Source: an uncultured Actinomycetes bacterium
GTDB lineage: Bacteria > Actinomycetota > Acidimicrobiia > Acidimicrobiales > RAAP-2
Assembly: GCA_903870905.1 (NCBI GenBank)
Contig: CAIQEU010000078.1
Span: 1 to 63,984 of the forward strand
Direction: 5' to 3'
Length of the DNA: 63,984 nt
Part shown: positions 1 through 63,984 of the stretch, piece after piece
How positions within the stretch are numbered: the stretch's first letter is position 1
Layout of the letters: each line of letters opens with the position of its first letter
Notes under the pieces: generated by a model
The model's database searches: none
What the model saw: the letters and a program-made list of their open reading frames with translations, nothing else
Told to the model about the DNA's origin: nothing
Program-made: the position numbers and the translations under genes

Positions 1-1
1 C

Positions 2-367
2 CAGTACGAGCAGTTCCCCGTGCTCGGCGAGCGCCGGAGCCAACACGCTGCCACCCTCTCTGGAGGCGAGCGCCAAATGCTGGCGATGGCCCGAGCGCTC
101 ATTGCTCAGCCCAAGGTGCTCCTCCTCGACGAGCCATCCCTCGGTCTGGCACCACTCGTCACTCAAGAACTCATGGGCACCATTCGAGACCTCTGTGCGT
201 CACAGAATCTCACGGTGCTGCTCGTGGAGCAGAACGCCAAGAGTGCCCTCAGAATCGCCCATGACGCTGTCGTCCTCCACCTCGGAACCGTTGCGGCGTC
301 AGCAACGGCCGCAGAAGTCGCAGCCGATGAGCGGTTGCGTCAGTACTACTTGGGGCTGGTTGAGTAA
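2..367 (+). CDS. livF: Branched-chain amino acid ABC transporter ATPase LivF (C-terminal part)
   Basis: The window opens inside this gene, so the Walker A half is missing. The 121 visible residues hold the ABC signature LSGGERQ, a Walker B stretch VLLLDEPSLGLAP, and LLVEQN at the switch position, where the LivF/LivG group has Gln or His. The product would be one of two cytoplasmic ATPases that power uptake of branched-chain or related amino acids. The last base of its TAA stop is the first base of the livH ATG, so translation is coupled. Gene order (ATPase, two permeases, binding protein) supports LivF rather than LivG, but without the N-terminus this rests partly on context. Confidence 0.9.
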   Translation, partial: QYEQFPVLGERRSQHAATLSGGERQMLAMARALIAQPKVLLLDEPSLGLAPLVTQELMGTIRDLCASQNLTVLLVEQNAKSALRIAHDAVVLHLGTVAASATAAEVAADERLRQYYLGLVE

Positions 368-1263
368 TGAACTTCCTCACGTCGCACGTCATGTCCGACA
401 TCTTCTTAGGCGTCACGAACGGAGTCCTCTACGGACTCATCGCCCTGAGTCTCGTCATTGTTTGGCGAGCGACCTCCATCCTCAACTTCGCCCAAGGGGC
501 GATGGCGATGTTCGCCACCTACCTCGGCATGACGATGACCGAGCATGGCCTCAACTTCTGGTTGGCCTTCTTGTTGGCCATCATCGCTGGCTTCGCCATG
601 GGTGGGGTCACCGAGCGGGTGCTCGTGCGTCCGCTCTACAAGCGCCCCGAGATCAACTCCATCGTGGTGATGGTTGGATTCCTCGGAGTCCTCGAGAGCA
701 CGGCTTCGGCAATTTGGTCGTCATCTCCTCGAGTCCTCGAGAGCCCGTTCTCTCAGAACTACTTCCAACATGGCAACACCACCATCGACCTCTCCCCCTT
801 CGCCCTCTTCCAAATCGGGGCGGCGCTGGCGGTCATGCTCGGTGTCGGTGCGATCTTCCAGTACACGAAGCTCGGACTCCAGCTCCGGGCCTCGGCGCTC
901 GCTCCAGAAGTCGCTCGACTGCTCGGCGTGCGCGTGAACCGCCTCCTCACCTTCGGATGGATGCTCTCGAGTGGCGCTGGGGTGGTCGCTGCGGTGATCA
1001 TCACCTCGAGTAGTTCGATCTTCCTCACGCCATCGGTGATGGATGGGTTCTTCGTCTTCGGGTTCATCGCTGCCGCAGTTGGCGGTCTGGAGAGCCCCGT
1101 TGGGGCCGTCGTCTCTGGCCTCCTCATTGGCTTGGCCCAGCAGTTCCTCCTCGACTACGCGCCGAGCGGACTCAGCTCCTTCGCCCCGGTCGTGATTTTG
1201 GTCGTTGCCCTCATGATTCGCCCCCAAGGACTGTTCACCACCACGAAGGCTCGACGCGTATGA
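367..1263 (+). CDS. livH: Branched-chain amino acid ABC transporter permease LivH
   Basis: A 298-residue, very hydrophobic polytopic inner-membrane protein. The motif NFAQGAMAMFA (residues 40-50) matches the NFAxGxxxM signature of LivH permeases. The C-terminal GGLESPVGAVVSGLLIG segment is the usual permease/ATPase coupling area of this family. It would form the transmembrane channel together with the next gene product. The start overlaps the livF stop by one base, and its own stop overlaps the next start (ATGA), so the operon is tightly coupled. Length is normal for LivH (about 290-310). Confidence 0.92.
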   Translation: MNFLTSHVMSDIFLGVTNGVLYGLIALSLVIVWRATSILNFAQGAMAMFATYLGMTMTEHGLNFWLAFLLAIIAGFAMGGVTERVLVRPLYKRPEINSIVVMVGFLGVLESTASAIWSSSPRVLESPFSQNYFQHGNTTIDLSPFALFQIGAALAVMLGVGAIFQYTKLGLQLRASALAPEVARLLGVRVNRLLTFGWMLSSGAGVVAAVIITSSSSIFLTPSVMDGFFVFGFIAAAVGGLESPVGAVVSGLLIGLAQQFLLDYAPSGLSSFAPVVILVVALMIRPQGLFTTTKARRV

Positions 1264-2342
1264 ACCCGATCGCTACCTTCAAGGCGCAGACGCCGACGGC
1301 ATTTCGTGCATCGTCCGCGGTCGTCGGTACCCTCGTCGCCCTCGTGGCTGCCTCGTGGGTCTTGTCACCGTCAACCGACAACTACCTCGTCCTCGCCGCT
1401 GGAGCGACCATTGCCATCATGGGGCTCTCGATCCTCACCGGTGGCTCAGGCCAGGTCTCTATTGGCAACGCTGGCTTCATGGCGATTGGCGCCTTCACCA
1501 CCGCGATAATCGGCACCCACAACGCCCACTTCTTCATCGTGGGCTCCTTGCTCGCCGGCACCGCAGCTGGGGCAATCTCCGGTGTGATCATTGGGCTCCC
1601 GGCCACCCGACTGCGTGGGCCGTACCTCGCGGGGATGACGCTGGCCTTCGCCTACGTAATGCAGCCGTTCATTCAGTCGTTCGGTTCCTTCACCGGCGGA
1701 TCAGGCGGCCTGTACCTGAACGAGCTCACCACCCCCCACTGGTTCGCACGCCTCGTCGGCGACTCGGACAACTTGATCGCTGCGAATGCGCGATACCAGT
1801 CGGCCCTCGCCGTGCTGGTTGCGGGCATTGCGCTGTTCTTCGCATCGAACGTGATGTCGAGTCGCCTGGGTCGAGCGATGCGCCTCGTGCGTGATGATGA
1901 GGTTGCCGCAGAACTGGTCGGCGTGAACCTGGCCAAGACCCGAGTGCTCGCCTTCGTCATCTCTGCCGCCTTCGCTGGCCTCGCGGGTTCGCTCCTCACC
2001 CTCATCGCTGCATCAGCCTCACCATCGACCTACGGCCTCGCACTCTCTATCGAACTCCTGTCGCTGCTCGTCCTCGGTGGGATGGGGTCGATCACTGGCG
2101 CCATCATCGCCGGTCTACTCTCCGCCTATTCAGGGCAGCTCGTGGGCAGGATCAACTCGCTCTTCGGCGTCGATCCCTACTCCAACGTCGGGGCGAACAC
2201 CAAGGGCATCATCTTCGGTGTCATCTTGATCGTGATGATGCTGGCTGCCCCAACTGGTCTCGTTGGACTCGCCAAGAGGGTGATGGCTCGCCTTCGAGCA
2301 GTGGTCAAAGGGCACTCCGCGGGATCTCTCAGCCAAGGCTGA
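1260..2342 (+). CDS. livM: Branched-chain amino acid ABC transporter permease LivM
   Basis: A 360-residue polytopic membrane protein, second permease of the system. Family hallmarks are GQVSIGNAGFMAIGAF near residue 68 (LivM consensus is GxxSxGxxxFxxxGAY) and RLRGPYLAGMTLAF. The conserved GGMGSITGAIIAG stretch lies in the C-terminal third. The ATGA overlap with livH keeps 1:1 translation. The C-terminus (KRVMARLRAVVKG) is a short basic cytoplasmic tail. Substrate could be any branched-chain or hydrophobic amino acid, or a short amide such as urea; sequence alone does not separate these. Confidence 0.92.
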   Translation: MNPIATFKAQTPTAFRASSAVVGTLVALVAASWVLSPSTDNYLVLAAGATIAIMGLSILTGGSGQVSIGNAGFMAIGAFTTAIIGTHNAHFFIVGSLLAGTAAGAISGVIIGLPATRLRGPYLAGMTLAFAYVMQPFIQSFGSFTGGSGGLYLNELTTPHWFARLVGDSDNLIAANARYQSALAVLVAGIALFFASNVMSSRLGRAMRLVRDDEVAAELVGVNLAKTRVLAFVISAAFAGLAGSLLTLIAASASPSTYGLALSIELLSLLVLGGMGSITGAIIAGLLSAYSGQLVGRINSLFGVDPYSNVGANTKGIIFGVILIVMMLAAPTGLVGLAKRVMARLRAVVKGHSAGSLSQG

Positions 2343-2372
2343 GGCGCGTGAAGGAATCCGCCGTTTCACCGC

Positions 2373-2393
2373 TACCATCGGAACATCAGTTCC
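2373..2393 (+). promoter_or_regulatory. Probable -10 box and operator-like inverted repeat before the binding-protein gene
   Basis: TACCAT (2373-2378) fits the TANNNT -10 pattern. It is followed at once by the inverted repeat GGAAC-ATCA-GTTCC (2380-2393), which would sit on the transcription start. This suggests the binding protein has its own regulated promoter in addition to read-through from livFHM. An AAAGGA ribosome site follows just before the ATG. Function is inferred. Confidence 0.45.
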
Positions 2394-2408
2394 AATGAAA
2401 GGATCACC

Positions 2409-3749
2409 ATGCGTTCCACCCTCCGTAGGGGCCTCACCGCCGGCGCTGCCGTCGCGGTCTCACTCGGCCTCGTTGCTGGGCCAGTCCTCACTTCAGCCGG
2501 GGCCTCAAGTTCCGATGGTGTGACCAGCAACCAGATCACCATCGGCGCAACCGTGCCGCTGACCGGTATCGCCTCGCTCGGGTACTCCGACGTGGCCAAG
2601 ACCGCCAACGCCGTGTTCAAGTACATCAACTCCAAGGGTGGCGTGAACGGTCGCAAGATCAACTTCATCATCAAGGACGACTGCTACGACGTCCAAGGTT
2701 TCAACTGCTCGAACGGTGGGCTGAGCACGGTCGACCAGACCAACGCGCTCCTCAACACCCCCGGTGGCCTCTTCGCCACGGTGGGCTCGCTCGGCACCGC
2801 CACCCAGGACTCGGTCCGCAACCTGCTCAAGTCCAGCGGCGTTCCGCAGCTCTTCGTGAACTCCGGCTCCAAGGACTGGGACAACCCCGGCACCTACCCG
2901 AGCCTCTTCGGCTGGCAGACGGACTACATCGTTGAGGGCAAGATCTTCGCCCACTACATCAAGTCCAAGTTGTCGGGTCAGAAGGTCGGCTACATCGGCC
3001 AGAACGATGACTTCGGTCAAAACGGCCTCCTCGGCATCCAGCGTGGTGGCCTCCCCATCCCGAACATGGGTGGCACTGACTCCTACGGCTACAACGTGGG
3101 CGACATCCTCTTCGGTGACCCCTTCGTCTCGATGCTGGCCACCCTCAAGGCCGACAACGTGAAGGTTGTCGTCCTCGACACCATCCCCCAGGCCACCAAG
3201 AAGGTCCTGACCGACGCTGGCAAGATCAACTACAAGCCCCAGTTCCTCATCTCCGGTGTTGGTTCTGACCCGCAGACGGTGAACAACGCCAAGGAAGTTG
3301 GCGCCCTGTCGCTGACCTTCCTCCCGGCCACCGACGACAAGACCAACGCCTGGAACAAGTGGATTGCGAAGTGCATCCTCGCCGACAAGACCGACTTCCC
3401 GAAGTTCAAGTCGACGAGCACCCTCACCGGCAACATGCAGTACGGCGCCGGCTGGGCCGTCACCTTCTTGCAGCTGGTCAAGTCCATGGGCTCCAACGTG
3501 ACCCAGTCCAACGCTGTGAGCACGCTGGAGAGCCAAGGGAAGACCTTCGCCACCCCGGCCGTGACCTCGCTTGCCTACTCGTCCTCGAACCACCAAGGCC
3601 TCATGGGTGGCTTGATGGTCACCGTGAAGTCGGTGACGGGAACCGCTCCGGTGGCAGGCAGCACGGTCTACGTGACCGACGACGTCAACGGCACCCCGCT
3701 CATTTCCAAGGCCTACAAGGTCTCGCCAATCCCGAGCTGGCTCGCCTAA
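2409..3749 (+). CDS. ABC transporter substrate-binding protein, leucine/amide-binding type
   Basis: A 446-residue secreted protein with a clear Sec signal peptide: basic MRSTLRRG, a hydrophobic stretch to about residue 27, then small residues. No lipobox cysteine is visible, so anchoring is not by a standard lipoprotein. The mature part starts ITIGATVPLTG and has the two-lobed periplasmic-binding-protein type I organisation (TVGSLGTATQDSV, VGYIGQNDDFGQNG), as in LivK-like proteins. It would capture the ligand outside the cell for LivFHM. AAAGGA lies 6 nt before the ATG, and a strong hairpin follows the stop. A 66-nt gap from livM and a promoter-like site suggest extra expression compared with the permeases. 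Confidence 0.92.
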   Translation: MRSTLRRGLTAGAAVAVSLGLVAGPVLTSAGASSSDGVTSNQITIGATVPLTGIASLGYSDVAKTANAVFKYINSKGGVNGRKINFIIKDDCYDVQGFNCSNGGLSTVDQTNALLNTPGGLFATVGSLGTATQDSVRNLLKSSGVPQLFVNSGSKDWDNPGTYPSLFGWQTDYIVEGKIFAHYIKSKLSGQKVGYIGQNDDFGQNGLLGIQRGGLPIPNMGGTDSYGYNVGDILFGDPFVSMLATLKADNVKVVVLDTIPQATKKVLTDAGKINYKPQFLISGVGSDPQTVNNAKEVGALSLTFLPATDDKTNAWNKWIAKCILADKTDFPKFKSTSTLTGNMQYGAGWAVTFLQLVKSMGSNVTQSNAVSTLESQGKTFATPAVTSLAYSSSNHQGLMGGLMVTVKSVTGTAPVAGSTVYVTDDVNGTPLISKAYKVSPIPSWLA

Positions 3750-3770
3750 GCATCTCGCTGGAGAACCGCT

Positions 3771-3804
3771 GAAGAACCCCCTGGCATTGGCCGGGGGGTT
3801 CTTC
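3771..3804 (+). terminator. Strong hairpin, probable terminator of the liv operon
   Basis: A 15-bp stem (3771-3785 with 3790-3804, one G:T pair) closes on the loop ATTG, 21 nt after the binding-protein stop. No U-run follows, which is common for terminators in high-GC Actinobacteria. The next gene has its own promoter-like box. Confidence 0.8.
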
Positions 3805-3830
3805 GCGTCCTGGGTGCATGTTCGTCACGG

Positions 3831-3836
3831 CACAAT
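3831..3836 (+). promoter_or_regulatory. Candidate -10 box CACAAT
   Basis: CACAAT lies 6 nt before the ATG of the dehydrogenase gene, which would give a leaderless or nearly leaderless mRNA. The same hexamer is the likely -10 of the LigB-type gene at 52.1 kb. Confidence 0.45.
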
Positions 3837-3842
3837 GGAAGT

Positions 3843-4934
3843 ATGACTTCACCTGCGACCATCGTCGTCTGCGACGGCGACCAGACCGGCCAAGAACTCC
3901 TCATCCAAGCACTCCGGGTCCTCGATCCTGGACTCCTCGGCCTCCCCATTGCCTTTGAGCACTACGACCTCTCCCTCCAAGCCCGCGTGGCTTCGAACAA
4001 CGGTGTCGTCCACGACGCTGCTACCGCAATGAAGGAAACAGGCCTTGGTCTCAAGGCTGCCACCATCACCCCGCCTGAGCGAGGAAGCGTTGGCTCGCCG
4101 AACCGCATTCTGCGCGAGGGCATCGATGGTTCAGTCATTGTCCGCACCGGCCGTCGCATCCCTGGCGTGAAGCCGGTGATCACCACGAGTCACCCCATCG
4201 TCGTTGTTCGCATGGCGGTCGGCGATGCCTACGGCGCCCTTGAAGGTCGAGACGGCGACGCTGGAACTGGGTCCGAGACTGCGTGGCGCACCGAGCGCAT
4301 CACCCGCGACGTGTGTCGGTCCGTCGCTGAGTACAGCTTCCAGGCTGCCGCCATGATCAAGGGCTCGGTCTATGGCGGACCCAAGTGGACCGTGTCGCCG
4401 ACCTACGAAGGCATGCTGAAGGAAGAGATGGACGACGCAGCAGCTCGTCACCCCGACGTGCTCTACCGCCCCGTCCTCATCGACGCCGCCTACGCCGGTC
4501 TCGTCACCGAGGACTTCAAAGAGGCCATCGTCGTCCCTTCACTCAACCGCGATGGCGACTGCCTCTCTGACCTCGTGCTCGCACTCTTCGGCTCCATTGC
4601 CGGCGCTGAGTCGGTCCTCATGGCCTTGGACGACCAGCTCAACCCCGTGGTGGCAATGGCCGAGGCACCCCACGGCACGGCACCCTCGCTCGAGGGTAAG
4701 AACGTGGCGAACCCCATGGCCATGCTGCTCGCCTGCGCCGCCGTGCTCGAGCACGCCGTCGTCCGCACCGGCAACGCGGCGTACGCCGAGGTCGCCAAGA
4801 TCATCCGCACCGCGACCTTGAAGACCGCCGCAGATGGCATCCGCACCTTCGACCTCGGTGGCGACGCCACCATGAGCGGCGTCGTGGATGAGGTCGTTGC
4901 TCGGGTGGCGAAGGGGATCGCCGACCTCGGCTAA
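3843..4934 (+). CDS. Isocitrate/isopropylmalate dehydrogenase family protein
   Basis: A 363-residue cytosolic enzyme of the beta-decarboxylating dehydrogenase family. It opens with the family start IVVCDGDQTGQELL. It has the C-terminal nucleotide-binding block AEAPHGTAPSLEGKNVANP (consensus EPxHGxAPxxxGxxxANP), and a metal/substrate segment around NRDGDCLSDLV. PNRILREGIDGSVIVRTGRRIPG occupies the place of the substrate-binding Arg region. These enzymes convert a 2-hydroxy-3-carboxy acid to a 2-oxo acid with NAD(P). Isocitrate dehydrogenase fits best because there are no leu genes nearby, but isopropylmalate or homoisocitrate are possible. The start follows a -10-like CACAAT by 6 nt with no ribosome site. 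It stands alone between convergent neighbours. Confidence 0.8.
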   Translation: MTSPATIVVCDGDQTGQELLIQALRVLDPGLLGLPIAFEHYDLSLQARVASNNGVVHDAATAMKETGLGLKAATITPPERGSVGSPNRILREGIDGSVIVRTGRRIPGVKPVITTSHPIVVVRMAVGDAYGALEGRDGDAGTGSETAWRTERITRDVCRSVAEYSFQAAAMIKGSVYGGPKWTVSPTYEGMLKEEMDDAAARHPDVLYRPVLIDAAYAGLVTEDFKEAIVVPSLNRDGDCLSDLVLALFGSIAGAESVLMALDDQLNPVVAMAEAPHGTAPSLEGKNVANPMAMLLACAAVLEHAVVRTGNAAYAEVAKIIRTATLKTAADGIRTFDLGGDATMSGVVDEVVARVAKGIADLG

Positions 4935-6613
4935 TCCGCCGACCGGGGCTTCCTCGACAGCGAAATCGTCGTTGGTGGCTGCGCCATACCGACTGGTCCA
5001 CCGAGCAAGAAGCGCTCGGGGTCAGCGACGAAACGATCGCAGCAGCTCTGCGCGCAGAAGGCGTAGGTGGTGCCGTCGTGCGCCACGGTTGCTGCTGCGG
5101 TGGCGAGGTCGACCGACATGCCACAGACCGGGTCGATCGACGACGCCACGTTCGCAGTTGTTGGTTCGGCAGGACCATCGCCGAGGAAGGCACCTGGGTC
5201 GGCGAGGAAACGTTCCTTGCAGCCCGGGTTGCAGAACGCGTACGTCGTGCCCCGCCACGCCGCAGTCTCGGTGGCCGTTGCGAGGTGGACCGACATACCG
5301 CAGACCGGATCGACGAACTGAGGAGCATCGTCGTCGTTCATCCCCTGAGGTGCGCCAGATTCACGGGTGGTGAACCTCCCCGGATCAGCCACGAAGCGAT
5401 CCCGGCATCGCTCGGCGCAGAAGAAATAGGCGACACCGTCGTGGTGCACGGTCGCTGACGCGTGCGCCACCTGCACCTGCATTCCACACACCGGGTCGAT
5501 GGCGTAGCCAGCGCCGCCACCAAGTCGAGTGCGCTGGCGAGCGAGCACGAGAATGCCGACGAGCATGACCAGGGCAATCGCGTTCAAGATCCCCGTGGCG
5601 TCCGCAGCGAAGTGGTGCGAGGTCGTCATGGCCCCGATGGACCGATTGGTCGGCGTCCAACCAGCGGCGCCAATGATGCCCTCGGTGATGAGCCCAGCCA
5701 CGGTCATCGTCGCCCAGAAAGTGAAGAAGATCCGCAGTGCCTGCCGACCGCCGTAGTAGCGACGGTAAATGAGGAGCAGCGGGAAGGTGATGAGGTCAGC
5801 GAACACGAAGGCGAGTACGCCGCCGAAGGAGATGCCGCCGTGCCACAGCGCAGCCGCCAGTGGGACGTTGCCGATGGAGCACACGAAACTCGCCACTGCG
5901 ACGAGTGGGCCGACAACGGCGTTCTCGAGGGTGGTCCAGACGCCGTGGCCCTTCACGAAGACCACGTTCCACACCGAGTTCGGCACGGCAGCAGCCATCA
6001 CGCCAGCGATGAGGAATCCCGCCACGAGTTCACGCCGGAGCATCGTGAGGTCGGCGACGGTGTAGCTCGCGGCATCCGACCAGCCCTTGAGCGTCGAGGG
6101 CCGACTCGTGGGCGACATTTCTTGAGCCCGAGCATCCTGAGCCTCTGGTGGGCGGGTGGATTTGGCCAAGAGCACCACGCTCCCAAGGAGCGCCAATAGG
6201 AGAATCATGATGACGCCACCGACGAACTCACCGAGGGCGAACTGCCACCCCATGAGCACCACCAAGACAATCCCGAGTTCGATCACGAGGTTCGTCGAGG
6301 CCACCATGAAGATCAACGCCGTGACGAAGTTGGCCCCCCGCTTCCAGAGGGCATGGGCCATGGAACTCGCTGCGTAGGAACACGATGAGGAGATCGCACC
6401 GATCACCGTGGCCAAGCTGACCGATTTCGGCGTCAACGTGCCGAAGGATCGCTCCATGGCCCCACGCGACACGAAAGCCTGGACGACCCCAGAGAGTCCG
6501 AACCCGAGCACGAGGGGCCAGAACGTCTCGTAGAACATCCAGAACGACTCGCGCAAGATTCGACCCGCGACGCCCTGCCAGAGCGAGAGTCCCACCACGG
6601 CAATCGAGTGCAT
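4931..6613 (-). CDS. Metal-type permease (DUF318/SO_0444-like) fused to three YHS domains
   Basis: A 560-residue protein with two parts. Residues 1 to about 360 form a multi-pass permease. Each half holds a Cys-Ser motif in a membrane helix (SSSCSYAASSMAH near residue 78, FVCSIGNVPLAAA near 245), as in DUF318-type permeases linked to copper, zinc or organoarsenic efflux. The tail carries three YHS domains, near residues 371-414, 435-477 and 493-536. Each has a DPVCGM motif and a second paired-Cys element (FCAERC, FCNPGC, FCAQSC). YHS domains bind metal ions. The ATG at 6613 is preferred because everything upstream in frame reads as non-conserved. The last bases converge on the dehydrogenase gene with a 4-bp overlap. 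Confidence 0.8.
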   Translation of the reverse strand: MHSIAVVGLSLWQGVAGRILRESFWMFYETFWPLVLGFGLSGVVQAFVSRGAMERSFGTLTPKSVSLATVIGAISSSCSYAASSMAHALWKRGANFVTALIFMVASTNLVIELGIVLVVLMGWQFALGEFVGGVIMILLLALLGSVVLLAKSTRPPEAQDARAQEMSPTSRPSTLKGWSDAASYTVADLTMLRRELVAGFLIAGVMAAAVPNSVWNVVFVKGHGVWTTLENAVVGPLVAVASFVCSIGNVPLAAALWHGGISFGGVLAFVFADLITFPLLLIYRRYYGGRQALRIFFTFWATMTVAGLITEGIIGAAGWTPTNRSIGAMTTSHHFAADATGILNAIALVMLVGILVLARQRTRLGGGAGYAIDPVCGMQVQVAHASATVHHDGVAYFFCAERCRDRFVADPGRFTTRESGAPQGMNDDDAPQFVDPVCGMSVHLATATETAAWRGTTYAFCNPGCKERFLADPGAFLGDGPAEPTTANVASSIDPVCGMSVDLATAAATVAHDGTTYAFCAQSCCDRFVADPERFLLGGPVGMAQPPTTISLSRKPRSAD

Positions 6614-6667
6614 GCCCCAAGTGTGCCAGCCCTCAGCCCGCGAGAACCCCTTCTCGTATGTGACCGC

Positions 6668-6673
6668 TAAACT
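6668..6673 (+). promoter_or_regulatory. Candidate -10 box TAAACT
   Basis: TAAACT in the 106-bp divergent region between the permease-YHS gene and the amino acid ABC operon. It would give a leader of about 40 nt ahead of the binding-protein ATG. Confidence 0.35.
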
Positions 6674-6719
6674 GAGGACATCAGCCAGCGGCTCGCCGCA
6701 GGAACTCTGGGAGACCATC

Positions 6720-7592
6720 ATGCGCAAGTTGCACCTCATCGCCGCGAGCTCAGCCCTCGTCGCTTCCCTCACCGCCGTCTCTGGCGTGGCCACCGCCGCC
6801 GTTGCCCACACGGCGAGTGCTGCCGCGACCTGCACGAAGGCGAATGCTGCGTCGCTGCACAGCGCTGGACACCTGACGGTGGCCACCGACAGCCCGGCCT
6901 ACACACCGTGGTTCGTCAACAACAAGCCCAGCAACGGTAAGGGGTACGAGTCGGCAGTGGCCTACGCCATCGCCAGCCAGATGGGCTTCTCAGCCTCCAA
7001 GGTGAAGTGGGCCTACGAGCCCTTCTCCAACTCCTACCAGCCGGGCTCGAAGGCCTTCGACTTCGACCTCAACGAGATCTCGGTGACCCCGGACCGCTCC
7101 GCCGCAGTCAGCTTCTCGAGCAGCTACTACGACGTGACCCAGTCGATCATCGCCCTCAGGAAGAACCCGATCGTCACCAAGCACAGCCCGGCCCAGCTGA
7201 AGAACTACCAGTACGGCGACATGGTGGGCACCACTGGTCTTGACTACATCAACAACCAGATCCAGCCCACCAAGCAGGTCAAGGTGTACCAGAGCCTCAC
7301 CGATGCGTTCAACGCCCTCGTGGCCAAGCAAGTGGATGCCATCGTGGTCGACACCCCTGACGGCCAGTACGCAGTGTCCAAGGGCAGTGGCGAGCTGCCG
7401 GACAACTCGAGCGTCCAGGTTGGCCAGTTCCCTTCTGTTGGTGAGCACTTCGGCGCGCTCTTCACCAAAGACAACCCGCTCGTCGGCTGCGTGAACGATG
7501 CCATTGCTACCCTTCGAGCCAACGGCACCTTGGCCAAGATCTCCAAGCAGTACCTCGGGATCTACAACAAGGTCCCCCAGATTCAGCCCTAA
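6720..7592 (+). CDS. Polar amino acid ABC transporter substrate-binding protein (family 3)
   Basis: A 290-residue secreted protein. MRKLHLIAASSALVASLTAV is a typical Sec signal ending near TASAAA. The mature part has the SBP_bac_3 pattern: LTVATDSPAYTPW at the start, GKGYESAVAYAIA, a ligand loop NEISVTPDRSAAVSFSSSYY, then DAFNALVAKQVDAIVVDTP. It would bind a polar or charged amino acid outside the cell for the following permease and ATPase. The start is ATG at 6720, because upstream in-frame sequence lies in the divergent promoter region and carries no signal peptide. First gene of a three-gene operon. Confidence 0.9.
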   Translation: MRKLHLIAASSALVASLTAVSGVATAAVAHTASAAATCTKANAASLHSAGHLTVATDSPAYTPWFVNNKPSNGKGYESAVAYAIASQMGFSASKVKWAYEPFSNSYQPGSKAFDFDLNEISVTPDRSAAVSFSSSYYDVTQSIIALRKNPIVTKHSPAQLKNYQYGDMVGTTGLDYINNQIQPTKQVKVYQSLTDAFNALVAKQVDAIVVDTPDGQYAVSKGSGELPDNSSVQVGQFPSVGEHFGALFTKDNPLVGCVNDAIATLRANGTLAKISKQYLGIYNKVPQIQP

Positions 7593-7616
7593 GCACCCCC
7601 GACCGCCGATTTCGTC

Positions 7617-8510
7617 GTGGAGCACAGCGCACCATCAGGGTCGACCGCGCTCGTCCTGACCAAGCGACGATCGTGGATCTGGAGAGCGACGACGAGGTCA
7701 CCGAGGCTCGCTTCGGTGACCTCGGTCACGCTGCTGGTCCTCGGCGCGGTGGCGATCTTCATCCTCTCTCCCGGAGCGAAGACCTTCGGGCACTACTTTC
7801 TCAACCCAACGATCTTCGCCGATACCTTCTTCGGCAACTCCGCCAAGAACCTCGACCCCATGTGGCAGGCGTTCATCAAGAACATCGAGATGTGCCTCGC
7901 CGCCGAGCCACTCGTGCTCATCTGGGCCCTCCCGGTCGCCTTACTCAGGAACTCCCCGAGCCCTCTCCTCGCTGGACCACGCCTCGTGGCCACCGCCTAC
8001 GTGGACCTCGCTCGTGGGGTTCCCCTCGTGCTCGTGGTCTACGCCGTCTACTTCGGACTCCCGAGCCTCAACCTGCCGTTCATCTCTGACCGGACGTGGT
8101 TCCAGTACGGGCTGTTCTGCCTGGTCTTCTGCTACGGGGCCTACGTCTCAGAGGTCTACCGCGCCGGCGTGCAGTCGGTGCCGTACTCCCAAACCCTCGC
8201 CGGCCAAGCCATTGGCCTCACGCCGTTCCAGCTCAATCGCTACGTCACCATTCCCCAAGCACTCCGCATCGTCGTCGCGCCGCTCATCAACGACTTCGTG
8301 TCGCTCCAGAAGGACACCGCCATCATCGGTATCGGCGCCGGCATCATCGAGGTCTTAAAGGCTGCCCAGATCAGTCAAGGCGTCTTCTTCAACGACACCT
8401 GCTACGTCGCGGCCGGTGTGCTGTTCCTCATCATCTGCGTGCCGCTCACCCGCTTGGCCGACGCACTCCAAGCCCGCGATCAGCGGGCTCGCTTGGCCGG
8501 AGCCCGGTGA
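7617..8510 (+). CDS. Polar amino acid ABC transporter permease
   Basis: A 297-residue inner-membrane protein of the HisMQ/GlnP type. The family block YVDLARGVPLVLVVYAVYFG is followed by the helical EAA loop region AGQAIGLTPFQLNRYVTIPQALRIV, which docks on the ATPase. A long N-terminal part (to about residue 100) precedes the core, as in several actinobacterial permeases. It starts with GTG 24 nt after the binding protein. Its TGA ends on the first base of the ATPase ATG. A single permease gene suggests a homodimeric channel. Confidence 0.9.
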   Translation: MEHSAPSGSTALVLTKRRSWIWRATTRSPRLASVTSVTLLVLGAVAIFILSPGAKTFGHYFLNPTIFADTFFGNSAKNLDPMWQAFIKNIEMCLAAEPLVLIWALPVALLRNSPSPLLAGPRLVATAYVDLARGVPLVLVVYAVYFGLPSLNLPFISDRTWFQYGLFCLVFCYGAYVSEVYRAGVQSVPYSQTLAGQAIGLTPFQLNRYVTIPQALRIVVAPLINDFVSLQKDTAIIGIGAGIIEVLKAAQISQGVFFNDTCYVAAGVLFLIICVPLTRLADALQARDQRARLAGAR

Positions 8511-9259
8511 TGGCCGACACCATTGTGACCCTCGACGAGGTCGTGAAGCGCTTCGGTGATCGAGAGGTGCTGTCTGGAGTCACCCTCTCGGTGACCCGAG
8601 GACAGGTGGTCTGCCTGATTGGGGCGTCGGGTTCGGGAAAGTCCACGTTGCTCCGGTGCTGCAACAAGCTCGAGGACATCGACGGTGGCACCATCTCGGT
8701 GTTCGGCACCGACCTCAGTGGGGATGACGTCCGGGGCGAACTCGTCCGGCGCCATATCGGCATCGTGTTCCAGTCCTTCAACCTGTTCCCCCACCGCACG
8801 GTGCTCGACAACATCACCATGGGTCCTCGTCGGGCACTCAAGATGGTGAAGGCCACGGCTGAGGCGACCGCACTCGATCTGCTCACCCAGTTCGGCCTCG
8901 CCGAGAAGGCGAAGGACTACCCCGACCGGCTCTCGGGAGGACAGCAGCAGCGGGTGGCGATCATCCGTGCCCTCGCCATGGACCCGGAGCTGCTCCTCCT
9001 CGACGAGATCACCTCTGCACTCGACCCCGAACTCGTCGGCGAAGTCCTCGACGCGGTGCGGGACCTCGCAAGGTCCGGGATGACCATGATCCTCGCCACC
9101 CACGAAATTGCGTTCGCTCGCGACGTCGCCGACCTCGTGGTGTTCTTAGAAGGCGGCCGCATCGTCGAAAGCGGACCACCAGAGCAGGTCCTCGTAGAAC
9201 CTCGAGAAGCGGCCACCCGCCGCTTCCTCAGTCGCTACTTGGGCGACGCTCCTACCTGA
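8510..9259 (+). CDS. Polar amino acid ABC transporter ATP-binding protein
   Basis: A 249-residue complete ABC ATPase: Walker A GASGSGKST (about residues 38-46), Q-loop FQSFNLFPH, signature LSGGQQQRVAI, Walker B ELLLLDEITSALDPE, and switch His in LATHEIAFA. The FQSFNLFPH Q-loop and the EITSALDPE block are characteristic of the GlnQ/HisP group. It hydrolyses ATP to drive amino acid import through the permease encoded just upstream. Note EITSALD where EPTSALD is usual, so the Pro after the catalytic Glu is Ile. Its end overlaps the convergent Nudix gene by 8 bp. Confidence 0.93.
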   Translation: MADTIVTLDEVVKRFGDREVLSGVTLSVTRGQVVCLIGASGSGKSTLLRCCNKLEDIDGGTISVFGTDLSGDDVRGELVRRHIGIVFQSFNLFPHRTVLDNITMGPRRALKMVKATAEATALDLLTQFGLAEKAKDYPDRLSGGQQQRVAIIRALAMDPELLLLDEITSALDPELVGEVLDAVRDLARSGMTMILATHEIAFARDVADLVVFLEGGRIVESGPPEQVLVEPREAATRRFLSRYLGDAPT

Positions 9260-9713
9260 GGGGCCGGACTTCGTCCATCTCGGCGAACATGGCGAGGACG
9301 TCGCGGTCTCGGTCGTAGGTGACGAGTCCCTTGGCCGTCTCCACGTCGACCCACCGAAGTTCGGACACCTCATCGTTGGGGAGGAACTCGCCACCGATGG
9401 CCTGCATAAGCCAGTAGACGACGACTTTCGGGCGATCCTTGCGGTCGATGTAGGTGACGAATCCGACGTAGGCACCGCGGGAGCACACGAGTCCCGTTTC
9501 TTCATGCACCTCTCGAACGGCTGCGTCCTCGAACGACTCCCCTGATTCCAACTTCCCCTTGGGGAAGGACCAGTCCACGCGATAGGGCCGGTAGCAGACG
9601 ACGACTTCGATGACCCCGTCGTCGTTGCGGCGCCAGATGAGGCCACCGGCAGACCACACCGAGATCCCCTCGGCGAGTGCGGGATCGAAGGTGACGTCAC
9701 GAGTCGACGTCAT
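9252..9713 (-). CDS. Nudix hydrolase
   Basis: A 153-residue cytosolic protein. The Nudix box is complete: G-x5-E-x7-REVHEETGL, starting at PKGKLESGES. It binds divalent metal and cleaves nucleoside diphosphates linked to another moiety. PYRVDWSFPKGK before the box and VVVYWLMQA after it resemble MutT-like or diadenosine polyphosphate hydrolases; the true substrate is unknown. The ATG at 9713 is preferred over an in-frame TTG at 9776, since GGGAG lies 10 nt upstream and the extra 21 residues lack family character. It follows the EthD-like gene on the same strand. Confidence 0.85.
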   Translation of the reverse strand: MTSTRDVTFDPALAEGISVWSAGGLIWRRNDDGVIEVVVCYRPYRVDWSFPKGKLESGESFEDAAVREVHEETGLVCSRGAYVGFVTYIDRKDRPKVVVYWLMQAIGGEFLPNDEVSELRWVDVETAKGLVTYDRDRDVLAMFAEMDEVRPLR

Positions 9714-9778
9714 GTGCCACAACTCTCCCGGCGGACCGTTGTGGGTGACGCGCTCCTTCGAGGAGTGAAACGGCAAGA

Positions 9779-10126
9779 TCAGTTGCCTTCCTTCGCAATG
9801 ACGACGGTGGGCTCTTCGGTCAGAATGAAGTGGAGCTTGGTGGTGTCGAGGAAGGACTCGATGTCGGTCCAGATGGCACCGAAATCAGACGCCATCAGCG
9901 AGGCCTCGTAGTCAGCCATCGAGGCGAACCACTGCATGGTGACGCCATCGAATCCGCCGTCGTCAACCTCGGGAGCGCCGGTTCGGGGGTGCTGCTCGTA
10001 GCGGAGCACGTACCTCCCAGATTCCGAAGCACGAATCAGCGGACCGTGCACGTTGAACCAGTGGTCGTAGAAAGCTTCTGTGGTCATTCCGGGCTTGCGG
10101 CGCAGCATGCAGGTCAGTCGAACCAT
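9779..10126 (-). CDS. EthD-domain (dimeric alpha/beta barrel) protein
   Basis: A 115-residue protein with the EthD pattern: VRLTCMLRRKPGMTTEAFYDHWFNVHGPL at the start, where the DHW-xxxH-GPL element is typical, and a second sheet QWFASMADYEASL. EthD-like proteins are small dimeric ferredoxin-fold barrels. Some assist cytochrome P450 or act as monooxygenase or decarboxylase subunits, and most are uncharacterised. The ATG at 10126 follows a GGAGAGAG ribosome site, so the longer reading frame start is not used. It is probably transcribed with the downstream Nudix gene. No oxygenase is nearby to suggest a partner. Confidence 0.75.
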   Translation of the reverse strand: MVRLTCMLRRKPGMTTEAFYDHWFNVHGPLIRASESGRYVLRYEQHPRTGAPEVDDGGFDGVTMQWFASMADYEASLMASDFGAIWTDIESFLDTTKLHFILTEEPTVVIAKEGN

Positions 10127-10188
10127 CGGGTCTCTCTCCTCACTCCGTTCTCGCACAACCTAGTGCGGCTGCACCGCGCCGATCGCCG

Positions 10189-10194
10189 TACCAT
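10189..10194 (+). promoter_or_regulatory. Leaderless-type -10 box TACCAT
   Basis: TACCAT lies 6 nt before the GTG start of the TSUP permease gene, with no ribosome site between, so the mRNA probably begins at or within a base or two of the start codon. Confidence 0.55.
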
Positions 10195-10200
10195 GGCACC

Positions 10201-10983
10201 GTGACGAGCCCTCTCCTCGCCGGCAGTCATCCCCTCACCGCCGTCTCTGGCCTCGTGGTCTTCGCTGCCGGTGTGGGCGCCGGGCTCTTCAACGGAGTGG
10301 CTGGTGGCGGCACCATGCTCTCGTTCCCCACCTTGCTGGCCCTCGGCGTTCCCCCCATCACCGCCAATGTCAGTTCCACCGTCGGCATTCTCCCGGGGTA
10401 CCTCGCCGCAATCGTCGGCTACCGACGCCACGTCGTGGCGAATCGGTCGGTCATCACCCGTCTCGCGCTCCCGGCGTTCCTCGGTGGAGTGGGCGGAGCT
10501 GTCGCACTCCTCATCACCCCGACCGCGGTCTTCAACAGCCTCGTCGTCGTCCTCATTGCGCTCGCCACGCTGCTCTTCGCCGCGCAGCCCGTCCTCGCTC
10601 GACGCATGCAGCGGAACCACGCAGCAGCTCGACACGAGATCGCTGCCTGGATCGGCGTCCTCGGCGCTTCGCTCTACGGCGGCTACTTCGGCGCAGGGGT
10701 GGGCATCGTGCTCCTCGCACTCTTCGGGTTGACCTTGGACTTGGACCTCGCCCAATCCTCCGGGGTGCGCTCCGTCCTCGCACTGCTCGTCAATTTCCTC
10801 GCTGCGGTGATCTTCGTGCTCCACGGAGCTGTGAATTGGGCAATCGTTGCCTGCCTCGTTCCAGGAAGTTTCCTCGGGGGCATCCTCGGGGCGCGCCTCG
10901 CACTCTCGCTCCCGGTTCGGTGGCTCCGCGCCGTCGTCGTCCTCATCGGCGTGGCCACCACCGTGGTCCTCGCCCTGCACTGA
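10201..10983 (+). CDS. TSUP family permease (TauE/SafE, sulfite/organosulfonate exporter type)
   Basis: A 260-residue membrane protein with two similar halves, as in the TauE/SafE (TSUP) family. The first half has the signature GAGLFNGVAGGGTMLSFP and the second has YGGYFGAGVGIVLLALF. Family members move sulfite, sulfoacetate, taurine-related compounds or other small organic anions. No sulfur genes lie nearby, so the substrate is open. It starts with GTG directly behind a leaderless-type -10 box. A single-gene unit followed by a separate promoter for the DUF4395 gene. Confidence 0.85.
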   Translation: MTSPLLAGSHPLTAVSGLVVFAAGVGAGLFNGVAGGGTMLSFPTLLALGVPPITANVSSTVGILPGYLAAIVGYRRHVVANRSVITRLALPAFLGGVGGAVALLITPTAVFNSLVVVLIALATLLFAAQPVLARRMQRNHAAARHEIAAWIGVLGASLYGGYFGAGVGIVLLALFGLTLDLDLAQSSGVRSVLALLVNFLAAVIFVLHGAVNWAIVACLVPGSFLGGILGARLALSLPVRWLRAVVVLIGVATTVVLALH

Positions 10984-11013
10984 CGCGAGGGGGGTACCTC
11001 GTGAGGTGCGGGA

Positions 11014-11019
11014 TAGGCT
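11014..11019 (+). promoter_or_regulatory. Leaderless-type -10 box TAGGCT
   Basis: TAGGCT stands 6 nt before the GTG of the DUF4395 gene. The identical hexamer recurs before the GNAT gene at 39.5 kb, fhaA and pknB. Confidence 0.6.
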
Positions 11020-11025
11020 GACCTC

Positions 11026-11505
11026 GTGGCAACGGTCTTCTCCTTCCCCAATCCGGTCGACGAGCACGCAGCGCGCACCGTGGCCGGAGGCGTGGTCATC
11101 ATTGCCCTGTTCACCCTGGTCGTCAACGCACCGCTCGGGGCACTCCTGCTCGCCTACGGCTTCCTCGCTCGGGTGCTCACCGGACCTACCCTGTCACCAC
11201 TCGGGCAATTCGCCACTCGAGTCATCGCACCGAGGTTCGACCGTCCAGCGCTGACCGCCGGTCCGCCGAAGCGCTTCGCACAGGCGATTGGCCTGACCTT
11301 CTCCGTGGCCACCGTCCTCACGTGGTGGCTGGCCTCATGGAGCGTGGCACGGTGGATCCTCGTGCCGCTGATCATCGCGGCAACCTTGGAGTCGGTCGTC
11401 GGCTACTGCTTGGGCTGCGCCATCTTCTCCAAACTCATGGCCCTCGGCGTGATCCCCGAGTCCATCTGTGAAGAGTGCGCCGACATCTCTCGGCGCTACC
11501 GCTAG
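11026..11505 (+). CDS. DUF4395 family membrane protein
   Basis: A 159-residue membrane protein matching the DUF4395 pattern: VDEHAARTVAG at the start, then TLSPLGQFATRVIAPRF, PKRFAQAIGLTFSVA, and a C-terminal YCLGCAIF motif with a conserved Cys pair; a further CEEC sits near the end. Two hydrophobic stretches surround residues 25-45 and 90-125. In other Actinobacteria this family is often encoded beside thioredoxin-like or sulfurtransferase genes, but no such neighbour is present here. Function is unknown; the Cys motifs allow a redox or metal role. It converges on the CHAP gene. Confidence 0.75.
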   Translation: MATVFSFPNPVDEHAARTVAGGVVIIALFTLVVNAPLGALLLAYGFLARVLTGPTLSPLGQFATRVIAPRFDRPALTAGPPKRFAQAIGLTFSVATVLTWWLASWSVARWILVPLIIAATLESVVGYCLGCAIFSKLMALGVIPESICEECADISRRYR

Positions 11506-11511
11506 ACCGCG

Positions 11512-13317
11512 TTAGCGCCCACCGTCTTGGTGGGCAATCTGGGCGGCGGTTCCCTTGCGGATGACGACGGTTGCATGTGGGGCGCTGGCGCCGGGAAGCG
11601 TGGGCGTGATGTACCCCACGATGGCGTCACTACCAGCATCGTGCGATGCCGCCGGGTTGAAGTACCCCGAGTCCCACACCGCCACGTTGTAGCCCTGCGG
11701 GGTGGCGGGACCGGAGTTGCCGCTCACGACGTCGATCAGGTTGCCCTTCACGCCGACCACAATGCCGACGTGGTCCCCAACGTGACTGCTGGCGTACCCC
11801 CACACCACCGCGTCGCCGGGATGGGGGGAATTGGTGGCGCCAGCTTTGAAGGTCCCAAGTCGTGACCCGTGGTCGACGAAGGTGTAGCTGTACCCCGTGA
11901 TCCCTGAGGTATCAGCGCCCGCCTTCATCCAGACCCAGTTCGCGAAATCCGAGCACCACTCCTCAGCGGCAGTTCCCTTCGCGCACCCGGTCGTCCAGCC
12001 GCGCTTGAAGGCGGCGGTGTAGGGGTTGCAGTTCGAGTTGAGCGGTGTCTCAACCACCGAGGCTCCCAGCTGATCTTGGCTCTTGGCCAATGCCACGATG
12101 CGCTGGATGAGCGGGATGGGTCCACCATCGAGCGCAACAGCGACCAGACCCGATGCCATCGTGACGAGCGAGGGAGCACTTGCGATGAGCTCGCCGGAGT
12201 AGGGCTGGTTCGTGGCGTCGACCACCGTGGGCATCGCCGCTGGACTAGGAGCAGTCAGGACGGCCAATGCCCCTGAGGTTGCCCGCAGCCCAACCGTGAT
12301 TCCCGTTGGCGTCGCCACGAGAGCAACGGGGAAGCCAGCCGACGCACTCTGCTTCCGAGCGGCGAGTTGCGGTGTCCAATCGAGAGAAGTCCACGGGCCT
12401 GATGCCGTTGCCGCCGACACGATGACGAGGCCTGACGACGTCGTGGGAGCGGCCACGACGACGCCCGTAGCCGTCACCGCGAGGGAGGGGTCGGCACCGA
12501 GCAGTGTTCCAGCAGGCAGCGGAATCGTGAACGACCGCCACAGGGTGAACCCTTGGTTGTCGTTGATCACCGCGACGAGTCGGCCAGCGGTGGTTCGGGC
12601 CACGATGGCCTCAACGCCGTCATCGGTGGCCACCGCACCGACCGATGGCGAGCCCACGATGGTGGGCACCGAGGCAATGGCGCTCAGGTTGTAGGCGTTC
12701 CAGTGGTGGCCACCGAATCCATCGGCGAGCACCTGGAGGAGTTGTCCAGTCGTCGTCGTGAGAAGGAGTTCCACGGCACCGCTCGAATTCACCGTGGCGA
12801 CAGGACCCGCGGCGACGACATGGGTCCCGAGCACCGTGGAGAGATCCGTGACCTGCCAAGATCCAGCGACACCACCAGACGACGTCACGACCATCACGTC
12901 GCCGGTGGTCGTGCGCAACGCCAAGAGCAACTGACCAGGCGCAGGAGCGATGAGCGATGAGGCCGCTGCGATCGCGGGGAGCGGCGTCGAGGTGGTGATC
13001 GGCACCATCGGAGCGAGGGATGACGTGGCGCTGCTCGACGCCACCACCGCCCCCGTCGGCGTGATCGCCACCGCTTCGAGCTGGCCCCCGAGGTTCGTGA
13101 GCGTCGGTGCGACGGTGAGCAGTGGCACCACCTGTGCAGCCGTCAGGTCGGCCTCCACTGCCGTTCCCGAGGGAGTAATCGTGAACGCCACGCTGTCGAC
13201 GCTCGTCGCGCGTGGGGTCGCCGCGCCACCGGCTCGAGCGGGCACAACGGCTGCCACCGCGAACAGCGCGGCGAGCACCACGAGGTTCGTGCGCCGGTGT
13301 CGTTTGCTGATGAGCAC
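11512..13317 (-). CDS. Secreted CHAP-domain protein with repeated W-x3-DL(S/T) modules
   Basis: A 601-residue secreted protein. The GTG at 13317 follows AGGAGAAGAGG and gives a good signal peptide (VLISKRHRRTNLVVLAALFA). Residues about 40-410 form a series of beta-rich modules marked by W-x3-D/N-L-S/T (SWQVTDLS, HWNAYNLS, PWTSLDWT), probably a propeller. Residues about 425-580 are a CHAP amidase domain: catalytic Cys in EEWCSDFANWVW (about Cys455) and His in VGDHVGIVVG (about His516). CHAP enzymes cut peptidoglycan amide or peptide bonds. The same repeat occurs in the next two divergent genes, so the modules probably share a target such as the cell surface. Whether it lyses own or foreign walls is open. 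Confidence 0.8.
   Translation of the reverse strand: MLISKRHRRTNLVVLAALFAVAAVVPARAGGAATPRATSVDSVAFTITPSGTAVEADLTAAQVVPLLTVAPTLTNLGGQLEAVAITPTGAVVASSSATSSLAPMVPITTSTPLPAIAAASSLIAPAPGQLLLALRTTTGDVMVVTSSGGVAGSWQVTDLSTVLGTHVVAAGPVATVNSSGAVELLLTTTTGQLLQVLADGFGGHHWNAYNLSAIASVPTIVGSPSVGAVATDDGVEAIVARTTAGRLVAVINDNQGFTLWRSFTIPLPAGTLLGADPSLAVTATGVVVAAPTTSSGLVIVSAATASGPWTSLDWTPQLAARKQSASAGFPVALVATPTGITVGLRATSGALAVLTAPSPAAMPTVVDATNQPYSGELIASAPSLVTMASGLVAVALDGGPIPLIQRIVALAKSQDQLGASVVETPLNSNCNPYTAAFKRGWTTGCAKGTAAEEWCSDFANWVWMKAGADTSGITGYSYTFVDHGSRLGTFKAGATNSPHPGDAVVWGYASSHVGDHVGIVVGVKGNLIDVVSGNSGPATPQGYNVAVWDSGYFNPAASHDAGSDAIVGYITPTLPGASAPHATVVIRKGTAAQIAHQDGGR
11517..11535. terminator. Short hairpin between convergent genes
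   Basis: GCCCACC-GTCTT-GGTGGGC forms a perfect 7-bp stem at the meeting point of the DUF4395 and CHAP genes, inside the last codons of the latter. It could stop transcription from both sides; there is no U-run. Confidence 0.4.
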
Positions 13318-13477
13318 GTTCCTCTTCTCCTGAGGTCCACCACACCCTGGTGGTCGGTGCTCCGCCCACAACGCACGCTAGCAGGGGCAATGTGCTGAAA
13401 CCTTGCTGAGGATGGATCGTTGCCCGAGCTCGCAGCGACCATCGGTCTCGGCATAGGGTCACGGTCGGAGGTGGCCC

Positions 13478-16400
13478 ATGCCCAATCGACGGTGGCGCTC
13501 AAGAGCACTCGTGGCGGTGAGCTCAACGCTGCTCGGGCTGCCGGTCGCAGCCGATTCGGCAACTGCAGCCCAACTGCAACCCACCATGGCGATTGTGGCG
13601 AGAAGCGCCCATCCTCCGCTGGGCGCAACGCCCCTCACGCCGATGGCCGCCACTGCACCAATGACGCTCTCTATTGGGCTCGCCCCGAGGGACCCTGCTC
13701 AGTTCGCCGCCTTCACCGCTGCGGTGAACGAACCGGGCTCATCGATCTACCACCAGTTCTTGGCACCGGGCGAGTACGCCACTCGGTTCGGCGCAACTCC
13801 CACCTCTGCGGCACCGCTCATCGCCACGCTGCGAGCAGGTGGATTCACCGTCCAGCCGTTCAACCCCCGTCTCCAACTCCTCACCGTGTCGGCCCCCCGA
13901 TCCACGGTCGAACGATTCTTCTCCGTGGCGATCAACCGCTACCGAGACCGATCTGGGCACGTCGGCACCATTGCCCTCGGTGCACCGCGCGTGCCCGCCT
14001 CGCTGCGCCCGTTGATGACGGGCGTCAGTGGTCTGAACACCTTGGCCCGATGGACCGACGTCGGCCTCAACCACGGCAGTCGGTCGCGCAGCATTCGATC
14101 ACCGCACGTGGTGCCGGCCATTGGATCGGTCCCGACCTGTGCTGCTGCGTCGAGTGCGCAGTCGAGCGTGGGCGGGTGGACGACCGCCCAACTCGCACAG
14201 GCCTATGGGTTCAGCACCGCCTACAGCCGCGGTGCCTTCGGTGCAGGGGTCACCGTTGGGCTCTACGAGCTCTCCGCCTACCAACAGAGCGACCTTTCGG
14301 CCTACGAGAAGTGCTACGGCATCACCCCATCGGTCAAGATCGTGAACGTCGACGGTGGGGCTGGTCCCTACGACGCCTCGACGGCGTTCGAGCCAACCTT
14401 GGACGTCGAAGAGATGCTGAGCCTCGCCCCTCAGGCCAACTTCCTCATCTACAACGGACCGAATAACGGGAATGGCCCCAACGACCTCCTGGCCAAGATC
14501 GCCAGCGACGACAAGGCCATGGTCATCTCGACGTCCTGGGGGATCTGCGAGTCCATCAACGGCCAAGACCCCGCCGCACTGGCCAGCGAGACCCAAGATC
14601 TCCAGCAAATGGCAGCCCAGGGTCAGTCCATCGCTGCCGCGTCCGGCGACAATGGAGCAGCGGACTGCTACGACGGTTCGACGGTCGGACCGACGCCACA
14701 GGTCGACGACCCAGCATCCCAGCCCTACGTCACCGGAGTTGGCGCCACGTCGCTGCTGTCGGTTGCGCCCCTCAAGCAGACGGTCTGGTCGTCGAGTTCG
14801 CTGAGCGGCGGGGCGAGTGGTGGGGGCTACTCGACGGTGTGGCCACGTCCAGCGTGGCAGACCCTCCCGGACACGAATTCCCTGAACGGTGCGGGAAATC
14901 GCATGGTTCCCGACGTGGCGATGAGCGGGGACCCCGGTGGGGGCGTCCTCGTCTACCTCGCCGATAGCGGTGGGTGGCAAACCGCCGGAGGCACCTCAGC
15001 TGCAACCCCACTCTTCGCCAGCATGCTCGCCTTGGCCGAGTCCAACTGCGGCATCACGAGGACTGGTCTCGGCCTCGTGAACCCCACCCTCTACCAGCTC
15101 GCGCAGAACCAGCCCGGTGACTTCAGCGACGTCACCTACGGCGCCAACTCGGTCTCGAGCGACAACAGCATCCCGTCGTATCGAGCAACCCCTGGCTACG
15201 ACCTCGCCAGCGGACTCGGTTCGCCGAACGCCGGATTCTTCTCTGGGATCTGCGCCAGCGCTCCTGTGGCGTCGCTGACGTCACTGAAAGCGGGCAACCC
15301 CACGTCAGTGACCGTGACGGCGACGACCACTGCTCCCCTCAACAACGGCGACACCTTGAGCCTGGCGCTGCCACCGGGTGACACCGTTCCCTCGTCCTAC
15401 GGTTCGGTGACCGCCACCGATGACGGTGCACCTGTGGCGATGTCGGTCACCGGCGTGAGCGCATCGACCGGTTCTGCCACCGCCAACGTGGTCACCTTCA
15501 CCTGCTACGCCACCATCGCCACCGGGTCGACGCTCACCTTCACCATCGCCAACGTCCTCAACCGTCTGGCGCTCGCTCCGGCACAGATCATGGTGTCGTC
15601 CAGCGCGGCGTCGTGGCCATCGGCTGTCGCTGCACTCCCAGCATTGACCTCCTCGAGGCCCCTCTGGAAGGTCAGCGACCTCGCATCACGAGCGGCAGCG
15701 GCGGGGACCGCCACCGGGCCCGGTGCCCTCCTCGCTGCACCGAGCGGGACGACCGCGACCTTGGTCACCACGACCAAGGCCAACCAGCTCGCCGTGCTGT
15801 CTGGGGCACCGTCGGCGCTCACCCTCGGTGCACCACCCCTCCCGGCACTTCCCGTGGGTTCGGGGAAGTTGACGGTGGCGCTGAACGTCGCCGTGATCGG
15901 GACGAGCACAACCGTGGCCGATGTGACGACGACCGGCCACGTCATCCTCGCCACGTTGACCAAGGGGAAATGGACCATCAAAGACCTCACCGCGCTCGAC
16001 AAGACCCCAACGAGCGTGGGCACACCCTGCATCGCGCCGCTCACCGCAGGACCGCTCACGACCACTGCGGTCCTCACCAGAACGACGAGCTCGAAACTCC
16101 AGTTGGTGGTCGCTACCGGCACCAAGGACGTCGTCGAGAACTTGACGGCCATCACCGGCGTCGCCCCCGCCGGGCCACCGGTGTGCGCCGCGGCACCGCT
16201 CAGCATGGTGGTAGCCGTGCGCGGAACCGACGGCGATCTGAAGGAACTCAACCTCCGCCTCGGGGCAACCCCCAGCGTGCTGGCCTTCAGTGTCGACGAC
16301 ATCACCTCCCTCAACCACCTCCCCCACCTCGCTGCAGACCCCACCGGCATCACGGTGGCCAACCAGTTGATCTCCATCGTGTCGGTGGTTTCGGGATCTG

Positions 16401-16756
16401 GACCAGGGTCGAAGAACCAATTGGTGCTCTCCATTGCTGCGATCGGCACCTACAAGCAGTGGCCTTCGGTGAACTTGACCGCTTCGTCGAGCCTCCCGCA
16501 GGACTTGAGGAACCCTGTAATCCTCAACACCACGACCCGCACAGAGATCGTGGCCAGGACGGTGACGGGGGGACTCGAACTGATCGTGAACAACGGCCAG
16601 AACGGGCTCTGGAACGGCTACGACCTCTCCGCGGCCTTCGGTCTCGGCGCCGGGATCTCCACCTTCAGCGCTAGCGCAGTGGGTGCGACGGCCGCAGTCA
16701 CGTGGGCCGCAGCCAACGGACACCTGCAACTCGCCAGCAGTTCGTCGACCTTCTGA
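13478..16756 (+). CDS. Secreted S53 family peptidase (sedolisin/kumamolisin type) with C-terminal repeat domain
   Basis: A 1092-residue exported protease. After a signal peptide (to about residue 31), residues 60-190 are a pro-kumamolisin activation domain. The catalytic domain covers about 220-590: Glu305 and Asp309 (FEPTLDVE), oxyanion Asp391 (SGDNG), and nucleophile Ser507 in GGTSAATP. All S53 catalytic residues are present. Such enzymes are acid-active serine-carboxyl peptidases. After a Thr-rich spacer, residues about 730-1090 carry W-x3-D-L-T modules (LWKVSDLA, KWTIKDLT, QWPSVNLT, LWNGYDLS), the same kind as in the CHAP protein. A GGAGG ribosome site lies 6 nt before the ATG. It is divergent from the CHAP gene across 160 bp. 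Confidence 0.88.
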   Translation: MPNRRWRSRALVAVSSTLLGLPVAADSATAAQLQPTMAIVARSAHPPLGATPLTPMAATAPMTLSIGLAPRDPAQFAAFTAAVNEPGSSIYHQFLAPGEYATRFGATPTSAAPLIATLRAGGFTVQPFNPRLQLLTVSAPRSTVERFFSVAINRYRDRSGHVGTIALGAPRVPASLRPLMTGVSGLNTLARWTDVGLNHGSRSRSIRSPHVVPAIGSVPTCAAASSAQSSVGGWTTAQLAQAYGFSTAYSRGAFGAGVTVGLYELSAYQQSDLSAYEKCYGITPSVKIVNVDGGAGPYDASTAFEPTLDVEEMLSLAPQANFLIYNGPNNGNGPNDLLAKIASDDKAMVISTSWGICESINGQDPAALASETQDLQQMAAQGQSIAAASGDNGAADCYDGSTVGPTPQVDDPASQPYVTGVGATSLLSVAPLKQTVWSSSSLSGGASGGGYSTVWPRPAWQTLPDTNSLNGAGNRMVPDVAMSGDPGGGVLVYLADSGGWQTAGGTSAATPLFASMLALAESNCGITRTGLGLVNPTLYQLAQNQPGDFSDVTYGANSVSSDNSIPSYRATPGYDLASGLGSPNAGFFSGICASAPVASLTSLKAGNPTSVTVTATTTAPLNNGDTLSLALPPGDTVPSSYGSVTATDDGAPVAMSVTGVSASTGSATANVVTFTCYATIATGSTLTFTIANVLNRLALAPAQIMVSSSAASWPSAVAALPALTSSRPLWKVSDLASRAAAAGTATGPGALLAAPSGTTATLVTTTKANQLAVLSGAPSALTLGAPPLPALPVGSGKLTVALNVAVIGTSTTVADVTTTGHVILATLTKGKWTIKDLTALDKTPTSVGTPCIAPLTAGPLTTTAVLTRTTSSKLQLVVATGTKDVVENLTAITGVAPAGPPVCAAAPLSMVVAVRGTDGDLKELNLRLGATPSVLAFSVDDITSLNHLPHLAADPTGITVANQLISIVSVVSGSGPGSKNQLVLSIAAIGTYKQWPSVNLTASSSLPQDLRNPVILNTTTRTEIVARTVTGGLELIVNNGQNGLWNGYDLSAAFGLGAGISTFSASAVGATAAVTWAAANGHLQLASSSSTF

Positions 16757-16783
16757 CGCCCGCCGTGACGACCCCATGGTCGG

Positions 16784-16789
16784 TATCGT
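16784..16789 (+). promoter_or_regulatory. Leaderless-type -10 box TATCGT
   Basis: TATCGT lies 7 nt before the GTG at 16797 and supports that codon as the start of the third secreted protein rather than the in-frame ATG at 16776. Confidence 0.45.
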
Positions 16790-16796
16790 GGTCGAG

Positions 16797-19700
16797 GTGA
16801 CGACCCGTGCGCACCGGCGCCCTCCAGTACACGCGGCGCGCCGGGTCGTACTGAGCGCACTCCTCGCTGTTGCGGCGCTGGTGGCGTCGAGCGGCGTGCG
16901 AACCGCACTGGCGGCAACCCCACCGGTTGCGCCGCGCACGGCGACGCCCGATCTCTGGGGGTTCACCTCCACAATTGGGGCGACGAGCGCATGGGGTGCA
17001 GCAGACGTGACGAGCGCCAACACCCTCCCCACCTTCGCCACCCCACCCGACATCGTCGACAACGGTGGGCAACTCCTCGTCGCAGGGATGACGACGGCAG
17101 GTCACGTGCTCCTCATCGCTGGAGGGTCGCCAGCGCAAGCCGGATGGCAGGTCACCGACCTCACCGAACTCCTCGGCCTGACCTCGTCGACCGCCCCCGT
17201 GCTGACCCTCGACCAAGCAGGCGAGCCAGTCCTGCTCACGAGGACGAGCGCAGGCCACCTCACCGTCACGACCAACGCCGTGGTGGGCCGTGTGCCGTGG
17301 CAGATGGTCGACGTCACCGCATCGAGTGGGGCACCGGCCACGATTGGCATCCCCTCCGTGATCGAGGATGCCTCAGGCACCGAGATCTTCACGCGCACCG
17401 CACAGGGTCACCTCATTGAGTTCACTGATGTGGCCACGTCATCGGGGGGCTACAAGGCCATCGACCTCACCGCGCTCGCTGGTGCGGTCACCATCACCTC
17501 GGACCCGGTCGCCACCTGGGATCCCGCCTCGAGTCAGCACCACGTCGCAGCCACCGGCGCCAACGGCTCGGTTGTCGAGTACGCCGATGACAACGCCACC
17601 GAACGGTTCTGGTCGGCTCGGATCTTCACCACCCCGACGCCGCTGATTGCTCCGCCCTCGGTGGTCGACGTCGCGGGCACGACGTGGATCTTCGCAGCAA
17701 CCGCCAACCACGACCTCCTCGCCATTGCCGGCAAGGTGAACCTTCCCGCCGCGCAGTGGACGATGAGCGACCTCACCATCACCGCAACAGGTGGGCTCGG
17801 CGTCACCGGCACCCCACTCGTGGCTGTGGCCAACGGTCACGTCGACGTGATTGCCGAGAGCGCCTTCGCCAACTTCGTCGCCTTCGACGCTCAACTCACC
17901 GCACCGTTGCCAACCTGGCGAGCGCAAGAGGTTCGGGCGACGGCATCGTTCTCCCCAGCGTCGCGGACCTTCAGCGTGGGCAGCGTCGGCACGACCGTGG
18001 TGCTGCTGAGCGCCGGGGTGATGCACGTGGCCTCGGTTGGCACCGGCGTCTACGCCATCCCGCTGGCCAAGACGGCCAAGGCCATCGCCGATGGATGGCC
18101 CGTCATTGGCATCACCGGGGCGCTCGGTGCCCCAACCGCTCCCTACACCGGGGTGGCCAACTCCGGCCAAGACCTCCTCACCGGCAAGGCCATCGCCACC
18201 GCGACGAAGTCCGCCACCTGGCTGAGCTTCTGGACGGTATCGGGTCCGCCGCTGACGGTGAACCTCGCCGCGACGTCTTGTGCACTCAGTTGCACGAGCG
18301 TGGGTCAAGCAACGACCATCACCGGGACCACGAGCGGTGTGGTCATCCGAGGCCCTCTCGGCAAGGTGGCAACCGCTGCGTGGATCACGCCGCCAGCGGG
18401 TGCTGCGTCGGACCCGTCCATGGTGGTGACCGCGCTCAGCTGCCCGACGAGCACGCTGTGCACCGCAGTGGGGTCTGCGCTCGACGGCGCTGGACGACGG
18501 CTGCCGATCTGGATTGCCATCGACGCCACGAGCGCCTCCGCTCGATTCGGCACCGTCCCGAGTGCTGCGGGAGCGAGTCCGAGCGCACAGTTGAACGCCA
18601 TCTCGTGCGCCATCACCGACCAGTGCATTGGCGTTGGTTCCTACACCGATGCCGTTGGTCGCACCAAAGCCATGGTGGCGTCGGCCACCGCCGCGGTCCC
18701 ATCGACCTCGGCAACGGTTCCCGCCCCGGCCGGCTCGTCGACCAACCCGCGCACCACCCTCCTCGGCCTAGCCTGTTCGTCGACCACCACGTGCGTGAGC
18801 GTTGGATCTGGCGTCGACCAATCGAGTCGGACCCGGAGCATCGTTGCGTACTTCTCCGGAGCTTCGGTCACGAGCGTCGTCTACGGCACGAACCCCCCAG
18901 GCAGTGCCGCCAACCCCATGGCCATGCTCAACGCCGTGGCCTGCAGCAGCCTCTCGTGCACCGCAGTTGGCCACTTCAACCGTGCGAGCAACGTCACCGC
19001 AGCGATGAGCACCACCCTCGGCGCCACCGGTGTTGGTGCGTCCACCGCCATTCCCGCTCCGAGCAGTTCAGCCACCAACGCCCTAGCCTCCCTCAACGCG
19101 GTGTCCTGCCCGACGACCACCTGCCAGGCCGTTGGCGGTTACACCGACCACCTCGGCCACCAGGTCGCGATGTCCGTCCAGATCTTGAACGGCACCCCCG
19201 CGACGGCGACCACCGTGGCAGCGCCGTCTGGTACCGCCGTCAACGCGGGGTTCACCTTGGCTGGGTTGTCGTGCACCGCACTGCTCACCTGCCGTGCCGT
19301 CGGCGAAGCGGTGGACGCCGGCGGTGATGCCCAAGGAGCGGTTGCAACCTGGATTGGATCGACGATCCCGGTGGCGAGCTTCGCTGCACTCCCCGGTGAT
19401 GCAGCCGCAGCCAATCCCGCTGGCGCCTTCTACCAAGCCGGTCTCGACGCCGGGCAGTACGTGGGCACCGTGCTCGCCACCTACCCGAAGCACGGCCTCA
19501 ACCTCCAACCCAACTTCGTGATCCTCGACCCTGAGGGCTACCCCGACAACCACTCCGGCCTCGACGGACCGCCCGGTGTGGTGTCGACGGCCAAATGGGC
19601 AGCGATCCTGCAGGGCTGGGCTGATGGACTCCACCTCTTGAACCCGGGCACCCACCCCGGCGTCTACGCCGATCAGTACGAGTACCAGACCTACGGCATC

Positions 19701-19982
19701 AGCCGCCTCGCCCTCCCGGCGTTCCTGGCGGTGGCCTGGACGGTCAGCACCAAGGTCGTCGGCGGCCAGGTCGTGCTCTCGAGCGCCCCGACGCCTCCGA
19801 CGCAGACCGCCAGTGGTCCGAACATCGACGGCTACATCTCCTTCAACGACTTCTGCCCGAGCGAGTGGCCGGACCACGCCGCCTACCTCCGCCAGATCTC
19901 GATGTTCAACAAGGCGCCGTGGAACGGGATCTACAACACGGTGCAGTTCATCGGACCGAACGACTACTGCGCGCCGAACTAG
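16797..19982 (+). CDS. Secreted multi-repeat protein with C-terminal glycosidase-like domain
   Basis: A 1061-residue exported protein in four parts. (1) Signal peptide (HRRPPVHAARRVVLSALLAV). (2) Residues about 40-480: modules with W-x3-D-L/V-T (GWQVTDLT, PWQMVDVT, QWTMSDLT), as in the two neighbours. (3) About 490-860: seven Cys-pair repeats of the type SCPTSTLCTAVG, spaced near 55 residues, so a seven-bladed propeller is possible. (4) About 870-1061: a TIM-barrel-like region (AGLDAGQYVGTVLATYP, NFVILDPEGYPDN, GVYADQYEYQTYG) resembling GH25/DUF1906-type glycoside hydrolases. The final assignment is tentative. The start is GTG behind TATCGT; ATG at 16776 is the alternative. The stop overlaps the convergent helicase gene by 4 bp. 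Confidence 0.72.
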   Translation: MTTRAHRRPPVHAARRVVLSALLAVAALVASSGVRTALAATPPVAPRTATPDLWGFTSTIGATSAWGAADVTSANTLPTFATPPDIVDNGGQLLVAGMTTAGHVLLIAGGSPAQAGWQVTDLTELLGLTSSTAPVLTLDQAGEPVLLTRTSAGHLTVTTNAVVGRVPWQMVDVTASSGAPATIGIPSVIEDASGTEIFTRTAQGHLIEFTDVATSSGGYKAIDLTALAGAVTITSDPVATWDPASSQHHVAATGANGSVVEYADDNATERFWSARIFTTPTPLIAPPSVVDVAGTTWIFAATANHDLLAIAGKVNLPAAQWTMSDLTITATGGLGVTGTPLVAVANGHVDVIAESAFANFVAFDAQLTAPLPTWRAQEVRATASFSPASRTFSVGSVGTTVVLLSAGVMHVASVGTGVYAIPLAKTAKAIADGWPVIGITGALGAPTAPYTGVANSGQDLLTGKAIATATKSATWLSFWTVSGPPLTVNLAATSCALSCTSVGQATTITGTTSGVVIRGPLGKVATAAWITPPAGAASDPSMVVTALSCPTSTLCTAVGSALDGAGRRLPIWIAIDATSASARFGTVPSAAGASPSAQLNAISCAITDQCIGVGSYTDAVGRTKAMVASATAAVPSTSATVPAPAGSSTNPRTTLLGLACSSTTTCVSVGSGVDQSSRTRSIVAYFSGASVTSVVYGTNPPGSAANPMAMLNAVACSSLSCTAVGHFNRASNVTAAMSTTLGATGVGASTAIPAPSSSATNALASLNAVSCPTTTCQAVGGYTDHLGHQVAMSVQILNGTPATATTVAAPSGTAVNAGFTLAGLSCTALLTCRAVGEAVDAGGDAQGAVATWIGSTIPVASFAALPGDAAAANPAGAFYQAGLDAGQYVGTVLATYPKHGLNLQPNFVILDPEGYPDNHSGLDGPPGVVSTAKWAAILQGWADGLHLLNPGTHPGVYADQYEYQTYGISRLALPAFLAVAWTVSTKVVGGQVVLSSAPTPPTQTASGPNIDGYISFNDFCPSEWPDHAAYLRQISMFNKAPWNGIYNTVQFIGPNDYCAPN
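18270..19380 (+). repeat. Seven coding repeats of about 55 codons, Cys-pair type
   Basis: Units near 18276, 18436, 18600, 18768, 18938, 19099 and 19264 each encode a [LIVA]-[SA]-C-x4-6-C-x-[AGS]-V-G core, mostly followed by x3-[DN]-x2-[GS]. Spacing is 160-170 nt. The two cysteines of each unit could form a disulfide outside the cell. Confidence 0.75.
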
Positions 19983-22900
19983 GCCCGAGCGGCGTCGTTG
20001 ACCTCACCGTTCGAAACGGTCACGGTGCGGTTGACGATTCCAGGGATCCGAAGTCCCGGCAAGAGGTGTCCGGTGATGTTGAGGGGGTCCGATGCTGCCA
20101 CGGTCACCGCTTCTCCACCGGTGCCGTCCACGGTGGCGAGCGACGCTGCGAAGTCGGCGAGCGCGTACTGCTCACCCGAGAGTCCGGCCACGAAACGTCC
20201 CCCGGCGACCACCCCTCGGGCTTCCATGCGACGCAGTGCCCGCATGATCTCTCGCCAGGGCAGGGTGATCGACTCTCGGGCGCGGTGCTCGAAGGCGACG
20301 ACGCCCCAGCGCAGCAGCAGCTGTGCCGCGACTTCTTCGGCGAGCTGCTCGGTGGCGACGGTGCCACGATCGACCTCGGCACGGTTGGGAATAATCGACC
20401 AACGGCCTTCGCCAATGGGGCCGAGCGGACCGGATCGGTGGAGGCCGAGGCGACTCCGGGCGCCGTGACGAGCGCTCCCGGGAGCTCGGCGTGACCCACC
20501 GAGCAAGTTCCGCACCGCGCCGTAGGCATCGGCATGGACGAGGCCACGGGCCACGAGTTCCCACAGACCCTCATCGACCTCGGCAGGGAGCCGGCCGGTC
20601 AGTCCAGCCAGATCAGCTCGGAAGGTCGGCCCTGACGCCATGAGGGCCTCGAAGCAGTCCGCCGCTGCACCAGCCACCGGCGGGGTGGGATGGTTCGCGC
20701 CGCGCACCGCCTCGAGGAGCCAGGGGAGGTCCTCTCGGCGACAGAGCGTGAGCGGGGTGGCCGCCGAGGGGTGCTGCACCGCACGGCGGCGCTCATCGGG
20801 GGGCGTCGCGCGTGGGGTGAGGCGCGCCCAGGTGATGACCCCGGCGAGACAGAGGGCATCTAAGTCCTCGGGTCGGTAATCGGCGATCCGAGCGCTCAAG
20901 ATCTGCCGCTCCCAATCGCCGGCCGGGAGCTCCAAGCCTTGGAGCTGCTCGACCACGGCCACGATGCCAGCTTGGCCGTGCAACCGACGTCGACCACCGA
21001 CGTGGTGGAGTTGGCGGAGGGCCTCGACGTAGGTGGCCACAGGCACGGCGTCGACGCGTCGGCGGCGCTCGCCACGACTCGTCCGGTGGATTCGGGCCAA
21101 GAGGTGTCGGGCGCACCAGCGACCATCGGGGAGTTCAATGGCGAGACCGAGGCCTTCGAGCCGTCGAATGGCAGTGGCAGCCCGTGGACCAGTGAGCGGT
21201 GCACCACGCAGCGGTCCAGCACCGAGCGCGTCCGGCGCAATGAGATCTGCGAGATCAACGGGTCCGCAGTGCTCGAGGTGACCGCGGAGGCATTCGGCCG
21301 CCACCTCGTCGTTGAGGGCAAGGGCAGCCACGCCATCTGCGTGCTGCACCGCCACCCAGCGGTCCTCATCGACGATCGCCCGACCAGTTCGGATGAGCGT
21401 GTCCATCGATCCCTGCCACTCGGGCACGGGACGAATGCAGACGAGGTCGTCCAAGAGATCGGCCAGTTCGTCAGGGCTCCGCACGGTCACGGCCACGAAT
21501 GACTCGAGCTGGGCGATGACGGCGGGCTCCATGATGGCGGAGCCACCGGGGACGCCATCGGCGAGTTCGGGGAGTCCCCTCGTGAGCGGCACGGCACGGG
21601 TGCGGCGCTCTTCCAAGGGAGCGTCGTCCAAGAAGGTGTAGGGCCGACCGGTCAAGATCCCATGGGCGAGCACCGATGGGGTCGCTGATTCCACGAAGGA
21701 GACCGTGACCGCTCCGGATTCGATCCGTTGGAGCAGGGCGATGAGGCCGTCGATGTCCATAGGTTCGTGCAGCGTGTCCTCGAGCGTCTGGCGGACGAGG
21801 AGGTGGTCGGGAATTTCAATGGGGCCGGGCGGAGCGTTCTCTTGACACGCTGCGAGCGAGGGCCAGGTGGCAGCAAGGAGGTCTTCGGCCTCCATGCGCT
21901 GGAGGTGGATGGGGCGCCGGCCACCGGAGAGCGTCCGGGCCACCACCAAGGAACGGTTCAGGTTCCAGCGCCATCGGGCGAGCAGGAGCGGATGGGTGAG
22001 GACAGCTTGACTGAGCACCGCTCGGGCCGAGTCGCTGCGGACCATGTGGGGGACCTGGGTGAGCGGGAAGCTGTGGTGCGGGCCAAGGGAGATCACGACG
22101 GTGTCGTCATCGGCAGCCGCTTGCAGTTCGAAGTCGAAGGTCACGCAGAAGCGCTTCCGCAGCGCGAGGCCGAGGGCTCGGTTCACCCGTCCACCGAAGG
22201 GCGAGTGGACGACGAGTTGGCTGCCTTCGACCTCGTCGAAGAACCGCTCCACGACGAGGTGGGTAGCGGTCGGCAGTGGGCCGAGTTCCTGCCACGCCGT
22301 CGACAGGTACTGCGCCACCTGGTTGGCTGCCCCACTCCCGACTCCGGACCACTCGGCGATTGCCTGTGGGAGCCCGGCGACTCGACCGTCATGGCAGTGC
22401 GTCTCCGCCATCGATCGGAGATCACCCACCCAGGTGGAGAGCTCCGCGGTGCGGGCCGGTGCCTCTCCAATCCAGAACGGCACCGTTGGCGGGGCGTCCC
22501 CAGCATCGGTGACCCGAACGGTTGAGGTTTCTACCTTGTGGACCCTCCAGGCGTGGGTGCCGAGCAAGAAGACGTCGCCCGGTGCACTCTCAATGGCGAA
22601 GTCTTCGTTGAGCTGGCCCACGGTGACCCCGTCGGGCTCGAGAACCACGCGGTAGTCGCCGGTCTCTGGAATGGCGCCGCCGTTCAAGAGCGCGGTGAGG
22701 CGTGCCCCCTTGGCCGGTCGGACAACGCCGTTGACCCGGTCGAGGTGGAGGTGCGCTCCTCGACGTCCTCGACCGGTCAGGATCCCTCGGGCCGCGAGCT
22801 CGAGCGCCTCGTCGAACTCGTCCTCACCCAAGTCGGCGAAGGGTGCCGCGTGGCAGATGATGGAGCGAAGATCGGCAATGGCGATCTCTTCTCGAGCCGC

Positions 22901-24283
22901 GACCTCCGCCACGATCTGCTGCACGACGAGGTCCATAGCCTTGGGCGGTGGCGCCAAGATGTCGAGGTCCCCGTGGCGCACCGCGGCCATAAGGGCGGTG
23001 CACTCGACGAGCTCGTCTCGAGTGAGAGGGTAGATGCGGCCCGCTGGCGTGCCGCCGACTCGGTGGTTGGCTCGGCCGATCCGCTGGAGGAAGGTGGCGA
23101 TGCCTCGCGGCGATCCGAGCTGGCACACGAGATCCACCGGACCAACGTCGATCCCGAGTTCAAGCGAAGCAGTGGCCACAAGGGCCTTCAGATCTCCAGC
23201 GCGAAGGCGTGCTTCGACGAGCCGACGGCGCGCCGTCGAGAGGCTTCCGTGGTGGGCGGCCACCACCAGGCCGTCGTCAGCGTCCACGTCTTCGCCGAGG
23301 CGTTCGGCGAGTTGGTGAGCCACCCGCTCAGCCATGCGGCGAGTGTTCACGAAGATCAGGGTCGTGTGGTGCGCTCGGACCGCGTCCGCCATGTCGTCGA
23401 GCACATCGGCGAACTGCGCCGCAGAACTCACCGCTTCGAGGTCGAGGGCGGGGAGCACTACCTCGACGGCAACCGCCCGGGCATGGCCACAGTCGATGAT
23501 GACCGGGTCGTCACGATCAGGTCCCACGCCGCTCAAGATTCGACCGACGAGGTCGAGTGGTCGCTGAGTGGCAGAGAGCCCAATGCGCTGCAGGCGAATC
23601 CCACGTTCTGCGACCAGGGCGCTCAGGCGTTCCACGGTGAGCGCCAAGTGGACGCCGCGCTTATCCCTGGCCAAGGTGTGGATCTCGTCGATGATCACGG
23701 TCTCCACCGCGCTGAGGGCCGCTCGACCCTTGGCCGAGGTGAGGAGGAGGTAGAGCGACTCGGGCGTCGTGACGAGGAGCTCGGGGGGTTTGCGCACCAG
23801 CGCTGCGCGCTCAGCTGGCGAGGAGTCGCCGGTTCGGATCCCAACCGTGAGCGCGGGCCCGGCAATCCCAGCAGCGGCGGCGATCGCCTCGATCTCGGCG
23901 AGCGGCGTGAGGAGATTCTCCCGGACGTCAGCGGTGAGGGCCTTGAGCGGCGAGACGTAGAGGACTTTTGGGACCGAGGGGGTGAAGGTGCCCCGGTCGA
24001 AGGACTGCCACAGCGCGTCGATGGCCACCATGAAGCCGGTCAAGGTCTTTCCCGAACCGGTCGGGGAGGCGACGAGGACGTCGGCACCGGTGCGAATCGC
24101 TGGCCACGCGGCTTCTTGGGGTGGTGTGGGTCCAGTTGGGAACCGCTGGTCGAACCACTGGGCGACGATCGGGTGGAACGTTTCGACGGCGGGGTGTGAC
24201 GCCGCGTAGGGGGCGCTGAACAGCGACTGGTGTCCGACGGCCTTGGTCACCGCACCAGTGTCACCCTCAGGTGTGACGTTCAC
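19979..24283 (-). CDS. lhr: Lhr-type large ATP-dependent helicase
   Basis: A 1434-residue superfamily 2 helicase. Walker A is ASPTGSGKT (about 72-80), motif II is DEIH (about 199-202), motif III is SAT in GLSATQRP, and motif VI is QRIGRANHR. An Lhr-core follows, with a C-terminal extension of winged-helix-like segments (region from about 900). Size and order match mycobacterial and E. coli Lhr, 3'-to-5' DNA or RNA:DNA helicases linked to DNA damage response. GTG at 24283 overlaps the upstream small membrane gene by 17 bp; a second GTG at 24250 is possible. The 3' end overlaps the secreted repeat protein gene. Confidence 0.9.
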   Translation of the reverse strand: MNVTPEGDTGAVTKAVGHQSLFSAPYAASHPAVETFHPIVAQWFDQRFPTGPTPPQEAAWPAIRTGADVLVASPTGSGKTLTGFMVAIDALWQSFDRGTFTPSVPKVLYVSPLKALTADVRENLLTPLAEIEAIAAAAGIAGPALTVGIRTGDSSPAERAALVRKPPELLVTTPESLYLLLTSAKGRAALSAVETVIIDEIHTLARDKRGVHLALTVERLSALVAERGIRLQRIGLSATQRPLDLVGRILSGVGPDRDDPVIIDCGHARAVAVEVVLPALDLEAVSSAAQFADVLDDMADAVRAHHTTLIFVNTRRMAERVAHQLAERLGEDVDADDGLVVAAHHGSLSTARRRLVEARLRAGDLKALVATASLELGIDVGPVDLVCQLGSPRGIATFLQRIGRANHRVGGTPAGRIYPLTRDELVECTALMAAVRHGDLDILAPPPKAMDLVVQQIVAEVAAREEIAIADLRSIICHAAPFADLGEDEFDEALELAARGILTGRGRRGAHLHLDRVNGVVRPAKGARLTALLNGGAIPETGDYRVVLEPDGVTVGQLNEDFAIESAPGDVFLLGTHAWRVHKVETSTVRVTDAGDAPPTVPFWIGEAPARTAELSTWVGDLRSMAETHCHDGRVAGLPQAIAEWSGVGSGAANQVAQYLSTAWQELGPLPTATHLVVERFFDEVEGSQLVVHSPFGGRVNRALGLALRKRFCVTFDFELQAAADDDTVVISLGPHHSFPLTQVPHMVRSDSARAVLSQAVLTHPLLLARWRWNLNRSLVVARTLSGGRRPIHLQRMEAEDLLAATWPSLAACQENAPPGPIEIPDHLLVRQTLEDTLHEPMDIDGLIALLQRIESGAVTVSFVESATPSVLAHGILTGRPYTFLDDAPLEERRTRAVPLTRGLPELADGVPGGSAIMEPAVIAQLESFVAVTVRSPDELADLLDDLVCIRPVPEWQGSMDTLIRTGRAIVDEDRWVAVQHADGVAALALNDEVAAECLRGHLEHCGPVDLADLIAPDALGAGPLRGAPLTGPRAATAIRRLEGLGLAIELPDGRWCARHLLARIHRTSRGERRRRVDAVPVATYVEALRQLHHVGGRRRLHGQAGIVAVVEQLQGLELPAGDWERQILSARIADYRPEDLDALCLAGVITWARLTPRATPPDERRRAVQHPSAATPLTLCRREDLPWLLEAVRGANHPTPPVAGAAADCFEALMASGPTFRADLAGLTGRLPAEVDEGLWELVARGLVHADAYGAVRNLLGGSRRAPGSARHGARSRLGLHRSGPLGPIGEGRWSIIPNRAEVDRGTVATEQLAEEVAAQLLLRWGVVAFEHRARESITLPWREIMRALRRMEARGVVAGGRFVAGLSGEQYALADFAASLATVDGTGGEAVTVAASDPLNITGHLLPGLRIPGIVNRTVTVSNGEVNDAARA

Positions 24284-24437
24284 CCTGCTCAGCCTCTCGT
24301 TCGGCCAACCACGCCGCCTTGTCGACCCGGGCTCGAGCCACGATGAACCGAATCGTCAACACCAGCAGCACGATGGTGGCGATGAGGAAGATCGAGAACC
24401 CAATGAGGAATCCCGCAGAGAGTGCAGCAGTGGTCAC
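24267..24437 (-). CDS. Small single-pass membrane protein, 56 residues
   Basis: A short gene with GTG start directly after a TAGCCT -10 box (7 nt spacer). The product begins VTTAALSAGFLIGFSIFLIA and has one long hydrophobic helix (about residues 8-33), then a basic-acidic tail (RARVDKAAWLAEREAEQ). The tail may be a short cytoplasmic coiled helix. No family was recognised. Its stop lies inside the start region of lhr, so the two are probably translated from one message. The box and the overlap are the main evidence that it is real. Confidence 0.6.
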   Translation of the reverse strand: MTTAALSAGFLIGFSIFLIATIVLLVLTIRFIVARARVDKAAWLAEREAEQGERHT

Positions 24438-24444
24438 GCTCCGA

Positions 24445-24450
24445 AGGCTA
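24445..24450 (-). promoter_or_regulatory. Leaderless-type -10 box TAGCCT
   Basis: TAGCCT on the minus strand, 7 nt before the GTG of the 56-residue membrane protein; probably also serves lhr. Confidence 0.55.
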
Positions 24451-24491
24451 CCGGCCACGAGCGTGCAACACCCTGCCGTCATGATCAGTCC

Positions 24492-25328
24492 ATGGTGCTC
24501 CTCCACGAAACGCCAACTCCGAAGACCTGTGCTCCCTGGCAGCCGCTCGCCGGTGCTGCGCTCCTCGACGCCCTCCGTGGCGGGCGGAGCAGTCGGCCGA
24601 GCGTTGAAGGTGCCTTCGCTCTGCGGGTTCGTGGGGAACTCTCCGACCGTTGCGGCGAGCTCCTCGGCACGAGCGACGTTGCGCCGCTGACCCTCGACCG
24701 AGGAACCGTCGCCCGTGGCTACCGCCTGAGCGAGCGTGGCGATCTCTCCGTGGAGCTCCTCCGCCACATCTTCACCTCGACGATCTTCCAGCTCCAGGTC
24801 CACGCAGGACCCTCGGCCGACGCCATCGAGGATGCCAAAGCCGTCCTCGAGGCCGATCCGAGCCGGCGGCCCCTCCTCGAGTACCTCGCCACCTTGGCCC
24901 CAGCAGTTCGGCGGGAACTCCGTGACGCCATCTCGAGCGACGCACGCCACCTCGCTGAGCGCTGGCCCTCGCTCAACCCCATGTGGCTGCCGAGAACCGG
25001 CGTGTCGATGGCGGTCGACCTCGATGGTGGCCGAGTGCGTCTCCGGGGCACGTGCGACCTCATGGTCGGCATTCCCAACCGATCCTCGGCATCGGTATGC
25101 ATGGTGTCGCTCAAGACGACGCCGCTCACCTCGTTCCACCGAGACGAAGCTCGGTACCTCGCGCTGGTCGAGACCGCCCGCTGCGGCGTCCCGCCGTTTC
25201 GCATCGCGACCTACTCCACGGCGACCGGCGAACTCCACGCCGAGTACGTCACCGAGGCCCTCCTCAAAGACGCCATGGAGCACACCCTCGCCGCTGTCAC
25301 CGCACCTGCAGGAGTACCCGCCCCATGA
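24492..25328 (+). CDS. RecB-nuclease-like (PD-(D/E)XK-type) protein, motif altered
   Basis: A 278-residue cytosolic protein. The C-terminal half has the order of a RecB-family nuclease: RLRGTCDLMVG (motif I Asp), then CMVSLKTTP (motif II), then HRDEARYLALVETARCGVPPFRIATY. Motif II usually reads D/E-x-K; here Ser stands where the acid is expected (VSLK), so cleavage may be weak or lost. The N-terminal part (LTLDRGTVARGYRLSERG) is unlike any family I know. The gene is divergent from the Lhr unit and overlaps the next gene by ATGA, so the pair acts together. A role with Lhr in DNA repair is a guess from position. Confidence 0.55.
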   Translation: MVLLHETPTPKTCAPWQPLAGAALLDALRGGRSSRPSVEGAFALRVRGELSDRCGELLGTSDVAPLTLDRGTVARGYRLSERGDLSVELLRHIFTSTIFQLQVHAGPSADAIEDAKAVLEADPSRRPLLEYLATLAPAVRRELRDAISSDARHLAERWPSLNPMWLPRTGVSMAVDLDGGRVRLRGTCDLMVGIPNRSSASVCMVSLKTTPLTSFHRDEARYLALVETARCGVPPFRIATYSTATGELHAEYVTEALLKDAMEHTLAAVTAPAGVPAP

Positions 25329-26155
25329 CCACCACACGAGTCGCTACCGCACAGCTCACCCAAACCCTGCACGCCGAGCGAGCAGGCATCACCCTCAGTG
25401 CACCCGATCGCCAAGGGCTCCTCGGCATCTTGGCCCAGACGGGGGCAACGGGACCTGACCTGCTGCGGGTCGACGGGTTCACCTTGAGGAGCGGCTTCGA
25501 CGCAGCGGCGACGCCGTTCTCGTGGAATCCGCGGCTCGCCAAGCGAACCCTCGGCCTCGCTGCGCTTCGGGCTTGCGTCCACGGGGAGGCCAAGAATCCT
25601 CTCGAGGCCTGCGAGGCAGTCGTCGACCACGCCATCGCTCGAGCGAGCAGTGGTGCAGAGCGGTCCGGATCACTCGGATCCTGGCTGGCCAGCGCTCAAA
25701 CGCCGGTCCGAACGATGGCGATTGCCTACGCCTCGGCGTATGCCACCGAGCTGTGGAGCGCGCTCGAGTGGAGCGCCATGGCAGAACTGCCGACCATTGG
25801 GGCACGCGACGACACCGTGGTCCACCGCCCAGCTGGGCTGCTGCTCAAGGGCCGTGCCGAGGTCATGATCCACCACGGCAACCAGCGTGCGTTCTCCCCT
25901 CGACTCCTCGTGCTCGGGGGCACCCCACAACCAGAAGACCTCCTCACCCTCGGCGCCGCCGCACTCACCGCTGCGCTGGCCGACCGAGACGGCCACGCGC
26001 CCTCGGTCATGGTGGGATGGCACCCTGCTGCAGGCCAAGCCGTCGTCTTGCCCGTGGACCACATCGTCCTGCGTCGGGCTGCAGCAGGCATCGCTCGTCG
26101 GGTCGCGACTTGGCGCAGTTCCCTGTCCGAAGGGCCCGTCCCCGTCGCCGCCTAG
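25325..26155 (+). CDS. Hypothetical protein paired with the RecB-like gene
   Basis: A 276-residue protein not recognised. No signal peptide or membrane helix is visible. The middle is Ala-rich and helical (AIARASSGAERSGSL, TMAIAYASAYATELWSAL). It is followed by a beta-rich part (TVVHRPAGLLLKGRAEVMI, SPRLLVLGG) and a C-terminal helix (VLRRAAAGIARRVATW). The alternation of motifs around GRAEVMI and PSVMVGWHPAAGQ could form another restriction-endonuclease-like core, but catalytic residues are not evident. The ATGA overlap with the upstream gene shows coupled translation. Confidence 0.6.
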   Translation: MTTTRVATAQLTQTLHAERAGITLSAPDRQGLLGILAQTGATGPDLLRVDGFTLRSGFDAAATPFSWNPRLAKRTLGLAALRACVHGEAKNPLEACEAVVDHAIARASSGAERSGSLGSWLASAQTPVRTMAIAYASAYATELWSALEWSAMAELPTIGARDDTVVHRPAGLLLKGRAEVMIHHGNQRAFSPRLLVLGGTPQPEDLLTLGAAALTAALADRDGHAPSVMVGWHPAAGQAVVLPVDHIVLRRAAAGIARRVATWRSSLSEGPVPVAA

Positions 26156-26187
26156 TGGCCCGGTCCGCCCACGTCTGTTCCTGCCAC

Positions 26188-26193
26188 TAGCCT
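26188..26193 (+). promoter_or_regulatory. Candidate -10 box TAGCCT before typA
   Basis: TAGCCT lies 10 nt before the typA ATG; the leader would be only a few bases. Confidence 0.45.
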
Positions 26194-26203
26194 CTACCGG
26201 GTC

Positions 26204-28030
26204 ATGGAACGCCGCCAAGAAATCAGAAATATCGCCATCGTTGCCCACGTCGACCACGGCAAGACCACGCTCGTCGACAAGATGCTGTGGGAATCGGGGG
26301 CGTTCCGCGCCAACGCCGATATCGCCGACCGCGTCATGGACTCGGGGGACTTGGAGCGGGAGAAGGGCATCACCATTCTCGCCAAGAACACCGCGATCAC
26401 CTACCACGGCACCAAGATCAACGTCATCGACACCCCCGGCCACGCCGACTTCGGTGGCGAAGTGGAGCGCGGCCTCACCATGGTCGACGGCGTGCTCTTG
26501 CTCGTGGACGCCTCTGAAGGTCCGCTGCCCCAGACCCGGTTCGTGCTGCGCAAGGCCCTCCAGGCCCGCCTGCCCGTCGTCCTCGTGATCAACAAGGTCG
26601 ACCGTCCCGACGCTCGGATCGCTGAAGTGGTGAGCGAAGTTGAAGAACTCTTCTTGGACTTAGACGCCGACGAGCACCAGATCGACTTCCCCATCCTCTA
26701 CGCCTGTGCCCGTGACGGCTGGGCCGCCACCGAAGAAGGCGTGGTCGGCACTGACCTCACCCCACTCTTCGACGCCATCTTGGAGCACATCCCCGCTCCG
26801 GAGTATGAGCCGGGTCACGGCCTCCAGGCGCTCGTGTGCAACTTGGACGCTTCGGCCTACGTTGGCCGTCTCGCCATCTGCCGCGTCCACAACGGAACGC
26901 TGCGCAAGGGTGAGACCGTGGCGTGGTGTCGTCTCGATGGCACCATCGAGCGGGCCAAGGTCACCGAGCTCTTCGTCACCGATGCCTTAGAGCGCGTGGA
27001 CGTCACCGAGGTTGGACCCGGTGAGATTGTGGCGATTGCCGGTTTCCCCGAGATCACCATTGGGGAGACCTTGGCAGACCTCGAGAACCCAGTTCCCCTG
27101 CCCCCCATCACCGTGGACGAGCCCTCGCTCGGCATGACGATTGGTATCAATACCTCCCCGCTCGCCGGCCAAGACGGTACCAAGCTCACCGCACGTTTCT
27201 TGAGGGGTCGGCTCGACCAGGAGCTCATCGGCAACGTGTCCATTCGGGTGCTGCCGACTGAGCGTCCCGACACCTGGGAAGTCCAGGGTCGTGGAGAGCT
27301 CCAGCTCGCCGTTCTCGTCGAGACCATGCGTCGTGAAGGGTTCGAGCTCACCGTGGGCAAGCCACAGGTCGTCACCCGAGACATCGATGGCGTCAAGCAC
27401 GAGCCCATCGAGCGCGTCTCGGTCGACGTGCCCGAGGAGTACATGGGGGTCGTCACCCAGTTGCTGGCGCTGCGCAAGGGCACGATGCTGGAGATGGTCA
27501 ACCACGGCACCGGATGGGTTCGCCTCGACTACAAGGTTCCCGCCCGTGGCCTCGTCGGATTCCGCACCGAGTTCATGACCGAGACCCGTGGCACCGGCAT
27601 CTTGCACCACGTCTTCGATGGGTTCGCCCCGTGGATGGGTGAGATTCGCCTGCGTCGCAACGGATCGCTCGTGGCCGACCGCCGTGGGGTGACCACCAAC
27701 TTCGCCCTCACCGGCCTCCAAGACCGTGGCACCCTCTTCGTCGGACCCCAGACCGAGGTCTACGAAGGCATGGTCGTCGGTGAGAACGCCCGCTCGGAAG
27801 AGATGGACGTCAACCCGACCAAGGAGAAGCAGCTCACCAACATGCGTTCTGCTGCCGCGGACAACTTCGAACGCCTGACCCCAGCGACGCTCATGTCGCT
27901 CGAACAGGCGCTCGAGTTCATCGCCGATGATGAGTGCGTGGAAGCCACACCGAAGGTCGTGCGCCTCCGCAAGATCGTGCTCGACCAGAACACTCGTGGA
28001 CGGCTGCGCAAGAACATGAAGAACAGCTAG
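26204..28030 (+). CDS. typA: Ribosome-associated GTPase TypA/BipA
   Basis: A 608-residue translational GTPase. G1 is AHVDHGKT (residues 14-21), switch I is EREKGITI, G3 is DTPGHADF, and G4 is NKVDRP. EF-G-like domains follow, and the C-terminal TypA-specific domain contains [23 protein letters not shown]. TypA binds the 70S ribosome and supports growth under stress and cold and late 50S assembly. Length is standard. A short leader behind TAGCCT suggests leaderless or near-leaderless expression. It precedes tRNA-Ser, which has its own promoter. Confidence 0.96.
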
Positions 28031-28053
28031 CAGAGCGCAGATCGCTCGCCGAG

Positions 28054-28059
28054 TAGGGT
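28054..28059 (+). promoter_or_regulatory. -10 box TAGGGT directly before tRNA-Ser
   Basis: TAGGGT ends 7 nt before the first base of the mature tRNA, so transcription is predicted to begin at or next to position +1 of the tRNA. Confidence 0.55.
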
Positions 28060-28066
28060 TGTACTC

Positions 28067-28156
28067 GGAACGGTGGCAGAGCGGACGAATGCGACAGTCT
28101 TGAAAACTGTTGGGGGTTCACGCCTCCCGAGGGTTCGAATCCCTCCCGTTCCGCCA
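28067..28156 (+). tRNA. tRNA-Ser (anticodon TGA)
   Basis: A complete class II tRNA with a long variable arm. Acceptor GGAACGG (28067-28073) pairs with CCGTTCC (28146-28152), followed by discriminator G and an encoded CCA. The anticodon stem ACAGT/ACTGT encloses the loop CTTGAAA with anticodon TGA at 28101-28103. The T arm contains GGTTCGAATCC. It reads UCA and UCG serine codons. Confidence 0.97.
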
Positions 28157-28218
28157 AGTTGCCTCGTCGTCGCGGGGTTCTTCCACGCCTCGGCGTGACG
28201 AAACCTGCCGTGTGCTGC

Positions 28219-28725
28219 CTACGCAGAGGGTCGTTGACTGCTCCGCTTGCGGCGCAGGCCGAAGACCACGATGGCGATGCCCACGACGAGCGCTGCGACG
28301 CCCCCGACCGTCTCTCCCGAAACCGTGGCATTTGGACCTCTGACGGCGGCGACTGTCCACACCGACGTCCCTGGGTGGGCGGGATCGACGAGCGCGGCGA
28401 TCATCGACCCATCTGGCGACGGGTCGAGGACTCCAGAGAGCGATTCACGGTAGATCACGCCGTTGAACGTGAAGGAGCCACGGCAGGTGAGGCCGCCCTT
28501 CAACCCCGCGTCACAGGTGGCGAGGTGGTAGGTGACCGCAACACCGTGAGCAGCGAGATCACTCCGTTCACCGTCAATGGAGAGTCCCCACGCCAGCAGT
28601 GCTCCCCCGATGACGGGGACGACGAGGCCGACTATCACGAAGAATCGCGGTGACGTTGGGGCTGCAGTCCTCGGTGCTTGACCACTCGCCGAGGGGGGAG
28701 GCGGTGGAGGCGGAGCTTGCGTCAT
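28219..28725 (-). CDS. Hypothetical two-helix membrane protein with Pro-rich N-terminus
   Basis: A 168-residue protein. The N-terminus is a short cytoplasmic Pro-rich stretch (APPPPPPPSASG). A membrane helix covers about residues 28-48 and a second one 137-158, ending in a basic tail (FGLRRKRSSQR). Between them lies an extracytoplasmic domain of about 85 residues with two Cys (ATCDAGLKGGLTCRGSF) that could form a disulfide. The domain resembles DUF3592-type folds in layout (FNGVIYRESLSG), but I cannot assign it. It stands alone, pointing toward tRNA-Ser. Confidence 0.65.
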   Translation of the reverse strand: MTQAPPPPPPPSASGQAPRTAAPTSPRFFVIVGLVVPVIGGALLAWGLSIDGERSDLAAHGVAVTYHLATCDAGLKGGLTCRGSFTFNGVIYRESLSGVLDPSPDGSMIAALVDPAHPGTSVWTVAAVRGPNATVSGETVGGVAALVVGIAIVVFGLRRKRSSQRPSA

Positions 28726-28801
28726 GCGTCGCTGCTTTGCAGGTGGCCATGAACCATGGAGCCCATGCGACCAACGTCCGAGATTCTCCTCACATACACG
28801 C

Positions 28802-28854
28802 TATTCATTGGAAAAGTGTGTAAATTTACACATTATTCGTGGGAAAAGTGTGTA
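28802..28854 (+). repeat. Two 21-bp direct repeats in an AT-rich promoter region
   Basis: The copies at 28802-28822 and 28834-28854 match at 19 of 21 positions and are 32 bp apart (about three helical turns). They share the core GGAAAAGTGTGTA and lie in the most AT-rich stretch of this area, directly upstream of the DUF4143 ATPase gene. A -10-like TATCCT (28853-28858) overlaps the second copy. They look like operator half-sites. Confidence 0.65.
28817..28832 (+). promoter_or_regulatory. 16-bp perfect palindrome, candidate operator
   Basis: TGTGTAAATTTACACA is a perfect palindrome between and partly within the two direct repeats. Its position above the -10-like box suits a repressor site that controls the ATPase gene. 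Confidence 0.55.
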
Positions 28855-28872
28855 TCCTGCTAGAGTTCAGGT

Positions 28873-30192
28873 ATGGATCGCAGGGCGCTCACCACACTGC
28901 TCGAATGGAAATCCGACCCGAATCGCAAACCACTCGTCGTGCGCGGTGCGCGCCAGGTTGGCAAGACGTGGCTCCTCAAGGAGTTCGGACACCGCGCATT
29001 CGACACGACGGTCTACGTCAACTGCGAACGGGAAGCCTCGGTCCGCTCAATCTTCGACGGAGACCTCGATCCCTCTCGGATCCTCCGGGCCCTGTCGATT
29101 GCCACTCGGACCACCATCACCCAAGCATCGACGCTGATCGTCATCGACGAAGTCCAAGATGCTCCTCGAGCCCTCACGGCGCTCAAGTACTTCGCCGAAG
29201 AGCAGCCAGATCTCCACATCGCCGTTGCGGGGTCGCTCCTCGGCGTGGCGCTCCGGTCTGACCAATCCTTCCCCGTCGGCAAGGTCGACTTCCTCGATCT
29301 CCAGCCGCTCGACTTCAGCGAGTTCCTCCGTGGCATTGGTGAAGAGCACCTCGATGCTGCGCTGTCCTCATTGGACTGGAGCCTGATCGCGCCATTCGCG
29401 GAGCGGCTCACCGAACTCCTCCGCCAGTACCTCTTCATCGGTGGAATGCCCGAAGCCGTCCACCGCTTCAGCGTCGGTGCTTCGCTCTCCGAGGTTCGGT
29501 CCATCCAGCGATCCATCATCACTGGATACGTCCAGGACTTCGCCAAGTACGCCAACGCGACCACCAGCCGCCGCATTGCCGAGGTGTGGGCCAGCATTCC
29601 CGGGCAACTGGCCAAAGAGAATGCCCGCTTCATCTTGGGCAACGTCCGCCAGGGGGCACGTGCTCGGGAATTCGATTCGGCAATCCAGTGGCTCAGCGAC
29701 GCAGGCCTCATCCACAAGGTGAGTCGCTTCACGAAACCAGGACATCCCGTCCGCTCCTACGAAGACCCATCGATCTTCAAGCTCTACCTCCTCGACGTCG
29801 GACTCCTCGGTGCCATGGCCGATCTCGATGCCTCGGTCGTCGTCCACGGCACGGGAATCTTCGAAGAATTCAAAGGGGCGCTCACCGAGCAGTACGTGCT
29901 CCAGCAGATCCTCGCCACTCGCACCACACTCCCGATGTACTGGAAGCCAGCCTCGGGGTCAGCGGAGGTCGACTTCGCGATCGAAGCGCACGGCGCGCTC
30001 ATCCCCATTGAAGTTAAGGCAGCGGCGAACCTCAAGTCCAAGAGCCTCCAGAGCTACGTCAACCAGTTCCAGCCCGAAGCAGCCTGGCGGTTCTCCCTCG
30101 CCGACTACCGCGAGCAATCAGCGCTGACCAATATCCCGCTGTATGGGATCGTTGCATTCCTCACTGGCGCGGTTACGCCCAGAGGTCATTGA
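28873..30192 (+). CDS. ATP-binding protein of the AAA_14/DUF4143 family
   Basis: A 439-residue protein. Walker A is RGARQVGKTWLL (about residues 24-34), Walker B is LIVIDEVQD, and sensor-like AVAGSLLG follows. The C-terminal DUF4143 domain holds the restriction-endonuclease-like core SAEVDFAIEAHGALIPIEVKA. Such STAND-like ATPases are widespread, scattered and often mobile; their cellular role is unclear. The E-V-D and E-V-K residues of the nuclease-like core are intact, so DNA binding or cutting is possible. The AT-rich, palindrome-bearing promoter unlike the rest of the window suggests acquisition by transfer. ATG lies 14 nt after TATCCT. Confidence 0.85.
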   Translation: MDRRALTTLLEWKSDPNRKPLVVRGARQVGKTWLLKEFGHRAFDTTVYVNCEREASVRSIFDGDLDPSRILRALSIATRTTITQASTLIVIDEVQDAPRALTALKYFAEEQPDLHIAVAGSLLGVALRSDQSFPVGKVDFLDLQPLDFSEFLRGIGEEHLDAALSSLDWSLIAPFAERLTELLRQYLFIGGMPEAVHRFSVGASLSEVRSIQRSIITGYVQDFAKYANATTSRRIAEVWASIPGQLAKENARFILGNVRQGARAREFDSAIQWLSDAGLIHKVSRFTKPGHPVRSYEDPSIFKLYLLDVGLLGAMADLDASVVVHGTGIFEEFKGALTEQYVLQQILATRTTLPMYWKPASGSAEVDFAIEAHGALIPIEVKAAANLKSKSLQSYVNQFQPEAAWRFSLADYREQSALTNIPLYGIVAFLTGAVTPRGH

Positions 30193-30241
30193 ACGAGGAA
30201 ATTCCTCGAGTGGCTCCTTGAGGGCACCCCTCGCCTGTTCC

Positions 30242-31351
30242 TCAACCAGCAGATGCCAACGCTCGGGCGTCGAGTTCACGCCGTCGATGCTTCGCCCATC
30301 CTGGGCCCTTCAGCAAGAAGCCCAGTCGATCCGACCACGACCGCGCCATGGAGAGGTCACCGAGCATGGTGCGGTACTCGTGAGTGGCGATCACCCACGG
30401 GGAGAACGAGGAGATGTTCTCGGTGAGGCCGTAGGTGGGCGGCTCCTCCTCTTCGGTGAACGTCCCGAAGATTCGGTCCCAGGTGATCAAGATTCCGCCG
30501 TGGTTGCGGTCGATGTACTGCGGGTTCACGCCGTGGTGCACCCGGTGCGCAGCAGGTGAGTTGAGCACTGTTTCAGCTCGCCCGAGGCGGTCAATGGCTT
30601 CGGTGTGGATCCAGTACTGGTAGATGAGGTTGATCCCTCGAGAGGCCAACACCAGCTCGGGTGAGACGCCGAGGAGGCAGAGTGCGGAGTAGGGGATGAA
30701 GACCCCGAAGGTGTCCGAGACGGTCTGGCGGAGCGCGGTCGAGAGGTTGTAGTGCTCACTCGAGTGGTGCACGACGTGCACTGACCACAAGAACCGGCGC
30801 TGGTGCATCGACCGGTGGTTCCAGTAGTAGATGAAGTCCCACCCGAGCAGCGCAACGGCCCACGCCAAGGGGCCAGAACCCAAGGTGAACAGCCGACGTC
30901 GCCACAGCCGGTCGATGGAGGTGAGTGCCGCCCATCCCGTTGCCACCGATACGAGCCCTGCGCTCGTCGCCGCAGTTCCCGCAACCGAAGCAATGCGCTC
31001 GGCTGCCGGCGAGGGGTCGTCCCCACGACGACGCTTCGTGGCGCTCACCCGATCGGCGAGTGTGGCCGCTGCGGCAGCTACAGCGGTGGCGCCGATGACG
31101 TGGGTGGCGTAGCGGCCGCGTCCCGGGGTGATGGGCCGCAGCAGTCGTGGCAGCACCAGTGGGGCGATGGTCGACAACGTGCCCATCGTCAGACTCGCCG
31201 CGGTGTCTCGGCGTTCGTAGGTTCCCCCCGACGTGCCGTTCGTGGCTGCCTTCTTCTTGTTGTGGCGGTACTCGATCGCCATGGAGAGGAAGAACAGCGG
31301 GATCGCCCAGGTGACGGGATCCTTCTTCCCTCCTCGACCAGCCCCGGCCAC
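30242..31351 (-). CDS. Sterol desaturase/fatty acid hydroxylase family protein
   Basis: A 369-residue membrane protein with the di-iron histidine clusters of the fatty acid hydroxylase superfamily: HRSMH and HVVHH in the stretch starting YYWNHRSMHQRRF, then HRVHHG near residue 270. These enzymes hydroxylate or desaturate lipids with O2 using two irons at the membrane face. GTG at 31351 begins 2 nt after the pheA stop and has GGAGA 8 nt upstream; the longer frame start would overlap pheA. The N-terminus before the first helix is short and basic. Lipid substrate unknown. Confidence 0.85.
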   Translation of the reverse strand: MAGAGRGGKKDPVTWAIPLFFLSMAIEYRHNKKKAATNGTSGGTYERRDTAASLTMGTLSTIAPLVLPRLLRPITPGRGRYATHVIGATAVAAAAATLADRVSATKRRRGDDPSPAAERIASVAGTAATSAGLVSVATGWAALTSIDRLWRRRLFTLGSGPLAWAVALLGWDFIYYWNHRSMHQRRFLWSVHVVHHSSEHYNLSTALRQTVSDTFGVFIPYSALCLLGVSPELVLASRGINLIYQYWIHTEAIDRLGRAETVLNSPAAHRVHHGVNPQYIDRNHGGILITWDRIFGTFTEEEEPPTYGLTENISSFSPWVIATHEYRTMLGDLSMARSWSDRLGFLLKGPGWAKHRRRELDARALASAG

Positions 31352-31353
31352 GG

Positions 31354-32295
31354 TCAGATCTCCAGGCGTTCTGCGAGCAGGCCGTCGACCCACTGGCGGG
31401 CGTCGCTGCGGGCTGCGGACGCTTCTGCCCGTGACGACGCGGCAGCGAGACCAGCGACGGGGTAGGACCCGAGAAACTTCACCCGGGCAACGGTGGCCGC
31501 CAGATCGGCAAGGCAGTCAGCGATCACCGGGTCGGCGAGGTGGCCGTCGAACTCCACGATGAAGCAGTACTCGCCCAAGCCTTGCTTGGTCGGGCGAGAC
31601 TCGAGTTTGGTCAAGTTAATCCCCCGAGCGGCGAACTGCCCCAAGATGCCATAGAGCGAACCGGGGCGATCGGCGTCTTGGAAACAGACGATCGCGGTCC
31701 GGTCGTGTCCAGTCGGTGCGGGCACACCGTTTCGGGCCACGAGGACGAAGCGCGTCTGGTTGTCGGGGTGGTCCTCAATGGCCTCGGCCACGGTGATGAG
31801 ACCGTAGGTCTCCCCGGCCAACTTCGATGCGATGACCGCAGTGGACGAGACGTACTCTGCTTCTTCACTCACGAAACGAGCGGCATCGGCGGTTGATTCG
31901 GCCGGCACCGTCATCACGCCGGGCAGGTTGGCGGCGAGGAATGCCCGACACTGCGCGAGCGCATGAGGGAACGACATCACCGTATCGATGCTCTCCAAGG
32001 TCTGACCAGGGGCCGCCAAGAGGTGGAGGTGGATGTCCAAGATGACCTCTCGGACGATTCGGAGGTCGTGGTCGAAGAGCAAGCCATCGAGCGTCACGTT
32101 GACCGTGCCCTCAATGGCGTTCTCGAGGGGAACGAACCCGAAGTCGCAGGCACCACTCGCAACAGTGGCGAGGACATCAGAGATCGAGCCCACCGGCGTG
32201 TGCGTGAAGGCGGCCAGGTCCTCTTGGGTGCGCAGCGCTTCTTCGGTGAAGGTTGACGCGGGACCGAAGTAGCAGATGGTGCGCAGCGTCGTCAT
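31354..32295 (-). CDS. pheA: Prephenate dehydratase
   Basis: A 313-residue cytosolic enzyme of phenylalanine biosynthesis that turns prephenate into phenylpyruvate. The N-terminal catalytic domain opens YFGPASTFTEEAL and has VPLENAIEGTVNVTLD. The regulatory ACT domain starts near residue 197 and contains DRPGSLYGILGQFAARGINLTKLESRP, the Phe-binding motif (GALxxxL/ESRP type). No chorismate mutase domain is present. ATG at 32295 stands 6 nt after TACGAT, a leaderless arrangement. The sterol desaturase-like gene follows in the same operon. Confidence 0.95.
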   Translation of the reverse strand: MTTLRTICYFGPASTFTEEALRTQEDLAAFTHTPVGSISDVLATVASGACDFGFVPLENAIEGTVNVTLDGLLFDHDLRIVREVILDIHLHLLAAPGQTLESIDTVMSFPHALAQCRAFLAANLPGVMTVPAESTADAARFVSEEAEYVSSTAVIASKLAGETYGLITVAEAIEDHPDNQTRFVLVARNGVPAPTGHDRTAIVCFQDADRPGSLYGILGQFAARGINLTKLESRPTKQGLGEYCFIVEFDGHLADPVIADCLADLAATVARVKFLGSYPVAGLAAASSRAEASAARSDARQWVDGLLAERLEI

Positions 32296-32301
32296 TTCCC
32301 C

Positions 32302-32307
32302 ATCGTA
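32302..32307 (-). promoter_or_regulatory. Leaderless-type -10 box TACGAT
   Basis: TACGAT on the minus strand, 6 nt before the pheA ATG; no ribosome site lies between. Confidence 0.55.
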
Positions 32308-32350
32308 GTGAGGTTGGGTTGGGTCACAGAGGTGGACCACCCTGAGAACC

Positions 32351-33106
32351 TCAGGGCGCTGCAGCTAAGCCGAGCGCCGAGATGAGGAAGTCCGCCGATG
32401 CCCGGAACGTGCGCGTCGGCACGTCACCATGGGCTCCAAGGTTCGCGACGAGGTGCTTGTCGTCACTGCCAATTGCCTCGAAGAGCTTGAAGGCCAAATG
32501 GCGATCGAAGAGCTGATCATCCCACTGGACGAGGAACTCAATCGGACAGGTGAGTGCTGCGGCATCTCGTTCCAAGCGATGCTTGGTTGGCCCCGTGAGC
32601 CCCATGAGTCCAAGGACCGCCGCTCCAATCCGTGGCTCAGCGGCTACGAAGGGGAGTCCAAGGATTGTTCCCATGGAGACTCCCCAGTAGCCAACGGGAA
32701 GTTCTGGGTCACCGAGGACACCGAGGATGTGGTCGAGGACTCCTCGCCAATCAGCCACTGCTTCATCGGTCAGGTGGTGGTCATTGGCCCAACGTTGACT
32801 GAACTCCAAGAACGGGACGACGCCCGTGACGGCGCCATCTTCTCGGCGATCACCGTGCACGGGGCCGTCAATGGCGCACACTGCCACCTGGGCTCGGCGG
32901 ACAAGGCCTCGGGCGAGGGCGACGACGTACCCTTCAGTCTTCGTCCCTGATGCGCCGTGTCCAATGAGGATGAGGCCTCGGGCTGGACCGTCGGTCGGCG
33001 TCCACAGGACCGTCGGCACCGATCGATCCTCGACCTCCACCGAGAAGGACGAGGTCGTGAGCCAGGTTGGCTCGAAGGCTTGGCCGTGTGGAGAGGGCTC
33101 GTGCAT
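32351..33106 (-). CDS. Alpha/beta hydrolase
   Basis: A 251-residue cytosolic protein with the alpha/beta hydrolase layout. After strand GLILIGHGASGT comes the nucleophile elbow GVSMG (about Ser142), the acid in WDDQLFDRH, and the catalytic His in LGAHGDV. It resembles dienelactone hydrolase-like and acyl-peptide-type esterases; substrate is unknown. ATG at 33106 follows TACGCT by 6 nt, so the longer frame start is rejected. It is divergent from the decarboxylase gene. Confidence 0.82.
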   Translation of the reverse strand: MHEPSPHGQAFEPTWLTTSSFSVEVEDRSVPTVLWTPTDGPARGLILIGHGASGTKTEGYVVALARGLVRRAQVAVCAIDGPVHGDRREDGAVTGVVPFLEFSQRWANDHHLTDEAVADWRGVLDHILGVLGDPELPVGYWGVSMGTILGLPFVAAEPRIGAAVLGLMGLTGPTKHRLERDAAALTCPIEFLVQWDDQLFDRHLAFKLFEAIGSDDKHLVANLGAHGDVPTRTFRASADFLISALGLAAAP

Positions 33107-33112
33107 GGCCGT

Positions 33113-33118
33113 AGCGTA
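33113..33118 (-). promoter_or_regulatory. Leaderless-type -10 box TACGCT
   Basis: TACGCT on the minus strand, 6 nt before the hydrolase ATG, in the 49-bp region shared with the divergent decarboxylase unit. Confidence 0.55.
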
Positions 33119-33155
33119 GTGAGTGGAAGGCTGCCGACGAGAGAGGACGAGCGAC

Positions 33156-34511
33156 GTGACTCGCGACATGTTCAGCTTCGATGACAACCTCGCCGCACCG
33201 ATCCTTGAGTACTGCCGCAACCGACTCCAACTCCAGCCGGTCGAACTCGACTTCGGTGGCACGAGCGTGGACTTCGCCCAGGCCCTCGAGGGACTGTTGA
33301 CTGCTCACGGCAACGACCCAACTGCGGTCATGGAACTCTTCACCAACGTCCTCGCCCCTCGGGTGATCTCGGCAGATTCTGAACGCTTCTTGGCCTTCAT
33401 CCCCGCAGCCCCCACCAAGGCCGCGCTCCTCATGGACATGGTGGTCTCGGCGTCGTCACTCCATGCAGCGAGTTGGCTCGAGTCTGCCGGCGCAGTCGCC
33501 GCCGAGAACCAGGTTTTGGAACTCCTCGCGCGGTTGGCCGGCCTCCCCGACGGTGCAGGTGGCACCTTCGTTGGTGGAGGTTCCATTGGGAATCTCTCGG
33601 CCCTCGTCGTCGCTCGAGATGTCGGGGCGCACCGCGTCGGGGGCGACGGATCGCTCAAGATCGCCCTCTCCGGCGACGCACACTCCTCCATTGCCAGCGC
33701 GCTCAGGATCATCGGCGTCGAACCGCTGTACGTGCCCGCTGTTGACCATCGCTTGACGGCCGAGGCACTCGCCGCAGCGATTGCCAATGACCCACACCCA
33801 GACCGGGTCATCGGTGTGGCCGCAACCGCCGGGACGACTAACGCCGGCATTATCGACGACTTGGCCGGCATCGGGGCGTATGCCACAGCGAACGACTTGT
33901 GGTTCCACGTTGATGGCGCCTATGGGCTCGCCGGGCTGTTCTCCCCCACCATTCGCTCCGCCTACGACGGGATTGAACTCGCCGACTCCTTCATTGTCGA
34001 CCCCCACAAGTGGCTCTTCGCCCCCTTCGACAGCTGCGCCCTTCTCTATCGCCAGCCCCACCTCGCTCGATCGGTGCATACCCAGCACGCCAGCTACTTG
34101 GACATCCTCCACGACGACCGCAACGTCGAGTGGAACCCGTCGGACTACGCCATCCAACTCTCGCGGCGACCGAAGGGATTGCCCATCTGGTTCTCCCTCG
34201 CGGTCCACGGAACCGCCGCTTACGGCGCGGCCGTCGACGCCGCACTCGAGATCGCCCACCGAGCAGCGCAGATGATCGAGGCCGCACCCCACGTCGAACT
34301 GGTCCGGGAGCCGGGCCTGTCCGTGGTGCTCTTCCGGCGCCTCGGGTGGGGACCTGATGACTACGCCCGATGGTCTGAGCAACTGGTGCGCGATCAGATT
34401 GCCTTCGTCACCCCAACGGGTTGGGAGGGCGAGACCTGTGCCCGCTTCGCGTTCCTCAACCCCCACACGAGCGAAGCCATCGTGGCCGAGATCTTGGCGA
34501 CCATGGCATGA
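33156..34511 (+). CDS. PLP-dependent decarboxylase (group II, aromatic/acidic amino acid decarboxylase type)
   Basis: A 451-residue fold-type I enzyme. FVGGGSIGNLSAL contacts the PLP phosphate, HVDGAYG supplies the Asp for the pyridine nitrogen, and DPHKWLF holds the Lys that forms the Schiff base. This matches group II decarboxylases (DOPA, glutamate, 2,4-diaminobutyrate). GTG at 33156 follows GAGAGG by 9 nt; ATG at 33168 is the alternative. Its stop overlaps the aguA start (ATGA), and aguB overlaps aguA. The neighbours use agmatine, so arginine decarboxylation to agmatine is the inferred role, although known arginine decarboxylases belong to other families. Confidence 0.85.
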   Translation: MTRDMFSFDDNLAAPILEYCRNRLQLQPVELDFGGTSVDFAQALEGLLTAHGNDPTAVMELFTNVLAPRVISADSERFLAFIPAAPTKAALLMDMVVSASSLHAASWLESAGAVAAENQVLELLARLAGLPDGAGGTFVGGGSIGNLSALVVARDVGAHRVGGDGSLKIALSGDAHSSIASALRIIGVEPLYVPAVDHRLTAEALAAAIANDPHPDRVIGVAATAGTTNAGIIDDLAGIGAYATANDLWFHVDGAYGLAGLFSPTIRSAYDGIELADSFIVDPHKWLFAPFDSCALLYRQPHLARSVHTQHASYLDILHDDRNVEWNPSDYAIQLSRRPKGLPIWFSLAVHGTAAYGAAVDAALEIAHRAAQMIEAAPHVELVREPGLSVVLFRRLGWGPDDYARWSEQLVRDQIAFVTPTGWEGETCARFAFLNPHTSEAIVAEILATMA

Positions 34512-35512
34512 GGCAGATGCCACCAGAGTGGGGACCGCACGCCCGCACGTGGATGTGCTTCCCCCGCTCCACCTACGACGCCCCGATCCCGCTCGACCAA
34601 GCTCGATCGGCCTGGGGGGCAGTTGCCCTCGCCACTGCTCTGTTTGAACCCGTGACCATGGTCGTCGATCCCCGAGATGTGGCCGACGCCCAGTCGCTGT
34701 TCGGGAGCTCGGTGACCCTGCTCGAACAGCCACTCGACGATGCCTGGGCACGAGACATCGGGCCGACTTTCGTGATCGACGATGGCGCACTGGTCGCGGT
34801 CGACTGGACCTTCAATGGATGGGGGGCCCAATGGTGGGCCGCCTACAACCACGACCGTGCCGTCGGCGCCGCCATTGGTCGATCGGCCAACGCCCACGTC
34901 GTGCCCATCGACCTCGTGAACGAGGGCGGTGGCATCGAGACCAACGGCGACGGGCTCATTGTGCTCACCGAGACCGTCCAGCTCGACCCAGGTCGAAACC
35001 CCGGCTGGGATCGCGCCCAGGTCGAAGCGACGATTCACGATGCCCTCGGCACCACCCGAGCGGTGTGGCTGCCCACTGGACTCGCTGGTGACTACGGCGA
35101 CTACTCGACGCGTGGGCACGTGGATCTGGTGGTCAAGTTCATCGATTCTGCGACCGCCCTCGTGCACGACCAGCGCAACCCCGAGCACCCCGACGCCTCG
35201 ATCTTCGCCACCGTCGCCCCGCTCCTCGAGGCCGCCGGGATCACGGCAATTCCACTCGTCGGCCCGAGCCGACTCGAGGTCGATGGCCGGATCTGCGACT
35301 GGAGCTACGTCAACTGCTACCCCGTCAACGGCGGCCTCATCGTCGGCACCTACGACGACCCCGCCGACGACGCAGCACTGGCCACCTTGGCCGACGCGTT
35401 TCCCGGTCGAACCGTGACCCCGGTCGATGCTCGAACCCTCTTCGCCTTGGGCGGAGGGGTGCACTGCATCACCCAACAAGAACCCCTCGTGGAGGCACCA
35501 TGCGCACCGTGA
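34508..35512 (+). CDS. aguA: Agmatine deiminase
   Basis: A 334-residue member of the guanidino-group hydrolase family. It starts PPEWGPHARTWMCFP, as agmatine deiminases do. It has DDAWARDIGPTF, VNEGGGIETNGDG and GDYGDYSTRGHVDLV with the catalytic His. The nucleophile Cys is in GGGVHCITQQEP close to the C-terminus. It converts agmatine to N-carbamoylputrescine and ammonia. ATG at 34508 overlaps the decarboxylase stop. The next gene acts on its product, so substrate assignment is well supported by both sequence and context. Confidence 0.92.
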   Translation: MRQMPPEWGPHARTWMCFPRSTYDAPIPLDQARSAWGAVALATALFEPVTMVVDPRDVADAQSLFGSSVTLLEQPLDDAWARDIGPTFVIDDGALVAVDWTFNGWGAQWWAAYNHDRAVGAAIGRSANAHVVPIDLVNEGGGIETNGDGLIVLTETVQLDPGRNPGWDRAQVEATIHDALGTTRAVWLPTGLAGDYGDYSTRGHVDLVVKFIDSATALVHDQRNPEHPDASIFATVAPLLEAAGITAIPLVGPSRLEVDGRICDWSYVNCYPVNGGLIVGTYDDPADDAALATLADAFPGRTVTPVDARTLFALGGGVHCITQQEPLVEAPCAP

Positions 35513-36393
35513 CCCTGGCCGTGACCCAGAAATCCTGCTCGGGGAACCGCGCCCAAGACCTCGACGACGCCGAGGCCATCGTTCGCGAAGCCGCAGCCGC
35601 TGGCGGACAGGTGATCCTCCTCCAAGAGCTCTTCGCCGGGCACTACTTCTGCCAAGAGGAGAATCCTGCACACTTCAACGAGGCTGAGGAGGCGTCGGCA
35701 TCCACGGTGGTCGCTCGCTTCGCAGCGTTGGCACGAGAACTCGGCGTGGTGCTCCCCATCTCCTACTTCGAGCGAGCGGGTCGGGCGTTCTTCAACTCGG
35801 TGGCCGTTGCCGATGCCGACGGCACCATTCGCTCGAACTACCGCAAGTCCCACATCCCCGATGGACCGGGGTATGAGGAGAAGTACTACTTCAGCCCCGG
35901 CGACACCGGATTCGTCGCCACCGAAACTGCGTTCGGCACACTCGGCGTCGGGATCTGCTGGGATCAGTGGTTCCCCGAAGCTGCCAGAGCGATGACCCTG
36001 CTCGGCGCCGAAATCCTCTGCTACCCAACCGCCATTGGTTCTGAGCCCCAGGACCCGACGCTCGAATCATCAGGTCACTGGCGCCGGACCATGCAGGGCC
36101 ACGCCGCGGCCAACATGGTTCCCGTCATGGCCTCCAACCGCGTCGGCACCGAGGTTTTCGGGTCGAGTTCGATCACCTTCTACGGCACGTCGTTCATCGC
36201 TGGCCAGACTGGCGAGATCCTCGCCGATGCCGACCGCACGAGCACCGCGGTTGCGATCAGCACCGTGGACCTCGACGCCATTGAAGAGCAGCGCCGAGCG
36301 TTCGGGTTCTTCCGTGACCGTCGCCCCGAGCTCTACCGACCACTCCTCACCATGGATGGCGTCAGCCGCCGAGGGTGGCAGCGAGGTCGGTGA
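35500..36393 (+). CDS. aguB: N-carbamoylputrescine amidase
   Basis: A 297-residue carbon-nitrogen hydrolase with the Glu-Lys-Cys triad: Glu in LLQELFAGHYF, Lys in NYRKSHIPDGPGYEEKYYF and Cys in GVGICWDQWFPE. QELFxxxYFCQ and the IPDGPGYEEKYYF block are diagnostic for N-carbamoylputrescine amidases. It releases putrescine, CO2 and ammonia. The start lies inside the end of aguA (13-nt overlap). Its 3' end overlaps the convergent hydrolase gene by 32 bp. Confidence 0.93.
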   Translation: MRTVTLAVTQKSCSGNRAQDLDDAEAIVREAAAAGGQVILLQELFAGHYFCQEENPAHFNEAEEASASTVVARFAALARELGVVLPISYFERAGRAFFNSVAVADADGTIRSNYRKSHIPDGPGYEEKYYFSPGDTGFVATETAFGTLGVGICWDQWFPEAARAMTLLGAEILCYPTAIGSEPQDPTLESSGHWRRTMQGHAAANMVPVMASNRVGTEVFGSSSITFYGTSFIAGQTGEILADADRTSTAVAISTVDLDAIEEQRRAFGFFRDRRPELYRPLLTMDGVSRRGWQRGR

Positions 36394-37246
36394 GCAGGTC
36401 GCTCGCGAGCGACCACAGCGAGATGTGTCCATGGGTTGGCTCCATGCGGGCAACTGCAGCCGGGACGTGGCTGGCCAACCACTCGCCGTGCGCAAGGGGA
36501 ACCATGGTGTCGTGGGCCCCTTGGACGACCGTCACGGGAACCGCAATGCGGTTGAGGTCGAAGCCCCAGTCCTTCACGAAGGCCAGGTCATCGTCGACCC
36601 ACCCTCCGGCACCGTTCTCAACGGCGTGGTGGAAGGACTCGACGAGGTAGGGACCCATGGGGCCATCGATGGCTCGAGCATCAGGCTCTGGAGCCAGTCC
36701 ACCGAGTTGCTCGACGAGGTCCTCGAGCGTCACGGTTCCCATCTCCGCAGCCATCTCGCCAATTGCTGCTTCGAAATCGTCGTCGCCGTCGAAGGCCAGG
36801 CTGAACTCCTCAATGTTCTCCTCAGCCATACCGGCGAGGAAATCGAGGTCGGCAACGGTGGCTGGTCCGACGCCAGCCAACACGAGCGCACCCGTGCACC
36901 CCGGCGTCAGCGCCGCAATCGCCAAGGCGTGCGGGCCACCGCCCGACCAGCCAGCAACGACGAACCGCTCGATGGCGAAGTAGTCGAGGATCGCTTGGGC
37001 GTCGCTGGCAACCGACCGAATCGTGCGGTTTCTCTGCCGACTCGACTTGCCGTATCCAGGGCGTGACCAGGAGATGACCTCGAGGCCTGCAGCATCGGCA
37101 GCCTCGAGGAGCGCCGGGAACGCCACCGCTGCCGATGGGGTGCCGTGGCAGTAGAGGAGGGTGCCGTTGGTGGCGATTCCCTCGCGACGGACCTCGAGCC
37201 GTCGATTGCCGTCGAGGTCGAGCAAGAATGCATGCTGCTTGGACAT
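36362..37246 (-). CDS. Alpha/beta hydrolase
   Basis: A 294-residue alpha/beta hydrolase: oxyanion strand TLLYCHGTP, nucleophile in GWSGGG (about Ser119), Asp in GAHDTMVP and His in THGHISL. The strand order and SRPGYGKSS resemble haloperoxidase and epoxide-hydrolase-like esterases. Substrate unknown. A GGAAGGA ribosome site precedes the ATG by 6 nt, and a TAACCT -10-like box lies about 30 nt upstream. Its divergent partner is the SRPBCC gene. Confidence 0.85.
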   Translation of the reverse strand: MSKQHAFLLDLDGNRRLEVRREGIATNGTLLYCHGTPSAAVAFPALLEAADAAGLEVISWSRPGYGKSSRQRNRTIRSVASDAQAILDYFAIERFVVAGWSGGGPHALAIAALTPGCTGALVLAGVGPATVADLDFLAGMAEENIEEFSLAFDGDDDFEAAIGEMAAEMGTVTLEDLVEQLGGLAPEPDARAIDGPMGPYLVESFHHAVENGAGGWVDDDLAFVKDWGFDLNRIAVPVTVVQGAHDTMVPLAHGEWLASHVPAAVARMEPTHGHISLWSLASDLLTDLAATLGG

Positions 37247-37285
37247 GGGCGTTCCTTCCGCGGACAGGCTCTGAGGTTAGCGACC

Positions 37286-37291
37286 TAGCAT
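37286..37291 (+). promoter_or_regulatory. Leaderless-type -10 box TAGCAT
   Basis: TAGCAT lies 6 nt before the ATG of the SRPBCC gene and no ribosome site is present. Confidence 0.55.
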
Positions 37292-37297
37292 TGACCC

Positions 37298-37744
37298 ATG
37301 GCCTCTTCCCGCATCGTGTCCGCTGAACGCATCATCCCCGCACCTCGGCACCAACTCTTCGAGATCGTGGCCACCCCGGCGCTCCACAGCGTGATCGACG
37401 GCTCAGGATCAGTGCAAGCGATCGTGACCGGACCGGACCGCCTCGCACTCGGCGTGCAGTTCGGCGCTTCAATGCGCATTGGCGTTGGCTACAAGGTGAC
37501 GAACACCGTCTCGGCATTCGTTGAGGACGAATGCATCGCATGGCACCACTTCGCAGGTTTCGTCTGGAGCTATGCATTCAGTGACGTCGAAGGCGGCACC
37601 AAGGTGGTGGAGCGGTTCGACTACTCGAACCTGCTCGGCCTCGGCATTGCGTTCACACCAACCCCGAAGCGAAACCAGCAGAACATGGCGAAGACCTTGG
37701 AACGCCTCGAGCGCTACGCCCTCACCGGTTCAGCCGAGGCGTAG
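37298..37744 (+). CDS. SRPBCC superfamily protein
   Basis: A 148-residue protein with the START/SRPBCC beginning IVSAERIIPAPRHQLFEIVATPALHSVIDGSG, where the order 'initial strand, short helix pair' is typical, and a C-terminal long helix (RNQQNMAKTLERLERYA). The fold forms a deep hydrophobic pocket for lipids, polyketides or other apolar ligands. GGTKVVERFDYSN is the usual beta hairpin before the helix. Ligand unknown. A second, unrelated-looking SRPBCC gene lies on the other strand just downstream. Confidence 0.78.
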   Translation: MASSRIVSAERIIPAPRHQLFEIVATPALHSVIDGSGSVQAIVTGPDRLALGVQFGASMRIGVGYKVTNTVSAFVEDECIAWHHFAGFVWSYAFSDVEGGTKVVERFDYSNLLGLGIAFTPTPKRNQQNMAKTLERLERYALTGSAEA

Positions 37745-37767
37745 TCTGCTCCCGAACGATCCACAGG

Positions 37768-37781
37768 TCGTGTCGACACGA
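37768..37781. terminator. 14-bp palindrome between convergent genes
   Basis: TCGTGTCGACACGA is a perfect palindrome that can fold as a 5-bp stem with TCGA loop. It lies midway between the ends of the two convergent SRPBCC genes, so a weak two-way terminator or a protein site is possible. Confidence 0.3.
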
Positions 37782-37810
37782 GCGAGAGGAGTCTCACGCT
37801 GTGCGCAGAT

Positions 37811-38317
37811 TCACGCCTGTCCTGATTCGGCCAGCTGGCAGAGTCCAACCACCGTGCGCTCCATGTTCGATCGGAGTGCCCCCAATCGGAACTCGATGAT
37901 GGCGTCGGCTCGATCGGGATCGCGCTCAATGGCCGCGGTCAGCCCCGAGGGGTTGCCGTAGAGGGCGCAGGACTGGGTGAGCACGCGCGTGGCCCCGAGA
38001 TCGGTGATGGTGAAGGTCCAGATCGACACCGGTGCATTGAGGTCGCCAACGGTCCACGAGAACCGCTCAAGCGGGTCGAACGACGTCACCGTGGCCGTCG
38101 TGGTCCAGGTCGTCGACCTCCCGCTGTTGTCCCCTTCGAAAGTTGCACCGAGGCCAACCGGCCCGAGAGGGCCGATGGCCTGGAGCTCTTCGGAGAATGG
38201 CACGAGGTTCGCTGGAACGCTGATCAGGTCCCACAGTGCAGCAGCGGTAGCCGTCGTGGTCGCTGCCACTTCGGTGGTGGCCGGTGTCTGGTTGAGATCT
38301 CCTGGGGTCGTCGGCAT
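37811..38317 (-). CDS. SRPBCC superfamily (polyketide cyclase-like) protein
   Basis: A 168-residue protein: TTEVAATTTATAAALWDLISVPANLVPFSEEL is the opening strand and helices. GPVGLGATFEGDNSGRSTTWTTTATV gives the beta hairpins seen in polyketide cyclase/coenzyme Q-binding proteins. The C-terminal helix is IIEFRLGALRSNMERTVVGL. The ligand is unknown. Its ATG shares a base with the stop of the upstream secreted gene (TGATG), so the two are translationally coupled. Confidence 0.78.
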   Translation of the reverse strand: MPTTPGDLNQTPATTEVAATTTATAAALWDLISVPANLVPFSEELQAIGPLGPVGLGATFEGDNSGRSTTWTTTATVTSFDPLERFSWTVGDLNAPVSIWTFTITDLGATRVLTQSCALYGNPSGLTAAIERDPDRADAIIEFRLGALRSNMERTVVGLCQLAESGQA

Positions 38318-39333
38318 CAGCCCGTCACCGCCTTCTTCGCGCTCGGGGCGATGATCGACCACAGGGGCTTCATCGACAGGGCTTGGAGCGCTTGCTCGGT
38401 AGAGGTCACATCGGGAGCGCTGTTGCCGGGGTAGACGAAGCCACCCGTTGGAGCAGCCGCTGCGAGGAGCGCTGCGGTGGCCTTGGTGAGGCTGCCGAAG
38501 GAGGTTGTACTTCCCTGAACCGTGGCCGCAGCCCAGAGTACGAGGGCGGTGGAGTTGGGATCGGTGGGGTTGGTGGGGTAGAAGCCCCAGCCGCCGGCGC
38601 GCGAGGCGTCTCGCTTGACGAAGGCCAATGCCGTCGCGGGAACCGTAGCCTTGGCAGCCCCCAGGCCAATGATTGCGGCAGCCGTGGAGTTGGTGTCAGG
38701 ACCGGCATAGTTCGCCGGAAGACCCGAGCACGGGTTGTTCGTAACATCGGAGCTGAAGGCGCCGTTGGGGCACTGCTGCGCTTTCAGCCATGCCACCGCA
38801 GCGGCAGGGATGGTGGTTCCGCTTGCACGGAGCGCGGCGAGGGCCAGCCCTTGGCGGTAGGTGCCGTCGTAGGTCGGGTCCTCGGTGCCGAAAAGACCAG
38901 GCGTTTTCCCGCTCGGCCCTTGGAGCGACGCCATCAAGTGGCTGACGAGGTTCACGCCGCCGAAGTTCTTCGGCGAGACGCCGTAGGCGTTGGCGGCGAG
39001 GATCCAGACCGCCACATCACCAGGGTTGGTGGTCGACAGACTGGTTGCGAGAGCCGGTGCGTGGAGCCAGAGGTAGTGGAGGATCTTCACTCCCGTTGTC
39101 GCCCCGGCACTGGTGTGCGACAACGCCAACGCGCTCTGCGCGCTCTGGCCAACGGAGACCGAAATGCCGTTGGTGGAGATGTAGCCAGCCGATGCCTGGC
39201 CGGCGAGCCAGGTCGTCGACTTGGCAGTGGCACTCGCTTGGCTGACCGAAGCGCCAGCGAGTGTGCTCAGGCCGAGGGTCTGAATGGCAGCGACGCTCAC
39301 GAGCAGACGACGAAGGGTGGATGGGGTGGACAT
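38317..39333 (-). CDS. Secreted alpha/alpha-toroid (prenyltransferase/squalene-oxidase-repeat-like) protein
   Basis: A 338-residue exported protein. The signal peptide is MSTPSTLRRLLVSVAAIQ and continues to about residue 34. The mature part consists of repeats of the type TTWLAGQASAGYI, AVAWLKAQQCPNGAFS and ALAFVKRDASRAGGWGF, i.e. helix pairs followed by QxxxGxW/F-like turns. These are typical of the terpenoid cyclase/protein prenyltransferase toroid and of extracellular cobalamin-binding relatives. Two Cys (QQCPNG, NNPCSG) may pair. No catalytic Asp-rich motif is visible. AGAGAGG precedes the ATG. Confidence 0.7.
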   Translation of the reverse strand: MSTPSTLRRLLVSVAAIQTLGLSTLAGASVSQASATAKSTTWLAGQASAGYISTNGISVSVGQSAQSALALSHTSAGATTGVKILHYLWLHAPALATSLSTTNPGDVAVWILAANAYGVSPKNFGGVNLVSHLMASLQGPSGKTPGLFGTEDPTYDGTYRQGLALAALRASGTTIPAAAVAWLKAQQCPNGAFSSDVTNNPCSGLPANYAGPDTNSTAAAIIGLGAAKATVPATALAFVKRDASRAGGWGFYPTNPTDPNSTALVLWAAATVQGSTTSFGSLTKATAALLAAAAPTGGFVYPGNSAPDVTSTEQALQALSMKPLWSIIAPSAKKAVTG

Positions 39334-39538
39334 GGTGGTTGCCTCTCTTCAGCGGAAGCCCGCACCACGGTCCATCGCGGTTCGAACCACCGCCCTGTGT
39401 CTCGACGGGTGTGGCAGATGGAGCTGAGGTAACCCGACTCGTGGACTTCTCCACCTACGGTTGCGGACCAGCGCCGGACTTTGACCGGCTTCCCCTCAGC
39501 ACCACGTTGAACAACGTCTTTTGTCTAGCACGGGTCTC

Positions 39539-39544
39539 TAGGCT
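39539..39544 (+). promoter_or_regulatory. Leaderless-type -10 box TAGGCT
   Basis: TAGGCT lies 7 nt before the GTG of the GNAT gene. The rest of the 218-bp divergent region (39334-39551) shows no gene and no RNA element I could identify. Confidence 0.6.
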
Positions 39545-39551
39545 GCGTGGC

Positions 39552-40097
39552 GTGACCGACGCCCCTCGCCTCCCCCACATCATCGCCACCGAGCGGCTCG
39601 ACCTCATCAGCTTCAGCGCCGAGGAACTCTGGAGCCTGTCGAGGGCGGAGGCAACCGTTCCGGAGCTCCGGTTCTTCTCCAATCCCGAGCACATCCTCGG
39701 CGGCGATGACGCCTGGATCGCCACGATCTTCGGCGATCGCCTGATCGCTGAACCTCGCCACGAGGGCTGGACGCTTCGAGGGATCATCCACCGCGAGGAG
39801 GCGACCATCATCGGGCATGCGGGCTTCCACCTCGCACCCGACGAGGAGGGAATGGTCGAAGTGGGGTACACGATCCTCCCCACGTGGCGGGGCCACAGAT
39901 ACGCCACCGAGGCCCTCCGTGGCCTCATCGACGCAGCACGGACGACCAATGCGGTGCGGACCATTCAGGCCTGCATCGCCCCCGACAACGCCGCGTCGCT
40001 GGCAGTCGTTGGCCACCTCGGGTTCACATTCAGCGCTGCGGTCATCGACGAGGTTGACGGCATTGAGCACTGCTACACCCTGGAGGTCTCCCCGTGA
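39552..40097 (+). CDS. GNAT family acetyltransferase
   Basis: A 181-residue GNAT of the RimJ/RimL-like group: opening IIATERLDLISFSAEEL, acceptor-side VEVGYTILPTWRGHRYATEALRGLIDAA with the acetyl-CoA pyrophosphate loop (RGHRYA), and IAPDNAASLAVVGHLGFTF. It transfers an acetyl group to an amine; the acceptor may be a protein N-terminus or a small molecule. GTG at 39552 follows TAGGCT. It overlaps the DUF885 gene by 4 bases (GTGA). Confidence 0.85.
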   Translation: MTDAPRLPHIIATERLDLISFSAEELWSLSRAEATVPELRFFSNPEHILGGDDAWIATIFGDRLIAEPRHEGWTLRGIIHREEATIIGHAGFHLAPDEEGMVEVGYTILPTWRGHRYATEALRGLIDAARTTNAVRTIQACIAPDNAASLAVVGHLGFTFSAAVIDEVDGIEHCYTLEVSP

Positions 40098-41791
40098 GCG
40101 ACGCTTCCTCGGAGGTCTTCGCCTACGCCGATCGGTTGGTCGCCGAACTCGCAGCACTCGACCCCATCTTCGCCACCACCGCAGGCGTCCCCGGCCACGA
40201 CCACGAACTCCCCGACTTCTCCACCGATGGCCTCCGCCAGCGGAGCGAGCACGCCTTCTCGGCCATGATCGCCGTCGACGGATTGGAGGCGAGCGACGAC
40301 GTCGACGAGGTAGCCAAAGCGGTCATGCTCGAGCGGCTGAGCTCAACCTACGCGCTCCTCACCTCTGGTGAGATCCGCCGAACCTTCTCCGTCTTGTCCT
40401 CCCCGCTCAGCGAGATCCGTCAGGTCATCGAGGTGACCGACCTCTCGAGCCCCGATGCCCTCGAGGCGCTCACGGCGCGCCTCAGCCTTGTTCCCGCTAG
40501 CCTCAAGAGTTGGCGGAGCGGGCTACGCGACGCTGCCGTCGCCGGAGACCGGCCGGCGCTCCGGCAGGTGCTCGGCGTCGCCGACCAAGCCGACGCCTAC
40601 TCTGCCGGAGCATTTTCAACCGCAGCGGCACAGGCAGCTCGAGCAGCGTTCGCCAGTGGGACCAGCGAGGCGCTGATGGCCGCTGCAGCACAGGCAGATG
40701 CAGCCTGTGGCGAACTCGCCACCTGGCTACGGAACGAACTCGCTCCGCGTGCCACAGCTCCAGACGGATGTGGGCGGGCGCGCTACGAGCCGTGGGCGCG
40801 AGCCTTCACTGGCGCCGAGCTCGACCTCAATGAGCTCTACGAATGGGGGTTCGAGGAACTCCTCCGAATCCGACGCCGAATGGAGGCGGTGGTTGCGACC
40901 GCCGTTCCCGGTGCCACCTTCGCCGAAGCTGCTGCTGCCTTCGACGCCGATCCACGACACCGCATCATTGGCACCGATGCCCTGCTGCACCACCTGCGGT
41001 CCTTCACTGCGAGCACCGTCGCCAGCCTCGACCGGGTGCACTTCGCCATCGACCCGAGGATTCGCTTCTGCGATGCCCGGCTGGCTCCCGAGGGATCGGC
41101 TGCTGCGCCGTACTACATCGGTCCGAGCGAAGATCTCCACCGGCCAGGGACGACCTGGTTCCCGACGCTCGGCGCCACGGAATTTCCGTGGTGGCGGTCA
41201 ATGTCGACGTGGTACCACGAGGGCGTGCCCGGCCACCACCTCCAGTGCGCCACCTCGCTCATCAACGCCGAACGCCAAACTCGCTTCCAGCGTCTCGCTG
41301 GGTGGACGAGTGGCTACGGCGAGGGCTGGGCGCTGTACGCCGAACGACTCATGGATGAACTTGGGGCGTTCACCGAACCTGCCTTCGAGTTCGGCTACCT
41401 CTGCGCCCAAGCCCTGAGGGCGGCCCGGATCATCATCGACCTCGGCCTCCACCTCGGCCTCGATACGCCGAACCTCGGCGAACTCTCCGGTCTCGGCGAG
41501 TGCAGCGGCGTGCCGTGGACACCGGAGATCGCGGTTGGCCTCCTCGAAGACTGGGCGCTCGAGCCGCACCACTCGGCGGTCTCTGAAGTCGATCGCTACC
41601 TCGGCAACCCCGGCCAAGCGATCTCCTACAAGGTGGGCGAACGACGCTGGCTCGAGGTGCGCCGTGCTGCCGAAGCTCGCCTCGGCGCCTCCTTCGACCT
41701 GAAGGAATTCCACGCCTATGCCCTCAGCCTCGGGCCGATGGGCCTCGACGCCTTCACCTCGACGATGGAGACGTGGAAGAGCGCCACCTGA
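40094..41791 (+). CDS. DUF885 family protein (putative metallopeptidase-like)
   Basis: A 565-residue cytosolic protein of the DUF885 family. The zinc-site-like motif is WYHEGVPGHHLQ (H-E-x2-PGHxxQ), which recalls the HExxH of metallopeptidases. Downstream, YGEGWALYAERLMDELG supplies the conserved Glu, and CSGVPWTPE and PGQAISYKVGERRWLEVR are family blocks. No signal peptide is visible, unlike some lipoprotein members. The GTG start is coupled to the GNAT gene. A peptidase role is likely from the family, but the substrate is unknown. Confidence 0.85.
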   Translation: MSDASSEVFAYADRLVAELAALDPIFATTAGVPGHDHELPDFSTDGLRQRSEHAFSAMIAVDGLEASDDVDEVAKAVMLERLSSTYALLTSGEIRRTFSVLSSPLSEIRQVIEVTDLSSPDALEALTARLSLVPASLKSWRSGLRDAAVAGDRPALRQVLGVADQADAYSAGAFSTAAAQAARAAFASGTSEALMAAAAQADAACGELATWLRNELAPRATAPDGCGRARYEPWARAFTGAELDLNELYEWGFEELLRIRRRMEAVVATAVPGATFAEAAAAFDADPRHRIIGTDALLHHLRSFTASTVASLDRVHFAIDPRIRFCDARLAPEGSAAAPYYIGPSEDLHRPGTTWFPTLGATEFPWWRSMSTWYHEGVPGHHLQCATSLINAERQTRFQRLAGWTSGYGEGWALYAERLMDELGAFTEPAFEFGYLCAQALRAARIIIDLGLHLGLDTPNLGELSGLGECSGVPWTPEIAVGLLEDWALEPHHSAVSEVDRYLGNPGQAISYKVGERRWLEVRRAAEARLGASFDLKEFHAYALSLGPMGLDAFTSTMETWKSAT

Positions 41792-41888
41792 GAGCACCCT
41801 GAGAATCGCCGCGGCCAATCCGTGACTCTCACCCGCTCCATACCTCCGTGCACCAAAGTGGGAGGACCACCGAGCAATTGAGGACTCC

Positions 41889-43304
41889 ATGAGCACCTTC
41901 CGTCGCGGAACGAAGAATGCCTTCCGCAATGCCACCCGAACGATCTCCATCGTGGTCATCTTGGCGATCTCGATGAGCTTGGCCCTCGTCATGCTGCTGT
42001 CACTCCAGGCGGTCAACGCGAAGATCTCGAGCGTCCAGTCGAGTGGGGGCAACACCATCACCATCGCCCCAGCTGGGTCCTTCGGCGGTTTCGGTGGTGG
42101 TGGGAATCCCTTCACCGCGGCCCAGGTGGAGACCATCGCCCAGACGAAGCACGTGGTCGGCATCGCGGCCACGGTCACCGACCGCTTGCAGAACAGCGCT
42201 AGCACCTCGAGTGGATTCGGTGGCGGGGGACGATTCGGTGGCACGGGTGGGACCACCTCGCTCGAGTCCCCTATCGACCCCAGTGGACTCGCCCAACGCT
42301 TCGGTGGCAGCTTGCCGGCTGGCTTCTCGCTCCCGGTGGAAGTTGTGGGGACCAACGCTCCTGAGAACCCCATCGCCGTGAACGCCACGAGCTTGACCTT
42401 CACCTCGGGCAAGGCCATCGACGGCCTGGCATCGACCGACGTGGCTGACGTGGGCACGGACCTCGCCACGAAGAACCACCTCGTCGTTGGCTCCACCTTC
42501 ACCGCCTACGACAAGTCCTTCACCGTGGTCGGCATCTTCTCGGCTGGTACCACGAGAGCTGATGCGACGTTCATCATCCCCCTCGCCACCGAAGAGGCCC
42601 TCTCTGGGGTCACCGGCCCCACCTCGGTGACCGTGCGCGTCGACACCGTAGGGAACGTCACCACGACGTCGAACGCCATCACCGCAGCCCTCGGTTCCAA
42701 CGTCGCCGACGTCACGAGTTCGGTGTCACGAGCAGCGACCGAGGTCGCCGACCTCCACTCCATTCACACCATCGCCCTCTACTCCCTCATCGGGGCGCTC
42801 GTTGCAGCAGCGGTGATCTTGTTGCTGTCGATGCTCATGATCGTCCGTGAGCGGCGCCGGGAAATCGGCATCGTCAAGGCCTTCGGCTCCTCCAACGGCG
42901 GCGTGGTGGCCACCTTCATCACCGAGTCGCTCACCTTGACCGCCATGGGTGGCGTGGTCGGCATCATCTTGGGGATTGCCATGGCCAACCCCGTGCTCTC
43001 CGTCCTCGTCAACACCCAGTCCTCTTCCGGTGGCAATGGCTTCGGAGGTGGATTTGGTGGCCACTTCGGTGGCGGAGGTGGCCGAGGGGGCTTCGGTGGT
43101 GGTCCACCGTCTGGAGGAGGTGGTGGATTCGGTGGCTTCGGCTTCCACCCGGGCAGCACGCTCCACGATCTCCACGCCGCCATTGGGGGCGGAACGATTG
43201 CTCTGGCAGTCCTCGGAATCATCGTGATCGCAATCCTCGGCAGCGCCGTCCCGTCCTACGTCATCGCCAAGGTCCGTCCCGCAGAAGTGCTCCGAGGAGA
43301 GTAG
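41889..43304 (+). CDS. ABC transporter permease, MacB/FtsX type, with glycine-rich insertions
   Basis: A 471-residue permease. One helix lies at about residues 16-38, then a MacB-like extracytoplasmic domain, then three C-terminal helices (about 295-320, 345-372, 435-460) with the FtsX core RERRREIGIVKAFGSSNGGV. Gly/Phe-rich low-complexity runs sit after the first helix (GSFGGFGGGGNPF), at about 100-120, and between the penultimate and last helices. The C-terminus VIAKVRPAEVLRGE is standard for the family. With the next gene it forms a mechanotransmission-type ABC system rather than a classic exporter. GAGGA precedes the ATG; the stop is 2 nt before the ATPase. Confidence 0.85.
   Translation: MSTFRRGTKNAFRNATRTISIVVILAISMSLALVMLLSLQAVNAKISSVQSSGGNTITIAPAGSFGGFGGGGNPFTAAQVETIAQTKHVVGIAATVTDRLQNSASTSSGFGGGGRFGGTGGTTSLESPIDPSGLAQRFGGSLPAGFSLPVEVVGTNAPENPIAVNATSLTFTSGKAIDGLASTDVADVGTDLATKNHLVVGSTFTAYDKSFTVVGIFSAGTTRADATFIIPLATEEALSGVTGPTSVTVRVDTVGNVTTTSNAITAALGSNVADVTSSVSRAATEVADLHSIHTIALYSLIGALVAAAVILLLSMLMIVRERRREIGIVKAFGSSNGGVVATFITESLTLTAMGGVVGIILGIAMANPVLSVLVNTQSSSGGNGFGGGFGGHFGGGGGRGGFGGGPPSGGGGGFGGFGFHPGSTLHDLHAAIGGGTIALAVLGIIVIAILGSAVPSYVIAKVRPAEVLRGE
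43018..43155 (+). repeat. Glycine-rich low-complexity coding stretch in the FtsX-type permease
   Basis: About 45 codons, mostly Gly with Phe, Pro and Arg, lie in the loop between the last two membrane helices. GGN/GGT codons form imperfect 6-9 bp repeats. This loop is normally short in MacB/FtsX permeases. Confidence 0.7.
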
Positions 43305-43306
43305 TC

Positions 43307-43975
43307 ATGATCACCATTTCCCACTTGACCAAGACCTTCACGAGTTCGGCAGAGCCCGTCACCGCTGTGAACGACGTCAGCTTCTCCGTTGCCGATGGAA
43401 CCTTCGCCTCCATCGTCGGCATGAGCGGGAGCGGCAAGTCCACGCTGCTCTCCCTCCTCGGTGGCCTCGACCAACCGACGTCGGGCACCATCACCGTCGG
43501 CGATCAGGTGATCTCGACCGAATCGGATCGAGCGCTGATCGACTACCGACGCAGCATCGTGGGGTTCGTCTTCCAGGGCTTCAACCTGATTCCGAACATG
43601 TCGGCGATTGAGAACGTCATGCTCCCGATGGAGTTCGCCAACGTGCCGAAGGCCGAGCGCCGAACGAGAGCTGCCGACCTGCTCAACCAGGTGGGTCTGA
43701 CCGGCGAGAAGCAGGACCGGCGTCCAGCCAAGCTCTCTGGAGGAGAGCAGCAGCGCGTGGCCATCGCTCGAGCGCTCGCCAACGACCCGTCGGTCATCTT
43801 GGCCGATGAGCCAACCGGCAACCTCGACTCGAAGACCGGCAAGGTCATCGTCGACCTCCTGAAGAGCCTTACCGCGGACGGCACCACGGTCATCGTGGTC
43901 ACCCACGATCGGAGCTTGGCGGCGAAGACCGACGTCACGTTCGAGTTGGAAGACGGCAAGCTCCTGAACGCCTGA
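43307..43975 (+). CDS. ABC transporter ATP-binding protein, MacB/LolD type
   Basis: A 222-residue ATPase: Walker A GMSGSGKST, Q-loop VFQGFNLIPNMSAIENVMLPME, signature LSGGEQQRVAIARAL, Walker B VILADEPTGNLDSKTG, and switch His VVTHDRS. The DEPTGNLDS block and NLIPxxSAxENV mark the MacB/LolD/FtsE class. It powers the permease encoded 2 nt upstream. Typical roles are peptide, lipoprotein or macrolide handling, or control of wall hydrolases; none is singled out here. There is no membrane-fusion partner nearby. Confidence 0.92.
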   Translation: MITISHLTKTFTSSAEPVTAVNDVSFSVADGTFASIVGMSGSGKSTLLSLLGGLDQPTSGTITVGDQVISTESDRALIDYRRSIVGFVFQGFNLIPNMSAIENVMLPMEFANVPKAERRTRAADLLNQVGLTGEKQDRRPAKLSGGEQQRVAIARALANDPSVILADEPTGNLDSKTGKVIVDLLKSLTADGTTVIVVTHDRSLAAKTDVTFELEDGKLLNA

Positions 43976-43999
43976 GGTTCCAGCTCGACCGCTGATTCT

Positions 44000-44221
44000 T
44001 CAGTGGGTGGCTGCGCTCGCGAGCCCCTGCGCCTTACGGACGGCAATGCCTGCCCACAGGAGTTCAACGACTCCGAAGGGCCATGCCCCAGAGAGCAGTC
44101 CGTAGATCGAGGAGAGTACGCACCCGAGGGCGAAGCCGAAGACGTAGCGCTTCCCTCGAGATTCGAGTGCGTACATCGTCACCATGAAGGTCACGGCCAC
44201 CACCCCGAACAGGGTTACCAC
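44000..44221 (-). CDS. Small membrane protein, 73 residues
   Basis: A short protein with two or three hydrophobic segments (VTLFGVVAVTFMVTMYAL, GFALGCVLSSIYGLLSG, FGVVELLWAGIAV) joined by a conserved-looking ESRGKRYVFGFA loop. Proteins of this type, with W-P-F-G-V-V-E near the last helix, are widespread but unstudied. The GTG start has GGAG 6 nt upstream. It lies 45 nt after the tiny Cys-rich gene on the same strand and may share its transcript. Confidence 0.65.
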   Translation of the reverse strand: MVTLFGVVAVTFMVTMYALESRGKRYVFGFALGCVLSSIYGLLSGAWPFGVVELLWAGIAVRKAQGLASAATH

Positions 44222-44266
44222 CGCACGCTCCGCATCGCCGAGTTCAACCGCACCATTCCGTGCCGC

Positions 44267-44428
44267 TCAGCGTCGGCGGAAGAGGCCCTTGCGAGCAGGC
44301 TTCGGTGCTGCCGGGTGCCCCTGGCACCGATCGGCCGGAGCCACGTCGCCGAGGACCTGCTCAACGTGTTGCCCGCATCCCACGTAGGTCGGGCGGCCGC
44401 ATTGCTCGCAAGTTACTCTGGTGCACAC
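44267..44428 (-). CDS. Very small Cys-rich protein, 53 residues, probable zinc ribbon
   Basis: The product begins VCTRVTCEQCGRPTYVGCG and continues with QHVEQVLGDVAPADRCQGH, then a basic tail KPARKGLFRRR. The CxxC (Cys7, Cys10), Cys18-x2-His21 and later Cys34-x2-His37 can bind zinc. Many Actinobacteria have a similar protein of about 35-60 residues (C-x2-CGK/RPT-x2-GCGxHVxxVL), known to me only as hypothetical. The GTG lies 7 nt behind TACCCT. The gene is shorter than common length cut-offs. Confidence 0.72.
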   Translation of the reverse strand: MCTRVTCEQCGRPTYVGCGQHVEQVLGDVAPADRCQGHPAAPKPARKGLFRRR

Positions 44429-44435
44429 CCCCTTG

Positions 44436-44441
44436 AGGGTA
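44436..44441 (-). promoter_or_regulatory. Leaderless-type -10 box TACCCT
   Basis: TACCCT on the minus strand, 7 nt before the GTG of the 53-residue protein, within the short divergent region shared with the DsbA-like gene. Confidence 0.5.
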
Positions 44442-44460
44442 ACGGTTCTGGAGGTCCCAC

Positions 44461-45090
44461 GTGGAGCGAACGCTCGAGGTCTACTCCGATCTGTGGTGCC
44501 CCTTCGCCTACGTCGGCCTCGTCACCGCACTCGACCTCCTCGCTAATGGCAACCCCGCACCGACGATGACCGCTCGGGCGTGGCCGCTCGAAGTGGTGAA
44601 CGGCCGAGGGATGGATGCTGAGCACGCAGCCGCGAATGCCCATGCGCTCAGGGCCCAGGTGGCACCCCACCTCTTCGCAGGCGTCGACCACTGGACCTTC
44701 CCTTCCACCACCCTGCCGGCGCTCTCGGCGGTGGCGTGTGCCACCGAACACGACCCGTCGCTCGGCATGGCGCTCCACATGGCACTCCGTCGCGCGCTCT
44801 TCGAAGAGGGTCGCGACATCGGCGACGGTGCCGTCATCGCCGGACTCGAACGCGACCTCGACCTCGACGCGCACGACCCCGCACTCGGCGCGGCGCTCGT
44901 CGCCCGGGACTTCGCCGACGGCACCGCCAGAGGAGTGCTGGGGTCTCCGCACTTCTTCTGCGAGGAGCGCAACCTCTTCTGTCCGACGCTCGCGCTCTCG
45001 AGAGATGCCGAAGGTGCACTCGATGCTGCGGTCACGATCGATCGCCTCCGCGGATTTCTCCGCGACTGCGCCGAACTGGAGACTGCTTAG
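44461..45090 (+). CDS. DsbA family protein (FrnE/2-hydroxychromene-2-carboxylate isomerase-like)
   Basis: A 209-residue cytosolic thioredoxin-fold protein. The active-site position reads DLWCPFAYVG, with Cys but no second Cys (CPFA), so it is not a classic disulfide oxidase. This form is seen in FrnE-like and HCCA isomerase-like proteins, which use glutathione-type thiols or Ser. GSPHFFCEERNLFCP gives the cis-Pro loop (GSPHFF). GGAGG lies 7 nt before the GTG. It converges on thioredoxin with a 4-bp overlap. Confidence 0.78.
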   Translation: MERTLEVYSDLWCPFAYVGLVTALDLLANGNPAPTMTARAWPLEVVNGRGMDAEHAAANAHALRAQVAPHLFAGVDHWTFPSTTLPALSAVACATEHDPSLGMALHMALRRALFEEGRDIGDGAVIAGLERDLDLDAHDPALGAALVARDFADGTARGVLGSPHFFCEERNLFCPTLALSRDAEGALDAAVTIDRLRGFLRDCAELETA

Positions 45091-45464
45091 GCGCCTGGTT
45101 GTCCGGCCTGCTGGGCAGCGACTTCCTTGTGGACTTCCTCCATGTCGAGGGCCATGGCTTGGTTGACGATGTCAACCAGGGTGGCTTCGCCGATCGCTCC
45201 CGGCTGGGAGTAGACGACGACCTGCTCGCGAACAATCATGAGCGTGGGGATCGACATGATGTTGAAGGTCCCGGCCAGCTGCTGCTCTGCTTCGGTGTCC
45301 ACCTTGGCGAAGACGAGGTCCGGGAACTGTTCGGAGACCTTCTCGAAGATGGGACCGAACATCTTGCACGGACCGCACCACTCAGCCCAGAAGTCGATGA
45401 GGACGACGTCGTTGCCGGTGACAACGCTCTCGAAGTTCGCTGCGGTCAGTTGGGTCGTTGCCAT
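45087..45464 (-). CDS. trxA: Thioredoxin
   Basis: A 125-residue thioredoxin with the active site WAEWCGPCKMFGP, the buried Asp in VVLIDFW and the cis-Pro in SIPTLMIV. It reduces protein disulfides using thioredoxin reductase, which is not in the window. The ATG at 45464 is preferred over the one at 45470 because AAAGGA is then at 5 nt. A C-terminal extension of about 15 residues (HKEVAAQQAGQPGA) goes beyond the usual end. It was likely transcribed alone. Confidence 0.93.
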   Translation of the reverse strand: MATTQLTAANFESVVTGNDVVLIDFWAEWCGPCKMFGPIFEKVSEQFPDLVFAKVDTEAEQQLAGTFNIMSIPTLMIVREQVVVYSQPGAIGEATLVDIVNQAMALDMEEVHKEVAAQQAGQPGA

Positions 45465-45527
45465 GGGCATCCTTTCGTCGCTCCACAGTCTCGCGGGAAC
45501 CCCCAGCCGAGCATGCGCGACCCCGAC

Positions 45528-46619
45528 CTACTCCTCCGGCGCCAACCGACGCTTCGGACCAGCGAGCAGCATCTGCACGTCGCCGATGTGGCGCTCCAAG
45601 AACGCGGCTTCGCAGTAACAGAGGTAGAGCTTCCAGAGCCGGCGGAACCCCTCGCCGAAGCCCTCGGGGGCAACGGCATCCCACCCGGCGTCGAAGCGTT
45701 CCCACCACCGGCGCAAGGTGGTGGCGTAGTGCTCGCCGAACTCGAAGGTGTCGAGCACCACGAGGTCCGTCACCGACGCCACGCTCCTCCGAATGGAACC
45801 GACGGAAGGCAGGCAGCCACCGGGGAACACCAGGGTCTTGATGAAGTCGTCGGCGAACTTGGCCCGGTCGAAACTCCGGTCCTCAATGGTGATGGCCTGG
45901 AGGAGCATCAGCCCGTCGGGCTTCAGCCGCTCGGCGCAGGCGGCGAAGAAGGTGTCGTGGAGTCTCCAGTCGACCGCCTCGATCATCTCAATCGACACCA
46001 ACTTGTCGTAGGTGCCGGTCAAGTCTCGATAATCGCAGTCGAGCACGGTGATCCGGTCGGACAGGCCTGCAGCAGCGACCCGCGCTCGGGCGGTTGCGCA
46101 CTGGTTCTCCGAGATCGTGGTGGTCGTCACCCGACAGCCACGCGTGGTCGCGGCGTAGATGGCGAAGCCGCCCCACCCGGTGCCGATCTCTAAGAGGTGG
46201 TCGGATTCGTTGAGCTCGAGTGCCGAGCAGATGCGCTCCATCTTGGCGATCTGCGCCCCTTCGAGATCGAAGGGATCCTCACCGAAGAGCGCACAGGAGT
46301 AGAGCATCGTGGGGTCGAGCATGACCTCGTAGAGCTCGCCCGGCAGGTCGTAGTGGGCCCGCACGTTGCGCAGGTCGTGGTCCTTCGTTGGACGCTGGCG
46401 GCGGTGCCAGAGGGTGAGCGGACCGAGGAGTTTCGCCGTCCACCAATCGAGTTTCGACAACATGGGGTCGACGCCCCGCATGACCGAGCGCACCACACCG
46501 GTCAGGTCGTCGGTGTCCCACCACTCGTCGATGTAGCTCTCGGCGAAGCCTTGGGATCCTCGCCGAAGCGTGGCGAGGTAGGCGCGCTCGTCGTGCACGG
46601 TGACCGAGAGGGTTGGCAC
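45528..46619 (-). CDS. Cyclopropane-fatty-acyl-phospholipid synthase family methyltransferase (downstream part after an in-frame TGA)
   Basis: The 363-residue reading frame from the GTG at 46619 has the complete SAM methyltransferase core: LLEIGTGWGGFAIYAA, ENQCATARARVAAAG, YDKLVSIEMIEAVDW and FPGGCLPSVGSI. The N-terminal lipid-binding module begins VTVHDERAYLATLRRGSQGFAESYIDEWWD. Such enzymes add a methyl or methylene carbon to unsaturated phospholipid acyl chains. The frame continues upstream past a TGA (46641-46643) into 51 more family-like codons, so the gene appears interrupted. The residual protein may still be made. It is third in an operon with the FAD-protein and DUF1365 genes. Confidence 0.8.
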   Translation of the reverse strand: MPTLSVTVHDERAYLATLRRGSQGFAESYIDEWWDTDDLTGVVRSVMRGVDPMLSKLDWWTAKLLGPLTLWHRRQRPTKDHDLRNVRAHYDLPGELYEVMLDPTMLYSCALFGEDPFDLEGAQIAKMERICSALELNESDHLLEIGTGWGGFAIYAATTRGCRVTTTTISENQCATARARVAAAGLSDRITVLDCDYRDLTGTYDKLVSIEMIEAVDWRLHDTFFAACAERLKPDGLMLLQAITIEDRSFDRAKFADDFIKTLVFPGGCLPSVGSIRRSVASVTDLVVLDTFEFGEHYATTLRRWWERFDAGWDAVAPEGFGEGFRRLWKLYLCYCEAAFLERHIGDVQMLLAGPKRRLAPEE

Positions 46620-46640
46620 TCCCTTCCCAACGACGAAGGT

Positions 46641-46796
46641 TCACGAGGCGTCGGTAACGGCAATTGCAGGACCCGAACTCGAACGACCGAGGAGTCGAGC
46701 GAGGGCTCGACCAAACGCTGCGGCTCGTGGTGAGGTCTCAGCCTCGGAAATGGGGGCGGTGGCCCGGGCGGGGCCATGTGGCTGGGGTTCAGTCAC
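46641..46796 (-). pseudogene. N-terminal fragment of the same fatty acid methyltransferase gene, ending at an in-frame TGA
   Basis: The frame starts with GTG at 46796, overlapping the DUF1365 stop by 8 bp, and encodes 51 residues ending ARLLGRSSSGPAIAVTDAS, then TGA. Without the stop the frame runs on as TFVVGKGVPTLSVTVHD, giving a 422-residue protein, the usual family length. A single base change (e.g. CGA or GGA to TGA) or a sequencing error explains it. Confidence 0.7.
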
Positions 46797-47547
46797 GGTG
46801 CTGCGTCTCCTTTGGGTGGGGGTGGTAGCGAGCGCGTTTGGCGACCATGACCGCGGCGTGGGCGTAGATGGCGAGGAGGGAGCCAAGCGGGCCCCGGAGA
46901 GGCTGGCGGGCCACCATCGTCATGGCGCGTGGGGTGAGTGGCTCGAGCGTCAAGGCCAGACCTGTCGACAACACCGGTGCATCACCGTGAGCGACGGCAA
47001 TCGACAGGGTGAGGTGGCGACCTGGGGCGCCGTAGGTGAGGTCGTAGTCGAGGTCCATGTCGAGGAAGGGGCTCACGTGGAAGGTCTTCGTGAAGTGGTG
47101 GCTCCCGGGAGCCCCGACCACGTAGCAGTGCCGTTCGCCCCAGGGCGTGTTGGTCACCTCTGCGATGAGGGCGACGATGGCATTATCCGCATCGTGGCAG
47201 TAGTAGAGGCGGATCGGGTTGAACCCGACCCCCCACGTCCGCACCTGCGCACAGAGCACCACTCGCCCGAGCGGTCGAAATCCGAGGTGGGCCTCGACGA
47301 GATCTCGAGCTGCGTCGTCGAGCGGACCAACGGTGTCGGGGAGGAAATCCTGCCGGGTGAGTGACACGGGGGCACGCTTGCTGGTCGACCACCAGGGCGA
47401 GCGGTCGGCGATGGCGTCCAGCTGGGCGACATCGGCCACCACCATCGTGATCCTCCGAGTGAGGAGATGGCGCGGCGCACGGAAGCGCTGGTGGCGGACG
47501 GTGCCTCGACCGAGGGCACCCAACGACAGGTCGGCGACTGCGGTCAC
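46789..47547 (-). CDS. DUF1365 family protein
   Basis: A 252-residue protein with DUF1365 hallmarks: GTVRHQRFRAPRHLLTRRI at the start, GFNPIRLYYCHD, KTFHVSPFLDMDLDYDL and the C-terminal basic tail. The family nearly always lies beside a COG2907 FAD-protein and a cyclopropane-type methyltransferase, as here, and is linked to fatty acid modification. The chemistry is not settled. GTG at 47547 overlaps the upstream stop (GTGA). The much longer frame that extends upstream is a shadow over the FAD-protein gene. Confidence 0.85.
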   Translation of the reverse strand: MTAVADLSLGALGRGTVRHQRFRAPRHLLTRRITMVVADVAQLDAIADRSPWWSTSKRAPVSLTRQDFLPDTVGPLDDAARDLVEAHLGFRPLGRVVLCAQVRTWGVGFNPIRLYYCHDADNAIVALIAEVTNTPWGERHCYVVGAPGSHHFTKTFHVSPFLDMDLDYDLTYGAPGRHLTLSIAVAHGDAPVLSTGLALTLEPLTPRAMTMVARQPLRGPLGSLLAIYAHAAVMVAKRARYHPHPKETQHRD

Positions 47548-48800
47548 CACGTTGCGCCGAGGGCCCGTGCCACCCGCACGCCGCTCGTGGCCCCATCTTC
47601 GTGGAACCCGTGGGTCCAGTAGGCGCCGCAGAAGGAGATGCCATCCACCCCGCTGATCTCGCCGTGACGCTGCTGTGCAGCGACGGCGGGGCCATCGAGG
47701 ATCGGGTGGTGGAAGACGAATTCGCTGAGGACGAGCGCGGGATCGATGGCACCGGAGCGGTTGAGGGACTCGAAGACCGGCGCGTTCGTCGGGAGCGGCT
47801 GCAGAGTGTTCAGGTAGTAGGTCATCGTGACCCCACCGGCAGCACCGACCCCGTGGTGGTAGTTCCAACTCGCCCAGGCATGGCGAGCGCGTGGCATCAC
47901 CGAGGCATCTCGGTGCACGGTGATGACGTTGCGAGACGAGCGAATAGCACCGAGCACCTCGCGCTCTGCTGCAGTCGGAGCGGCCAGTGTGGCGAGTGCT
48001 TGGTCGGCGTGGGTGGCCACGATGACGTGGTCGGCGTGATGGGGGATGGGGTTGCCGGCAACGCTGAACGTCACGCCATCTGGGCCCCGGCTGATTCCCG
48101 ACACGGGGCTGTTCAGGTGGATGCGCTCGGCTGCAGCCAAGGGGGCGGTGATGGCCTCGACGTAGGTACGTGCCCCGCCCACAATCGTGCGCCACTCAGG
48201 GTGGTCAGCGACCTGGAGGAGCCCGTGACGCTCCAAGAATCTCGCCAACATCGTGACCGGCATCTCGAGGAACGACTCCGGCGTGGACGACCAGATCGAC
48301 GCCCCGAGCGGGACGAGGTACCACTCGAGGAGTTCCCGGGAGAAGCCCTTGCGCTCGACGAAGGCCCCGAGCGACTCCGCAGGAGCCAAGGGATCTCGCA
48401 CCAGCGCGTTGAGTGAACGGTTGAGTTGAACGATCTCCACCAGCATCCTGAGGAACCGAGGTCGAAGCAGGTTCCGTGGTTGGGCGAAGACGCCGCGGAG
48501 CGTCGCCCCCTTCCACTCGAGGGATCGGGCGTCGTCACGCACCGAGAAGCTCATGTCGCTCGTCGTGGTCGCAACCCCGAGTTCATCGAGGAGACGGATG
48601 AAGTTCGGGTAGGTCGACGGCGCGTAGACGAGGAAACCGGTGTCGATCGGGAACGTCGCACCGTCGACGGTGACGTCGATGGTGTTGGTGTGGCCACCGA
48701 GCCTGGACGCTGCCTCGTAGAGGTGAACCTCGTGGTCACGCTGCAACAGGTGCGCAGCGGTCAACCCCGAGATGCCTGAACCAATGACCGCGATCTTCAC
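47544..48800 (-). CDS. FAD-dependent amine oxidase-like protein (COG2907 type)
   Basis: A 418-residue flavoprotein. It begins KIAVIGSGISGLTAAHLLQ, the dinucleotide-binding fold, followed by LYEAASRLGGHTNT. It has DTGFLVY, TRW-type substrate segments and a C-terminal GISFCGAYWTHGFHEDG that closes the FAD site. The family is grouped with DUF1365 and methyltransferases that alter acyl chains; a desaturase or oxidase role on fatty acids is inferred. The first gene of the three-gene unit. It starts with GTG; no clear -10 box was found in the 67-bp divergent gap. Confidence 0.85.
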   Translation of the reverse strand: MKIAVIGSGISGLTAAHLLQRDHEVHLYEAASRLGGHTNTIDVTVDGATFPIDTGFLVYAPSTYPNFIRLLDELGVATTTSDMSFSVRDDARSLEWKGATLRGVFAQPRNLLRPRFLRMLVEIVQLNRSLNALVRDPLAPAESLGAFVERKGFSRELLEWYLVPLGASIWSSTPESFLEMPVTMLARFLERHGLLQVADHPEWRTIVGGARTYVEAITAPLAAAERIHLNSPVSGISRGPDGVTFSVAGNPIPHHADHVIVATHADQALATLAAPTAAEREVLGAIRSSRNVITVHRDASVMPRARHAWASWNYHHGVGAAGGVTMTYYLNTLQPLPTNAPVFESLNRSGAIDPALVLSEFVFHHPILDGPAVAAQQRHGEISGVDGISFCGAYWTHGFHEDGATSGVRVARALGATW

Positions 48801-48855
48801 CCGATCGTCCTGCCAGCCATCGCCCTCACTCCCGGCCGCTCAGAAGGTCCGCTGG

Positions 48856-48861
48856 TAGCGT
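48856..48861 (+). promoter_or_regulatory. Leaderless-type -10 box TAGCGT
   Basis: TAGCGT lies 6 nt before the GTG of the ion channel gene. Confidence 0.5.
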
Positions 48862-48867
48862 CGCGGC

Positions 48868-49401
48868 GTGACCCAACGCCTGAATGACCTCTCCCCAAGG
48901 GATCGTCGACGTGCCATTGGACGCTCTGGAGCCATCATCGGTGCGGCTTGGGCGATCACCCTCACCGCCTACGGCCTCTCGCCCACCAACGTGGCCGGTC
49001 ACTTCGCCACCTTGCGGGATCTCATCTTCGGCGGCCTCATCGTGGCCGTCGTCTTGGGGTGGCAACTGCGCCGCATCGGCGCATCCGACCTCCCAGAACT
49101 TCGAGCAGCCGAAGCCTTCGGCGTCGTCTTCATCGTGTTCTTGGTGCTGTTCTCCACCATCTACTTGTCGATGAGCCACGGCTACCCCGGCAGCTTCGAC
49201 CGACCGCTCGACCACATCAAGGCCTTCTACTTCACGGTGACGACCTTCGCCACGGTGGGCTTCGGCGACATCACCGCCAAGACCGACACCGCTCGTCTGG
49301 TCGTGACGGGGCAGATGCTCTTCGACTTGGCCCTCATTGGCGTCCTCGCCAAGGCCCTCTTCGGCAAGGCCCACGCCGTCCTCGGCTCCGAGGAGCGCTG
49401 A
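48868..49401 (+). CDS. Potassium channel family protein
   Basis: A 177-residue membrane protein with about four hydrophobic segments. The pore region reads TVTTFATVGFGDI, the K+ selectivity filter with T-V-G-F-G-D, between helices near residues 88-110 and 148-168. Two earlier segments (about 22-40 and 48-66) lack voltage-sensor arginines. It may form a tetrameric K+ channel without a cytosolic gating domain; residues after the last helix are few. Starts with GTG directly after TAGCGT. Confidence 0.85.
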   Translation: MTQRLNDLSPRDRRRAIGRSGAIIGAAWAITLTAYGLSPTNVAGHFATLRDLIFGGLIVAVVLGWQLRRIGASDLPELRAAEAFGVVFIVFLVLFSTIYLSMSHGYPGSFDRPLDHIKAFYFTVTTFATVGFGDITAKTDTARLVVTGQMLFDLALIGVLAKALFGKAHAVLGSEER

Positions 49402-49404
49402 GGC

Positions 49405-49962
49405 TCAGCTACTGGCGAGCTGCTTGCGGAGGATGAAGCCTCCGATGACCTCGATGAGGCCGAGCACGATGAACCAGATGCCGATCAAGGTGGCAATAGC
49501 GGTCACCGACTTCTCGGGGACGGCCACCGTCACAATGCCAGCAGCGAGCGAGATGAAACCGAATGTGATTGGCCAGGCCCGGTGACCACGGCTGCCACCG
49601 AGCATGCCGAGGAGCAGCGCTGCAATGCCCTGGACGATCCAGGAGATACCGATCAACAGGCCAATGACGGCGAAGCTCAAGCTCAGGTGGCGGATCATGA
49701 CGATGCCGACGACCACTTCCACGATCCCTGCGGTCACGGTCCACGCCCGGTGCTGCTCCTCGTGGTCGAGGGCACGGACGAAGTTGGCCACGCCACCCAA
49801 GATGAGGGCGATCCCGATGAAGATCGCGACCACGCTCAAGGCGCCAGAGGGGTGGGCCGTCAAGATGATGCCGAAGGCAGTCGTGATCACGCCCACGAGC
49901 AACTGCAGTTGCCACACGGTCTTGCCCGGCAGACCCATTACCTTCACGTTCGCTGATGCCAC
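49405..49962 (-). CDS. HdeD-like (DUF308) membrane protein
   Basis: A 185-residue protein with six membrane segments arranged as three pairs, the HdeD/DUF308 form: LQLLVGVITTAFGIILTAHP, GALSVVAIFIGIALILGGV, VTAGIVEVVVGIVMI and so on. E. coli HdeD is linked to acid resistance at high cell density; actinobacterial members are unstudied. GTG at 49962 has GAGGGGG 8 nt upstream. It converges on the channel gene, 3 nt apart. Confidence 0.85.
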   Translation of the reverse strand: MASANVKVMGLPGKTVWQLQLLVGVITTAFGIILTAHPSGALSVVAIFIGIALILGGVANFVRALDHEEQHRAWTVTAGIVEVVVGIVMIRHLSLSFAVIGLLIGISWIVQGIAALLLGMLGGSRGHRAWPITFGFISLAAGIVTVAVPEKSVTAIATLIGIWFIVLGLIEVIGGFILRKQLASS

Positions 49963-50027
49963 GGTGTTCCCCCTCTGTTGCGGTTTCGCACCACGATAGA
50001 GAGGTGTGACCCCCAAACGAGGGACCG

Positions 50028-50474
50028 TCAGTGCGTGAGGGGTTCGGCGAGGAGCACCGGGATGACCCGAGTCGTCGCCAGTTGGTAGTCGGCGTAGGGG
50101 GGATAGGCAGCCACCGCCCGCTCCCACCAGGTCGCCCGTTCCTCGCCGTCGATCTCGCGCACGGTGAAGTCGGCCTTGACCGGTCCATCTTGGAGCTCCA
50201 CCACCGGGTTGGCGAGGAGATTCTGGTACCAGGCCGGGTGCTCGGGAGCTCCACCCTTGGAGGCCACGATGGCGTAGACCCCGTCGTGCTCGACGCGCAT
50301 CACCGGCGTCTTGCGGAGCTTCCCGCTGGTCGCACCGACGTTGGTCACGATGACGACCGGCATCCCGGTGTCGAGCAGCGTGGTGCCCTTGGTGCCACCG
50401 GAACCTTCGTAGAGGGCGACTTGGTCACGCACCCACGCAGATGGACTCGGTTCGTAGATTCCCTCAAGCGGCAT
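50028..50474 (-). CDS. Deazaflavin (F420)-dependent nitroreductase family protein (Ddn-like)
   Basis: A 148-residue split-barrel protein: [45 protein letters not shown] is the F420-binding beta-barrel start with TSGKLRKTP as family signature. [16 protein letters not shown] and AYPPYADYQ complete it. Ddn-type enzymes use F420H2 to reduce quinones or nitro compounds and are an actinobacterial trait. ATG at 50474 follows TAGGGT by 6 nt, so this is probably a leaderless mRNA. Confidence 0.9.
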
Positions 50475-50480
50475 GGCTCG

Positions 50481-50486
50481 ACCCTA
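50481..50486 (-). promoter_or_regulatory. Leaderless-type -10 box TAGGGT
   Basis: TAGGGT on the minus strand, 6 nt before the ATG of the Ddn-like gene. Confidence 0.6.
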
Positions 50487-50527
50487 CCGCCCGAGCACCA
50501 CGTCGCCCAGGAAAGAGCCCGAGCCGT

Positions 50528-51502
50528 TCAGGCACACGCAGCGATCAGCGCTGCTTCATCGGTCGGCGACATCCACTGGTCGCGCCACGGTTGCCCCTCG
50601 AGCCACTTGGCGACGTCGTCCACGGTGTCATCCAGGGAGCGGAAGCTGAGGCCAGCAGCCAGCGCCTTCGCTGGGTCCACGTTCATCACCGACTCGGCAT
50701 CTGGTCCAGCCCACAGCGGCAGTGCTCCAGGCGTGAGGCCATGGTCGAGGAGCCGTTGGCCGTCAGCCACGACGAGTTCGGTGTCCTCCGGAGCGATGAT
50801 CGATGCCATCTGCGCGATCACCGCTGGGAACGGCACTGCTGGCGTTGGCCCAGCCACGTGGAATGCCCCAGTCAGTTGCTGTTCGAGCAGACCAACAGTG
50901 AACTCGGCGAGATCTCGGGCATCGATCCACTGCAGGAGCGAGGCCTGCGGTCCGGGCACCAGCACTCGACCGCCACGCTGGAGCCGGGCGACCCAGTAGG
51001 GGAAGCGGTAGGTGGCGTCGTGGCTCCCAACCACGTAGGTCGGACGGACGACGGTGGCGTCAGCTCCGAACCGCTCGATGGCTCGACGTTCGCACGCTGC
51101 CTTGAGCGGTCCGTAGGTTTCCCCGGTGACGGCGGCGTCATCGGCGACTTGCACGGTTGAGAGCGAGAGGGTCTCCTCGGTGCCGAGCATCGGGCCACCG
51201 TCGCCGTAGGCGGAGATCGACGAGATCTGCAGGTGGCGGCCCCCTCGGCCGCCGAGGGCATCGGCCAAGGCGTCGACCTCCACTGGTCGGTAGGCAATGG
51301 TGTCGATGGTGGCGTCGAAGTGCCGACCCTCAAGGGCGGAGAGGTCCGCCATGCGGTCTCCGACGAGGTGCTCCACGGTCGAGGGGAGATCGCTCTGCGT
51401 CCTTCCTCGGTTGAGCACGGTGACCTGGTGGCCACGGGCCACTGCAGCGTGCGCGATTGCCCGTCCAACGAACGCGGTTCCTCCAGCGATCAAGAGCTCC
51501 AC
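50528..51502 (-). CDS. NAD-dependent epimerase/dehydratase family protein
   Basis: A 324-residue extended SDR: MELLIAGGTAFVGRAIAHAAVARGHQV is the NAD(P)-binding fold with G-x2-x-F-V-G, then TVLNRGR, and RRAIERFGADATVVRPTYVVG. It resembles isoflavone-reductase-like and RNA-stability-factor-like SDRs that have lost the YxxxK catalytic pair: where YxxxK would be, the sequence has Y-GPLK (TYGPLKAACE), so it may keep activity. Substrate unknown. A GAGGAGG ribosome site precedes the GTG by 6 nt. Confidence 0.8.
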   Translation of the reverse strand: MELLIAGGTAFVGRAIAHAAVARGHQVTVLNRGRTQSDLPSTVEHLVGDRMADLSALEGRHFDATIDTIAYRPVEVDALADALGGRGGRHLQISSISAYGDGGPMLGTEETLSLSTVQVADDAAVTGETYGPLKAACERRAIERFGADATVVRPTYVVGSHDATYRFPYWVARLQRGGRVLVPGPQASLLQWIDARDLAEFTVGLLEQQLTGAFHVAGPTPAVPFPAVIAQMASIIAPEDTELVVADGQRLLDHGLTPGALPLWAGPDAESVMNVDPAKALAAGLSFRSLDDTVDDVAKWLEGQPWRDQWMSPTDEAALIAACA

Positions 51503-51547
51503 GGTTCCTCCTCGGGTTCGAGCGAAGCCTAGGTGCGAGGGTTCTCT

Positions 51548-52042
51548 TCAGCGCCCCGGTTCGACGTGACCCGACGGATCGACGATGTCCATGATCCCTT
51601 CGAGCACCCTCGTCAGCGGGAGAACGGCGTCGGGCGAGATGGCCTCGAAGACCAGACGCCGAACTTCGGCCACGTGCAGCGGCGCGAGGGCGACGACTGC
51701 TGCGAAACCATCCTCAGTGAGCACCGCATTCGTACACCGCCGATCGGTGGCATCGGCTTCTCTGCGCACGTAGCCGCGTGCTTCGAGGCGTCGGGCCACG
51801 TGGCTGAGCCGAGAGAGCGAGGCGTTGGTGCAGGCAGCGAGTTCACTCATCTGCAAGGTGCGATGTTCCTGCTCGGACAGCATGGCCATGAAGAGATACT
51901 CGAAGTAGGACAGACCTCCGTCACGTTCCAACTGAGCGTCGAGCGCCTGGGGAAGTCGGGTCAGCACGCCATTCATCGCCAGCCACAGCGAACGCTCCTC
52001 TTCGCTCAGCCACTCCGGCGCGGATCCGTTCGCTTCGGCCAT
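51548..52042 (-). CDS. MarR family transcriptional regulator
   Basis: A 164-residue winged-helix protein. LSYFEYLFMAMLSEQEHRTLQMSELAACTNASLSRLSHVARRLEARGYVRREADATDRRCTNAVLTEDG contains helices, the recognition helix (SLSRLSHVARRLE) and the wing with D-x-R-D/R-R-C. ATG at 52042 is chosen because TACCAT lies 5 nt before it; the long frame start is inside the divergent gene. It is divergent from a LigB-type dioxygenase gene, with two matching palindromes between, so it probably represses both. Confidence 0.9.
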   Translation of the reverse strand: MAEANGSAPEWLSEEERSLWLAMNGVLTRLPQALDAQLERDGGLSYFEYLFMAMLSEQEHRTLQMSELAACTNASLSRLSHVARRLEARGYVRREADATDRRCTNAVLTEDGFAAVVALAPLHVAEVRRLVFEAISPDAVLPLTRVLEGIMDIVDPSGHVEPGR

Positions 52043-52047
52043 GGCCG

Positions 52048-52053
52048 ATGGTA
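52048..52053 (-). promoter_or_regulatory. -10 box TACCAT for the MarR gene
   Basis: TACCAT on the minus strand, 5 nt before the ATG of the regulator gene; one operator copy abuts it. Confidence 0.5.
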
Positions 52054-52056
52054 TCA

Positions 52057-52070
52057 CTTGACATTTCAAG
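52057..52070. promoter_or_regulatory. MarR operator copy 1
   Basis: CTTGACATTTCAAG, an inverted repeat CTTGA-N4-TCAAG. It overlaps the -35 (TTGACA) of the dioxygenase promoter and lies just above the -10 of marR, a position suited to repress both directions. Confidence 0.65.
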
Positions 52071-52086
52071 CAATAGGGAGCACAAT
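52058..52086 (+). promoter_or_regulatory. Promoter of the LigB-type gene (TTGACA, 17 bp, CACAAT)
   Basis: A perfect -35 hexamer (52058-52063) and CACAAT (52081-52086) are 17 bp apart. It is the best sigma70-type promoter in the window; both operators overlap or touch it. Confidence 0.7.
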
Positions 52087-52088
52087 TA

Positions 52089-52102
52089 CTTGAATATTCA
52101 AG
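52089..52102. promoter_or_regulatory. MarR operator copy 2
   Basis: CTTGAATATTCAAG is a perfect palindrome with the same half-sites as copy 1, exactly 32 bp away (about three turns), at the transcription start of the dioxygenase gene. Flanks (ACTTGA...TCAAG-N-AATAGG) are also shared. Confidence 0.7.
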
Positions 52103-52118
52103 AAATAGGAGTCCCGTC

Positions 52119-52988
52119 ATGAGCATCATGAATCCAGCAGTGGCCGGCCAGGCCTTCGACGAGTTCCTCGCCGAGATCGCCACCCGAGACGCACACCAGT
52201 CCTGGACCCCTACTGATGTTGCGCTCCCTGCGCTCTTCCTCTCCCACGGGGCTCCGCCAGTCTTCGACGACGGTTTCTGGATCGCGCAGCTGTCCCGGTG
52301 GGCCCGGTCGATCCCCAAGCCCACCGGCATCGTGGTGGTGAGCGCCCACTGGGAACAAGCTCCCCTCCTGCTCTCGGCAACGGCTGCCCACACACCGCTC
52401 ATCTACGACTTCGGCGGGTTCCACCCTCGCTACTACGAAATGACCTACGACACCCCCGATGCCAGCGCGCTCGGCCAGCAGATTGCCAGCCTCATCCCCG
52501 ACGAGATGCCCTTCGCCCAGATGCCGAACCGGGGCCTCGACCATGGAGCGTGGGTGCCGCTCAAGGTCATGTACCCAAACGGCGACGTTCCCGTCGTCCA
52601 GCTCAGCCTCCCGTCGCAGGATCCCCGTGCACTGTTCGACCTCGGGCAACGCCTGCAGGCGCTCCGAGACCACGGGGTCCTCGTGATCGGCTCAGGGTTC
52701 ATGACCCACGGTCTGCCCTACTTGACCGGGGAGAATTTCCAGCACAACACCGTTCCCACCTGGTCCGCAGAGTTCGACCGGTGGGCCGAGGAGGCCATTG
52801 CCGCCAAGGATCTCGACACGCTGTTCAACTACACGAGCACCGCCCCTGGCCTCCGGTTCGCCCATCCAACAGTGGAGCACTTCACCCCGCTGTTCTTGAG
52901 TCTCGGCCTGTCGACCGAGGACCGCACCGAGACGGCGATTGACGGCTTCCAGTTCGGCCTGTCGAAGCGGTCACTCACGATCTGGTAG
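52119..52988 (+). CDS. LigB-type extradiol aromatic ring-opening dioxygenase (DODA family)
   Basis: A 289-residue non-haem iron or zinc enzyme. Metal and catalytic His lie in FLSHGAPP, VVSAHWEQ, RGLDHGAW and GSGFMTHGL; PTVEHFTPLF completes the family. DODA-like proteins open catechol-type rings between carbons next to the two hydroxyls. The true substrate is unknown; several bacterial homologues act on small catechols. AGGAG lies 7 nt before the ATG. Likely induced when an aromatic ligand releases the divergent MarR protein. Confidence 0.9.
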   Translation: MSIMNPAVAGQAFDEFLAEIATRDAHQSWTPTDVALPALFLSHGAPPVFDDGFWIAQLSRWARSIPKPTGIVVVSAHWEQAPLLLSATAAHTPLIYDFGGFHPRYYEMTYDTPDASALGQQIASLIPDEMPFAQMPNRGLDHGAWVPLKVMYPNGDVPVVQLSLPSQDPRALFDLGQRLQALRDHGVLVIGSGFMTHGLPYLTGENFQHNTVPTWSAEFDRWAEEAIAAKDLDTLFNYTSTAPGLRFAHPTVEHFTPLFLSLGLSTEDRTETAIDGFQFGLSKRSLTIW

Positions 52989-53057
52989 CCGCCGACTGAC
53001 CGCTACCGACTCGGAGCGGTTCGTGTCGGCGGAACGTCCAAGGCGTCAGGATCGAGA

Positions 53058-53116
53058 GCTGGACGCCGACCACATTCGCGATCGAAGGCGTCGACGTTGT
53101 GCGATCGGCGTCCAGC
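53058..53116. repeat. 12-bp perfect inverted repeat between convergent genes
   Basis: GCTGGACGCCGA (53058-53069) and its exact complement TCGGCGTCCAGC (53105-53116) are separated by 35 bp that themselves hold two CGATCG palindromes. It lies in the 179-bp gap (52989-53167) that has no recognisable gene. Could be a long two-way terminator or the remnant of a small mobile element. Confidence 0.55.
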
Positions 53117-53167
53117 CTGGCTCACCGTCTCGGACGTCCAGCAATCAGGCCGATGGGTCCGAACGCG

Positions 53168-53407
53168 CTAGAAATCGCTCGGTACGCCGAGAGCGGTTGC
53201 AAGCGCGCTCAGCGATGACCAGAGGCCTGAGTCCCGACTCGCCGCCTTACCGGTTGCCACCAGGATCAACCGGTCATTTCGGACGTTGATCCCAGGAAGC
53301 GAAGGTGCCGTTGCGAGCCGGCTCCCCTCCATTGAGACTTTCAGTTCACATCCGGCGATGCCCTGAAACCGAATCTTGTGCGTCGCGAAGAAGTTGATCA
53401 CGGTCAC
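53168..53407 (-). CDS. Hypothetical protein, 79 residues
   Basis: A short protein beginning VTVINFFATHKIRFQGIAGCELKV. Beta strands alternate in the first half (KVSMEGSRLATAP, RNDRLILVATG), then a Ser/Ala helix (SGLWSSLSALATALG). No family was recognised. It starts 3 nt after the stop of the upstream membrane-protein gene. Codons are more mixed at the third position than in neighbours (TTT, TGT, AAA, CCT are all used), which suggests recent arrival or weak selection. Confidence 0.5.
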   Translation of the reverse strand: MTVINFFATHKIRFQGIAGCELKVSMEGSRLATAPSLPGINVRNDRLILVATGKAASRDSGLWSSLSALATALGVPSDF

Positions 53408-53410
53408 GAG

Positions 53411-53848
53411 TTACGCATCGGGATCGATGACGAGAGCAATCCGTCTTGCTCGGGCGATGAGTGCGCTCTCCAAGACGACGAGCGTGACGAGTGATCCGGC
53501 ACCGCCTGCGATGACGAGTGCAACGACGCTGAGGACGAGGACTCCCACGGTGCCATTCCAAACGGCGCCAAACTTCACACGGCCGAGAGCGGGAAATGCA
53601 CCCTTCGAAATACCGTCAAGTGGACTCCGGATCTCTCGTGGAGAGAAGGAGGCGCCGTGGTTCTTCGGTCGACGCTGATCGATCGCGGTCCGAATCCCAA
53701 TGACGACGACCGCGAAGACGGCGAAGAAGAAGAGCGGGATGAATACGCTCCCAGAACTCTTCGCAGATGCGAGCACTTCCAATGCGGGGTGAGGCACGCC
53801 CGAGACGATCTCCGAAGCGTCAGCGGGGGAGGTGTCCAGAGCGGGCAC
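53411..53848 (-). CDS. Hypothetical membrane protein, 145 residues
   Basis: Two membrane helices are visible: SGSVFIPLFFFAVFAVVVIG (about 32-52) and VGVLVLSVVALVIAGGAG (about 101-121). Between them lies a basic loop (TAIDQRRPKNHGASFSPREI) and a Phe/Val strand region. The C-terminus is ARARRIALVIDPDA. No family recognised. Starts with GTG; the first 30 residues are unremarkable, so the true start may lie further in. It is followed at once by the 79-residue protein, and both show less biased codons than the flanks. Confidence 0.5.
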   Translation of the reverse strand: MPALDTSPADASEIVSGVPHPALEVLASAKSSGSVFIPLFFFAVFAVVVIGIRTAIDQRRPKNHGASFSPREIRSPLDGISKGAFPALGRVKFGAVWNGTVGVLVLSVVALVIAGGAGSLVTLVVLESALIARARRIALVIDPDA

Positions 53849-53881
53849 CGTACTGCGACGAGGTAAGAAGAGGAGAAGACC

Positions 53882-55399
53882 TCAGTCGGTAGCCGGGGGC
53901 CCACCAGCGGGCTTCAAGACGGCCAGCACCTTGTGGTCGTCAATCCACCACGCCGCAATGGCGGCCATGAAGGCGAAGGCTGCGCACCAGAAGAACGGGG
54001 CCTTGTAGGCGTCGTAGAAGTGGTTCTGCACGGCGAGGGACTTCGGGCCAGAACCTGCGATGATCGGGCCGACCGTCGCCTTGGCGGTGGTCACCTGTGC
54101 GGCCAGGATCGAGATCAAGACCGCGATGCCGAGCGAACTCGCCACCTGGCGCTGGGTGGAGAAGAGCGCAGAGGCTCGACCGGTATCGGCGAAGGGGATC
54201 GTCGCGAACGCTGCTGCTTGGAGGGGAATGAACACGAACGCCCAGCACATGCCTCGAGCGAAGAGCACGATGCGGTAGTCCCAGAGGTTGGTGCTCGCAG
54301 ACGTCCACAACAAGCTCAACATGACGAGTCCGGCAATGGTGAGACCCACCATGAGGAGTCGCCGAGGACCGATCTTCGGGTAGAGGTGTCGGACGATCTG
54401 GCTCATCAGGATCACGCCGAGGGCCTGAGGGAAGGTCGTGAGGCCGGACTGCGCTGCCGAGAGCCCGCGCACGGTCTGGAGCATCAGCGGCATGAGGAGC
54501 ACGAGTCCAAAGAAGCTCGCGGTAGCGAAGATCGAGGTGATGTTGGTGGCTCGAAAGACCGACTCCTTGAAGAGTCGGAGTGCGAGCAGAGGATCGTGGC
54601 GACGTTCTTCAACGATCACCAGCACGATCCCGAGGACCGCACCAGCAATCAAGAATCCGAGGACTCTCGGGCTCGTCCAGCCAACGAGCTCTGCCTGGTT
54701 GAGCGCGTAGAGGATCGACCCGAGGGCGGCACCAGAGAGGATGAATCCAGCGGGGTCAAACTTCGACGTGGCGTGGTGCGCGTACTCCTTCAGGCGCCAG
54801 ACCCCAAAGGCAAAGGCCAAGATGCCGAAGGGGACGTTGACGTAGAAGATCCAGCGCCATCCGAGCCCATCGGTCAAGTAGCCACCGAGGACAGGGCCGA
54901 GGGCAGGGGCCATGAGGGTCGGCACCACCAGGATCGCCGATGCCTTGGCCCGTTCCGCTGGTGGGAATTCTCTGAACAACATCGCGGTGCCGACCGGGGT
55001 CATCATGCCGCCGCCGATGCCCTGAACGAAGCGGAACACCGAGAGTTCGGCGAGCGAGTGCGCTTGGCCACAGAGCACCGAGGCTGCGGTGAAGGTGAAC
55101 AGAGCGAAGAGGAAGATCCGCTTCGTTCCGAACCGATCACCGAGCCATCCCGACGCAGGGATCCAAATCGCCAACGAGAGGAGGTAGCCGAGGACAACCC
55201 ACGCGAGCTTCGTCGGACTCGTAGATCCGAATTCCTTCCCAATTGCTGGAAGTGCCGTGTTGATGATGGTCCCGTCCATGATGTCCATGAACATCGCCAC
55301 GACGAAGATGGTCGCAACCGCAGAACGGTCACTCATGTTGCCGAGGAAGCCGAAGGGGCCTCGGTAGTGACGCCGCTCTGCCGGGTAGGTCTCGCTCAT
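53882..55399 (-). CDS. MFS transporter, DHA2 family (14-helix drug:H+ antiporter type)
   Basis: A 505-residue membrane protein. Helix 1 carries FMDIMDGTIINTALPAIG (motif D1 of DHA2), loop 2-3 is GWLGDRFGTKRIFLFAL (motif A), and helix 5 has LVVPTLMAPALGPVLGGYL (motif C of antiporters). FFVNVPFG-like YVNVPFGILAF follows. Fourteen helices fit the length. It exports drugs or other amphiphiles using the proton gradient. ATG at 55399 lies 7 nt after TAGGAT; the longer frame start has no support. Confidence 0.92.
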   Translation of the reverse strand: MSETYPAERRHYRGPFGFLGNMSDRSAVATIFVVAMFMDIMDGTIINTALPAIGKEFGSTSPTKLAWVVLGYLLSLAIWIPASGWLGDRFGTKRIFLFALFTFTAASVLCGQAHSLAELSVFRFVQGIGGGMMTPVGTAMLFREFPPAERAKASAILVVPTLMAPALGPVLGGYLTDGLGWRWIFYVNVPFGILAFAFGVWRLKEYAHHATSKFDPAGFILSGAALGSILYALNQAELVGWTSPRVLGFLIAGAVLGIVLVIVEERRHDPLLALRLFKESVFRATNITSIFATASFFGLVLLMPLMLQTVRGLSAAQSGLTTFPQALGVILMSQIVRHLYPKIGPRRLLMVGLTIAGLVMLSLLWTSASTNLWDYRIVLFARGMCWAFVFIPLQAAAFATIPFADTGRASALFSTQRQVASSLGIAVLISILAAQVTTAKATVGPIIAGSGPKSLAVQNHFYDAYKAPFFWCAAFAFMAAIAAWWIDDHKVLAVLKPAGGPPATD

Positions 55400-55406
55400 A
55401 GGGGTC

Positions 55407-55412
55407 ATCCTA
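55407..55412 (-). promoter_or_regulatory. Leaderless-type -10 box TAGGAT
   Basis: TAGGAT on the minus strand, 7 nt before the ATG of the DHA2 transporter. The remaining gap to the macrodomain gene (to 55603) shows nothing recognisable. Confidence 0.55.
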
Positions 55413-55603
55413 CGGTCGAGCACGCAACGTCCCCCATACCCGCTCTGGAACAACTGGGAGAATCCTGCGTGCGAGCGGTCCTCACTCGAGGACCCTTGGC
55501 ATCGATGCTCCCTGGGGGACCGGGCGGTCGCGGCGACGTCCTCCATGGCCCTCGACGGCTCATGTCGCGCGACATCGTGGACAGACCGAGAACCTGCCGA
55601 GGG

Positions 55604-56128
55604 TCACTGCGCTGCGAGTGCTTCCTCCCACGCCAACTTGGTCTGCTCGTTGAACGCGACGAGGGTGACCGCGAGGTCTGGCCCATCAACCTCTCGCAGG
55701 GTGCGCACACTCACCGCAGCAGCTCGCTCCAAGGGGAACCCGAAGACGCCAGTCGAAATCGATGGGTAGGCGATCGACGTCAGCCCAGCGCTTCGGAGGC
55801 AGGAAATGGAGGCTCGGTAGGCGTCGGCGAGGAGTCGATCGGCGGCGTCGGATGATGCATCGGAGAATCTCGGACCTACAGCGTGGATGATGGCCTCAAC
55901 GCACTGCGAGGCGAGGTCGAATGCTGGCGTGATTCGGGCACTCCCCGTCGGGCAGGGAGCGACGCTGTGGCATGCCTGTTGCAGGTGCCGGAGTCCAGCG
56001 GCGCGGAAGATCGCTCCGCAGACGCCGCTTCCGGCGACCAGCCGTTCATTCGCTGCATTCACGATGGCTTGTGCGGCGTACGGGGTGCCGTGGAGTTCGG
56101 TGATGTCGCCGAGGAACACGTTGATCAT
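55604..56128 (-). CDS. Macrodomain protein (O-acetyl-ADP-ribose deacetylase type)
   Basis: A 174-residue macrodomain: INVFLGDIT at the start, AIVNAANERLVAGSGVCGAIFRAAG with the catalytic-site Asn and Gly loop, and YPSISTGVFGFPLERAA, the ADP-ribose phosphate loop. It resembles YmdB-like and MacroD-type deacetylases that hydrolyse O-acetyl-ADP-ribose or remove ADP-ribose from acidic residues. No ADP-ribosyltransferase or sirtuin is nearby. It lies 71 nt behind the GNAT-AAA+ gene on the same strand and may share its message. Confidence 0.9.
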   Translation of the reverse strand: MINVFLGDITELHGTPYAAQAIVNAANERLVAGSGVCGAIFRAAGLRHLQQACHSVAPCPTGSARITPAFDLASQCVEAIIHAVGPRFSDASSDAADRLLADAYRASISCLRSAGLTSIAYPSISTGVFGFPLERAAAVSVRTLREVDGPDLAVTLVAFNEQTKLAWEEALAAQ

Positions 56129-56199
56129 CGATCAACGGCACTGCGCTCCATGTCCGGGCAAGCCATGACGAGCCTCGCTTCTGGGGGGCAACCTGCCAC

Positions 56200-57471
56200 C
56201 TACCAACGGGCGTAGGTGGCGATTTCTTCGGCGAAGGCGATTCGGTCTTCGGCGCTAATCGATGGCTTCGTTCGTTCCAACGCCTGGGCGATGTCGTCGG
56301 GACTGATCGCCGTGTCACCCTCGGATGCCAGCGCTCGTTCAAAGGCGGCCTGGGCGGCCTGGCGCATGACGTAGTCCAAATCGGCCAAGGTGTAGCCCTC
56401 GGTCTGCTCCACAATGTGCGCGACGTCGACGTGCTCGGTATTGACGTGATCGAAAATGCGGTGCAGCGCTTCGGTCCGGGCCTGAATGTCCGGCGGGCCA
56501 ATGGGCAACAGGTAGTCGAAACGACCGGTTCGCACAAACGCTGGGTCGAGGCGACTGATGTTGTTGGTGGCGCAGATGAGAAGGCGCCCCGGTAGCGCTC
56601 GGAAGCCCGGAATTGCTTTGAGCAACTCATTGGTGATGGCCTGACCGGCGCTGTGCTCTTGGCGTCGACTGGCAATCTCGTCGACCTCGTCAATGAAGAC
56701 CACCGCGTGTTCCACCACTCGGAGCCGGTCGAAGGTCTCTCGAACCCCCGAGGCGATTTCGGTCGCGCTGGACCCCAACTGCGCGGGGAAGACTTCAATG
56801 AAGGGCCATCCCAGTCGCCCGGCGACACCGCGCGCGAGCGAGGTTTTTCCCGTTCCCGGGGGGCCGAAGAGAACGGCGGCCCCCGGCGGACGGAGCCCGT
56901 GTCGCTCCGCGATCGCGGGGTGGGCGAGCGGCGCAATCAGGGTCCGTTCGATGAGCTCCTTCGTGGTGGAGCCACCACCAAACTCCGACCAGGTCGTGGG
57001 CGGAACTACTCGTCCGCCGAGCTCGAGCACCACCTGGGCTTGGTTCGATCCATAGGATTCGCGGCGATTGAAGTACCGCACCGTGGCGGGGCCGGCGTAG
57101 CCCTGGTTGACGAAGGCCTCGTCACCAATCTCGCCCTCGTGGAGCAAGGCACTCAGTCGGGTCAGACCCGCTTCAGTCAGGGCTTGCTCGAGGGCCATGA
57201 GGAGCGCCGAACCAATTCCTTGATGGCGCCAGGCTTGGGCGATGGCGAGTCGACAGATCCACGCCCGATCACCCTCCACCACACTGCAGGCCGTTCCCAC
57301 AATCTGCCCATTGGCTTCGGCGACCAGAGCTGGGTCACCGCGAGAGACGCTGCCGATGACTTCGGCGACCGAGAACACGGGCTCACGCCCATGGACCCCG
57401 GCTTCATCCCACACCCGGATCGCGACATCAAAGTCAGCCGACTTCATCTCTCGAATGGACCACATCGCCAT
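56200..57471 (-). CDS. GNAT acetyltransferase fused to an AAA+ ATPase
   Basis: A 423-residue protein with two enzyme domains. Residues about 5-135 form a GNAT domain with the acetyl-CoA loop RLAIAQAWRHQGIGSALL (about 74-91). Residues about 165-423 form a classic AAA+ ATPase: Walker A GPPGTGKTS (203-211), Walker B VVFIDEVDEI (257-266), sensor 1 LLICATNN (297-304), arginine fingers in FVRTGRFD, and a lid AAQAAFERAL. The AAA part resembles FtsH/Cdc48-type modules. I know no characterised protein with this order. ATG at 57471 is 5 nt after TACATT; ATG at 57465 is possible. Its target may be unfolded while acetylated, but this is a guess. Confidence 0.85.
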   Translation of the reverse strand: MAMWSIREMKSADFDVAIRVWDEAGVHGREPVFSVAEVIGSVSRGDPALVAEANGQIVGTACSVVEGDRAWICRLAIAQAWRHQGIGSALLMALEQALTEAGLTRLSALLHEGEIGDEAFVNQGYAGPATVRYFNRRESYGSNQAQVVLELGGRVVPPTTWSEFGGGSTTKELIERTLIAPLAHPAIAERHGLRPPGAAVLFGPPGTGKTSLARGVAGRLGWPFIEVFPAQLGSSATEIASGVRETFDRLRVVEHAVVFIDEVDEIASRRQEHSAGQAITNELLKAIPGFRALPGRLLICATNNISRLDPAFVRTGRFDYLLPIGPPDIQARTEALHRIFDHVNTEHVDVAHIVEQTEGYTLADLDYVMRQAAQAAFERALASEGDTAISPDDIAQALERTKPSISAEDRIAFAEEIATYARW

Positions 57472-57557
57472 AGCGCAATGTACCCGACGGAACTCCATGA
57501 GAGGGGCAGATGGGCCTCGTCCGCCCATGAATCACCTTCACCGGCACCAAAAGCTCG

Positions 57558-57644
57558 TGGTGGGCGAGGGGGGACTTGAACCCCCACGTCCTTTCGGACA
57601 CTGGAACCTGAATCCAGCGCGTCTGCCTATTCCGCCACTCGCCC
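57558..57644 (-). tRNA. tRNA-Leu (anticodon CAG)
   Basis: A complete class II tRNA on the minus strand: acceptor GGGCGAG (57644-57638) pairs with CTCGCCC (57568-57562), followed by discriminator A and encoded CCA. Anticodon stem CTGGA/TCCAG encloses TTCAGGT with CAG at plus-strand 57608-57610. Long variable arm with TGTCCGAAAGGACG. Confidence 0.97.
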
Positions 57645-57657
57645 GAGTGGACTTCTG

Positions 57658-57663
57658 ATGCTA
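57658..57663 (-). promoter_or_regulatory. -10 box TAGCAT before tRNA-Leu
   Basis: TAGCAT ends 13 nt before the mature tRNA 5' end, so the precursor leader is about 6 nt, in contrast to tRNA-Ser. Confidence 0.5.
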
Positions 57664-57727
57664 GTCCAGAATCACCATTCCACCCCAATGTCGCGGTGCT
57701 CGCCTCCAGAGGGGCCCGAGCGCCCGA

Positions 57728-57733
57728 TAGGCT
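57728..57733 (+). promoter_or_regulatory. Leaderless-type -10 box TAGGCT before fhaA
   Basis: TAGGCT lies 6 nt before the fhaA ATG. The spacer GAGGAG also looks like a ribosome site, but it would have to be part of the message to act as one. Confidence 0.55.
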
Positions 57734-57739
57734 GAGGAG

Positions 57740-58387
57740 ATGGGCCTGCAGCAGTTCGAAGAGCGTCTCGGACGCCTCATGGACGGCGCGCTCACGCGGC
57801 CATTCAAGAAGACCCTGCAACCGGTGGAGATCGCTCGGAAGTTGGCGAGAGAAATGGATCTCAGTCGCCGCGTCTCGTCACGAACCCTCATCTCCCCCAA
57901 CCGTTTCGCCGTGCACGTGGCCACCACCGATGCCGAGCGGTTCTTGACCTTCGCCGACGCTCTGAGTCGTGAACTCGTGGTGTCCGCCAAAGAGCACGCC
58001 CAGACCGAGGGCTACAGCTTCATCGGCCCAGTAAGCGTCGAGATCTTCGAAGATCCTGACTTGAAGTCCGGTGACTGCGACATTGAGGGATCGTTCGATG
58101 AAACGGCGTCCAAGGGCGTCGTCACGACTCCCGATGGTCGGCGGACGGTCATCGAGGATCGAGAGATCACCATTGGCCGGATCGCAGGATGCGATGTGGT
58201 CGTGAACGACACCAACGTGTCTCGTCGCCACGCCAGCGTGGCTCGCAGTGGCGATCAGTTCATCGTCACCGATTTGGGCTCCACCAACGGCACGCTCCTC
58301 AACGGGCGACGCATTCAGCAATCCGTACTCCAGGCCGGGGACGTCCTCACCGTCGGAACCACGAAGCTGACCTTTGAGACGGCCTAG
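57740..58387 (+). CDS. fhaA: FHA-domain protein FhaA (DUF3662-FHA)
   Basis: A 215-residue protein. Residues 1 to about 115 are the DUF3662 domain (GLQQFEERLGRLMDGALTRPFKKTLQPVEIARKL). A short linker leads to an FHA domain (about 128-215) with the phospho-Thr-binding blocks ITIGRIAGCDVVV, NVSRRHASV and LGSTNGTLLNGRRI. In mycobacteria FhaA binds phosphorylated cell-wall proteins such as the MurJ homologue and PknB. Here the linker is far shorter than the roughly 300 residues in mycobacteria. It starts the cell-wall signalling block. Confidence 0.93.
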   Translation: MGLQQFEERLGRLMDGALTRPFKKTLQPVEIARKLAREMDLSRRVSSRTLISPNRFAVHVATTDAERFLTFADALSRELVVSAKEHAQTEGYSFIGPVSVEIFEDPDLKSGDCDIEGSFDETASKGVVTTPDGRRTVIEDREITIGRIAGCDVVVNDTNVSRRHASVARSGDQFIVTDLGSTNGTLLNGRRIQQSVLQAGDVLTVGTTKLTFETA

Positions 58388-58867
58388 GTGACCCCGATGG
58401 ACCTGGTTGTCGCTGCGAACTACCAGGGGTGGATTCGACCAATCCAAGTCTTCATCTTGGCGTTCGTGTTCCTCTTCTTCTTCCGCGTCATCCGGGCGAT
58501 CATGGTGGAGTCTCGTCCCCCAATTCGCGACAAGCGCCAAGAGCGCTCAACGGCATCGGCAGCGGCGAAGAAGACCTGGCTCTACTTGACGGTCTTGGAA
58601 CCCGAAGACGCTGCAGGTGAGCGGTTCCCGCTCAGTGGCGCCTTGACCGTTGGCCGGTCTTCGACCTGCGATGTCAACCTCGCCTACGACCAATTCGCCT
58701 CGACGAAGCACGCCACGTTCTCCCGCAACGGCGACACCGTCACCGTTGAGGATCACGGTTCGACCAACGGGGTGTGGATCGATGGCGAACGGATCGACGG
58801 TCCGACCCGAGTGAAGAAGGGGGACCGCGTCCAGATCGGTGAGACGATCTTCGAGGTCACGAAGTGA
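58388..58867 (+). CDS. fhaB: FHA-domain protein FhaB, membrane anchored
   Basis: A 159-residue protein. One helix (about residues 16-36, IRPIQVFILAFVFLFFFRVI) anchors it, followed by a basic linker and an FHA domain (about 75-159) with LTVGRSSTCDVNL, ASTKHATFS and HGSTNGVWIDGERI. In mycobacterial FhaB (FipA) this form recruits phosphorylated division proteins. GTG begins right after the fhaA stop; ATG at 58397, with AGGTGA 5 nt upstream, is an equally likely start. The FHA Ser-x-x-His reads STKH (usually SRxH), so the binding Arg is Thr. Confidence 0.9.
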   Translation: MTPMDLVVAANYQGWIRPIQVFILAFVFLFFFRVIRAIMVESRPPIRDKRQERSTASAAAKKTWLYLTVLEPEDAAGERFPLSGALTVGRSSTCDVNLAYDQFASTKHATFSRNGDTVTVEDHGSTNGVWIDGERIDGPTRVKKGDRVQIGETIFEVTK

Positions 58868-60312
58868 TCATCTTCCGTACCGGTTCCGCGAGCCACGTCG
58901 GGAGGGTCCGCTCCGTCAATCAGGACTTCCACTACGAGTCCATGGAGCTCTGCATCGTCGCTGACGGCATGGGCGGTGCTGCTGCTGGTGACGTCGCGTC
59001 CCGCCTCGCCGTCGAGACGCTGGCTGCCACCTTCGCCCAACGATCCGCCACCGCAGGAGCGATGCACGCTGGCATCGACGCCGCCAACGCCGTGGTCTAC
59101 GAGGCCAGCCTCAACACCTTGGAATACGCCGGAATGGGAACGACCATCACCGCCTTCGCCCCAGTTGGCGACCCTGACCTCGGCGACCACGTCGTGATTG
59201 CCAATGTCGGCGACTCACGGTGCTACCTCTACACGAACGGCGAACTCCGGCTCATCACCAACGACCACTCGGTCGCTGCTGAGATGGTGCGCAACGGCGA
59301 GCTCACGCCGGCCCAGGCAGCCGTGCATCCGCAGCGGCACATGCTCACCCGAGCGCTCGGTGTTGAAGCCGAGGTTGCGGTCGATATCTTCGAACTCCCC
59401 CTCGCCGCTGGGGATCGACTCCTGTTGTGCAGTGATGGCCTCAGCAACGAAGTCGAGAGCGTGGCGATTGCCTCGGTGCTCGGTGATCTCACCGACCCCG
59501 TCGCTGCTGCCGGAGCGCTCATCGAGCTCGCCCTCCTCGCTGGAGGGCACGACAACGTGACCGCCCTCGTCATCGACGTCCTCGTCGGTGACGCCACCGC
59601 GTCGACGCGCAACTTGGACGCCATTGCCCCACTCGCCGGTGCCCTATCGACCCCACCGGCTGCGAACGACTTGACGGGTTCGGTTCCAGCGATCACCGAG
59701 CTCGCACCCCTCACCGATGCCACGACCACGGTGGCTGCTGCGAGCGTCATAGTGAGCGCACCCTCGAGCACTCGGTCGATTCCCGATGGTGCCCCCGCCA
59801 TCAAGCACCCACGCCTCATCACGGTGCGCACCGTGCTCTTCGTGGCAGCTGCCTTCGCCATCATCTACACCGGGTTCCGGTTCGTCGAGTGGTTCGCCTC
59901 GAGCCAGTACTACGTCACGACGTCAGGGAGCGCCATCGTGATCTACCAGGGCCAACCCGGTGGCACGCTCTGGGTGCAGCCGAAGCTGGTCCGCACGAGC
60001 GCCACCACCACCGCAGAGATCTTGCCGAGCCGCCTCGCTGACCTCGCAGTCGGCGTGCCCGAGCCGTCCATTGCGGCAGCGACGACCTACATCTCCAATC
60101 TGGTCCTCGAGTACTCCGCAGCCAAGAACCCCGGAACGGTCGTCACCACAACGACGGCACCGGTGTGGACCCCGCAGCCAACGACCACGTCGGCAACGTC
60201 AACGAGCCAAGCGACCACGTCGACGACGTCGACGACGTCGACCACGTCACCGAGCACCACCACGCTCTCCACGACGACGACCGCACCCACCACCACCACG
60301 GCTGCAGGCTGA
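58864..60312 (+). CDS. pstP: PP2C-type Ser/Thr phosphatase PstP
   Basis: A 482-residue membrane-bound phosphatase. The PP2C core (about 1-240) has metal-binding residues in VRSVNQDF, VADGMGGAAAGD, LCSDGLSN and GGHDNVTALV. One membrane helix covers about 320-342, with an extracytoplasmic domain after it. The last 60 residues are Thr-rich (TTSATSTSQATTSTTST) and low-complexity, encoded by short ACG/TCG repeats. It reverses phosphorylation by the Ser/Thr kinase of the same block. GTG overlaps the fhaB stop (GTGA). Confidence 0.93.
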   Translation: MIIFRTGSASHVGRVRSVNQDFHYESMELCIVADGMGGAAAGDVASRLAVETLAATFAQRSATAGAMHAGIDAANAVVYEASLNTLEYAGMGTTITAFAPVGDPDLGDHVVIANVGDSRCYLYTNGELRLITNDHSVAAEMVRNGELTPAQAAVHPQRHMLTRALGVEAEVAVDIFELPLAAGDRLLLCSDGLSNEVESVAIASVLGDLTDPVAAAGALIELALLAGGHDNVTALVIDVLVGDATASTRNLDAIAPLAGALSTPPAANDLTGSVPAITELAPLTDATTTVAAASVIVSAPSSTRSIPDGAPAIKHPRLITVRTVLFVAAAFAIIYTGFRFVEWFASSQYYVTTSGSAIVIYQGQPGGTLWVQPKLVRTSATTTAEILPSRLADLAVGVPEPSIAAATTYISNLVLEYSAAKNPGTVVTTTTAPVWTPQPTTTSATSTSQATTSTTSTTSTTSPSTTTLSTTTTAPTTTTAAG

Positions 60313-60313
60313 C

Positions 60314-61819
60314 ATGGGCCGGAGGATCCAAGGCCTCGCCGTCGTCATGGCGCTGCTGTTCTCGCTGATTCTGATCCAGCTCGTCAACATCCAAGTCGTC
60401 CGAGCACCATCGCTCAACAACTCCCCCTACAACGCTCGAGCAGCCCAGATCGACCAGGACCACCCCCGTGGTGAGATCTTGGCCGCCAACGGTGCGCCGC
60501 TCGCGATCTCCAACAAGGCGACGTCAGGGAGCTACCTCTACCAACGCTCCTACCCCTTCGGACCGCTGTTCTCCCAAGTCGTCGGCATCGACTCACCCAT
60601 CTACGGCAAGTATGGGCTTGAGGCCTCCTACGACGGCTACCTGAAGTCCCACACCTTGGACCCAGAGACCATCGGCCAACTCCTCGTCCCAAAGAGTGGC
60701 ACCGACACGATTACGACAACAGTGTCCGTCGGCCTCCAAGCGCTCGCCGCCAAGGAGCTGGCGGGCCGCGACGGCGCCGTCGTGGTCTTGGACACGCGAA
60801 CCGGTGCAGTGCTCGCGATGTACTCCAACCCGACCTACAAGCCCGGCCCGCTGGTGAACCCGTCACCGGCAGTTGAAGCGACGGCGTGGAAGCAGGCGAC
60901 GTGTCGGGCTTGCAACGACCACGGCTTCGCGGCGCTGACCTCACTGGCGTACCAGTTCACCTTCGCCCCAGGTTCGACCTCCAAGGTGGTCACCTCTGCT
61001 GCGACGTTCGACCTCGATCCAGCGTTGCAATACAAGGACTACCCCGTGATCTCGGCGCTGAATCTCCCCCAGTCCGACAAGCCGCTGCATAACTTCGCCT
61101 TCGGCAGCTGTGGTGGCACCTTGGCCATCATGCTCCCGCCGTCGTGCGACACCGGCTTCGCCGCCATGGGCCTCGACCTCGGTGGGTCGCGGCTCTCCAC
61201 CCAGGCGAATCGCTTCGGCTACAACCAGGTTCCCCCACTCGACCTCCCCGGCGTCGCCGCCTCCTCATTCCCAACCGCTTCGGAGATGAACGCCAACCAG
61301 CCCGAGCTCGCCTACTCAGCCATTGGTCAGCAGAACGTTGGCACGACGGCGCTCCAGAACGCGCTCATCGCTGCCGGCGTGGCCAACAAGGGTGCGGTCA
61401 TGGCCCCACACCTCGTCGAGCAAGTGCGCGACCAGAACGGCAACGCGGTCTACACCTGGCATCCCCACATCTGGAAACAGGCGATGTCGGCTGGAGCCGC
61501 CGCCCTCCTCACGCCCATCATGGAGAACGTCGCCGCCTACGGCACCGCCGCCGGGGTCTTTCCCTACAACCTCCACGTTGCGGCCAAGACCGGTACTGCC
61601 CAAGCGGGCTACCCCGTCGTGACCAACACGCATGACTGGATGATCGCGTTCGGCCCCAACCCCAACCCCCAGGTCTCGGTGGCCGTCGTCATCCCATGGC
61701 AACCAATCTCGGGCACTGGAGCCGTGGTGGCTGGTCCAGTCATGCGCTGCATGATGGAAGGGGCCATTGCCTTCGAGGCCCACCAACCGGTTTCTGGCAC
61801 CTCGACCACCTGCCCGTGA
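60314..61819 (+). CDS. pbpA: Class B penicillin-binding protein PbpA
   Basis: A 501-residue transpeptidase. One N-terminal helix (about 7-29, LAVVMALLFSLILIQLVNI) anchors it; a PBP dimer domain follows. Catalytic motifs are S-x-x-K in APGSTSKVV, SCD (PPSCDTGFAAMG) at the SxN place, and KTG in AAKTGTAQ. The Asp variant of SxN also occurs in other PBP2-like proteins. It cross-links peptidoglycan during elongation or division. In most Actinobacteria a rodA/ftsW-type gene precedes it, but here it follows pstP by one base. ATG at 60314. Confidence 0.92.
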   Translation: MGRRIQGLAVVMALLFSLILIQLVNIQVVRAPSLNNSPYNARAAQIDQDHPRGEILAANGAPLAISNKATSGSYLYQRSYPFGPLFSQVVGIDSPIYGKYGLEASYDGYLKSHTLDPETIGQLLVPKSGTDTITTTVSVGLQALAAKELAGRDGAVVVLDTRTGAVLAMYSNPTYKPGPLVNPSPAVEATAWKQATCRACNDHGFAALTSLAYQFTFAPGSTSKVVTSAATFDLDPALQYKDYPVISALNLPQSDKPLHNFAFGSCGGTLAIMLPPSCDTGFAAMGLDLGGSRLSTQANRFGYNQVPPLDLPGVAASSFPTASEMNANQPELAYSAIGQQNVGTTALQNALIAAGVANKGAVMAPHLVEQVRDQNGNAVYTWHPHIWKQAMSAGAAALLTPIMENVAAYGTAAGVFPYNLHVAAKTGTAQAGYPVVTNTHDWMIAFGPNPNPQVSVAVVIPWQPISGTGAVVAGPVMRCMMEGAIAFEAHQPVSGTSTTCP

Positions 61820-61852
61820 GCGAGTGGTCGTCGCCGCGTGAAAACCGTGTCC

Positions 61853-61858
61853 TAGGCT
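61853..61858 (+). promoter_or_regulatory. Leaderless-type -10 box TAGGCT before pknB
   Basis: TAGGCT lies 8 nt before the pknB GTG, inside the 47-bp gap after pbpA, so the kinase probably has its own transcript start as well as read-through. Confidence 0.5.
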
Positions 61859-61866
61859 GAAGCACC

Positions 61867-63774
61867 GTGGAACCTGTCGTCAGCCCCCGGACCTTCTCCA
61901 ACCGCTACGAACTGGCGCACCTCATCGCGCGCGGCGGCATGGCGCAGGTCTACCTGGCTCACGATCGCCTGCTCGATCGACCCGTTGCGCTCAAGGTGCT
62001 GTTCCCTGAACTGTCGGTGGACTTGGCCTTCGTGGAGCGGTTCCGGCGTGAAGCCCAGGCAGCGGCCAACCTCGCGCACCCGAACATCGTCCAGGTCTTC
62101 GACTGGGGCGAGGACAACGGTTCCTACTTCATCGTGATGGAGTACGTCGAGGGTCGCTCGCTCTCGGCCATGCTGCGCCAGAGCCCTCGCCTGCACCCAA
62201 CAGAAGCCGCCGAGATCGCCGCAAAGGTTGCCGCCGGTCTCGCCTACGCCCACCGCCGCGGCGTGGTGCACCGTGACGTGAAGCCCGGCAATATCCTGCT
62301 CACTCCTGCAGGCGAGGTGAAGGTCACCGACTTCGGCATCGCCCGAGCGGTCAACACCGAAGATTCGCTCACCCAGGTGGGCTCGGTCATGGGGACCGCT
62401 GCCTACTTCAGCCCCGAGCAAGCCGAGGGCCTGACCGTCGACGCCCGCAGCGACCTCTACTCCTTGGGCGTCGTGCTCTTCGAGATGCTCACCGGGCGGA
62501 CCCCCTTCATGGGGGACTCGCCGGTGGTCGTGGCGTCCAAGCACGTGCGTGAGCAGGCCCCACTCGCTCGCTCAATCAACCCCAGTGTGCCGGTGCCGCT
62601 CGAGGCCATTGTCTCCATGGCCATGGCCAAGGCTCCCTCGGAGCGCTACCAATCGGCCGAGGACTTCCGCGCCGACCTCCTCCGCTTCACTGAAGGCCAG
62701 CCGGTCATGGCTGAAGCCAAGTTGGCCGCCATGGCCGACACCGGAGAAGTGGCGGCGACCGGAGCGCTGACCGGCATCGTCGCTGGTGTTGCCGCCGGGG
62801 ATCCAGCCACTGCGTCGATTCCCGTCGGTGGTCGCCCCTACGCCGTTCCACCAGCCAAGAAGAAGCGTCCAGCCTGGCTCGTTCCCGTCGTGCTCGCCGT
62901 CGTGGCCATCGTGGCTATTGCAGCGTTCCTCGCCGGATCTGGTGGTGGCTCCTCGACGAAGCCCATCCCGCAGGTGAGCGGACTCTCGGTCGACCAAGCC
63001 ACCACCGAACTCCTCCAAGCTGGCTTCACCGTTAAGGGTGAGAAGAAGGTGTCCTCGCCCACGGTCACCGCAGGTCTCGTGGCCGGCACCGACCCAGCGG
63101 TTGGTTCCGAGCGGGCACCGGGAACCCTCGTCACCTTGGAGATCAGCGTCGGCAACGAGCAGCAGGTCACCATCCCTGACCTCACCGGCTACACCGCCAC
63201 CGCAGCCCAAGCCAAGCTCAGCAGCCTCGGCCTCAACCCGGTGATCGCCTACATCCCGAGCCCACTGCCCCAGAACACGGTCATCGGTACCGATCCCGCT
63301 GCTGGCACCAAGGTGTGGACGACCACCAAGGTCACCCTCAACGTGCCCGTCATTATCTCGCCAACGGTCCCGGCCGTGGTCGGCATGACCCCGGTGAACG
63401 CTGGAGCAGCCCTCGCCAGTGCCGGGCTCACCGTTGGCACGACGACGTCAGCCTGTTCGAACACCGTGGCGAACGGCCTCGTGACCGCGGCGCTGCCCAC
63501 GCCGGGCACCACGGTGCCGACCGGATCGGCCGTTGCCCTCACGATCTCCACTGGAGTCTGCCAAGTGGTCGTCCCAGACGTCACCGGCCAAGACACCGCC
63601 ACCGCCATCGCCAGCCTGCAGTCCCTCGGACTCGCCGCGACGACGAGTGCCTTCGGTGGCGACCCGACCACCTGTGTGGCCAACACGATCGCGCTCATGG
63701 ACACAACGGCTGGCTCGTCGGTGAACTACGGATCGACGATCAACTTGGAGATCTGCCCCTCAAGCGCGGGCTAG
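61867..63774 (+). CDS. pknB: PASTA-domain Ser/Thr protein kinase PknB
   Basis: A 635-residue transmembrane receptor kinase. The kinase domain covers about 12-275: Lys43 in [14 protein letters not shown] (135-142), DFG (155-157), and an activation loop with [13 protein letters not shown] linker and one helix (about 335-357) are followed by four PASTA repeats ([36 protein letters not shown]), which sense muropeptides or lipid II. It phosphorylates wall-synthesis and FHA-partner proteins; PstP reverses this. The 3' end overlaps the convergent trpG-like gene by 15 bp. Confidence 0.95.
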
Positions 63775-63984
63775 CTCGAGGAAGTTCTCGAGCAGGCGTG
63801 GCCCCATTGGGGAGAGGATCGACTCGGGGTGGAACTGCACCCCTTCGATGAGGAACTCCCGATGGCGCAGTCCCATGATGATGCCATCCACCGTGGTGGC
63901 CGTCACCTCGAGGCACTCGGGCACGGTTGCGGGATCGACCACGAGGGAGTGGTAGCGGGTTGCGGTGAAGGGGTTCGGGAGGCC
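63760..63984 (-). CDS. trpG: Glutamine amidotransferase subunit TrpG/PabA (C-terminal part)
   Basis: The gene runs off the window, so only its last 74 residues are seen. [11 protein letters not shown] and [13 protein letters not shown] hold the catalytic His and Glu of class I amidotransferases (HxE in FHPES). [13 protein letters not shown] is typical of anthranilate or aminodeoxychorismate synthase component II. It passes ammonia from glutamine to chorismate. The catalytic Cys is outside. Next to pknB on the opposite strand, the arrangement is the same as in mycobacteria. TrpG and PabA cannot be told apart here. Confidence 0.88.

Follow-up and report, generated by a model that had tools for sequence, protein, structure and literature searches.

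A recurring protein family in Actinomycetota joins a YpeA-like GNAT domain to a single Cdc48-type AAA module in one reading frame

The N-terminal domain of an AAA ATPase usually binds substrates or adaptors, and in FtsH and the D2 ring of p97 the client is threaded by means of an aromatic pore loop, while a motif of the MDGF type serves signalling between subunits. Cdc48, p97 and VAT, as well as Cpa, contain two AAA modules, which in Cdc48, p97 and Cpa proper lie in tandem and are joined to an N-domain. We know of no characterised AAA+ remodeller in which an acyl-CoA-binding domain takes the place of the N-domain. Among GNAT proteins, many active enzymes have no strict general base or acid. 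The YpeA structures (2pdo, 4qus, 4qvt) are chains of about 140-160 residues that hold a GNAT domain alone, with no AAA part; their titles speak of a putative or predicted acyltransferase, and that of 4qvt of E. coli YpeA in complex with acetyl-CoA. A precedent for a GNAT domain that influences its partner although its own pocket is blocked comes from yeast N-acetylglutamate kinase: according to PMC3329491, its DUF619 domain has a GNAT fold with a blocked acetyl-CoA site and modulates the fused enzyme. There the GNAT domain is C-terminal and sits on an amino acid kinase, whereas in the family described here it sits on an AAA ATPase.

The stretch of DNA analysed here, hereafter the window, comprises 63,984 nucleotides of an uncultured Actinomycetes bacterium (contig CAIQEU010000078.1, assembly GCA_903870905.1) and encodes both kinds of domain in one protein. 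We found 63 such fusion proteins and aligned the 57 that are distinct and untruncated. The features to which we refer are as follows.

56200..57471, minus strand: GNAT-AAA fusion gene, 423 amino acids plus stop (translation, Pfam, 57-member alignment)
57064..57471, minus strand: GNAT (YpeA-like) domain, residues 1-136 (Pfam, profile against PDB, AF2 model with Foldseek)
57208..57228, minus strand: acetyl-CoA loop, residues 82-88, RHQGIGS (pattern intact in 49/57 members, degenerate in 8/57)
56203..57024, minus strand: AAA module with lid and C-terminal helix, residues 150-423 (VIA-align structure search)
56845..56865, minus strand: Walker A, residues 203-209, GPPGTGK (identical in 57/57)
56752..56787, minus strand: pore loop 1 region, residues 229-240, no aromatic (F/W/Y absent in 56/57)
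56686..56691, minus strand: Walker B acid pair D261-E262 (57/57)
56602..56613, minus strand: IPGF, residues 287-290, in place of the MDGF-type motif (I287 57/57, P288 55/57, F290 54/57)
56563..56565, minus strand: sensor 1, N303 (57/57)
56521..56532, minus strand: SRH arginines R314 and R317 (57/57 each)
56203..56214, minus strand: C-terminal tetrapeptide YARW (family mostly [F/Y/L]-x-R-x)
55604..56128, minus strand: macrodomain gene, 174 amino acids, a neighbour outside the conserved unit (PF01661, E 6e-33)
57558..57644, minus strand: tRNA-Leu(cag), 86 nt upstream of the fusion gene, beside an FHA/PP2C cluster

The open reading frame (57471..56200, minus strand) has Pfam matches to both halves, and the single frame reported in a preliminary description of the window is confirmed, as are the Walker A, Walker B, sensor 1 and arginine-finger motifs named there, all of which are present and identical in 57/57 members. 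An upstream in-frame ATG at 57528 would give an alternative product of 442 amino acids. The alignment with the nearest homologue (L118) begins at residue 1 with an ATG at the same place; that start was chosen as the ATG nearest the aligned start and so lends no independent support to the 423-residue product.

The fusion is a recurring family and no chance arrangement, the same fused frame being found in 56 other distinct proteins that are 35-61% identical to the window protein. In a sample of Actinomycetota, 28 of 396 genomes (own included), from 25 of 237 genera, gave a match at E<=1e-45, and each of these matches comprises part or all of the GNAT half together with the AAA half in a single frame without stops. 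The domain-architecture check that had been proposed is thereby answered for all 28 matches, with no split gene among them; separate genes were what the preliminary description had looked to as evidence against a fusion. Among relatives of the window, the full fusion occurs in 7 of 61 genomes (own included), namely one of the same genus (G002, 61% identical) and five of the same family (41-44%) besides the window's own. Further carriers are Frankia, Protofrankia and MAGs labelled Acidimicrobiaceae, Acidimicrobium, Ilumatobacteraceae or acIV. Additionally, 22 plasmid records give matches that take in 80% or more of the protein, with hosts in Rhodococcus, Streptomyces, Embleya, Arthrobacter, Paenarthrobacter, Saccharopolyspora, Kitasatospora and Tsukamurella. 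Presence across genomes is patchy, and the range figures given here refer to Actinomycetota. The scan of genome contigs used short peptide patterns from one sequence, and Rhodococcus and Streptomyces are missing from its list, yet plasmids of both carry the family. RefSeq has given some members the name 'bifunctional GNAT family N-acetyltransferase/ATP-binding protein' (WP_007297117.1 and WP_331742139.1, which match over residues 1-422 at 43.6% and 41.4%), and we found no published description or functional test of a GNAT-AAA architecture in the open-access literature searched. The components are known, and the combination has a database name.

Several individual loci deserve mention. One (L010) holds two equally scoring fusion copies on a single contig, separated by about 3.4 kb, which points to a tandem duplication or an assembly repeat, and two (L110 and L111) encode identical fusion proteins in genomes of different families (G258 in f36, G364 in f46), pointing to recent transfer or a binning error. 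Several Frankia members (L018, L019, L020, L021, L022, L023) are longer, at 446-470 amino acids, and one Frankia matched segment ends near query residue 369; an insertion in the lid region is probable.

Upon examining the AAA half of the window protein, we find the Pfam AAA domain at residues 200-322 (E 4e-28) and AAA_lid_3, above its cut-off, at residues 348-382; the lid is also matched at E<=0.01 in 53/57 members. The 50 rows listed from a VIA-align structure search have Z 24.4-26.3 over about residues 142-423 and include Cdc48/VAT D2, Vps4, spastin and FIGL-1. Walker A and B, sensor 1, the SRH arginines and a small lid domain, the features of the classic AAA clade, are all present, and the AAA module claimed in the preliminary description is thus borne out as one of Cdc48/Vps4/spastin type. 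The likeness to Cdc48/p97/VAT D2 and to Cpa covers the AAA fold, the motifs and the C-terminal helix (about residues 150-422, Z 24-26), with the mycobacterial Cpa structure MSMEG_0858 (5e7p) at Z 24.8. The fusion differs from these proteins in having one AAA module, in carrying a GNAT domain where Cdc48 has its N-domain, in lacking the pore-1 aromatic in 56/57 members and in showing IPxF for the MDGF-type motif. We reject membership in Cdc48/p97/Cpa proper on the single AAA module, the N-terminal GNAT domain and a CDC48 model score of 143 bits against a cut-off of 803.

The pore loop and the IPxF site set the family apart from other AAA proteins of the same genomes. Pore loop 1 varies in length across the family, and the one member with an aromatic residue is L106 (PARLAAEYGLA). 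Among ten AAA domains from nine other AAA proteins of these genomes, read by eye from BLAST alignments, eight have the aromatic, the exceptions being an FtsH (L030, MIVG) and one of the two L043 domains; D-G stands at the MDGF-type site in 10/10 of them, as opposed to IPxF in the fusion family. The aromatic-hydrophobic pore loop 1 of the threading unfoldases FtsH, Mpa and p97 D2 is not found in 56/57 members of the fusion family. Of the earlier term 'unfoldase', the AAA module with intact motifs holds, whereas the sense of threading is weakened by the 56/57 members that lack the aromatic. Its absence is not proof against threading, since the L043 domain and the L030 FtsH lack it as well. The comparison also contains a separate family of 410-430 amino acids (L041 and L042), in which an N-terminal part that looks TPR-like by eye precedes one Cdc48/FtsH-like AAA domain with an ordinary pore loop.

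Next, we consider the GNAT half. Acetyltransf_1 is matched at residues 47-108 of the window protein (E 2e-12) and at E<=0.01 in 56/57 members, while the nearest NCBIfam GNAT model, PRK03624, reaches 53 bits against a cut-off of 124. When the family profile is compared with the PDB, the YpeA structures come first (2pdo at E 4e-21, 4qus, 4qvt), with a likeness that extends to about residue 136, and other profile kin include protein N-terminal and ribosomal-protein acetyltransferases. The full-length model has a pTM of 0.65 and leaves the relative placement of the two domains uncertain; because a structure search with it says little on the GNAT half, that half was modelled and searched alone (pLDDT 83, pTM 0.77). 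The YpeA structures match this model at Foldseek TMq 0.70-0.73, so that YpeA, which shares the GNAT fold and the acetyl-CoA loop, is the top match by both profile and structure; other neighbours include acetyltransferases for aminoglycosides, phosphinothricin and polyamines. Beyond about residue 108 neither the full nor the GNAT-only model shows an assigned strand, and pLDDT at residues 129-140 is below 50 in the former and about 75 in the latter. This qualifies the description of the GNAT domain as complete.

The GNAT fold comes with an acetyl-CoA loop of the form R/Q-x-x-G-x-G/A, which reads RHQGIG in the window protein, and the loop-less GNAT part that would have spoken against the preliminary description is not what this protein has. 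Among the 49 loop-intact members, R82 is kept in 47/49, G85 in 49/49 and G87 in 47/49, and no acidic residue of beta4 is conserved. A Tyr at residues 116-123, the position of the YpeA alpha4 Tyr, occurs in 0/57 members, that residue of YpeA aligning with one that is never Tyr in the fusion, whereas D13 is invariant (57/57). Mean pairwise identity in the 57-member alignment is 58% for the AAA core and 39% for the GNAT half. Since active GNATs without a strict base or acid are common, these absences do not exclude acetylation. The acetyl-CoA loop of the preliminary description is confirmed in the window protein, but 'acetyltransferase' as a settled activity is weakened by the missing beta4 acid, the missing Tyr at 116-123 and a clade without the loop.

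Of the eight members with a degenerate loop, seven form one clade with 100/100 support when the tree is inferred from nothing but the AAA half; the eighth (L108) stands apart on the tree with a milder change. All seven keep every ATPase motif. Acetyltransf_1 falls under its gathering score in four of them (L112, L110, L116, L117) and above it in three (L109, L115, L113). We compared rates of change over all within-group pairs with AAA-core identity of 70-97%, leaving out L108; all pairs at matched AAA identity were taken because 16 hand-picked pairs had given only a narrow separation (omega ratio about 2.9 and up in loop-less pairs versus up to 2.8). The median GNAT/AAA dN ratio is 3.9 in the loop-less clade (3.1-6.9, all 19 pairs) and 1.8 in loop-intact members (0.3-3.7, 177 pairs), with ranges that overlap slightly and pairs that share branches and are not independent. 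The GNAT/AAA omega ratio overlaps too, at 2.9-10.7 (19 loop-less pairs) versus 0.2-4.9 (165 pairs). The GNAT dN/dS stays below 1 in the 19 loop-less pairs (0.25-0.69); in loop-intact members it is 0.02-0.05 in five very close pairs, 0.23 for the window protein and L118, and 0.33 for L094 and L096, while in the wider set it reaches 0.76. Since most members keep the loop and one clade has lost it with its ATPase motifs intact, acetyl-CoA binding appears, from these sequences, to matter in most of the family and the ATPase to outlive its loss. The faster change of the GNAT half in the loop-less clade could reflect decay instead of a retained role.

The reading that we favour, tentatively and with a chance that we put at not quite even, is that the family is a single-ring Cdc48-like remodeller in which the GNAT fold serves as an acetyl-CoA-binding N-domain. 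The protein would belong to the classic AAA clade as a soluble ATPase forming a single ring, akin to Cdc48/VAT D2, Vps4 and spastin, with the YpeA-like GNAT fold at the site of the usual substrate- or adaptor-binding N-domain. It most likely assembles into a hexamer that would hydrolyse ATP with arginine fingers acting between subunits, and it would remodel a client protein without threading by an aromatic pore loop. Acetyl-CoA and the client are the most likely binding partners of the GNAT fold, and engagement of the client may be coupled to acyl-CoA supply or to the state of the client. In the one clade the pocket would have been lost and the fold retained as an N-domain only. The sequences themselves show the fusion, the intact ATPase motifs, the missing pore aromatic and an acetyl-CoA loop kept by most members and lost in one clade, whereas the hexamer, the ATPase activity, the binding of acetyl-CoA, the remodelling of a client and the coupling are inferred from them. 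A more specific form, in which the GNAT N-domains would act as sensors of acetyl-CoA, or as readers of client N-termini that are or can be acetylated, and so gate ATP-driven, non-threading remodelling, with the gate turned into a constitutive pseudo-GNAT adaptor in the derived lineage, we regard as speculative and, on balance, unlikely.

The strongest competing explanation, that of a true bifunctional enzyme whose ring remodels a protein and whose GNAT domains acetylate it at a lysine or the N-terminus as the output, we consider unlikely, though well worth weighing. The loop intact in 49/57 members, the low GNAT dN/dS of the five close loop-intact pairs and the protein N-terminal and ribosomal-protein acetyltransferases among the profile kin are consistent with it, but beta4 has no conserved acid, the alpha4 Tyr is absent, and one clade lost the loop and kept its ATPase motifs. 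Should the fused ATPase instead regulate a small-molecule acetyltransferase acting on a drug, polyamine or amino acid, as would suit the drug and polyamine enzymes among the structural neighbours and the scattered occurrence of the gene, also on plasmids, it would be left unexplained why the ATPase motifs are invariant and why a loop-less clade exists; the best matches, moreover, are the YpeA structures with their putative or predicted acyltransferase titles, and we judge this improbable.

A mobile-element or anti-phage function like that of IetA appears more improbable still. The AAA part is picked up by the IetA models of PADLOC (E 9e-25), and the patchy distribution, the carriage on plasmids and the different position of the gene in the congener G002 would fit. 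The likeness to the IetA/IteA anti-phage ATPase lies, however, in the AAA region, the matches stopping short of the GNAT half, and NCBIfam IteA_antiphage scores 82.4 bits against a cut-off of 510, so that membership in IetAS is unsupported. No phage record covers 80% of the query, and of at least nine loci on viral contigs those listed match the AAA part only. No recurring protease that could be an IetS-like partner was found in six annotated plasmid neighbourhoods; single ones do occur, L129 having a short P1 peptidase, L130 an M4 metallopeptidase and L131, at its edge, a Clp subunit.

We also give very little credence to the idea that the protein, like Mpa or Cpa, is an unfoldase associated with the proteasome. 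In its AAA half it is similar to MSMEG_0858/Cpa, and 20S-family matches occur in 28/34 fusion-bearing genomes, the count having been made in fusion-bearing genomes alone. There is none in the other 6/34, which include one given as 100% complete (G324), and on this ground an obligatory proteasome partner is rejected. The pore aromatic of a threading unfoldase is likewise missing in 56/57 members. According to PMC6017811, a C-terminal motif with a penultimate Tyr is a feature of proteasomal ATPases and Cpa has no classical HbYX motif. In the fusion family, 56/57 members have F, Y or L at residue 420 and one has H, and the penultimate residue is R (R422) in 57/57, which speaks against a proteasomal ATPase of the Mpa/ARC/PAN kind; for Cpa the absence of HbYX is weak evidence, since Cpa itself does without it.

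The macrodomain gene does lie 71 nt downstream on the same strand, as first described. The link between acyl and ADP-ribose chemistry drawn from that position, in which fusion and macrodomain form one operon, is largely refuted and hardly credible: apart from the arrangement in the window and a macrodomain in 5/7 fusion-bearing relatives (own included) versus 18/54 others (23/61 in all), the macrodomain is near the fusion in 0/62 other fusion loci (tblastn; flanks of at most about 6-7 kb, often ended by the contig; two of the 62 are repeats, L095 = L001 and L098 = L008) and the two genes are uncoupled within the genus, G001 having the macrodomain without the fusion and G002 the reverse (both drafts of about 91% completeness). 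The neighbour whose conservation was to be checked is thus not conserved, and we reject the partnership. In the four fusion-bearing relatives besides the window that have one, the macrodomain is on another contig or far from the fusion. We rechecked by tblastn because a simple gene caller had passed over genes hidden by long antisense frames; it recovered the fusion itself in only 50 loci, and neighbour clustering could miss partners in the same way. Beyond the macrodomain, an MFS transporter gene follows on the same strand (53882-55546, minus), making a possible local three-gene run.

Neither neighbour clustering nor the plasmid neighbourhoods revealed a shared operon partner, and for that reason the protein probably works by itself, or its client is encoded at another place in the genome. 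Genes for hydrogenase maturation (hypD, hypE, hypF) stand beside the fusion in 2/69 loci (L102 and L130) from different host groups, and a formate dehydrogenase-like pair was read from sequence near the fusion in L091. On the upstream side, the tRNA-Leu/FhaA locus is kept without the fusion in G001, G002 and G004 (1.6-3.3 kb beyond the tRNA examined), and the G002 fusion is on another contig than its tRNA-Leu/FhaA locus; this difference in place suggests that the fusion gene has moved within the genus.

Overall, if the GNAT domain gates the ring or acts together with it, protein remodelling in this family would be tied directly to the level of acetyl-CoA or to acetylation. In the loop-less clade nature has already run the experiment that distinguishes the GNAT domain as an enzyme from the GNAT domain as an adaptor, and the family as a whole, with a pore loop free of aromatics, offers a test of AAA action without threading.
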